From contig JAQYVW010000034.1 of NCBI GenBank assembly GCA_030145325.1, forward strand, positions 1 to 32,622: 32,622 nt of DNA. The letters run 5' to 3'. Positions 1-32,622 of this stretch are shown here, piece after piece (position 1 is the first letter of the stretch; the number at the start of each line of letters is the position of its first letter). The translations under genes and the position numbers were made by a program. The stretch is from Desulfurivibrionaceae bacterium. GTDB lineage: Bacteria; Desulfobacterota; Desulfobulbia; Desulfobulbales; UBA5123. Under the pieces are notes generated by a model. It saw only the letters and a list, made by a program, of their open reading frames with translations. It searched no databases and was not told the origin of the DNA.

Positions 1-2156
1 AGGAGGTTTGTTGCGGTATTGAAATCGTCGTGGAGGATATGCCATTTTGCCATACTTAGAATCGTAAAGTTGTTGTGGGGCGCAATTTGCTGTGCCTGGT
101 CAATTATGTAGTGGAGGGGGGGGCCGTTTAGAAGTGGGTAGTAGTTGAATATAAAGTTCGCTGTGTGCATGTACGTTCTATACTTCCAATTAGTACTGTA
201 GGTTTTGTCGTTATTGATGTTGGCTCGATAGTTGTTGTCGCTATTCTTTTTGATGGTCGTAGTGATTTTGCTTTCCGTGGTCTTGAATTCATTCTCGTTG
301 GGGTTTGTCTCAATAGCTTTTTTGATAAAGAATAGTGATCTGTCATATTGTCTCATCTCAAAAGCAAGTTCGGCGAGGATTTCGAATACGGATTCTTCTT
401 TCCCATCCCACTTTATGCCTCGTTCATTTTCCGATTTATCCCTTAGGCTTAAATATAAAGAGGCTATATTCTTGTATATGTCATCGTCGGTAGGGTTGAC
501 TTGTAACGCCTTTACGTAGAATTTTAAGGCATTGTGGTAATCATGAAGGGCGAGAAAGGATTCGGCGATATTTTTCATCAACGTTGGGTAATCCCGACCA
601 TTTACATTCTGTAAATCTACCCTTTTTAGTAATGAAGTGGCCTCGGCAATGGCTTCAGCGTGTTTACCTTGGTGCTGTAGGGAGATCAGGATATTGTTGA
701 TTGCCAGGATGTCTTCTTCGTAAAATTCTCTGCCACAGGAAAGTGCCTTGCGGCCCATTTTAATTGATTCTTTGTATTTGCCGTTGATGCCGAGGGCTAC
801 CGCATAGTTAGCCGAGGTCCGAGCTTTTTGGGGGTACTTTGTGTACGAATCTTTGTAGATGGAGGTGTAGCTTTGCCAGGCATCGTTTCGAATTGTTGTT
901 AACAGCGATAAAGTGCAGGCAATTAATATGAAAAAGACAAGAGCTGTTTGCCTTGCTTCGTTCTGGTTGTGATGAAAAAAATGATCAAAGAGGGAGTCAA
1001 AGGCGACAATCAGGCAGATGGCGAAACCCAAAGAGGGCAGGTACAGGCGGTGTTCAAAAATGAGTTCCAGGGGGATGAAGGTTGACTCAATGACCAGATT
1101 TAAAAAAAAGAAAAATATCCCAAACGAACATAAGGGGTTGTTTTTACGAATTTTGTAAGCAAAAAACAGTAAAAAAAGAATAATTGCCAAGGATAATATG
1201 GTGGTGGGTGGGGAGAGTAAAGAGGTTGAGAGGTCGAAGTCATGATCCAAGGCCATGTGTCCCGGGGCAGGGAAAAGGAGGAGTGAGATATAGAAAACAA
1301 CCACCCTTGACTCGGTTAACAATCGTTCGCCCATGGAAAAGTGGCGCGTTGTGTAACCTGAGGTCACATGTTCAAATGGCGCTGAGAGTAAGGGTAGTAG
1401 CAGTAGTGCGGTTAAGGCAAAGAAAAAATAATGTTTTTTAGTGAGGCGTTTCAGGGCAAGTGAGGCTCCGTCCGGGTTGATGAGTATGGTTTCGGTCAGC
1501 AATAATGTGAATGGGATGGTTGCGGTATTCTCTTTTGATAATAAAGCGCAGGTCGTTGCGGCAAAACATAGGAAGAAAAATAGACATTGCTTAGTCGTAG
1601 TCTGTGTTTGGCGGCCAAGGATATAGAAGAGGGTGGCGCCAAAATAGAAGAAGGCGGCGAGGCTGGTCATTCTTTGCACTACATAAGTCACCGCACTTGT
1701 CTGGATGGGGTTGAGTGCCCAGATTATCGCAATATAAATGGGTATGTATGACGTGCTCAGGGAACGGAGGGATTTTTTTGCCCCGGCCGTTTTTAATAGT
1801 GCCGAGCAGAGGATTACCACCAGTACGGCATTGGCGAGATGAATTAAAATGTTGGTTATGTGGTAGATGGTAATCGTTTGTCCTTTGCCGATAAGGTGAT
1901 CGATGGCAAAGGTAGCAATGGGAATGACCCGCAAAGCGCCAAACTCAGATCCGAGAACCTTTTGTAATTCATGGATGGAGAGATCTTTTAGGTAGACGTT
2001 GGAGTTGTCAATAAAGCTATGGAAATCGTCAAAGACGAATGGTGAATATAGAGTGTTGGCATAACCTGCCATGATTAAAAATAAGCTAAAGAGCAGCAGG
2101 TGAAAGGGGGAGATGGTAAGCGAATGCTTGCGAAGGCGTATTTGGATTGGATTCAT
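1..2156 (-). CDS. Membrane GT-C/TMTC-like protein with TPR C-terminus (partial, runs off left edge)
   Basis: The frame is open from an ATG at 2156 to the window edge (about 718 residues, no stop), so the 3' end is missing. I translated it by hand and sampled it along its length without finding a frameshift. The N-terminal half holds many hydrophobic segments. It carries hallmarks of bacterial TMTC-like/TPR membrane proteins: FVFDDFHSFIDN near residue 40 (the acidic first-loop motif of GT-C glycosyltransferases), YHITNILIHLANAVLV, and NPIQTSAVTYVVQRM, where the usual H of HPIQT is N. The C-terminal half is soluble and repeat-like, with TPR-type helices (for example TSANYAVALGINGKYKESIK). GT-C proteins of this kind transfer lipid-linked sugars on the periplasmic side of the inner membrane. 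Its place directly after pilA suggests a role in pilin glycosylation or pilus biogenesis, which is inference. The family is confident, the substrate unknown. Confidence 0.75.
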   Translation of the reverse strand, partial: MNPIQIRLRKHSLTISPFHLLLFSLFLIMAGYANTLYSPFVFDDFHSFIDNSNVYLKDLSIHELQKVLGSEFGALRVIPIATFAIDHLIGKGQTITIYHITNILIHLANAVLVVILCSALLKTAGAKKSLRSLSTSYIPIYIAIIWALNPIQTSAVTYVVQRMTSLAAFFYFGATLFYILGRQTQTTTKQCLFFFLCFAATTCALLSKENTATIPFTLLLTETILINPDGASLALKRLTKKHYFFFALTALLLLPLLSAPFEHVTSGYTTRHFSMGERLLTESRVVVFYISLLLFPAPGHMALDHDFDLSTSLLSPPTTILSLAIILFLLFFAYKIRKNNPLCSFGIFFFFLNLVIESTFIPLELIFEHRLYLPSLGFAICLIVAFDSLFDHFFHHNQNEARQTALVFFILIACTLSLLTTIRNDAWQSYTSIYKDSYTKYPQKARTSANYAVALGINGKYKESIKMGRKALSCGREFYEEDILAINNILISLQHQGKHAEAIAEATSLLKRVDLQNVNGRDYPTLMKNIAESFLALHDYHNALKFYVKALQVNPTDDDIYKNIASLYLSLRDKSENERGIKWDGKEESVFEILAELAFEMRQYDRSLFFIKKAIETNPNENEFKTTESKITTTIKKNSDNNYRANINNDKTYSTNWKYRTYMHTANFIFNYYPLLNGPPLHYIIDQAQQIAPHNNFTILSMAKWHILHDDFNTATNL

Positions 2157-2178
2157 ATTTATTGCTAAATTGTAAAAA

Positions 2179-2211
2179 AAAGGACTTCCCTCTAGGCAAG
2201 GGAAGTCCTTT
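2179..2211 (-). terminator. Intrinsic terminator after pilA
   Basis: Perfect 13-bp stem (2179-2191 with 2199-2211), 7-nt loop, then a T run on the minus strand. It lies between the pilA stop and the ATG of the downstream membrane gene. It should limit readthrough, so that pilin is made in large excess over the membrane protein. Confidence 0.85.
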
Positions 2212-2228
2212 GCTGGTCGGTGTTATGA

Positions 2229-2672
2229 TTATTCGCCGCCTAAGCCAAGTTTGTCAGCCAGACAGCCACCCAAGGTCCATTTTTTGATCTTGCCATTGTC
2301 TTCCTGCGGTGAGACGGTGAGGACATAGTCGTCAAGGTTACTGAATTTGTTGTCGGCTATGTTGTCAATGGTAATAGTAAGTTTACCAGCGTTAATGGCG
2401 ACGTTAAAGTAAGTGGTGTCGGCATCTTCCATCATGGAGGTCAATTGAGCGGTTTCCGGCATGTCATCATTGGTTGCATAGTAAAGGCCAACGGAATTCT
2501 CAATGGCATGCAGGCCAGGAAAAACCAAGGCGGTAACGCGGGATTTTTGAATGTAGGTCATGTAAGCCGGAATGGCTACGGCAGCCAGAATACCGATGAT
2601 GGCGACAACGATCATTAACTCGATCAGGGTAAAACCTTTTTCTCCGTTTTGTTTGCGAAGCATCTTGAACAT
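2229..2672 (-). CDS. pilA: Type IV major pilin (PilA)
   Basis: 147-residue prepilin. A 13-residue basic leader ends in Gly and is followed by the prepilin-peptidase site G^FTLIE with the conserved Glu5. The hydrophobic N-terminal helix is classic ([18 protein letters not shown]). The mature protein is about 134 residues, a normal major pilin length. It would be processed by PilD and polymerised into type IV pili for twitching, attachment or DNA uptake. A strong AAGGAGG lies 8 nt before the ATG and supports this start. Only one Cys is present (in GGCLADKLG near the C-terminus), so the usual disulfide-closed D-loop cannot form within one subunit. A -24/-12 promoter lies upstream, and a GT-C/TPR gene follows after a terminator. 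PilA is the best call; a minor pilin is less likely given the strong promoter, RBS and terminator. Confidence 0.93.
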
Positions 2673-2749
2673 GGTTGTTCCTCCTTGGGGTTGTTTTTCT
2701 TTGACAAAATAGCTGATAATTTTTGTCGGTTGTTTTGTCTTGTTTGTAT

Positions 2750-2765
2750 AGCATGAACCATGCCA
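2750..2765 (-). promoter_or_regulatory. Sigma-54 (-24/-12) promoter of pilA
   Basis: The minus strand reads TGGCATGGTTCATGCT, matching TGGCAC-N5-TTGCW with GG and GC at the required spacing. Transcription would start near 2738, leaving a leader of about 66 nt before the pilA ATG. RpoN control of pilA through PilS/PilR is known in other proteobacteria. Confidence 0.8.
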
Positions 2766-2901
2766 TGGTCACCGCAACTGGCGACAGAAAAGATCCTATC
2801 ATGGCAAAGTTGCTTATTTCAATCTAAAAAACAGACAAAGTTGTTTTTGCTAAGAAAATAAGGAAAGGGGTTTTATTTGAATAACAGAGGTAACGCAGTT
2901 G

Positions 2902-2960
2902 CAAGTGACAAAAAATGTCACATTTGGGCTGTGGGTGGGGGTGACATTTTTTGTCACTTG
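2902..2960. promoter_or_regulatory. Perfect 20-bp inverted repeat of nested palindromes, possible enhancer for pilA
   Basis: Arms 2902-2921 and 2941-2960 are exact reverse complements around a 19-nt G-rich centre. Each arm contains a 17-bp palindrome of the form GTGACA-N5-TGTCAC, one with A5 and one with T5 in the middle (centres 2913 and 2949, 36 bp apart). They lie about 140 and 180 bp upstream of the pilA -24 element, the usual distance for sites of sigma-54 activators. PilR sites elsewhere contain TGTC. It could also fold as a long hairpin after tRNA-Gln, but T-rich sequence does not follow the hairpin on the tRNA strand. Confidence 0.55.
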
Positions 2961-2971
2961 TTGAAAAAAAG

Positions 2972-3045
2972 TGGCTGGGGGACAGGGATTCGAACCCCGA
3001 TAGGCAGAGTCAGAGTCTGCTGTCCTACCATTAGACCATCCCCCA
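2972..3045 (-). tRNA. tRNA-Gln (anticodon CUG)
   Basis: 74-nt cloverleaf on the minus strand. The acceptor arm TGGGGGA pairs with TCCCCCA, the discriminator is G, and CCA is encoded. The anticodon stem GCAGA/TCTGC holds the loop CTCTGAC, giving anticodon CTG. The T arm contains GGTTCGAATCC. A T7 run begins two bases after CCA. A second glutamine tRNA (UUG) lies at 9516-9590. Confidence 0.96.
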
Positions 3046-3070
3046 GTGCGGTGTGCCTTTAACGAGTGCC

Positions 3071-3099
3071 AAAATAGAGAAAAGTGACCGGTCTGTCAA
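3071..3099 (-). promoter_or_regulatory. Sigma-70 promoter of tRNA-Gln(CUG)
   Basis: Minus-strand TTGACA (3094-3099) and TATTTT (3071-3076) with a 17-bp spacer. Initiation near 3064 gives a leader of about 19 nt before the tRNA. It sits just after the MEMO gene, so the tRNA does not depend on upstream transcription. Confidence 0.8.
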
Positions 3100-3125
3100 G
3101 GGAAAATGTCGAGGATGGAGGCTTT

Positions 3126-3935
3126 TTAGGCGATGGTAAAGCCAGCATAACCCACAACATGGTCGGTGTCGCCGCTGGTTTCGCCCGAGTCGGAGTAGCG
3201 AACCAGTTGTGCTTGCCTGGCCCCTAGTTCTATGGCGGCGGCCATGGCAATGGTGGCCGGCATAACCCCGCACATGCTGATCCCGGTTGCAAGTACGGTG
3301 TTATATAGACCTTCGGGGTTAAGTTTTTCGATCTGATCCATGGCCAGTCGATCCTTACGGCTGGCCTCCGGCCTTGATTCATAGTGGGTCATGTCGCTGC
3401 TGGCGACGATCAGTACCGGTTTTCCATATTGTTTGATAGCGTTGGCGATGGTCGTGCCCAGTTGCAGGCAAGCATCGAGGGGCAGTTGGGAGATAACCAG
3501 TGGGGTGAGGGTCAGGTTTGGTTGGCTGTGCTGGAGAAAGGGTACCTCAACCTCCAGAGAATGTTCAAAGCGGTGGGCCAGGGTATCGGTGGTAATGAGT
3601 GGCGAACTGTTGAGGAGGGTGTCGGCCAGTTCATCGTTGATTGGCACCTCACCCATGGGCATCTGCCAGGAGCCTCGGTTCATCAAGGCCACCGGTGCCC
3701 CTTGCCCGTGATGGTTGGGGCCTAGGAGGATTACATCTTCAGGGATGGTAGTGGCTGCGAAGGTCTCTGCGGCCACCGCCCCGGAGTAAATATAACCGGC
3801 ATGGGGGGCAATAACCGCCAAGGCCATGATTTTCTGGGTTAGCGGTATGTTGGGGCTGAGTTCGATCACTGCTTTTTTTAAAGAAACAGCGTCGCCGGGG
3901 TAAAACTGATTGGCAACCGCAGGGGGTCTACGCAT
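3126..3935 (-). CDS. MEMO1-family protein (AmmeMemoRadiSam system protein B)
   Basis: 269 residues, full length for the MEMO1 family, which has an extradiol-dioxygenase-like fold. Visible motifs are RPPAVANQFYPGD at the N-terminus, VIAPHAGYIYSGAVAAETF, LLGPNHHGQG and IVASSDMTHYE, which carry the conserved His and Asp residues of the metal-site-like pocket. The bacterial family often occurs with AMMECR1 and radical-SAM partners, but neither is in the window. The biochemical role in bacteria is not settled. The ATG is preceded by AGGAGGG with good spacing. It starts 21 nt after the cysS stop on the same strand, so the two are probably cotranscribed. The family is confident, the function open. 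Confidence 0.9.
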   Translation of the reverse strand: MRRPPAVANQFYPGDAVSLKKAVIELSPNIPLTQKIMALAVIAPHAGYIYSGAVAAETFAATTIPEDVILLGPNHHGQGAPVALMNRGSWQMPMGEVPINDELADTLLNSSPLITTDTLAHRFEHSLEVEVPFLQHSQPNLTLTPLVISQLPLDACLQLGTTIANAIKQYGKPVLIVASSDMTHYESRPEASRKDRLAMDQIEKLNPEGLYNTVLATGISMCGVMPATIAMAAAIELGARQAQLVRYSDSGETSGDTDHVVGYAGFTIA

Positions 3936-3956
3936 GGAAATCCCTCCTGAATGAGG

Positions 3957-5426
3957 TCAGGCGAGTTTCACCTGCCAGGTTGTGCCGGTGGGGCCGTCCT
4001 TCATTTCGATGCTGCGGGCCAGTAGTTGGTCGCGAATCTCGTCGGCTCGGGCCCAGTTTTTCTCACTGCGAGCCGCATTTCGTTCATTAATCAGCTTATC
4101 AATATCTGCAGCATCAATGTCAAGTTCGGCAAGGATCTTTTTCTGCTTTGCTTCTATATATACGATGGGGTCGGCGCTGAGCAGCCCCATGCTGCCGGTG
4201 AGAGTCTTGATGGCTTCCGTTCCCTGGTGCAGGATGGCAAGGTCGGAGTTGGCGGCAACCGTCGGTATTGCCTGGCCGATACGGTTCAGGGTTTTGACTG
4301 CATCAAAGATGTGACCCAACCCTTGTGCGGTATTGAAGTCGTTGTCCATGGCTTTATGGAAACGATCAGCCAGGGTCTGGATTTTTTTCGTTTCTTTAGT
4401 CGAGGCAACGGGTTTAGCGGTCTCGTTACCTGCATTGGGCAGGTCGCTCAAGGCAGCCAGGCAACCATAGAGTCGATCTAATCCTGCTGCGGCCTCTTGC
4501 AGGGTGGTTACCGAGTAGTCAAGGGGGGTCCGGTAATGGGTGGAGAAGACAAAAAGTCGCAGCACTTCTGGGTCGAATTGCTCCAGCACCTCACGGATAG
4601 TCAGAAAATTGCCTAGGGATTTGGACATTTTTTCATCTTTCATGGTCACGAAGCCATGATGAATCCAATACTTGGCAAACGGCTCACCGCTGGCGCCCTC
4701 ACTTTGCGCAATCTCGTTTTCGTGATGGGGGAAGATTAGATCCTTGCCGCCGCCGTGGATATCGAAGGTGTTGCCAAGTAGCTCGCGGCTCATGGCCGAG
4801 CATTCGATATGCCAGCCCGGTCGCCCAGGCCCCCACGGACTATCCCAGGTAGGTTCCCCTGGCTTGCTGCCTTTCCAGAGAGCGAAATCCATGGGGTTGG
4901 TTTTGTTTTCGTTTACTGAGATGCGGGCTCCGGCCATCATGTCTTCGAGGTTGCGGCCTGAAAGTGATCCGTAGTTAGGGAATTTGTCCACCGCAAAATA
5001 GACATCGCTGCCGGAGGGGTAGGCCAGTCCTTTTTCGATTAACTCTTCGATGATTTTGATGATCCCAGGGATATGTTCGGTGGCCCGAGGTTCGTGGTCG
5101 GCAGTGGCAACCCCAAGGCGATCCATATCTTCATGGAATTTGACAATGAACCGTTCGGCCAGTTCTTCGGGAGTGGTGTTCTGCTCTTGGGCGCGTTTGA
5201 TGATCTTGTCGTCGATGTCGGTAAAGTTACGGACAAAGGTAACCGCAAGGCCGCGATATCGCAGGTAGCGGACGATCATGTCAAAGACCAAGGCGGAGCG
5301 GGCGTGGCCGATATGGCAATAGTCATAGGCGGTGATGCCGCAAACGTAAAGTTTGATCTGCCCGGCGGTGATCGGTTCCAGGGGCGTTTTGCGACCACTT
5401 TTGGTGTCATATATTATAATTTTCAT
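3957..5426 (-). CDS. cysS: Cysteinyl-tRNA synthetase
   Basis: 489 residues from ATG 5426, the usual length of bacterial CysRS. It charges tRNA-Cys with cysteine in the cytoplasm. The HIGH motif is HIGH at 38-41 (CHIGHARS), and KMSKS is at about 266-270 (DEKMSKSLGN). Zinc-ligand candidates are Cys29 (VCGITAYD), Cys in WHIECSAMS, and His/Glu in FPHHENE. The frame extends upstream to 5507, but those 27 residues are not family-like. MKIIIYDTKSG begins where homologues begin and has a modest GGAAAA before it. A four-codon reading frame (MEKL, ATG at 5438) ends in TGA overlapping this start. A stable hairpin lies in the leader. The MEMO gene follows directly. Confidence 0.97.
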   Translation of the reverse strand: MKIIIYDTKSGRKTPLEPITAGQIKLYVCGITAYDYCHIGHARSALVFDMIVRYLRYRGLAVTFVRNFTDIDDKIIKRAQEQNTTPEELAERFIVKFHEDMDRLGVATADHEPRATEHIPGIIKIIEELIEKGLAYPSGSDVYFAVDKFPNYGSLSGRNLEDMMAGARISVNENKTNPMDFALWKGSKPGEPTWDSPWGPGRPGWHIECSAMSRELLGNTFDIHGGGKDLIFPHHENEIAQSEGASGEPFAKYWIHHGFVTMKDEKMSKSLGNFLTIREVLEQFDPEVLRLFVFSTHYRTPLDYSVTTLQEAAAGLDRLYGCLAALSDLPNAGNETAKPVASTKETKKIQTLADRFHKAMDNDFNTAQGLGHIFDAVKTLNRIGQAIPTVAANSDLAILHQGTEAIKTLTGSMGLLSADPIVYIEAKQKKILAELDIDAADIDKLINERNAARSEKNWARADEIRDQLLARSIEMKDGPTGTTWQVKLA

Positions 5427-5471
5427 AGCTTTTCCATGGTATGAGGCAGGATAACTTTCGTTGGGGCGGGG

Positions 5472-5500
5472 CAGCGGCCACCGCATTTTATTGGCCGCTG
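5472..5500 (-). promoter_or_regulatory. Leader hairpin upstream of cysS
   Basis: Perfect 9-bp GC-rich inverted repeat (5472-5480 with 5492-5500) around an 11-nt loop, 46 nt before the cysS start. No T run follows on the minus strand, so it is not an obvious terminator. It may be an mRNA-stability or regulatory structure. No T-box motifs were recognised around it. Confidence 0.45.
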
Positions 5501-5606
5501 ATGGCAATTATGGTATAGAGACGCCCAGCGAATGATTAGCTAGGCCGCAAAAGATGTCGGTACGCGGACACTTTGCAGGCCTGGTTAATTGTACAAAAAA
5601 CATCAG

Positions 5607-5635
5607 TATATACCCGTTTCAACTGTTATCGGCAA
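5607..5635 (-). promoter_or_regulatory. Possible sigma-70 promoter of cysS
   Basis: Minus-strand TTGCCG (5630-5635) and TATATA (5607-5612) with a 17-bp spacer, a moderate match. It would give cysS a leader of about 170 nt containing the 5472-5500 hairpin. The rest of the 5427-5748 divergent gap shows no gene I can support. Confidence 0.35.
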
Positions 5636-5748
5636 CCTTTGCGATTAGTAAATTGCCGGGTTTTCTGTTCTTGGCCGCGTGTCCATGGGTACGGTGGTAA
5701 ATAAACAGACAAATTTTGATATTGGTTAACAGGATTAAGGAAATGAAT

Positions 5749-6207
5749 ATGCAACATTTTAAGGAGCAGAAGCTTGCCAACGGCTTGACGCTTTCCTTCT
5801 CTGATTGTTCCAAGTGTGTGGCTGCGGATCGCTGGCTGGTGAAAATGGAAGGCGAAATGAGGATTCCGCTGGCCAACGTAAATTGGCCCGCTGGTGATGG
5901 GGATGATCCGGCGCTACTGAACATGGTCAAAGAACGATTGGGTGAGTCGATATCATTCATATTAAGTAAAGAGCGAAATTTTATCGACGCAGATAAAAAG
6001 GAAGAAGTCTTGACTGATCTTGTTCTTCAGGTTGAGGAAAACCTGCTCGGCTACCTGGGTGATTCTTCCTTTCCGCAAAAGCTTTTTGCCAAGCAGTATG
6101 AGGAGATGCGGCAGCGATGTTTGCTTGAGCTTCAACAGCCAGCAGCGTCCGGTGTCGACGATGATGATAACGCCCCGGCTGATTTTTCTGCCTGTTTTCG
6201 TGATTGA
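5749..6207 (+). CDS. Conserved-looking hypothetical protein, 152 aa
   Basis: I do not recognise this family. The start is taken at ATG 5749 because AAGGA lies 7 nt before it; the ATG two codons earlier sits too close to that Shine-Dalgarno. The protein is soluble, with no signal peptide or membrane segment. The N-terminal part is beta-like (KLANGLTLSFSDCSKCVAADRWLVKMEG), with two Cys in CSKC and a WLVKMEGEMRIPL stretch. The middle is helical and charged (KKEEVLTDLVLQVEENL). The tail is acidic (DDDDNAPADF). It is transcribed divergently from cysS, and serA follows with its own promoter. Codon use resembles its neighbours, so it is probably a real gene. Confidence 0.7.
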   Translation: MQHFKEQKLANGLTLSFSDCSKCVAADRWLVKMEGEMRIPLANVNWPAGDGDDPALLNMVKERLGESISFILSKERNFIDADKKEEVLTDLVLQVEENLLGYLGDSSFPQKLFAKQYEEMRQRCLLELQQPAASGVDDDDNAPADFSACFRD

Positions 6208-6302
6208 AAGATCTGTTGCACCTAGCTTTTCCATGGTTGGGGTGCCTGGACGGAAAACCACGCTATATTCCCTTGTTCGTCCTGATAATTACTCATTTGA
6301 TC

Positions 6303-6331
6303 TTGACAAACCATGTGGATAGCAGCATATT
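6303..6331 (+). promoter_or_regulatory. Sigma-70 promoter of serA
   Basis: TTGACA (6303-6308), 17-bp spacer, CATATT (6326-6331). Initiation near 6338 gives a leader of about 104 nt. The 6208-6302 stretch shows nothing else I can support. Confidence 0.7.
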
Positions 6332-6390
6332 CCACTCATTTATATACATAGACTTGTAATTGAAAACTGTACGGCTTCTCGCCAGACATA

Positions 6391-6411
6391 AACGCCTCTA
6401 GAGACGGCGTT
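6391..6411 (+). promoter_or_regulatory. Inverted repeat in serA leader
   Basis: AACGCC (6391-6396) pairs with GGCGTT (6406-6411) around a 9-nt loop, followed by the T-rich ATTTATACGTTT, about 30 nt before the serA ATG. It could be a weak attenuator or an operator. The short 6-bp stem makes either reading tentative. Confidence 0.3.
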
Positions 6412-6441
6412 ATTTATACGTTTACCGTGAAAGGAGATAGA

Positions 6442-8031
6442 ATGAAGGTACTGATCAGTGATAACTTGGCCCCGGTTGGCGCAAAAATTCTGCAAGACGC
6501 CGGTCTGGAGGTTGATATCAATACCGGACTGGCCCCGGAAGAGCTGAAGAAGATTATTTCCAATTATGATGGTTTGGTAATCCGTAGCGCCACCAAGGCA
6601 ACGGCTGAGATCATCGAAGCTGCCGACAATCTGAAGGTTATCGGTCGGGCTGGCATCGGTCTTGATAACGTTGATATCCCTGCGGCCAGTAAGCGTGGCA
6701 TCGTGGTGATGAACGCTCCGGACGGCAATGCCACCACCGCAGCCGAGCATGCTATCTCCATGATGATGGCGCTCACTCGTAACATCCCTCAGGCCACCAT
6801 CTCTATGAAGGCCGAGAAGTGGGAAAAGAAAAAATTTCAGGGCCGCGAAGTTACCGGCAAGACCCTCGGTATCGTCGGTATCGGTCGGATCGGGAGCATA
6901 GTTGCTGACCGCGCCCATGGCTTGCATATGAAGGTTATTGCTTTCGACCCCCATATGCCCAAGGAATTGGTTGAAAAGATGGGGATTGAGCTGGTTTCCC
7001 TTGATGAGCTCTGCAAGCGCTCCGATTTTATCTCGGTGCATGTGCCCCTTACCAAAGAGACCAAGCATGTTCTTTCCAGCAAAGAATTCAAGGCGATGAA
7101 GAAAGACGCCCGTTTAATTGATTGCGCCCGTGGCGGCGTGGTTGATGAAAAGGCTTTGTATGAAGCGTTGACCACCGGCGAGATTGCTGGGGCTGCCCTT
7201 GATGTCTTCGAGGTGGAGCCCACCAACCTTGAGAATTGCCCGCTGCTGGCCCTTGACAACTTCATCTGTACCCCGCATCTGGGCGCATCCACCGCTGAGG
7301 CGCAGGAAAATGTGGCCGTGGCCATTGCTGAGCAAATGTCTGATTATCTTAATACCGGCACCGTTACCAATGCGGTGAATGTACCTTCGGTTAGTGCCGA
7401 GGTGCTGAGTAAGGTTAAACCTTATATCGCTTTGGCTGAGATGCTTGGTTCCATGCATATGCAGATTGCCAAGGGTGGGGTTGAAGAGGTCAATCTTGAA
7501 TATATTGGTGATTTGGCTGAGATGAATTCCAGCCCCGTGACCGTTGCCTTTCTGAAAGGGCTTTTTACCCCGATCCTGGGCGAAGCCGTCAACTACGTCA
7601 ATGCGCCGATGATTGCTAAGGATCGCGGTATTCGGGTGGTGGAGTCCAAGACCAGCCATTCCGACGATTTTACCAACCTTCTCCTGGTACGGGTAAAAAC
7701 CACCGACGGAAAAAATGTTCTGGCCGGTACGGTTTTCGGCAAGAAAGAGCCTCGCTTGGTTCGTCTCAATTCCTTCCGTTTGGAAGCGTTGCCGGTTGGA
7801 CCGATGCTTTTTGTTTACAATAAAAATGTTCCTGGGGTTATCGGTTCTCTTGGTACCACCATCGGTGAAGGCGGGGTCAATATTTCCCGGATGACGGTGG
7901 GTAACGAGGCTGAGCAGGGCCGGAACGTAATTCTTCTCAATACCGATAAGTTGATGGAGAAAGATCTGTTGCAGAAGGTCAAGGATCTGCCGGAGATTGA
8001 TGACGCCATGGTTCTTGATCTGCCTGTATAA
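6442..8031 (+). CDS. serA: D-3-phosphoglycerate dehydrogenase (long form with ACT domain)
   Basis: 529 residues, the length of type I long PGDH. It oxidises 3-phosphoglycerate to 3-phosphohydroxypyruvate with NAD+, the first step of serine synthesis. Order of parts: substrate-binding domain (VLISDNLAPVGAKIL), Rossmann domain with GIVGIGRIGS, catalytic Arg230 (CARGGVVDE), Glu259 (VFEVEP) and His279 (TPHLGAST), then the intervening allosteric domain (about 320-450) and a C-terminal ACT domain (FVYNKNVPGVIGSLGTTIGE) that usually binds serine for feedback inhibition. ATG 6442 is chosen because AAGGAG lies 5-6 nt upstream; an in-frame GTG at 6427 is upstream of that RBS. The DUF1844 gene follows and is probably cotranscribed up to the terminator at 8453. 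Confidence 0.97.
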   Translation: MKVLISDNLAPVGAKILQDAGLEVDINTGLAPEELKKIISNYDGLVIRSATKATAEIIEAADNLKVIGRAGIGLDNVDIPAASKRGIVVMNAPDGNATTAAEHAISMMMALTRNIPQATISMKAEKWEKKKFQGREVTGKTLGIVGIGRIGSIVADRAHGLHMKVIAFDPHMPKELVEKMGIELVSLDELCKRSDFISVHVPLTKETKHVLSSKEFKAMKKDARLIDCARGGVVDEKALYEALTTGEIAGAALDVFEVEPTNLENCPLLALDNFICTPHLGASTAEAQENVAVAIAEQMSDYLNTGTVTNAVNVPSVSAEVLSKVKPYIALAEMLGSMHMQIAKGGVEEVNLEYIGDLAEMNSSPVTVAFLKGLFTPILGEAVNYVNAPMIAKDRGIRVVESKTSHSDDFTNLLLVRVKTTDGKNVLAGTVFGKKEPRLVRLNSFRLEALPVGPMLFVYNKNVPGVIGSLGTTIGEGGVNISRMTVGNEAEQGRNVILLNTDKLMEKDLLQKVKDLPEIDDAMVLDLPV

Positions 8032-8109
8032 ATAGGCTGGGCGTTGCCATGGTCAGTGATAAAAATATCGCTGTTGGTGATGGTAATCTGTTGAAAAGGT
8101 ATGGATGGC

Positions 8110-8418
8110 ATGGAAGATAAAGATTGCAATAAATGCCCGGATGGTAAGGTCTTAAAGGACGGGAAATGCGTTATGCCCGAGGTGACCTTTGCGGCCTTTG
8201 TTATTTCTCTGAGCAGTTCGGCTCTCTATCATCTCGGAGAGATCAAAGATCCGGCCACCGGCAAGACCGTTCAGGATTTCCCCGTCGCCAAGCAGACCAT
8301 CGATACCTTGAGCATGCTCCAGGCGAAGACACGGGGTAATCTTGATGCTGATGAAGCGGAGATGATTGAGAATATTCTCTATGATTTGCGGCTTCGTTAC
8401 GTTAAGGCCACGGAATAA
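8110..8418 (+). CDS. DUF1844 family protein
   Basis: About 102 residues. The core TFAAFVISLSSSALYHLGEI, then FPVAKQTIDTLSMLQAKTRGNLDADE and IENILYDLRLRYV, is the DUF1844 signature (small proteins common in Desulfobacterota and other phyla, function unknown). A short N-terminal extension carries three Cys, two of them in CNKC and the third in GKCVMPE, which suggests a small metal- or redox-binding knuckle. The start is ATG 8110, or ATG 8101 three codons earlier; AAAAGG at 8094-8099 is better spaced for 8110. It lies 78 nt after serA and ends before a strong terminator, so it is probably the last gene of the serA unit. Confidence 0.88.
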   Translation: MEDKDCNKCPDGKVLKDGKCVMPEVTFAAFVISLSSSALYHLGEIKDPATGKTVQDFPVAKQTIDTLSMLQAKTRGNLDADEAEMIENILYDLRLRYVKATE

Positions 8419-8452
8419 TTTTTAGTCTTTTTTTTTATTAGGGAAGCATTTT

Positions 8453-8486
8453 AGCCTGATACCTTAACGGGGTCAGGCTTTTTTCT
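8453..8486 (+). terminator. Intrinsic terminator after the DUF1844 gene
   Basis: AGCCTGA (8453-8459) pairs with TCAGGCT (8473-8479), followed by a T-rich tract. It ends the serA-DUF1844 transcription unit and separates it from ispE. Confidence 0.85.
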
Positions 8487-8506
8487 TTGCTTGATTCCGC
8501 CGCCGG

Positions 8507-9505
8507 ATGATGCAGGGGGAAATAAGTCGGACAGGGTACTTTGTGGGTAACAGCAAACATCTTACAATCAAGGCGCCAGCTAAGGTAAATCTCTATCTTG
8601 AGGTCACTGGACGTCGCCCGGACGGCTATCATGATCTGCTGACTTTCATGCAGAAACTTGAGCTAGCCGATACCCTGGAAATCACCATTCACGAAAATGG
8701 TGAAGGGATAAGGATGACTTCCTCGGCCAAGGATTTGCCCACCGATGAAGGTAATCTTGCGGTTAAGGCCGCGCAAGCGTTTCTTGCTGAGAGCGGGCTA
8801 TCTGTGGCTGTCGAAATTAACCTGCACAAGCAGATCCCCATTGCTGCGGGTCTTGGTGGTGGTAGCAGTGACGCCGCCGCGGTTTTGATAGCGCTTAATC
8901 AGTTGACCGGAAACCCGTTGCCCGAGGAATGCCTACAGGAAGCGGCCCTTGCCCTTGGCGCAGACGTACCTTTTCTGGTCAGTGATTATCCTGCGGCTTG
9001 GGCCACAGGGGTAGGTGAGAAGTTGCAGGAAGCCTCCCCCTTGGCAAATTGTTGGATTGTGCTGGTGAATCCTGGTTTTGCGGTTTCCACCAAATGGGTC
9101 TTTGAGTCCTATGGAGTGCTGCTCGCTGAACGATTAGGGAAAAGAAATGGGCTCCAACCGTCATGTCAGCCGCAAACTGACAATTTAGCGTTGACAACAG
9201 GGGGTAATCCATATATCTTAGGCCGCGAAAAAGATCGTACAATCAATATTGAACAGTGCCAGCCGGGAGTTGCAACCCCGCTTTACAATGACCTCGAAGC
9301 GGTAACAGTAACCAGGTATCCTGAACTAGCTGAAATTAAGAAGCTATTGCTTGCCCATGGCGCAGGGGGGGCTTTGATGTCCGGTAGTGGGCCGACAGTA
9401 TTTGCTCACTTCGATAACGAGCAACAGGCCAGAGCCAGCTATCAGTTCTTTGTTGATAAATATGAAGTGAATGTATTTCTCACCAAGCCACAGCAAAATG
9501 GATAA
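8507..9505 (+). CDS. ispE: 4-diphosphocytidyl-2-C-methyl-D-erythritol kinase
   Basis: GHMP kinase of the MEP isoprenoid pathway; it phosphorylates the 2-OH of CDP-ME using ATP. The N-terminal APAKVNLYLEVTGRRPDGYHDL holds the conserved Lys/Asn and the substrate-binding DGYH. The glycine-rich ATP loop is PIAAGLGGGSSDAAA (around residues 112-126). The third GHMP motif is GAGGALMSGSGPTVFAHF near the C-terminus. At up to 332 residues it is slightly long, with a loosely conserved stretch after FESYG. The start is uncertain: ATG 8507 and 8510 lack a clear RBS, while GTG 8543 has AGGG about 6 nt upstream and would give 320 residues beginning nearer to where homologues start. tRNA-Gln begins 10 nt after the stop, implying a joint transcript. 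Confidence 0.95.
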   Translation: MMQGEISRTGYFVGNSKHLTIKAPAKVNLYLEVTGRRPDGYHDLLTFMQKLELADTLEITIHENGEGIRMTSSAKDLPTDEGNLAVKAAQAFLAESGLSVAVEINLHKQIPIAAGLGGGSSDAAAVLIALNQLTGNPLPEECLQEAALALGADVPFLVSDYPAAWATGVGEKLQEASPLANCWIVLVNPGFAVSTKWVFESYGVLLAERLGKRNGLQPSCQPQTDNLALTTGGNPYILGREKDRTINIEQCQPGVATPLYNDLEAVTVTRYPELAEIKKLLLAHGAGGALMSGSGPTVFAHFDNEQQARASYQFFVDKYEVNVFLTKPQQNG

Positions 9506-9515
9506 TTATTTGAGT

Positions 9516-9590
9516 TGGGCCGTCGTCAAGCGGTAAGACACAGGATTTTGATTCCTGCATTCGGAGGTTCGAATCCTCCCGGCCCAGCCA
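9516..9590 (+). tRNA. tRNA-Gln (anticodon UUG)
   Basis: 75-nt cloverleaf. TGGGCCG pairs with CGGCCCA, the discriminator is G, and CCA is encoded. The anticodon stem CAGGA/TCCTG holds the loop TTTTGAT, giving anticodon TTG. The T arm is GGAGGTTCGAATCCTCC. It sits between ispE (10 nt upstream) and prs and is probably processed from the ispE transcript. A T9 run (9591-9599) follows the CCA directly and may act with the acceptor/T-arm helix as a terminator. Confidence 0.96.
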
Positions 9591-9673
9591 TTTTTTTTTG
9601 TATGCCCGCCGGTGGTGCCCTTGGCTTGCCTGCTGCATAATTCTAAAACGTACAACTTCATCGGATAGGAACC

Positions 9674-10618
9674 ATGCCGAACAGGATGCAGATTTTTTCG
9701 GGTAACGCAAGTCCCGGATTGGCTAGTGATATATGTAAGCACCTTGGTATTCCGCTTTCCAAGGCGGAGGTGCGAACCTTCAGCGACGGTGAGATATTCG
9801 TTGAGATTGGTGAAAATGTTCGCGGTAGCGATGTTTTTATCATTCAGCCCACCTGCCCACCAGTCAATGACCATTTGATGGAATTGGTGATCATGGTTGA
9901 CGCTCTGCGCCGTGCTTCGGCGCGTCGGATTACCGCCGTATTGCCTTATTACGGTTATGCCCGACAGGATCGGAAAGTAGCACCCAGGGTGCCCATCACC
10001 GCTAAGGTGGTCGCGGAAATGTTGATGGTGGTTGGGGTTAGACGCGTTTTAACCATGGATCTCCATGCCGGTCAGATTCAGGGATTTTTTAATATTCCGG
10101 TGGATAACCTCTACGCGGCGCCCGTACTCCTTGATTATATCGGTGCGAAGTTCCCGGAAAATGTGGTCATGGTTTCTCCCGATGCCGGTGGCGTAGAGCG
10201 AACTCGGGCCTTTGCCAAACGGCTTAATAACGCGCAACTGGCCATCATCGATAAACGCCGCTGCCGAGCCAACGAATGTCAGGCAATGAACGTAATTGGT
10301 GATGTTAAAGGAAAGATCGCCGTTTTACTTGATGATATGGTTGATACTGCCGGCACCCTCTGTTCTGGTGCTGATATGTTGATCCAGGCAGGAGCCACCG
10401 AGGTTCATGCCTGCTGCTCGCACGGCGTACTTTCCGGCCCGGCCATTGATCGGCTTGAAAAGTCAAAAATCAGCAGCTTAGTGATAACCGATAGTGTGCC
10501 TTTGCGCGGGGCGGCCAAGGAATGCTCGAAAATCAAGGTGTTAACCGTCTCCGGTTTGTTGGGTGATGCCATCGGTAATATCCATAACGAGGATTCGATC
10601 AGTTCATTATTTGTTTAA
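9674..10618 (+). CDS. prs: Ribose-phosphate pyrophosphokinase
   Basis: 314 residues, standard for class I PRPP synthetase. It makes PRPP from ribose 5-phosphate and ATP for purine, pyrimidine, histidine, tryptophan and NAD synthesis. Visible motifs are [19 protein letters not shown] at the N-terminus, [13 protein letters not shown] (ATP/regulatory flexible-loop area), the metal-binding [15 protein letters not shown], and the PRPP-binding loop [14 protein letters not shown] 9674 is preceded by AGGA at short spacing. It lies in the conserved ispE-tRNA-Gln-prs-rplY order. Confidence 0.97.
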
Positions 10619-10701
10619 TTGTACATGCCTACGACCGGGAAACGCCGACGATGTCGTTGTGCGACCCATTTCGATACAGATTACTTGAGGAGGATGGATA
10701 G

Positions 10702-11331
10702 ATGTTAAAGGTAGATATGACCGCTCAGACGCGGAACACTTTTGGTAAGGGCGCGGCCCGTGTTATTCGCCGGGCAGGGAAGACCCCAGCCGTCTTGTAC
10801 GGACCGAAAACCGATCCCATGGCCCTTGAGTTGAACACCAAGGACTTTACCAAGGGGTTGCTGTTTATTAACCGTCGTAATGCTGTTGTTAGCCTCAGTG
10901 TTGATGATGGCAGCGCAACCAAGCATGTAATGGTTAAAGAGATTCAGGCGCATCCCATCCATGACACTCTTGTTCATGCGGATTTTGTAGAGATTTCCCT
11001 TGATGCTGATATGAGTTTGTCCGTGCCGCTCAAGTTTACCGGTAAGGCCAAAGGCGTTGATCTCGGTGGCGAGATGCATAACCCGGTAAGCGAAGTCTTG
11101 TTAACCGGCAAGCCTCTCGATATCCCTGATTTCATCGAAATCGATGTTACCTCGTTGTCTATTGGCGACAGCCTTAGCTGTGCCGATCTTGATATCCCCG
11201 CCGGGGTGTCCATGGTAACTGATGGTAGTAAAATTTGTGCCTCGGTAACCACCATGCACGCTTCAGCCGCTGACGAAGACGATGCCGAAGCTCCTGCCGC
11301 TGAAGAGAAGGCCGAGACAGCCGCAGAATAA
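10702..11331 (+). CDS. rplY: 50S ribosomal protein L25 (long, Ctc/TL5-type)
   Basis: 209 residues in two domains. The N-terminal L25 domain (to about 95; GKGAARVIRRAGKTPAVLYG, HADFVEI) binds 5S rRNA. The C-terminal TL5/CTC domain (about 96-190) is followed by an Ala/Glu-rich acidic tail. The long form is usual outside enterobacteria. A strong GAGGAGG precedes the ATG. It is followed by a terminator and then pth, a widely conserved neighbour. Confidence 0.96.
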   Translation: MLKVDMTAQTRNTFGKGAARVIRRAGKTPAVLYGPKTDPMALELNTKDFTKGLLFINRRNAVVSLSVDDGSATKHVMVKEIQAHPIHDTLVHADFVEISLDADMSLSVPLKFTGKAKGVDLGGEMHNPVSEVLLTGKPLDIPDFIEIDVTSLSIGDSLSCADLDIPAGVSMVTDGSKICASVTTMHASAADEDDAEAPAAEEKAETAAE

Positions 11332-11362
11332 GTACCTGTTTTATAGCCTGTTGACGTCAAGT

Positions 11363-11400
11363 AGAGCCGGAAGGGAGATTCCTTTTCGGCTCTTTTTTTT
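11363..11400 (+). terminator. Intrinsic terminator between rplY and pth
   Basis: AGAGCCGG (11363-11370) onward pairs with a TTCGGCTCT arm ending near 11392, with G-U pairs lower in the stem, followed by T8. The pth ATG lies only 16 nt further on, so pth probably depends on partial readthrough. Confidence 0.85.
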
Positions 11401-11415
11401 GTAGGAGAAAGGATC

Positions 11416-11988
11416 ATGTACCTCGTTGTTGGTCTAGGTAATCCTGGTCTTGAATATGCAAGGACTCGCCACAACGTCGGCTTTATGTTTCTTGATTTTC
11501 TTGCCCAGCACCATAACGTGTCATTCTGTAGTTCCAAATGGCAGGCGCAGGTGGCGGGATTAATATTGTGGGGTGAATCGCTGACCTTGGTTAAGCCGGA
11601 AACCTACATGAACAGAAGCGGGCTGTCGGTGAGCCGAATTGCTGCTTACTATAAAGTCACTCCTGAAAGAATCATCGTCATTCATGACGATCTTGATCTG
11701 GCCGTGGGGCGCGTGAAATTAATGACTGATCGTGGTGCTGGTGGCCATAACGGCATTCGTTCTTTGGTTGAACAGCTTGCCTCTAAACAATTTCCCCGCT
11801 TTAAGGTCGGCATTGGGAGGCCGCAGCATGCCATGCCGGTGGAGAAATATGTTTTGGCCAGTTTTGCTGCCGGAGAGAAGGATGCGGTCTTGGAAACCTT
11901 TTCCGACCTGGAAGACGGGCTGCGGCTAATTGTCGAAAATGGCGTGGTGGCCGCTATGAATCAGGTTAATCGGCGTCGGGACGGGTGA
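11416..11988 (+). CDS. pth: Peptidyl-tRNA hydrolase
   Basis: 190 residues, typical of bacterial Pth. It releases peptides from prematurely dissociated peptidyl-tRNA. Motifs are VVGLGNPGLEYARTRHNVGF with the catalytic His and neighbouring Asn, KPETYMNRSG (substrate Asn), VIHDDLDL with the catalytic Asp, and GGHNGIRSL. A Shine-Dalgarno (TAGGAGAAAGG) precedes the ATG. It follows the rplY terminator by 16 nt. Confidence 0.97.
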   Translation: MYLVVGLGNPGLEYARTRHNVGFMFLDFLAQHHNVSFCSSKWQAQVAGLILWGESLTLVKPETYMNRSGLSVSRIAAYYKVTPERIIVIHDDLDLAVGRVKLMTDRGAGGHNGIRSLVEQLASKQFPRFKVGIGRPQHAMPVEKYVLASFAAGEKDAVLETFSDLEDGLRLIVENGVVAAMNQVNRRRDG

Positions 11989-12028
11989 GTTGTTAGCGCT
12001 TGTTTTAACCGTATCATCTTCGCTGCCT

Positions 12029-12057
12029 TTGATAATTAAGCAGAAGTGTGTTATATT
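12029..12057 (+). promoter_or_regulatory. Sigma-70 promoter of carD
   Basis: TTGATA (12029-12034), exactly 17 bp, TATATT (12052-12057). Initiation near 12064 gives a leader of about 86 nt before the GTG start. Confidence 0.75.
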
Positions 12058-12149
12058 AGAAAATCGTTTAGTTGATTTTTGCTGTTTAAAAGGCATGCAG
12101 TTGGGCTGGGGCCATCTGAACTTGACCCTAAAATTTAAGGGGGATTCCT

Positions 12150-12650
12150 GTGTTTAATGTTGGTGATATGGCGGTATATCCTGCTCATGGTGTGGGCCTC
12201 ATTGAGGCTATCGAAGACAGAACCGTTGGTGAGAACGCACAGTCTTTTTATGTAATGCGTATAGTTGAGTCAAGCATGGTGATCATGATTCCAACTTCCA
12301 ACAGTAAGACTGTGGGATTGCGAACCATTATTCCCTCTAAGGATGTCGATAAGGTTTTCAAGATTTTGAAGAAACGTGATATCGAGACCTCAGCGCAGCC
12401 GTGGAATCAACGTTATCGTGATTATATGGAAAAGATTAAGTCCGGTTCCGTATTTGAGATTGCCTCGGTATTGCGTGATTTATATCTGCTCCGCGAGGAT
12501 AAGGCTCTCTCTTTCGGTGAGCGCAAGATGCTTGATACAGCCAAGGGCCTTCTGGTTAAGGAAATTGCTTTGGCAAATGCAAGCAAAGAGGGTCTGGTGG
12601 AGCAAAAGATTGAGAGAATATTTGCTGAGGTTCCTTCTGCCGTTAGTTAG
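12150..12650 (+). CDS. carD: CarD/CdnL-family RNA polymerase-binding regulator
   Basis: 166 residues starting at GTG 12150, with AAGGGGG 7 nt upstream. The N-terminal RNA-polymerase-interacting Tudor-like domain (MFNVGDMAVYPAHGVGLIEAIE, about 1-60) matches the CarD_TRCF fold. The C-terminal part is helical (about 70-165; YRDYMEKIKSGSVFEIASVLRDLYLL, LSFGERKML) and contacts promoter DNA in known CdnL proteins. Such proteins stabilise open complexes, often at rRNA promoters. It has its own promoter and a terminator, so it appears to be monocistronic. Confidence 0.93.
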   Translation: MFNVGDMAVYPAHGVGLIEAIEDRTVGENAQSFYVMRIVESSMVIMIPTSNSKTVGLRTIIPSKDVDKVFKILKKRDIETSAQPWNQRYRDYMEKIKSGSVFEIASVLRDLYLLREDKALSFGERKMLDTAKGLLVKEIALANASKEGLVEQKIERIFAEVPSAVS

Positions 12651-12680
12651 TTGATTGTTTGAATTTCTATTATTTACTCA

Positions 12681-12725
12681 AACTGGTTGCCTGAATATAA
12701 AAATAGGGCAATCAGTTTTTTTTTT
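12681..12725 (+). terminator. Intrinsic terminator after carD
   Basis: AACTGGTTGCC (12681-12691) pairs with GGGCAATCAGTT (ending near 12717), with one wobble position, followed by a T9-10 run. Confidence 0.85.
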
Positions 12726-12860
12726 ATCCATTCCTAGGCGTAAGTTGAGCTGTCTTTTTGCTCCTGGGAGCGTTTTTTTGGGGGGGGCGATTCTTTCGGT
12801 TTCAGGGTTTACGCTACCTGTCAGTCGATTTGGAATTCTCTAACCCTCTCCTCGCTTTCT

Positions 12861-12890
12861 AAAATACCTTTTGGGTAAATGGTATTTTTT
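12861..12890 (+). terminator. AT-rich hairpin with T tail ahead of rluD
   Basis: AAAATACC (12861-12868) pairs with GGTATTTT (12881-12888) around a 12-nt loop and ends in a short T run, about 25 nt before the rluD ATG. It may be a second terminator or an attenuator. The preceding stretch (12726-12860) holds no gene I can support, only a T7G8 tract at 12773-12787. Confidence 0.45.
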
Positions 12891-12915
12891 AACTTGCTTA
12901 AAGCACTCTTACGAT

Positions 12916-13890
12916 ATGAACCAATCTGTTGACAATCAACCCCCATCCTCTCTAGTCGCAAGCGTATTGCATTTCCTGGTGCCTATTGGCAGTAAAGGGC
13001 AACGGTTGGATATCTACCTTTCAGGTCAGCCGCAATTGTCAGAATTCACCCGTTCATCCCTTCAGGGTCTTATTAAGAGCGGCCAGGTCTTGATTAACGG
13101 GGTTGCTCGAAAAACAGGTTATCGTCTCCATGTCGATGATCAGGTGGTGGTTAATATCCCGCCTCTTGCTCCCACCACTCTCGTTCCGGAAAAGGTTCCC
13201 TTTGAGGTTCTTTGGGAAGATGATGATTTGGTGGTGTTGTCCAAACCACCCGGTATTGTCGTTCATCCCGCCTGTGGTCATCAGAGTGGCACCCTGGTGC
13301 ATGGTCTTCTGTACCACTGTGAGAACCTTTCTGGTATTTCTGGTGAGGAGCGACCAGGTATTGTCCATCGCCTGGATAAGGATACATCCGGGGCCATGGT
13401 TGTGGCCAAGAATGATCTGGCCCATCATGGTTTGATCGAGCAATTTAAGTCTCGGACAATCAAAAAACAGTACTGTGCAGTTCTTGCCGGTCGTCTGGCT
13501 CCGTTGTCTGGTCGGATCGATGCTCCTATCGGTCGCCATTCTATCCATCGTAAGCAGATGGCGGTGAGGCCACAAAACGGTAGGGCAGCGGTGACAACAT
13601 GGCAGGTGAGGGAAGAATTTGCGGCCCCCTTCACCCTTGTTGAACTGGGCCTGGAAACCGGTCGTACTCATCAGATTAGGGTGCACATGGCTTCCTTGGC
13701 TTGCCCGGTGGCAGGGGACTCATTGTATGGTAAAAAAACTCCCTTTGATGAGGAGCTGGGCATTGTCCGGCAGTGTTTGCACTCCTATTCACTTTCTTTC
13801 ACGCACCCTCGCAGTGGAGTTTCTATCTCTTGCGTCGCCCCCATCTGGTCAGACATGGTGGCAGTTCTTGCCAAACTTAGGTCGGGTTGA
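12916..13890 (+). CDS. rluD: Ribosomal large-subunit pseudouridine synthase (RluD/RluA family)
   Basis: 324 residues from ATG 12916. An N-terminal S4 RNA-binding domain (SSLQGLIKSGQVLINGVARKTGYRLHVDDQVVV) is followed by the PseudoU_synth_2 domain. The catalytic Asp is in GIVHRLDKDTSGAMVVAK, and RPGIVHRLD and TGRTHQIRVHMAS are further signature motifs. It isomerises uridines in 23S rRNA (helix 69 in E. coli RluD). The exact target cannot be told from sequence, so RluD rather than RluC is an inference from the overall layout. No clear RBS precedes the ATG; the longer frame from TTG 12871 runs through the hairpin region and is less likely. coaE starts 3 nt after the stop. Confidence 0.9.
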   Translation: MNQSVDNQPPSSLVASVLHFLVPIGSKGQRLDIYLSGQPQLSEFTRSSLQGLIKSGQVLINGVARKTGYRLHVDDQVVVNIPPLAPTTLVPEKVPFEVLWEDDDLVVLSKPPGIVVHPACGHQSGTLVHGLLYHCENLSGISGEERPGIVHRLDKDTSGAMVVAKNDLAHHGLIEQFKSRTIKKQYCAVLAGRLAPLSGRIDAPIGRHSIHRKQMAVRPQNGRAAVTTWQVREEFAAPFTLVELGLETGRTHQIRVHMASLACPVAGDSLYGKKTPFDEELGIVRQCLHSYSLSFTHPRSGVSISCVAPIWSDMVAVLAKLRSG

Positions 13891-13893
13891 AAA

Positions 13894-14517
13894 ATGAGCA
13901 TGATTGATGGTTGTCAGCCTGCTTCTAAACCGGTGGGGCTTACCGGTGGCATGGGTTCGGGGAAAAGCACGGTGGCGCGGTTCTGTAGGGATCAGTTCGG
14001 AATTGAATATGTCGATGCCGATTTGGTCTGTCGGGATCTCCTTGCTCCGGGAGGATTAGGTTGGGAGGCCTTTGTCGCCACTTTCGGTGATGATTTTCTT
14101 GCTCCAGACCGCACTCTTGATCGGCAAAGGTTGCGAGAAGCAATTTTCCGGGATGATAATGTTCGTCACCGCCTCAATGACCTTATTCACCCCCTGGCCT
14201 ATGATGAGATCAAGAACATCCTGTCTCGTAAGGAACCAAGTCGTTCTCTGGTTGAGGTGCCTTTACTTTATGAAGCTGGCTGGGAGGATGACTTTAGCTC
14301 CGTGGTGGTGGTTTATGCCACCGATGATTGTTGTCGAGAGCGTTTGATGGAGAGGGATCAACTTGATCGAGAGTCTGCTCTGTTGGCACTGCGGGCGCAG
14401 TTGCCCTTGCAAGAAAAGGCGTGCCGTGCTGATTATCTCATCGACAACAGTGGTGTTTGGGAGGATACCTGTCAGCAAATACTAAAGCTTGGCAATGTTC
14501 TGTGGGGCGGCGAGTAA
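13894..14517 (+). CDS. coaE: Dephospho-CoA kinase
   Basis: 207 residues, normal for CoaE. It phosphorylates dephospho-CoA at the ribose 3'-OH, the last step of CoA synthesis. The Walker A is GGMGSGKST at 18-26. VDADLVCRDLLAPGG and FGDDFL (substrate and lid areas) and HPLAYDEI and VEVPLLYEAGWE are family motifs. An N-terminal extension of about 12 residues precedes the usual start, so GTG or ATG choices near 13894-13900 are possible. It is tightly linked to rluD with a 3-nt gap and probably translationally coupled. Confidence 0.95.
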   Translation: MSMIDGCQPASKPVGLTGGMGSGKSTVARFCRDQFGIEYVDADLVCRDLLAPGGLGWEAFVATFGDDFLAPDRTLDRQRLREAIFRDDNVRHRLNDLIHPLAYDEIKNILSRKEPSRSLVEVPLLYEAGWEDDFSSVVVVYATDDCCRERLMERDQLDRESALLALRAQLPLQEKACRADYLIDNSGVWEDTCQQILKLGNVLWGGE

Positions 14518-14623
14518 CTGGTTTACTTGATGGGACGTAAACCCAAAGGGTTTCATTTGGTAAATATGATTACAAAATCTTTTTAAAATAAATTGATAAT
14601 TGATCTCGGAAGACAAAAAACTC

Positions 14624-14652
14624 TTGACTTCGTAAATTGAACTAAATAGTAT
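14624..14652 (+). promoter_or_regulatory. Sigma-70 promoter of rho
   Basis: TTGACT (14624-14629), 17-bp spacer, TAGTAT (14647-14652), in a very AT-rich stretch. Initiation near 14659 would leave about 400 nt of leader before the rho ATG. Confidence 0.6.
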
Positions 14653-15062
14653 TGCAACAACTTTAAGTACTCCAAGCGACAATATCGCTTCCTTCCTTAT
14701 TTTATATTTTTGAAAGCCACGACTATAATCCCAAAACGGTAGATTGAAATATTTTATAATTGCTTAACTTATTTGGGCTAGATTCCAAATTTTTTGCCGA
14801 CCTAACCGGTCATGGCACCCTTGCGCTGGCAAGGAAAAATACCATCCCTGCCTGATCTTCTGTATCTATCCATAGCGTTATCATAGTCGTATAAAGAAGG
14901 ACGACAAGACCACCAAATCTGTATCTACTAAAATATTGATAATAACAAGGTCTGCGCCGTGAACGGTTTAGATCATATTGTTTTGTTTTTTTACCGCGAA
15001 CAGCACGCAACGGCGAGTTGATCGCAATGTCAAACGCCTTTTCCTGAGGAGAATCTGTCTGC
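14653..15062 (+). promoter_or_regulatory. Long untranslated rho leader region
   Basis: About 400 nt without a credible gene. It is AT-rich to about 14790, then mixed. A perfect 6-bp hairpin with a 4-nt loop lies at 14819-14834 (CCTTGC/GCAAGG). A GAGGAG Shine-Dalgarno lies 11 nt before the rho ATG. Rho mRNA leaders in other bacteria mediate Rho autoregulation, so an attenuator here is plausible but not shown. Confidence 0.4.
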
Positions 15063-16322
15063 ATGAATCATGCTGAACTGAAATTAAAAAAGATCAATGA
15101 GCTTACCAAGATGGCTAACAAACTCTCCATTGAGGGGGTTAGTGGCATGCGTAAGCAGGAGCTGATTTTTGCCATCCTGAAGGCTCTGGCCGCCAAGGAG
15201 AACGACAAAAACGGCAATGTTCGCGGTAGTGGTGTCTTGGAGGTTCTTCCTGATGGGTTTGGCTTTCTGCGGGCCCCTGATTATAACTATTTGCCGGGTC
15301 CAGATGACATCTATGTGTCTCCTTCCCAGATCCGTCGTTTCAACCTTCGCACCGGTGATACGGTTGAAGGGCCAGTGCGTTCCCCTAAAGAGGGTGAACG
15401 ATATTTTGCCCTTTTGAAGGTCGACAGTGTTAACTTTGAATCACCTGAGGTTGCCCGCAATAAAACCCTTTTTGATAATCTGACTCCCCTGCATCCCAAC
15501 GAGCGCATCAAGCTTGAGAGGAGCGCCGACAACTATTCCATGCGGGTAATGGATTTTATGTCTCCCATCGGTAAGGGCCAGCGTGGCTTGATTGTTGCCC
15601 CGCCGCGTACCGGCAAGACGGTGTTGGTTAAGGACATTGCCAATAGTATCACCAAAAATCATAAAGAGATTGTGCTCATCGTTCTCCTCATTGACGAACG
15701 TCCCGAGGAAGTTACTGACATGGCGCGCGGGGTTAACGCTGAGGTAATCAGCTCCACCTTTGATGAGCCGCCACAGCGGCATATCCAGGTTGCCGAGATG
15801 GTGATCGAGAAGGCCAAGCGGCTGGTTGAGCACAAGCGCGATGTGGTTGTCCTACTGGACAGCATTACCCGTCTGGCTCGGGCCTACAATACCGTGGTGC
15901 CGCCCAGTGGTAAGATCCTTTCCGGTGGTGTTGACTCCAATGCTCTGCATCGTCCTAAACGGTTCTTCGGTGCTGCTCGAAATATCGAAGAGGGTGGCAG
16001 CTTGACCATTATTGCTTCGGCCCTGGTTGAAACCGGTAGTCGGATGGATGAGGTTATCTTTGAAGAGTTCAAGGGAACCGGCAATATGGAGATTGTCCTT
16101 GATCGCAAACTTGCTGATCGACGGATCTTCCCGGCCATGGACATCAATCGTTCCGGGACCAGAAAGGAAGAGCTTCTCCTTGATAAAAATGAACTCAACC
16201 GGGTCTGGATTCTGCGTAAACTTCTTTCCACCATGAAACCTGCCGATGCCATGGATTTCCTTAAATCCAGGATGAAAGGAACCCGTACCAACGTTGAGTT
16301 CTTTGATTCCATGAACGGTTGA
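15063..16322 (+). CDS. rho: Transcription termination factor Rho
   Basis: 419 residues, the length of the compact E. coli-type Rho. A hexameric RNA helicase/ATPase. Order of parts: N-terminal helix bundle ([30 protein letters not shown]), cold-shock-like primary RNA-binding domain ([38 protein letters not shown]), then a RecA-type ATPase with Walker A APPRTGKT ending at Thr186, the Q-loop/R-loop region ([23 protein letters not shown]) and [12 protein letters not shown]. No insertion in the N-terminal domain. Upstream is the long leader; downstream rpmE has its own promoter. Confidence 0.98.
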
Positions 16323-16386
16323 GAGCAGCGGAGTCTTAGCTCTTAAGGTTAGGGTGACAAGGTTCAGGAAAAAAATGCTTAAATTC

Positions 16387-16415
16387 TTGAAATAAATTCG
16401 GTCATCAAGTATATT
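16387..16415 (+). promoter_or_regulatory. Sigma-70 promoter of rpmE
   Basis: TTGAAA (16387-16392), 17-bp spacer, TATATT (16410-16415). Initiation near 16422 gives a leader of about 67 nt for rpmE, and probably serves prfA, prmC and murA as well. Confidence 0.75.
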
Positions 16416-16436
16416 GTGCTGCTATTTAAAATAATC

Positions 16437-16455
16437 CACATGGACATAACATGTG
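16437..16455 (+). promoter_or_regulatory. Small hairpin in rpmE leader
   Basis: CACATG (16437-16442) pairs with CATGTG (16450-16455) around a 7-nt loop, just after the predicted start of transcription and about 20 nt before the Shine-Dalgarno. It could be a site of L31 autoregulation, which is known for E. coli rpmE, though no sequence similarity to that site is claimed. Confidence 0.3.
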
Positions 16456-16488
16456 ATGCAACGTATTGACACTTTGGAGGACAAAGTA

Positions 16489-16695
16489 ATGAGAGAAGGT
16501 ATCCATCCCGAATATCACAAAATTAAGGCATCCTGTGCCTGTGGTAATGAAGTTGAGACCGGTTCCGTAAATGAGGAAATGAAGGTTGAAATTTGTTCCG
16601 CCTGTCACCCTTTTTATACCGGCAAGCAGAAGCTTATCGATACCGCTGGTCGGGTTGAGAAGTACATGAAGAAATACGCGCATCTCAAGAAATAA
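16489..16695 (+). CDS. rpmE: 50S ribosomal protein L31 (zinc-type)
   Basis: 68 residues from ATG 16489, which has GGAGG 8 nt upstream. The frame extends upstream, but those residues lie before this [12 protein letters not shown] is the typical L31 start. Four Cys in CACG and CSACH make it the zinc-binding (C+) form. [20 protein letters not shown] is the family signature. It follows rho, as in many bacteria, and precedes prfA, so it may head the rpmE-prfA-prmC-murA unit. Confidence 0.97.
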
Positions 16696-16821
16696 ATACC
16701 GCCTTACTTATTTCTTCGGTTACGGGGTCACGGCAACCAGCTTATCGGTGCTTGTGGCCCTGTGGCGTTTTTTATCCGTAGTTTTGCTCTTGTTTTATTA
16801 TTCCATTCCCCGGCCATAAAT

Positions 16822-17889
16822 ATGTTTGAAAAATTTGCAAATCTTGATGAGAGAAGGCTTGAGCTTGAGGCCAAACTTTCTGATCCAAAGGTCATTTCCG
16901 ATAATGTTCTGTTTCGGCAGGTGGCCAAGGATCATGCCCAGGTTTCCAAGCTGCATGAGGCGTACTCCATCCATCAGCAGGTTTTGCAGGAGTTGGAAGA
17001 AAGTAAGCAGATGCTGCGTGATGAAGAAGATGAGGAGATGCTTGAACTGGCCAAGAGTGAAGTGGTCGAACTAACTGGAAAAGCGGAACGACTTGAACTT
17101 GAGTTGAAACTGCTGCTGTTGCCCAAAGATCCCAACGATGATAAAAATATCCTCCTGGAGATTAGGGCTGGAACCGGCGGCGATGAGGCGGCGATTTTTG
17201 TCGGCGATCTTTATCGGATGTACAGTCGCTTTGCTGAAACCCAGGGCTGGAAGGTGGAAGTGATGAACAGCAGCCCCAGCGAGGCTGGGGGATTTAAGGA
17301 AATCATCAGTCTGGTAAGTGGTGATCAGGTTTACAGCAAGCTGAAACGGGAAAGTGGTGTTCATCGCGTGCAACGGGTGCCCAACACCGAAACCCAGGGT
17401 CGTATTCATACCTCCACCGTTACCGTGGCGGTTATTCCAGAAGCGGAAGCGGTGGAATTGAACATTCCGCCCAATGAACTGAAGTTTGATGTTTTCCGTT
17501 CTTCCGGGCCGGGTGGGCAAAGTGTTAACACCACCGACTCAGCAGTGCGGGTTACTCATCTGCCCACCGGTATTATCGCCACCTGTCAGGATGAAAAATC
17601 CCAACATAAGAACAAGGCCAAGGCTATAACCGTTTTGATGTCGCGGATTCTTGACAGCAAGCAGCAGGCTCAACATGACAAGATCTCGGCTGATCGTAAA
17701 AGTCAGGTCGGCACCGGAGACCGCAGTGAGAGGATTCGTACTTACAACTTCCCGCAAGGGCGGGTCACCGACCACCGAATCAATCTGACCCTGTATAAGC
17801 TAGACGATATCATGATAGGTAAGCTCAATGATCTTGTTGATCCACTGAGCGCCCATTATCAAGCCGAGGCGCTTAAAAACACCAATTAA
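16822..17889 (+). CDS. prfA: Peptide chain release factor 1
   Basis: 355 residues from ATG 16822. It terminates translation at UAA and UAG. The GGQ motif that triggers peptidyl-tRNA hydrolysis is at 231-233 ([19 protein letters not shown]), and its Gln is the methylation target of PrmC, encoded next. The codon-reading tripeptide lies in [14 protein letters not shown]; it reads PNT here against PAT in E. coli, and is RF1-type (RF2 has SPF). The upstream in-frame extension to 16762 is hydrophobic and not family-like. The RBS at 16822 is weak. Confidence 0.96.
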
Positions 17890-17940
17890 TCGCCTGCCAG
17901 TCCACTTCGCCCATAGCTCCCCAAACAGGCCAGGCCGCCC

Positions 17941-18807
17941 ATGAAGGTTCGCGAGCTTTATCAATCTGCGCTGCAACGTCTTACCAGCGTCGAAATTAGC
18001 AACAGCGATCTTGAAGCATCGTTTCTGCTCTGCCATCTGTTGAATTGCAGTCGGGCGCAACTCTTTCTTGACCAGGAACGAGAGCTCTCTTCCTCTTTTG
18101 TCACTCAATTTGAAGCGCTTCTCCAGCGACGACTTGCCCACGAACCCCTTGCTTATCTTCTGGGTGAAGAGGAATTCTGGTCGCTCCCCTTTTATGTTTC
18201 CCCTGATGTCCTGATCCCACGCCCGGAAACCGAGCAGTTGTTAGAAACCGTGCTCACCACCGTGCGTGATCTTGCGCAACCATCTCCGCAAATGGTTCTT
18301 GAACTGGGCAGCGGCAGTGGGGTTATTCCCATTGTTCTGGCCCTTGAGTTGCCTGGCGCGATGGTCTATAGTCTTGATCGATCCTTTGCCGCCTTGACTG
18401 TGGCCAGCCGCAATGCCAAACGCCATCAGGTTATGGATCGGGTTCGTTTTATCAACTCGGATTGGTATGGTGGTATAGTCAAGGCTCCGTGCTTTGATCT
18501 GGTGGTCACTAACCCGCCCTATGTAGCTGGTAAGATACGGGAAACCTTGCAACCGGAAGTGCGCCTTCATGAACCGCCACAGGCTCTGTTTGGTGGCCCC
18601 GATGGCACTTGTGATATTGATGTGATTATCAGCAATCTAGGCCAGGTGTTGAAGGACGGGGGCTGGTTTTTCATGGAGATCGGCGCTGATCAGGGCGCAT
18701 ATTGTCTGGAACGGTTGCGCCGGGCTGGTGGTTTTTCTTCCCTTGCTGTTCATGATGATTATGCTGGCTTGCCGAGAATTGTGCAGGCGCAACGGTGTGC
18801 TCCTTAA
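17941..18807 (+). CDS. prmC: Release factor glutamine N5-methyltransferase
   Basis: 288 residues. It methylates the Gln of the GGQ motif of RF1 and RF2 using SAM. The N-terminal helical domain (about 1-85) is followed by the [12 protein letters not shown] linker, the SAM-binding [13 protein letters not shown], and the NPPY active-site motif at 191-194 ([10 protein letters not shown]). Its place directly after prfA fits its substrate. The RBS is weak, with a 51-nt gap from prfA. murA follows after 52 nt. Confidence 0.95.
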
Positions 18808-18859
18808 TGTTCTCATTACTTCGCTCATCAATATCAAATATAAGAGATTTCGAGACGAT

Positions 18860-20116
18860 ATGGATAAAATAATTGTTGAAGGTGGTCACCCTCTCCACGG
18901 CGAGGTTCGGGTTAGTGGAGCCAAGAATGCCGCCTTGCCGTTAATTGCCGCCACTCTCCTTGCTCCTGGTTGGCATACCCTTAACAACGTGCCCGATCTC
19001 CGTGACACCCGCACCATCATGACCTTGCTGGAAACCTTTGGGGTTGAATGGCAACGCGATGGTTCCACCTTACGGATTAACTCGACAAACCTCAGCAACT
19101 GCGAGGCATCGTATGATCTGGTTAAGACCATGCGCGCCTCGGTACTGGTTTTAGGACCGTTGGTGGCCCGCATGGGCCAGGCCCGGGTCTCTTTGCCGGG
19201 CGGTTGTGCCATCGGTGCCAGGCCCATTGATTTTCATCTCCAGGCGTTGAAGAATCTTGGCGCTGAAATCGTTCTGGAACATGGTTATGTCGAAGCCAGG
19301 GTTGAGGGCAGGTTGCAGGGGGGCACGGTTTATTTTGATATCCCCTCGGTAACCGCCACCGAAAATATCCTCATGGCCGCTTCACTTGCCCAAGGGGTGA
19401 CGGTGATCAAGAACGCCGCCCGAGAGCCGGAAATCGGCAACCTGGTGGATATGTTGGTGGGGATGGGGGCAACCATTGAGGGCAGGGGCAGCGATCAGTT
19501 GACCATTCACGGCGCTAAAAAGCTCCAAGCGGTGGAGATTGAGGTTATCCCCGACCGCATTGAGGCTGGCACCTACCTGATAGCAGTTGGCGCCGCCGGC
19601 GGTGACGTCACCGTTACCAACTGCAACCCCGGCCATCTCCCGGCTTTGCTGGATAAACTGCGCAAAGTTGGCTTAAAAATAGAAGAGGGCAAGGACTCCA
19701 TTCGTGTAAGGCGAGACGGCCCTCTGCGCAGCGTAGATATCACCACCATGCCGTACCCCGGCTTTGCCACCGACCTGCAAGCGCAGATCATGGCCCTGAT
19801 GACACTCAGTAATGGCTTAAGCGTTATCAATGAAACCATCTTCGAGAATCGATTCATGCATGTGGCCGAGCTCCAACGGATGGGAGCCGATATCCGCATT
19901 GATGGCCATAGCGCCATCGTCTCCGGCACTGGCAAACTCACTGGCGCCCCGGTAATGGCCACCGACCTTCGGGCCAGCGCCTCATTGGTGGTGGCAGCAT
20001 TGGCTGCCCAGGGCACCACCGAGATCTCCCGGGTCTATCATCTTGATCGGGGTTATGAGAATTTGGAAGTGAAGTTGACCAAACTGGGAGCGGTAATTCG
20101 GCGGGAGAAGGAGTAG
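18860..20116 (+). CDS. murA: UDP-N-acetylglucosamine 1-carboxyvinyltransferase
   Basis: 418 residues from ATG 18860. It catalyses the first committed step of peptidoglycan synthesis, transfer of enolpyruvate from PEP to UDP-GlcNAc. [28 protein letters not shown] is the usual N-terminus with the catalytic Lys in SGAKNA. The flexible loop [13 protein letters not shown] carries Cys116, equivalent to E. coli Cys115, the fosfomycin target. The C-terminal half has [14 protein letters not shown] and [10 protein letters not shown]. The frame extends upstream into prmC, but that part is unrelated. The stop lies only 4 nt from the stop of the converging ATPase gene. Confidence 0.97.
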
Positions 20117-20120
20117 GAAG

Positions 20121-23100
20121 CTACTGGGCAATATTGGCAGGCTTTGTTTCTTCTTTATTAAGCTCGTAAATGTGAATGGGGGCTTCTGAAGCGATACGGC
20201 GTGCATCATCGACCACTCGTTGGTGATGGGTGAAAAGGATAACCTGGGTTTTTTTCGCTAAGTGCGCCAAGATGTCGATGGTCGCCTTGGTTCGTTCATC
20301 ATCGAAGTTGATCAGAATGTCATCGACAATGAACGGCATGGGTTCACTCGATTGCAGTCTCCATTCCAGAGTGGCGAAACGAAGAGCGAGGTACAATTGA
20401 TCACGGGTGCCGGAGCTCATTCCCTCCACAGTTATTCGTGAATTATCAGGTCGTAGGCCGACGAGAATAGGTTCATCCTTGTCTCCCACATCAGTCCTTA
20501 GGTCTGAAAAGGAACCAAGGGTCAGGGATGAAAAATAGCCTGAGGCGATACGTAACACCGGATCTTGATTCTCGTTGCGATAGCGTTCAATCTCTTGGTG
20601 AAGGATCTTGGCTGCCAGCTTCAGTCGCATGTATTGATTGGCAAGACGCTTGATTGTTGCTCCTATCTGTTCAACTTCCTCCGCTGTTTTGCTGGCATCA
20701 TCTCCACCTTCCATCAGTTGTAATTCTTTGCTGACCGCGCCGCTGACCTCCGAAAGGCGTTTGATTTCCGGCTGTAGTTTTTCTTCGATTTCCTTACTGA
20801 TGCTACGTATCTGCTCGGGGAGATCGTCTGGGTCAACGTTTTCGGCCAGTTGGGCGAGTTCTGCAAGGGGAATACCTTCCGCTGCCAAGGTTAGGTTGGT
20901 TTCTGTTTCAGCTAGGTGGTCGAGATCCTTTTGTATTTCCTTTGAGTTTCGAATGACCGTGTCCAGTTCGTCAACTTTGTTACATTTGGCTGTTTCGAGA
21001 AGATGGTTCATTTGTTTCTGATTTTGAGTGAGCTCAATCTCTCCTTCCTGAACCTCATCGTTTAGTGTACTGATTTCCTCGTTGTGTTGATCCAGCAATG
21101 TTTTGTTGCGGCGGGCGTTGTCCAAACGGGTGCGCATCAGCGGTACTGTTTCTTCCGGGCGTTTTGTCAGCAGTTCGGGATCGACTTTTCTTAGCAGGGT
21201 TGCGATGTCCTCTTCGTAAGTTGCGATGTCCCGCGCAATGCCCTTAATACGTTTCTGATAATCTTCCGCTTCCTTTAGTTTAAGAAAGCAGCCATGTAGT
21301 ACATCAAGCGCGTCCAAAGCTTCGGAGGGAGTGGGTATCTCGTTACGGATGAGTTCGGTAAGTGCTTTTTGCCATTGGTCTTGCCATTCCTGTAATTCTT
21401 TCTCGGCTTCTGCCTGCTGTTCTGTGGCGTTTTCGATCTTGGTGGTCAAGTCGGTGATTTTCTCTTCGGTTCTGTCTCGTATGCTTTGATTTTTTTCTAT
21501 CCTTTCCATCGCTGTTTCAGTGAAGGTAAAAAGAGGGGCCAATTCTTTACCAACAGAGTTGGGTGTCTCTCCAATCTTTTGTAACTCCTTCTTTAATAAC
21601 TGGATAAGTGTAAGCCGCTGCGTTTTTTTCTCTTCAACTTCATGTTGACGGGCGTCAATAGCCGTGGCCTTGAAACGGAGTTTGTCGACTTCGTTTAGCC
21701 AGAAATGCATCTCTCGTGGTGGAAGAGGGGTAATGGAGTACCCTTGCCATAGTTCCTGCCACTGCTTGGCAAGTTCAATGTTTGTGCTAAGGAGAGTTTT
21801 TTTCTCTTCGTCAAGTTGGGCTAGTTCAATATTTGCTTCCTCAGCTTGAGCCCGTAAGGCCGCATAGCCAGCAACTCGCTCAGCTTCCCTCCGCAATCGG
21901 TCAGCTAAGTCATCAACTTTTAATATATTTTTTTCATATACCTCCGGTAGGTTAAGTCCGTTGCCATATTGGCGGGCCTCCTCGGTTATATCTTCTCCGT
22001 CTAGCCATTGGCGGCATAGCAACTGCCAGCCCTTATCACGTTGTCGCCGACTCAGTTGCAATTCTTCTTCGGTGGCTACTTCGCCAACATAGTCAATACG
22101 TCTTATTTCTGAATCAACTTGACGTTGTCTTTTTTTGGTTTCTTCTTGTTGTTTGTCAATCCGCTGGCCGGTTTCTTCCTGCTTAGTGAATTTCAACTCA
22201 AAGCTCTTCAACCTTTCTTCGAGAGGAAGAGCCAAGTTAATAAGCTCTTGGAGTTCTCCAAACCATAGGCCAATGCGTTTGAGAGTTGACTGGCATTCTT
22301 TGCGGGCAGTGTCGATTTCTCTTTCTCTGGTATTGATGTCTTTGTCGATATCGCCGACCCTGGCAGCTGTTTTGATTGATTGGTTTATGCTTCGGCTGTC
22401 GATGGAGGCAGGTAGTTGTGACAGAGTTCTCTTGAGCCTCTCAAGCTCCTGCTCTGCATCAAGGCGCTGTTTGGTTGTTGCCTTGAGCCTTCCAACGAGA
22501 GATTCGTGTCGACTGGTCAAGCTCTGCAAAGTGCGTTTCCGTAGTAGGAGCGGTCGCAGAGTCTCAATCTCACCTAAGGACAAATCTGCCCGAACTTGTT
22601 TCAGCAAAGTTGCTGCTTCTGATTTCAGACTGGTTCGGCTTCCTTCCCGTTGCAGGCTATCCTGTCTGTCTTTACGGTATTTGCCTAGACTCTCTTGTAG
22701 AGTCACAATGGTATCAGCGTGATCAAGGAGAGAGACATCTAACGATATTGCCTGCTGTTTTTTGTTAAGGTCTGTTAGACGTGTGCGACACTTTTTAAGC
22801 CGCAGGGTAATGTCGATCTGTCGTTGTTCGATATCACGTCGTTGCTGAGCGAAACCTTCAGGAAGAAGAACCGCATTAGCCAAGATCTTTAACCGTTGTT
22901 GATAAAGTCGTTGCGCCGACAGGTGTGGAATCGACCGTTTCAGCCGTTCAAGCTGTCGACGATGCCGTTCCTGAAGGACAAGTTCCTTTTCAAGCTGGTC
23001 GCGTTCCTGTTCGGTGGTGGCAAGAAGTTTTCGGTGTTCTTTCCACTCTTTGCTGGAAAGACTGACCTTCTTTTTTTTCTTTTCCAGCGTATTGTACTCT

Positions 23101-23666
23101 GCCACGGCTATATTAATTCGCTGCTTGGTACCTCGTGCTTTAAAAAGGGACTCTGCCGCAGTGTCCAGGTCGTCGAGTATTTTACGCAGGGAAGACATTC
23201 CGGCTCCGGCCGCGAACAGGGCCTGCCCCACCTCACCCTTTTGGGCGAGGATGTCTTCTCCGCCTTGGATGAGTTTTTCATGATCAACGCCATACAGGGA
23301 TTCAAAAATTCCTGACTCTGTATTGTGAAGGAAGGAGGCGAGGATTGCTGGGTCAATGGGGTTCCCCTCGCAATCAAGAATATCGGATTTCCGTTTTTTC
23401 CTACGCTGAAAATTCAACTCTCGTCCTTCAGCGTCCAGCAGACAGCCGCCGACAAGTAACTGTTTATTAGCGTGCAAGAAGTTGTCAGGGGTCTGTTCCG
23501 GGAAGCCGTATAAAAAGGCCTTGAGTGCTCGAAGAGAGCTGCTTTTCCCTGCCTCATTGTGCCCGAATACGATATGTAAACCAGGCCCGTCTGAATCGTC
23601 AAATTCAAGGGGAGGGTGATTGGTAAAGGGGCCAAAGGCCTTTAACTCAAATCGTTTTATTTTCAT
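20121..23666 (-). CDS. YhaN-type SMC-like ATPase (SbcC/Rad50 relative)
   Basis: 1181 residues, somewhat longer than B. subtilis YhaN. The N-terminal ATPase half has FGHNEAGKSSSLRALKAFLYG (Walker A). A very long charged coiled-coil core follows (about 190-1000). The C-terminal half has the ABC signature MSSGTRDQLYLALR and Walker B PFIVDDILINFDD with the following His-loop LFTHH. The Cys-x-x-Cys zinc hook of Rad50/SbcC is absent. It is expected to work with the upstream nuclease on DNA ends as an SbcDC-like machine. Its ATG overlaps the upstream stop by 4 nt (ATGA), so the two are translationally coupled. The call rests on motif order, and the exact role (repair, or defence against foreign DNA) is not established. 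Confidence 0.85.
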   Translation of the reverse strand: MKIKRFELKAFGPFTNHPPLEFDDSDGPGLHIVFGHNEAGKSSSLRALKAFLYGFPEQTPDNFLHANKQLLVGGCLLDAEGRELNFQRRKKRKSDILDCEGNPIDPAILASFLHNTESGIFESLYGVDHEKLIQGGEDILAQKGEVGQALFAAGAGMSSLRKILDDLDTAAESLFKARGTKQRINIAVAEYNTLEKKKKKVSLSSKEWKEHRKLLATTEQERDQLEKELVLQERHRRQLERLKRSIPHLSAQRLYQQRLKILANAVLLPEGFAQQRRDIEQRQIDITLRLKKCRTRLTDLNKKQQAISLDVSLLDHADTIVTLQESLGKYRKDRQDSLQREGSRTSLKSEAATLLKQVRADLSLGEIETLRPLLLRKRTLQSLTSRHESLVGRLKATTKQRLDAEQELERLKRTLSQLPASIDSRSINQSIKTAARVGDIDKDINTREREIDTARKECQSTLKRIGLWFGELQELINLALPLEERLKSFELKFTKQEETGQRIDKQQEETKKRQRQVDSEIRRIDYVGEVATEEELQLSRRQRDKGWQLLCRQWLDGEDITEEARQYGNGLNLPEVYEKNILKVDDLADRLRREAERVAGYAALRAQAEEANIELAQLDEEKKTLLSTNIELAKQWQELWQGYSITPLPPREMHFWLNEVDKLRFKATAIDARQHEVEEKKTQRLTLIQLLKKELQKIGETPNSVGKELAPLFTFTETAMERIEKNQSIRDRTEEKITDLTTKIENATEQQAEAEKELQEWQDQWQKALTELIRNEIPTPSEALDALDVLHGCFLKLKEAEDYQKRIKGIARDIATYEEDIATLLRKVDPELLTKRPEETVPLMRTRLDNARRNKTLLDQHNEEISTLNDEVQEGEIELTQNQKQMNHLLETAKCNKVDELDTVIRNSKEIQKDLDHLAETETNLTLAAEGIPLAELAQLAENVDPDDLPEQIRSISKEIEEKLQPEIKRLSEVSGAVSKELQLMEGGDDASKTAEEVEQIGATIKRLANQYMRLKLAAKILHQEIERYRNENQDPVLRIASGYFSSLTLGSFSDLRTDVGDKDEPILVGLRPDNSRITVEGMSSGTRDQLYLALRFATLEWRLQSSEPMPFIVDDILINFDDERTKATIDILAHLAKKTQVILFTHHQRVVDDARRIASEAPIHIYELNKEETKPANIAQ

Positions 23667-24922
23667 GTATTCCCACCATGTTCAACAAGCTTGGCAATCA
23701 GCAACTCTCGGACTTCCTCGCGTAATTCCAGCAGAGACTCCTGGTCGGCCGGTAACATGGATTCATCTTCATCAAAGAGGTGTGAAGGCAACTTATTTTT
23801 CAGGGTACTTAGTTCTGGCACCATGGCTAGGATCTGTTCATTGTCGAGGTTCATGGTTTGAATGGACTGCAACAGACCTATCATGGGTGTGTTATCTGCG
23901 ACAATCTCTTCAATGGGGATCGTCCGCTGAGTTCTGAACAACACCTTCTCAAGCCAGACGTTGCCAAGTCCAGCGGCAAGGCCGCGGAACTCTTCAGTCC
24001 ACTGTTCAATACGATCCATAAGCTGGGCATGCGTCGGACAACGACCCTCAAGTTGTAGGCGAATGGCTACGGTTCTATTGTTTGCAAGGTCGCGTTCTTC
24101 CTCCAGAGCCATGCGGACATGTTCATAAACACTGTCGGTTGTTTCGCAGGAAGAAAGATCAACAACACAGTTCGTCCAACGCAACACGTCAAGCTCCAGA
24201 TGTTTAATCTCGATGACGCGGTTATCTTCGACCACAACCAGTGAGGCTCCCTTTGCTCCGTTTTCACGGATATGGCGACCTTGGATATTCCCCGGAAAAA
24301 CGATCCATGGATCTTGGAGAATTACTTCCCTTTTGTGGACATGCCCCAGTCCCCAGTAGTCATATCCCTTGGTCTGAAGATCCTCAACTGAGCAGGGGGC
24401 ATAGGGTTTGTGGACGCCCTCCTTGCCAGAAAGAGAGGTGTGTAGGAGGCCAATGTTAAAATAATCCGTTTTCCGAGGTGGAAAATTTACGGCAAGGTTG
24501 TCGGTAACGGCACGGGAGGCATAACTTTGGCCGTGAATAACGACACCCAATTCTTTAAGTTGTTTAGATGATGGTTTGCGGGTGGAGAAGAGGGTGACGT
24601 TTTCAGGTAGGGGCATAGTCTTGGTAGTCTGACTTGCTGCATCGTGGTTACCTGAAACTATAAATACCGGTATACCTGCTTTGTCAAGGCGGCCAATTCG
24701 GTCGACAAAAAAAAGGCCAGTACGATAGTCTTTCCAGTCGCCGTCGTAGAGGTCTCCAGCAATAAGGACGAAGTCTACCTCTTCAGCAATGGCTGATTCA
24801 ATAAGATTATCGAAGGCTCTTCTTGTTGCCCCCCGAATTTCATCCACAGGAGCATCATCGTAAGTTTCCAGGCCTTTAAGCGGGCTGTCGAGATGGATAT
24901 CAGCGGCGTGGATAAACTTCAT
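23663..24922 (-). CDS. YhaO-type metallophosphoesterase, DNA exonuclease (SbcD/Mre11 relative)
   Basis: 419 residues from ATG 24922. Calcineurin-like phosphoesterase motifs occur in order: FIHAADIHLDSPL, LIAGDLYDGDW, VFIVSGNHDA, IGLLHTSLSG and WGLGHVHKRE, giving all the metal-binding Asp, His and Asn residues. The C-terminal part (about 280-419) is the helical capping and ATPase-binding region. It is the nuclease partner of the ATPase it overlaps by 4 nt. The longer frame to 24970 adds a hydrophobic stretch that homologues lack, and MKFIHAADIHLDSP is the family start. The RBS is weak. The 24923-25265 gap holds no gene I can support; TTGACG-like sequence near 25011 on the minus strand may belong to its promoter. 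Confidence 0.88.
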   Translation of the reverse strand: MKFIHAADIHLDSPLKGLETYDDAPVDEIRGATRRAFDNLIESAIAEEVDFVLIAGDLYDGDWKDYRTGLFFVDRIGRLDKAGIPVFIVSGNHDAASQTTKTMPLPENVTLFSTRKPSSKQLKELGVVIHGQSYASRAVTDNLAVNFPPRKTDYFNIGLLHTSLSGKEGVHKPYAPCSVEDLQTKGYDYWGLGHVHKREVILQDPWIVFPGNIQGRHIRENGAKGASLVVVEDNRVIEIKHLELDVLRWTNCVVDLSSCETTDSVYEHVRMALEEERDLANNRTVAIRLQLEGRCPTHAQLMDRIEQWTEEFRGLAAGLGNVWLEKVLFRTQRTIPIEEIVADNTPMIGLLQSIQTMNLDNEQILAMVPELSTLKNKLPSHLFDEDESMLPADQESLLELREEVRELLIAKLVEHGGNT

Positions 24923-25265
24923 GGCTCGGCAAAGCCTCAGTGGTAGAGTTATCAAAGGAATAATCAACAATTTTAAGACATTGTATTGGTATCATGCCAA
25001 AGAAAAAGCGTCAATGGTCCAGCGAAATATCCGGCGGTTATTTTTATAAGTTCTGCCGGTGATATTTGGTAGTGAATAGGTCTTTTTAGCTACTCCTGGG
25101 GTGAGATTATGTGCCGAAAAACATGGTGTTGATAAAGCATCTAACTATTCTAAAACTGTCCTGAAAAAATAGGCTGAAAGCGAATCTTTCGGTTGAATTC
25201 CGAACTTGCCTTTTCCCCTTCGATATGATAGAAATCGCCACTGTACCAAGAGATACAAAGATTCT

Positions 25266-25341
25266 GCCTTCGTAGCTCAGGGGATAGAGCACAGGATTCC
25301 TAATCCTGGAGTCGTAGGTTCGAATCCTACCGGGGGCACCA
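25266..25341 (+). tRNA. tRNA-Arg (anticodon CCU)
   Basis: 76-nt cloverleaf. GCCTTCG pairs with CGGGGGC (two G-U pairs), the discriminator is A, and CCA is encoded. The anticodon stem CAGGA/TCCTG holds the loop TTCCTAA, giving anticodon CCT, which reads the rare AGG codon. The T arm is GTAGGTTCGAATCCTAC. It is followed by a strong terminator. Confidence 0.96.
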
Positions 25342-25354
25342 AGCAAAATTTTTA

Positions 25355-25390
25355 AATCCAACAACTAGTCATGGTTGTTGGATTTTTTTA
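25355..25390 (+). terminator. Intrinsic terminator after tRNA-Arg
   Basis: AATCCAACAAC (25355-25365) pairs perfectly with GTTGTTGGATT (25374-25384) around an 8-nt loop, then T6-7. An A-rich stretch on the left side means it could work in both directions. Confidence 0.9.
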
Positions 25391-25466
25391 TTCTTACGTT
25401 AAAATCAATTCCTACCTGTTTTTTTTGTCCCTATCTGACTCGTCAGTGTCTCCATCCAAACTATCC

Positions 25467-25500
25467 TTGACAGTTTTCTTGAGATTAGTTAGCCTGCTAA
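25467..25500 (+). promoter_or_regulatory. marR promoter with MarR operator (copy 1)
   Basis: TTGACA (25467-25472) stands 17 bp before a weak -10 that lies inside a palindromic box, TTAGC-CT-GCTAA (25489-25500). The 17-nt stretch 25484-25500 is repeated exactly at 25973-25989. An operator over the -10 is the usual layout for MarR autorepression. Confidence 0.65.
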
Positions 25501-25526
25501 GTAAATTCCAGGAGGGTTGGCTAAAG

Positions 25527-25958
25527 ATGCCAAGTTTTGATCCATACGAAAGCCTTGGCTTTCACTGCAATCTTACTCTGAAGGCGTTTGTTAGTGCTCT
25601 TGAGGGTAAACTAAAAGGTACGGGAGTGAGCCAGGCTCAATTCCGTGCTTTAGCGCATCTTGTCGCCTTGGGGCCGTTGTCTCAATCAGAACTTGCTGAC
25701 CGGCTGGCCATTACTCCGGCCACTGCGGTTCGACTTGTTGACCGCATGGAGCGCGATGGCTGGGTGGCAAGAATAGCGGATCTTGAAGATGGCCGGGTGA
25801 AACGGCTTGAGCTTACTAAGGAAGCAACCCTGGTTTGGAAGCAGGTGTCAACGGCGGGGCGGGAATTGCTGGCTGAGGCTTATAAAGGTGTTCCGGCTGC
25901 TGATATCGAAGGGGTAAAAAACGTCCTGGAGAGGGTGCGGTTGAATTTGGGCGGGTAG
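25527..25958 (+). CDS. MarR-family transcriptional regulator
   Basis: 143 residues from ATG 25527, with AGGAGG about 11 nt upstream. The in-frame extension to 25371 crosses the promoter and operator and is rejected. The winged-helix core is clear: SQAQFRALAHLVALGPLSQSELADRLAITPATAVRLVDRMERDGWV, then RIADLEDGRVKRLELT for the wing. The flanking helices form the dimer interface. It has one Cys (Cys14, in GFHCNL), near where redox-sensing OhrR proteins have theirs, though the rest is not OhrR-like. It is the first gene of a tripartite efflux operon and probably represses it through the twin operators. The ligand is unknown. Confidence 0.92.
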   Translation: MPSFDPYESLGFHCNLTLKAFVSALEGKLKGTGVSQAQFRALAHLVALGPLSQSELADRLAITPATAVRLVDRMERDGWVARIADLEDGRVKRLELTKEATLVWKQVSTAGRELLAEAYKGVPAADIEGVKNVLERVRLNLGG

Positions 25959-25972
25959 ATTTTTTTTACCTT

Positions 25973-25989
25973 ATTAGTTAGCCTGCTAA
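25973..25989 (+). promoter_or_regulatory. MarR operator (copy 2) before the efflux genes
   Basis: Exact copy of 25484-25500. Here the palindrome extends to GTTAGC-CT-GCTAAC (25976-25989), a perfect 14-bp inverted repeat. It lies 50 nt before the tolC-like gene, just after the marR stop, so the pump genes may have their own repressed promoter or a roadblock site. Confidence 0.7.
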
Positions 25990-26039
25990 CATTTTGGCCG
26001 ATGCCCCTTGGGTGAAAAACATAAGGAAATGGAGAGAAG

Positions 26040-27320
26040 ATGAAGCAATTATTATCCCTAATTGCCCTAAGTTTATTTTTATTACCGGCTAGCCCGGCTC
26101 GGGCAGTTGATATCACCACCTTGCTTACGGCAGCGGCCAGCCAGCCGGGGATGGATTTAAGCGAAATTGCGGTGGAGGAAAGCCGTGCTCGGGCAAGTGG
26201 TGCCACTGCGGCACTTTATCCAAAGATTGATCTGTTCGGGCGGGCGGAAACCTATAACTCCCCCACCAATCTGCGCCCCATGTCGCCCACGGAGGTGAAT
26301 ATCCCGGCTGGCGATTCCATTCCTTTTTCCCACAATATTTTACGCTACGGCATCCATTTTGAAATGCCGGTTTATGTCCGCCAGGTCTACCTTCTGCGGG
26401 AAAAGATGCAGTTGTTAACCGAGAAGGCGGAGCTGGCTAGAAAAATCAATCTGGTCAGTGGCCAGGCAGCAGTTGTCTCTCTGGATAGCGGTTTCGGGTA
26501 TCTACGCCATTTGGATCTTGCGGTTAAGGCGCGACTGAAATCATTGCATAAGACCCGCGCGGATATCGCTCTCAAGGTTAAAAATGGGCGCACCGCTGCA
26601 GGCGAGTTGATGAAAATCGACAATTCTCTTCTTGCTCTTCAGCAGCAGCAAAATGAGCTGACCGCAAGAATTCTTGATGTCCAGCGCGATCTGTATAAAT
26701 TAACCGGCCTCACTGTTGCCTCGCCGGTGCCCATGCAGATGGTGGGCAAGATATCCACCGGCCCATTCATCGCCACGGAGAAGGATAAAAAGGATGTGGC
26801 GGCGGCGGAGAAGGAAGTAGCCCGTCGCCGCTGGGTACGTTATCCGGCTCTCTCTCTCTATGGCACGGTGTCCGGTAACCATGGCGAGGCCTATAACACC
26901 GAGGAGCAAATCTCCCGCACCTATAATTTTGCTGGTTTGGTTCTCAAGGTTCCCCTCTTTGACCAGAGTTTGGGGGTTGATGAACGGCTGGCCCGGATGC
27001 AGCTTAAAAAGACCCGTAAAAAGCTGGCCGCTGCAGCCATTGAACTACAGGCTTTGGCCGTCAATCTGGACCAGAAAATCCCGGTGGTTGAGCAATCTCT
27101 TCTTCTTGCTAAAAAAGCGGCGGCCAATAGTGAACAACTGCTGGTCATTGCCAGGGTGGCTTATGAGTCCGGGCGAATGACCAGCGAAGAATATCTGCGC
27201 CATGAATTTCAGCTCCTTGCTTCTCGGGCTGCGGTTTATAAGGCACGCGATCAACGTTGGCAGATCGCCGCCAAACAAGCGGTTCTGTTCGGAACGGATT
27301 TAAAAGGAATAGTGAAATGA
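26040..27320 (+). CDS. TolC-family outer membrane efflux protein
   Basis: 426 residues. A cleavable signal peptide (about 1-22, ending SPARA) lacks a lipobox Cys, so it is TolC-like rather than an OprM-type lipoprotein. Long amphipathic helices and two beta-strand segments (YPKIDLFGRAETY; YPALSLYGTVSGNHG) show the internal duplication of the outer-membrane factor family, which forms a trimeric channel across the outer membrane and periplasm. A GGAGAG-type RBS precedes the ATG. The stop overlaps the next ATG by 4 nt (ATGA), so it is coupled to the membrane fusion protein. Confidence 0.9.
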   Translation: MKQLLSLIALSLFLLPASPARAVDITTLLTAAASQPGMDLSEIAVEESRARASGATAALYPKIDLFGRAETYNSPTNLRPMSPTEVNIPAGDSIPFSHNILRYGIHFEMPVYVRQVYLLREKMQLLTEKAELARKINLVSGQAAVVSLDSGFGYLRHLDLAVKARLKSLHKTRADIALKVKNGRTAAGELMKIDNSLLALQQQQNELTARILDVQRDLYKLTGLTVASPVPMQMVGKISTGPFIATEKDKKDVAAAEKEVARRRWVRYPALSLYGTVSGNHGEAYNTEEQISRTYNFAGLVLKVPLFDQSLGVDERLARMQLKKTRKKLAAAAIELQALAVNLDQKIPVVEQSLLLAKKAAANSEQLLVIARVAYESGRMTSEEYLRHEFQLLASRAAVYKARDQRWQIAAKQAVLFGTDLKGIVK

Positions 27321-28474
27321 AGAAATTTATCCCGGTGATTATGGTGGTGGTGGTGCTGGTAGCTGCTGTTGCCCTGCTCAAGACCAGAAAAGCGCAACTT
27401 GCCCATGCCAAACCGGCGGCGGTTTTGCCGGTGGTGGTGGATACCGTAAACCTAGTCAAGGGTGGGGTTGTACTTACCCTGCCCGCCATGGGCTTGGTGG
27501 CTTCGGATCTCTCCACCACCTTGGCCTCCAAGGTGAGTGGGCGGCTGCTCAAGGTCTATAAAAAGGAAGGCGATTTAGTCAAAAAGGGCGAAGAATTGGC
27601 CCAGATCGATAGCCGGGAGCTGCTCGCTAAAAGGCAATCTTTGCAGCTGAAAAGCGAAGGCGTCGGCTTTCGGATTGATGCCGGTCAGGAGAATATTAAG
27701 GCCCTGGAGTTGGCCCTTGTTGTCGCCCATGAACATCATCGTCGCACGGATCAGCTGCTCCAGGTAAAGGGTGCTTCAATTGAGGAATTTCGCCGGGAGG
27801 AGGCAGAGCTCGCCAGTCTGTCAGCAAAACTCTCCGCTGCGAAAAATGGTCTGGCCACCATGGCAAAAGAACAGGAGGCGTTGCAGCAGAACATCTTGGC
27901 GATTAAGGCCCAGCTCAGTTATGCCAAGATTACCGCTCCCATCAGCGGCACCTTAAGCAAACGACTGGTGATGGTGGGTGATTTGGCCATGCCGGGTAAA
28001 CCCTTGTTTCGCATCGCCGCCAACGGTGGCCTGTACCTCAATATCTCTCTGCCGGACAGTGTCCAGCCTCAAGAGATCATCTTTCAGGGTAAAAGAATTC
28101 CCCTGGCCGCAAAGAATCAGGCCAGTGCCACCGGTCTTGTTCAGTACTTGGCTCAACTCCCAGAGCAGAGCGGAGTGGTGGAAGGGCAATTTGTCACGAT
28201 CCAGGTGGTGATCTACGATGCCCCCGATGTGCTGGTGCCCATGGATGGCATTTTGAGTATCAACGGGAAATCATTTGTTTTCACCTATGGCGACAATCAG
28301 GCTGAAAAGATACCGGTGACCATCAAAGCTCGGGGTAGTGAAGGGGTGGTGGTGGCTACCGATCTTGCGGGGCGCCGGATTATTGTTGCCAAGCCGGATA
28401 TCCTCCTGCGGGTCTCTACCGGGGTGGTGGTGGATGCCAATGACGGCGGTTCACAGCCGGAACATAAAGGGTAG
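27317..28474 (+). CDS. RND efflux periplasmic adaptor (membrane fusion protein)
   Basis: 385 residues from ATG 27317. An N-terminal hydrophobic anchor (about 4-21) is followed by one half of the lipoyl-like domain (KVSGRLLKVYKKEGDLVKKGEELAQIDS), a helical hairpin (about 110-200), the other half (LSYAKITAPISGTLSKRLVMVGDLAMPGKPLFRI), a beta-barrel and a membrane-proximal domain. It links the RND pump to the TolC-like channel. The frame extends upstream inside the tolC-like gene, but the ATGA overlap is the natural start. Cargo cannot be predicted; drug-like or toxic organic compounds are more likely than metals. Confidence 0.92.
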   Translation: MKKFIPVIMVVVVLVAAVALLKTRKAQLAHAKPAAVLPVVVDTVNLVKGGVVLTLPAMGLVASDLSTTLASKVSGRLLKVYKKEGDLVKKGEELAQIDSRELLAKRQSLQLKSEGVGFRIDAGQENIKALELALVVAHEHHRRTDQLLQVKGASIEEFRREEAELASLSAKLSAAKNGLATMAKEQEALQQNILAIKAQLSYAKITAPISGTLSKRLVMVGDLAMPGKPLFRIAANGGLYLNISLPDSVQPQEIIFQGKRIPLAAKNQASATGLVQYLAQLPEQSGVVEGQFVTIQVVIYDAPDVLVPMDGILSINGKSFVFTYGDNQAEKIPVTIKARGSEGVVVATDLAGRRIIVAKPDILLRVSTGVVVDANDGGSQPEHKG

Positions 28475-28485
28475 GGGAGCAGATC

Positions 28486-31400
28486 ATGTTCGATTTTTTT
28501 CATAAACGGCCATACCTGCTCTACAGCATCATTGCCGCTTTCTTTGTCATGGGCATCTATGGCCTGATCACCATGCCCAAGAATCTCTTTCCAGATTCCG
28601 AGCGACCCACGGTCATTGTCATGACTCAGGTTCCGGGCGCTACTCCCAACGTGGTGGCGGCCAGTGTCTCCAAACCCATTGAGCAGGAGATTTCCTCCCT
28701 GGCCCTGATCCGGCAGGTAAGTTCCACCAATATTGCCGGGATGTCCATTGTCACCGCCGAGTTTGAGTACCGGAAGGGGCTCGATCCCGCCGCCCTGGAC
28801 GTTAATAACGCCATTAACAAGTTGCGCGGCAAGTTGCCATCCGGGGTTAATCCATCTATTTATACCGCCGGTTCTTTTGTCCTCCCCGCCGATGTCTTTG
28901 CCCTGTCGCCAGCCAACAACGAGATGAGCATCGACGCGATCAGAAAGATCGTTGAGAGCGATATAAAACCGGCCCTGCTTCGCAACAAGGAGGTGGGCAA
29001 TGTTGAGGTCTTCGGCGGTTACCAGAGCGCCATCAATATTAATGTTGATCCCTTTGCTGCCAAGGCCCACGGGATCACTTTGGATAGTCTGGCTGGAACC
29101 ATCCGCAGTCTTGATCGGGATGTGCCCATGGGCTTTGCCAAGGGCAAGGACTCTTTCTATACCATCACCTTCTATGGTGAACGCGACCGCATGGAAAGCT
29201 TACGGATGCTGCCGGTGGCACCCAATGTCAAACTGGGCGATATTGCTTCCGTCAACTGGGGCCACCAGAAACGATTTTCCGGTTATCTGGGTAATGGCAA
29301 ACCGGCCATCGCCGTTGCCATCCAGCGCGCGCCGGGCGGCTCGGTGCTCTCAACCAGCAAGGCGGGGCGGCTGGAGATCGAGAAGCTGAAACAACGTTAT
29401 CCCAAGATCAGTTTTCAACTGGCCGATACCCAGCGCATCCTTATCGAGACCGCTAACACCAATATGTTGGAAGCCCTGCGGGACGCGATTATTTTTACCC
29501 TGCTGGTGATCTTGCTTTTCCTGGGCAACTTCAGGGCGGTTCTGGCGGCGCTGGCTTCCATCCCCATGGTCTTTTTTGCCACCATTGCTGTGATCTGGCT
29601 TACCGGCGGGGGGCTCAATATTGTCGTTTACACCGCCATCATTCTGGCCTTAGGGATGCTGGTGGATGACGCGGTGGTGGTGCTGGAAAATATCGAACGC
29701 CACCTCAGTGAACTGAAAGAGGACCTCTCCACCGCTATTATCCAAGGCACCAAAGAGGTTATTGCGCCGGTCTTTGCCGGTACCGTGGCCACCATCGCCA
29801 TCATGGCCCCCTTCCTCTTTGCCGGTGATTTCCCCCAGCAGATCTTCCGCCCCCTGATCTCCACCCTGATCATCGCCCTGCTGGTTTCCTATTTCCTCTC
29901 CATCACCTTTATCCCCAGTATCTCATTCTTTCTCTATCGCAACGGTACCAGCAAGAACAGGGTAGAGGTCTGGCTTGAGCAGTTTTATCAGAACACCTTT
30001 GGGCGACTGGTGGGGCCGTATCTCTCTATCCTCCATTTCTCTGCCCATAAGCGGTGGTCGGTGTTTAGACGGGTGCTGATGACCATGGGGGTGGTGATGC
30101 TCCTGCTCTTGAGCGTTAAGAATATCATGCCGGTGATCGGTCGCGACCTGATGCCGCCCATGGATACCGGCATCATCAAGGCCCATGTGAAATTTTCTGC
30201 CAATGAGACGGTGGATGCGGCGGAAAAACGGCTCAAGCCCTTTCTGAGCTGGCTCCACCAGCGACCCGAGGTGGTGATGAGTTCGGTGACTTTTGGTTCG
30301 GAACCGGGTGTTTTGTCAATGGGTTCAGGATCATTGCCCACCGAGGCGATGATGACCATTAACTGCGTGAACCGTTTTGAACGCCAAGAGAGTATTTGGC
30401 AGATTGAAGATGAGATCCGCCAGCAGCTCACCGGCTTGAAAAACGTCAAGGATGTGGATGTCTACGATTTTGGCGCCACCCCCATGGCCAGTATCAAGGC
30501 GCCGGTGAATACTCGTTTGTATGCCGAGGATTATCATCTCCTCCCGGCAGCGGCCCAAAAGGCGGCCACGGCCATGGGGACAGTGAAGGGGCTAAGTTCG
30601 GTGAACACCAGTTGGGATAATGATTTCACCGAGGCAGAGCTCCAGATCGATACCAACCGCGCCCTGGCTTACGGCATGACCCCGGTGAAGATCGCGGCCC
30701 AGCTTCCCTTGGCTGGGATTCCGGTGGCTCTGAGCGGTAATCTGGTATCCATGCAAACCCAGTTCGTCCGCCTCTATTTCGACAATAAATTTGCCGGCAA
30801 TCTGCAGGGGTTGCGGTTGATCCCGATCCAGACCCCCAAGGGGCCAGTGCCGTTGGAAGCCCTGGCCAAGATCAACTACCGCTTCACCGCCAACAAGATC
30901 CAACGTAACCAGATGCTCTATTCCGTTGATGTCTCCGGCTACCGCAGCAAACGGGCCATCTCCACCCTCACCGCCGACACCGAGCAAGCCTTGCAAGATG
31001 CCGACATCAAAGGGGTGGAGATCAGTCAGCAGGGCGACATTCACCAGATGAAGGATAGCTTCCGGCGGATGATCAAATCCATCGGCATCGGGGTGGTCTT
31101 GCTTCTGATGTGCCTCATCGCCATCTATAAATCAGTGCGGTTGTCAGTGGTGATGGTGCTGGTGCTGCCTTTGGCGATGATTGGCGCTTCCTGGGGGATG
31201 CTCATCTTTAATAAGCCAAGCTGCATGCCCAGTCTGGTGGGGATCATGCTCCTGTTTGGGATCATCATCAAAAACTCGGTACTGCTTATTGATTTCTATC
31301 AGGAATACCGCAAGAAGGAAGGCCCTTTCGAAGCAGCCCTGGAAACGGTGCGAGTCAGGTTTCGGCCAGTATTTATGACCGCCTTCGGCACCATCGCCGG

Positions 31401-31569
31401 GATGATCCCCATTGCCTTTGAATGGGCGGTGGGGCTGGAGCGTTTGTCACCATTGGCTGATGTGGCCATTGGCGGCTTGCTCATCGGTACGATCCTCACC
31501 CTGATCTACATCCCCATGTTTGCCTACAGTGTGGATGGAGGGGGCAAAGACAAAGCGATAATCCCATGA
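28486..31569 (+). CDS. RND-family efflux transporter (AcrB/MexB superfamily inner-membrane pump)
   Basis: 1027 residues, the normal length of a 12-TM RND pump with two large periplasmic loops. TM1 is at about 11-30, the first porter loop follows (VIVMTQVPGATPNVVAASVSKPIEQEI), and the proton-relay Asp pair is D394-D395 in TM4 (GMLVDDAVVVLENIER). The second half repeats this arrangement (FNKPSCMPSLVGIMLLFGIIIKNSVLLIDF, FGTIAGMIPIAFEWAVG). The replacement of the second-half DD by KN is usual. An AGGGGAGC RBS precedes the ATG, 11 nt after the adaptor stop. The broad family is certain, the substrate unknown. The sequence is GC-richer than neighbouring housekeeping genes. Confidence 0.95.
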   Translation: MFDFFHKRPYLLYSIIAAFFVMGIYGLITMPKNLFPDSERPTVIVMTQVPGATPNVVAASVSKPIEQEISSLALIRQVSSTNIAGMSIVTAEFEYRKGLDPAALDVNNAINKLRGKLPSGVNPSIYTAGSFVLPADVFALSPANNEMSIDAIRKIVESDIKPALLRNKEVGNVEVFGGYQSAININVDPFAAKAHGITLDSLAGTIRSLDRDVPMGFAKGKDSFYTITFYGERDRMESLRMLPVAPNVKLGDIASVNWGHQKRFSGYLGNGKPAIAVAIQRAPGGSVLSTSKAGRLEIEKLKQRYPKISFQLADTQRILIETANTNMLEALRDAIIFTLLVILLFLGNFRAVLAALASIPMVFFATIAVIWLTGGGLNIVVYTAIILALGMLVDDAVVVLENIERHLSELKEDLSTAIIQGTKEVIAPVFAGTVATIAIMAPFLFAGDFPQQIFRPLISTLIIALLVSYFLSITFIPSISFFLYRNGTSKNRVEVWLEQFYQNTFGRLVGPYLSILHFSAHKRWSVFRRVLMTMGVVMLLLLSVKNIMPVIGRDLMPPMDTGIIKAHVKFSANETVDAAEKRLKPFLSWLHQRPEVVMSSVTFGSEPGVLSMGSGSLPTEAMMTINCVNRFERQESIWQIEDEIRQQLTGLKNVKDVDVYDFGATPMASIKAPVNTRLYAEDYHLLPAAAQKAATAMGTVKGLSSVNTSWDNDFTEAELQIDTNRALAYGMTPVKIAAQLPLAGIPVALSGNLVSMQTQFVRLYFDNKFAGNLQGLRLIPIQTPKGPVPLEALAKINYRFTANKIQRNQMLYSVDVSGYRSKRAISTLTADTEQALQDADIKGVEISQQGDIHQMKDSFRRMIKSIGIGVVLLLMCLIAIYKSVRLSVVMVLVLPLAMIGASWGMLIFNKPSCMPSLVGIMLLFGIIIKNSVLLIDFYQEYRKKEGPFEAALETVRVRFRPVFMTAFGTIAGMIPIAFEWAVGLERLSPLADVAIGGLLIGTILTLIYIPMFAYSVDGGGKDKAIIP

Positions 31570-31623
31570 TCAGGTTCTTTTTTGCTGGAGGCGGGGGAGG
31601 GATTTCTGGGCGAAATCTGCCCA

Positions 31624-32622
31624 CTACTTCTTACCCCTCAGTAGATCATTATAGGCAGAGACCAGTTCAACAAAAGAGTCATGCTCGCCGCCCTTGTCGG
31701 GATGATGCGCATGGGCTTTTTGCCGAAAGAGTTTGGTGAGTTCACGTTTGCTTAAACTTTTAAGGATGGCGGGATCGGTCTCGAACAACTCCGCCGCTCT
31801 TTCCGATGCTACCTGGGCCGGTCTTTCCGGCCAGTTGAACTGCCGCCGACTGTTCATGAACTGGCGGGCATATTCATTCCAGGGGCCGCCGGGGTCAAAA
31901 TCAGAATCAAAATATTGCCAGACGTAGCGCGCCAGGTAATCAGGCAAGGCGTCCCTCCGGCTAAATCCTCTCCAGAAATCACCATCATCGTTTAATTTAC
32001 ATATCTCAGCCAGAAAGAGTTCATCCATCTTGTCGGCGTCAAGCCCCTGGGGCATGGAGCGAGCGATCAGTTCGGTGAAGAACCGCTGCAAATCAAAGGA
32101 GACATAGAGATACTCCTTGATCATCTCGGCCCCCAGCACCCTTTCCTCGGCCAACAGGTTCTGTTCCAGTTCGTCACGGCTTTTATTGAACAGGGGGCGG
32201 AAAAGTTTGGCTGGCAGTGCGAAGATATTACTCTGATTGACATTGCCGTAGCGCAGATAGTAGAGCCGCCTTTTGTCAAAGATATGTAGCTTTTTATATG
32301 CTTCATCATCGGCAGGCGAAACAATATGGCGGCTCCTGTGGGCAGCGCGGAACATATAAGGTTCAACCTTGTACCTGATTTGCGGATCAACAAAGGGCAG
32401 CATCAGGTTTTCTAACTCGTCATCGCCAGGAATAACCCCCAGAAGCCGCAAGGCATCCTCCACCTCTTCGCTCAGGTAAAAACTGTTACCACCAGGGTAA
32501 ATGATAAAAGCGGCCGGGTTGTCGCCCAGGTCAAAAAGGTCATGGCTCCGCCAGACGCCATCCTCCTCAACAGAGTGGCGGAGGACAAAACGAACTTGCC
32601 GCTCATTATAAATACGGGCGAG
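31624..32622 (-). CDS. Protein with C-terminal J domain (partial, 5' end beyond right edge)
   Basis: The frame is open to the window edge: I read 53 further in-frame codons beyond the GTG at 32463 with no stop, so the N-terminus lies outside. At least 332 residues. The C-terminal 55 form a J domain with the HPD motif in FRQKAHAHHPDKGGEHDSF, so it can stimulate DnaK ATPase. The N-terminal region (RSHDLFDLGDNPAAFIIYPGGNSFYL, YYLRYGNVNQSNIF) is a domain I cannot name. A C-terminal J domain on an unrelated body points to a dedicated cochaperone. It converges with the RND gene across a 54-nt gap with no clear terminator. Confidence 0.8.
   Translation of the reverse strand, partial: LARIYNERQVRFVLRHSVEEDGVWRSHDLFDLGDNPAAFIIYPGGNSFYLSEEVEDALRLLGVIPGDDELENLMLPFVDPQIRYKVEPYMFRAAHRSRHIVSPADDEAYKKLHIFDKRRLYYLRYGNVNQSNIFALPAKLFRPLFNKSRDELEQNLLAEERVLGAEMIKEYLYVSFDLQRFFTELIARSMPQGLDADKMDELFLAEICKLNDDGDFWRGFSRRDALPDYLARYVWQYFDSDFDPGGPWNEYARQFMNSRRQFNWPERPAQVASERAAELFETDPAILKSLSKRELTKLFRQKAHAHHPDKGGEHDSFVELVSAYNDLLRGKK

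Follow-up and report, generated by a model that had tools for sequence, protein, structure and literature searches.

The pilA locus and its upstream region

The DNA analyzed here, hereafter the window, is a stretch of 32,622 nucleotides (positions 1-32,622 of contig JAQYVW010000034.1) from the 3,355,079-base genome of a Desulfurivibrionaceae bacterium (assembly GCA_030145325.1). Near its start lies a type IV pilin gene, pilA, preceded by promoter elements, two palindromes, and a tRNA gene:

2229-2672, minus strand: pilA, type IV pilin of 147 aa, with an N_methyl domain and a pilin-type start
2680-2685, minus strand: AGGAGG ribosome-binding site of pilA, as read from the sequence
2751-2765, minus strand: sigma-54 -24/-12 element TGGCATGGTTCATGC of pilA, a GG-N10-GC match whose similar counterparts in relatives lie equally far away
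2905-2921, minus strand: predicted promoter-proximal enhancer site, GTGACATTTTTTGTCAC on this strand (site 1, plus-strand letters GTGACAAAAAATGTCAC), an exact 17-bp GTGACA-N5-TGTCAC palindrome with palindromic half-sites, unique and conserved before pilA
2941-2957, minus strand: predicted promoter-distal enhancer site, GTGACAAAAAATGTCAC on this strand (site 2, plus-strand letters GTGACATTTTTTGTCAC), a second exact 17-bp GTGACA-N5-TGTCAC palindrome, likewise with palindromic half-sites, unique and conserved before pilA
2902-2960, no strand: perfect inverted repeat formed by both sites, with 20-nt arms and a 19-nt gap, itself unconserved
2972-3045, minus strand: tRNA-Gln(CTG), predicted with ARAGORN, a conserved upstream neighbor of pilA that is probably outside the switch

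An earlier note on this DNA had described two 17-bp palindromes, 36 bp between centers, lying within a block that is as a whole a perfect inverted repeat. Both descriptions hold: the palindromes are exact, their centers are 36 bp apart (21 bp from core to core), and all 20 nt of the arm at 2902-2921 are complementary to the arm at 2941-2960 (100%). GTGACA-N5-TGTCAC has no further exact copy in the genome; given the base composition, one would expect 0.19 exact single sites and 5.6e-7 pairs spaced within 50 bp by chance. With up to two mismatches allowed, the motif occurs at 86 places, compared to 92 for a reversed control. A dispersed repeat was considered and rejected on these grounds, i.e., two exact copies only and no excess over the control at two mismatches. 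The 20-bp inverted repeat arises as a by-product, simply because both sites are palindromic and have A/T-rich centers.

Between the sites and pilA, TGGCATGGTTCATGC is the sole GG-N10-GC element of such a match; it has the invariant GG and GC, and its -12 box reads ATGC instead of TTGC. Both palindromes lie upstream of it, at measured distances of 140 and 176 bp from the upstream edge of the -24 element (2765), in line with the ~140 and ~180 bp given previously. No convincing site for IHF was recognized between enhancer and promoter: the best consensus match in this interval scores 6/9 here and 7-8/9 in several relatives, values that come from A/T-rich DNA and have no chance control. The gene that follows pilA (window 1-2159, minus strand) has, as judged by eye, the look of a multi-spanning membrane protein with repeats, and similar proteins also follow pilA at two other loci (L263, L268); it may be a conserved pilin partner, e.g., a glycosyltransferase.

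Conservation of the tandem sites within the order

Next, we evaluated how far the palindromes are shared among relatives. The exact 17-bp site was found in 13 of 58 genomes of the order, this genome included, and 13 loci from other genomes were read: a pilin follows the site at seven of them (L006-L012), but not at the other six. For pilA loci of relatives, collected with the pilin as query in a set that also includes motif-search loci, near-perfect sites occurred at a rate of 0.66 per pilin upstream region in the order vs 0.017 in shuffled sequence. Many of these regions carry a tandem pair, some of the listed second sites being weak. Where a good -24/-12 match exists, the center of the proximal site mostly falls 128-156 bp before the -24 GG. 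The relatives' -24/-12 elements are comparable to TGGCATGGTTCATGC, with a poor scored -24 element for several genes. Genes lacking a pair are mainly minor or divergent pilins, and some pilA-like genes (e.g., L049, L056) also lack one; one locus, L031, was scanned over the only 148 bp of upstream sequence present.

Specifically, we tested a tandem pattern consisting of two TGACA-N5-TGTCA cores separated by 5-35 bp, with the reversed pattern as a control. Of the 258 order genomes, 22 contained an exact tandem pair and none (0/258) the control. At one locus per genome, window included, a pilin lay ≤800 bp downstream in 18 of 22 cases, and in most of those 18 a -24/-12-like element separated pair and pilin. 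The earlier note had set scatter of the motif against its reading; instead, the motif is unscattered, being unique in the genome and pilin-linked at these order loci. In the multi-pair genomes G062, G113, and G050, several of the other pairs do not precede a pilin. Across the phylum, 395 sampled genomes yielded the tandem pair in 13 and the control in one.

A second concern had been that the motif might be missing upstream of pilA in close relatives. Since no PilA orthologue was recognizable in the genomes of the same genus or family (G001-G003), conservation of the pilA sites was judged at the order level, where the pair is present before pilA and mostly absent from minor or divergent pilins. 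In G001, a close PilR is missing as well (best match 44% identity), so that PilA and PilR may have been lost together, although the assemblies of G001-G003 are fragmented.

Two minor pilin genes, L058 (contig C23 of G000) and L045 (G002), have a perfect sigma-54 -24/-12 consensus upstream, e.g., TGGCACCTCTTTTGC, and no PilR-type sites upstream. These perfect matches may be chance occurrences within neighboring coding sequence.

Distribution across phyla

One scan of a bacterial and archaeal genome collection returned at least 118 stretches with a tandem pair. A pilin was found ≤800 bp away for 26 of the 118 pairs listed, compared to 0 of 14,391 random positions at the same loci. Among the matches listed, pilin-linked pairs occurred in Pseudomonadota, Thermodesulfobacteriota, Nitrospirota, and Acidobacteriota, and further pilin-linked records are titled only Deltaproteobacteria and placed by taxonomy in Myxococcota. 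Linkage to pilins followed the center of the palindrome: among the matches listed, 22 of 62 pairs with A/T-rich centers were pilin-linked, compared to 4 of 56 with other centers. Spacings of the listed pilin-linked pairs clustered around two or three turns of the helix (Rayleigh test at 10.5 bp, p 1e-4), a p value that is generous given that the species are related; helical phasing was not significant for order-level spacings alone, and the 36-bp spacing found here does not correspond to an integral number of turns.

In the cable bacterium Candidatus Electronema aureum (L144), a pilin gene is likewise preceded by this tandem pair together with a -24/-12 element. Elsewhere, pairs with other consistent centers, fixed spacings, and no pilin were observed in Pseudoalteromonas and similar bacteria (L075, L082, L093, L109, L114, L120) and in actinobacteria (L068, L076, L084, L105, L122), where they are probably sites of unrelated regulators. 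The same half-site letters are evidently used by other regulators elsewhere, and TGACA-N5-TGTCA alone does not identify PilR.

Candidate activators in the genome

The genome encodes RpoN (contig C33) and 14 full-type sigma-54 activators. One of these, on contig C75 and not near pilA, is a PilR with Response_reg, Sigma54_activat, and HTH_8 domains, whose gene adjoins that of a PilS with 6TM_PilS (65 bits vs a cut-off of 27), PAS, HisKA, and HATPase_c domains. NCBIfam named neither C75 protein PilS or PilR, all of its listed matches being below cut-offs. A match to the C75 PilR at E 1e-140 or better was found in 52 of 58 order genomes, and its recognition region, LLKISFRSLRYK, is nearly invariant in the 30 sequences read. 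At the Candidatus Desulfatibia locus L145, a tandem pair and a pilin come immediately after a pilR-like gene; among the 14 activators, the C75 PilR is the best match to this L145 protein (47.6% over 462 aa), as it is for the DNA-binding part. It is likewise the best match among the 14 to the activator at L102, while the activator near the pilin-linked pair of Candidatus Electronema (L144) best matches another paralogue, L187. On these sequence comparisons, PilR appears to be the best candidate activator, another activator being less likely.

Tandem pairs were also observed directly upstream of histidine kinase genes at three loci (L090:7769-7805; L268:2418-2452; L261:3081-3126), where they may reflect autoregulation. 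One of these three kinases has a weak, sub-threshold PilS-like match.

A proposed switch and the readings that compete with it

We propose that the palindromes are, very probably, tandem upstream activating sites (enhancers) through which PilR would act on the sigma-54 promoter of pilA. The earlier note had read them as enhancer sites of a PilR/NtrC-type activator, a reading now supported by the uniqueness of the pair, its linkage to pilins, and the presence of RpoN and PilR-PilS genes. A single PilR dimer would dock on each 15-bp core (TGACA-N5-TGTCA) via a Fis-type helix-turn-helix, with the state of PilR set by the membrane kinase PilS. PilR dimers on the two sites would then come together as an AAA+ ring; with the intervening ~140 bp of DNA looped, this ring would act on the closed complex of RNA polymerase and sigma-54 at 2765-2751, remodeling it so that pilA is transcribed. 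We infer PilR binding, ring assembly, looping, and the dependence of pilA on them; binding, ring assembly, and looping would follow the general mode of NtrC-type activators. Several features count against this proposal, namely the distant pilR, the 14 activators, the ATGC -12 box, the 36-bp spacing, the insignificant phasing within the order, the want of a convincing IHF site, the pilA-like genes without a pair, and the pairs that do not precede pilins.

The sites might be sigma-54 enhancer sites of pilA for an NtrC-type activator other than PilR. The number of full-type activators leaves room for such a protein, the activator near the Candidatus Electronema pair is closest to L187, and some pairs in relatives stand before non-pilin genes. 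We nevertheless regard this as unlikely, given that PilR adjoins PilS, is nearly universal in the order, and has a nearly invariant recognition region; that L145 has a pilR-like gene, a tandem pair, and a pilin side by side; and that pilin genes are established PilR targets (PMC2725144, PMC3262810).

The block might instead form an RNA or DNA hairpin tied to tRNA-Gln, e.g., a terminator or processing signal, an alternative that the earlier note had itself raised. The transcript does fold as a 20-bp stem (-27.4 kcal/mol, z -6.5), and tRNA-Gln(CTG), a conserved pilA neighbor, ends 11 bp before the block. However, no T-run follows the stem on the tRNA strand, where the letters are CAACTGCGTT, and the pairing is unconserved while the half-sites are conserved: among the pilin-linked pairs listed, the two central N5s are complementary in 3 of 26, identical in 8 of 26, and neither in 15 of 26, with half-sites persisting throughout. 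In addition, the distance between block and tRNA ranges from 11 bp to ~200 bp, and pairs at L077, L130, and L165 precede pilins with no tRNA detected nearby. We consider such a hairpin function very improbable. An intrinsic terminator of tRNA-Gln in particular was rejected, the stem ending without a T-run and the terminator scan not listing this site. In about ten relatives tRNA-Gln(CTG) neighbors pilA at variable distance, an arrangement that resembles common gene order more than a common function.

That the palindromes serve some unrelated regulator, such as a dimeric repressor, or that they paired up by chance, is about as improbable as the hairpin: the same half-sites do occur in Pseudoalteromonas and actinobacteria, with different centers and no pilin, whereas pairs with A/T-rich centers are pilin-linked in several phyla, a location ~150 bp ahead of a -24/-12 element is where an enhancer, not a repressor site, would be expected, and the chance expectation given above is minute.

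Comparison with known systems

Sigma-54 pilin promoters are known to be controlled by PilR (PMC2725144, PMC3262810, PMC6058289). The locus shares with the PilR-dependent pilA promoters of Pseudomonas aeruginosa, Geobacter sulfurreducens, and Azoarcus a sigma-54 major-pilin promoter, an encoded PilS-PilR system, and upstream activator sites (PMC6058289, PMC2725144, PMC3262810), but differs in that pilR is not adjacent to pilA. The sites differ too as far as described: according to PMC6058289, PilR sites of P. aeruginosa are NifA-like TGT-N11-AGA sequences with nearby GTCT elements, rather than TGACA-N5-TGTCA palindromes. For the D. vulgaris pili regulator DVU2114, the motif is presented in figure form.

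A tested precedent for tandem N5 palindromes is NmpR, an NtrC-like response regulator of Myxococcus xanthus that binds tandem GCGCA-N5-TGCGC palindromes at sigma-54 promoters (PMC11841059). Both systems combine two palindromes of 5-bp half-sites and an N5 center with a sigma-54 promoter (PMC11841059), and this N5 palindrome architecture is all that is common to the sites, whose half-sites are GCGCA/TGCGC there and TGACA/TGTCA here. The spacing between sites is usually 14-15 bp for NmpR, compared to 21 bp (core to core) here, and the NmpR targets are pilR and oxygen genes (PMC11841059). At pilE of commensal Neisseria, the two-component system Npa/Nps likewise activates a sigma-54 pilin promoter via an upstream activating sequence (PMC6528607); there, unlike here, where none was convincingly recognized, an IHF site contributes (PMC6528607).

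TGACA-N5-TGTCA as a PilR site was not found in the literature searched, which did not extend to most subscription papers or to the primary PilR-site papers (Jin 1994, the G. sulfurreducens survey), and we claim no novelty for this consensus.

Possible links to electron-transfer genes and significance

Beyond pilins, a relative with a PilR of 70% identity (G062) displays double or triple sites before pilA and before two giant multiheme cytochrome operons (L260:3297-3372 and L260:9085-9130). The cytochrome-operon sites are followed by the -24/-12 elements AGGCACAGTTCTTGC and AGGCACATATTTTGC, and both operons encode a small secreted-looking protein of ~117 aa, then a giant multiheme cytochrome as the second gene. 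These second-gene proteins, of 1465 and 1229 aa, carry 54 and 36 CxxCH motifs and Cytochrome_C7 matches. In G050 (L265), a pair precedes the gene of a six-CxxCH protein. The arrangement in G062 suggests that the predicted PilR regulon may reach electron-transfer genes there.

Overall, the biology is ordinary, i.e., a clear instance of a type of gene switch already known, with an operator definition that is sharper and widely shared. We tentatively raise the broader possibility, which we hold to be somewhat less probable than its contrary, that tandem TGACA-N5-TGTCA is a general PilR operator across phyla, extended in some relatives to extracellular electron transfer. Pili and electron conduits would then answer to a single two-component system. 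The loosely described PilR element becomes a testable palindromic consensus, with which pilin promoters and PilR regulons could be predicted across many uncultured bacteria, cable bacteria (Candidatus Electronema, L144) among them. Should the cytochrome sites of G062 prove real, they would offer a direct test of whether PilS-PilR couples pilus production to extracellular electron transfer.
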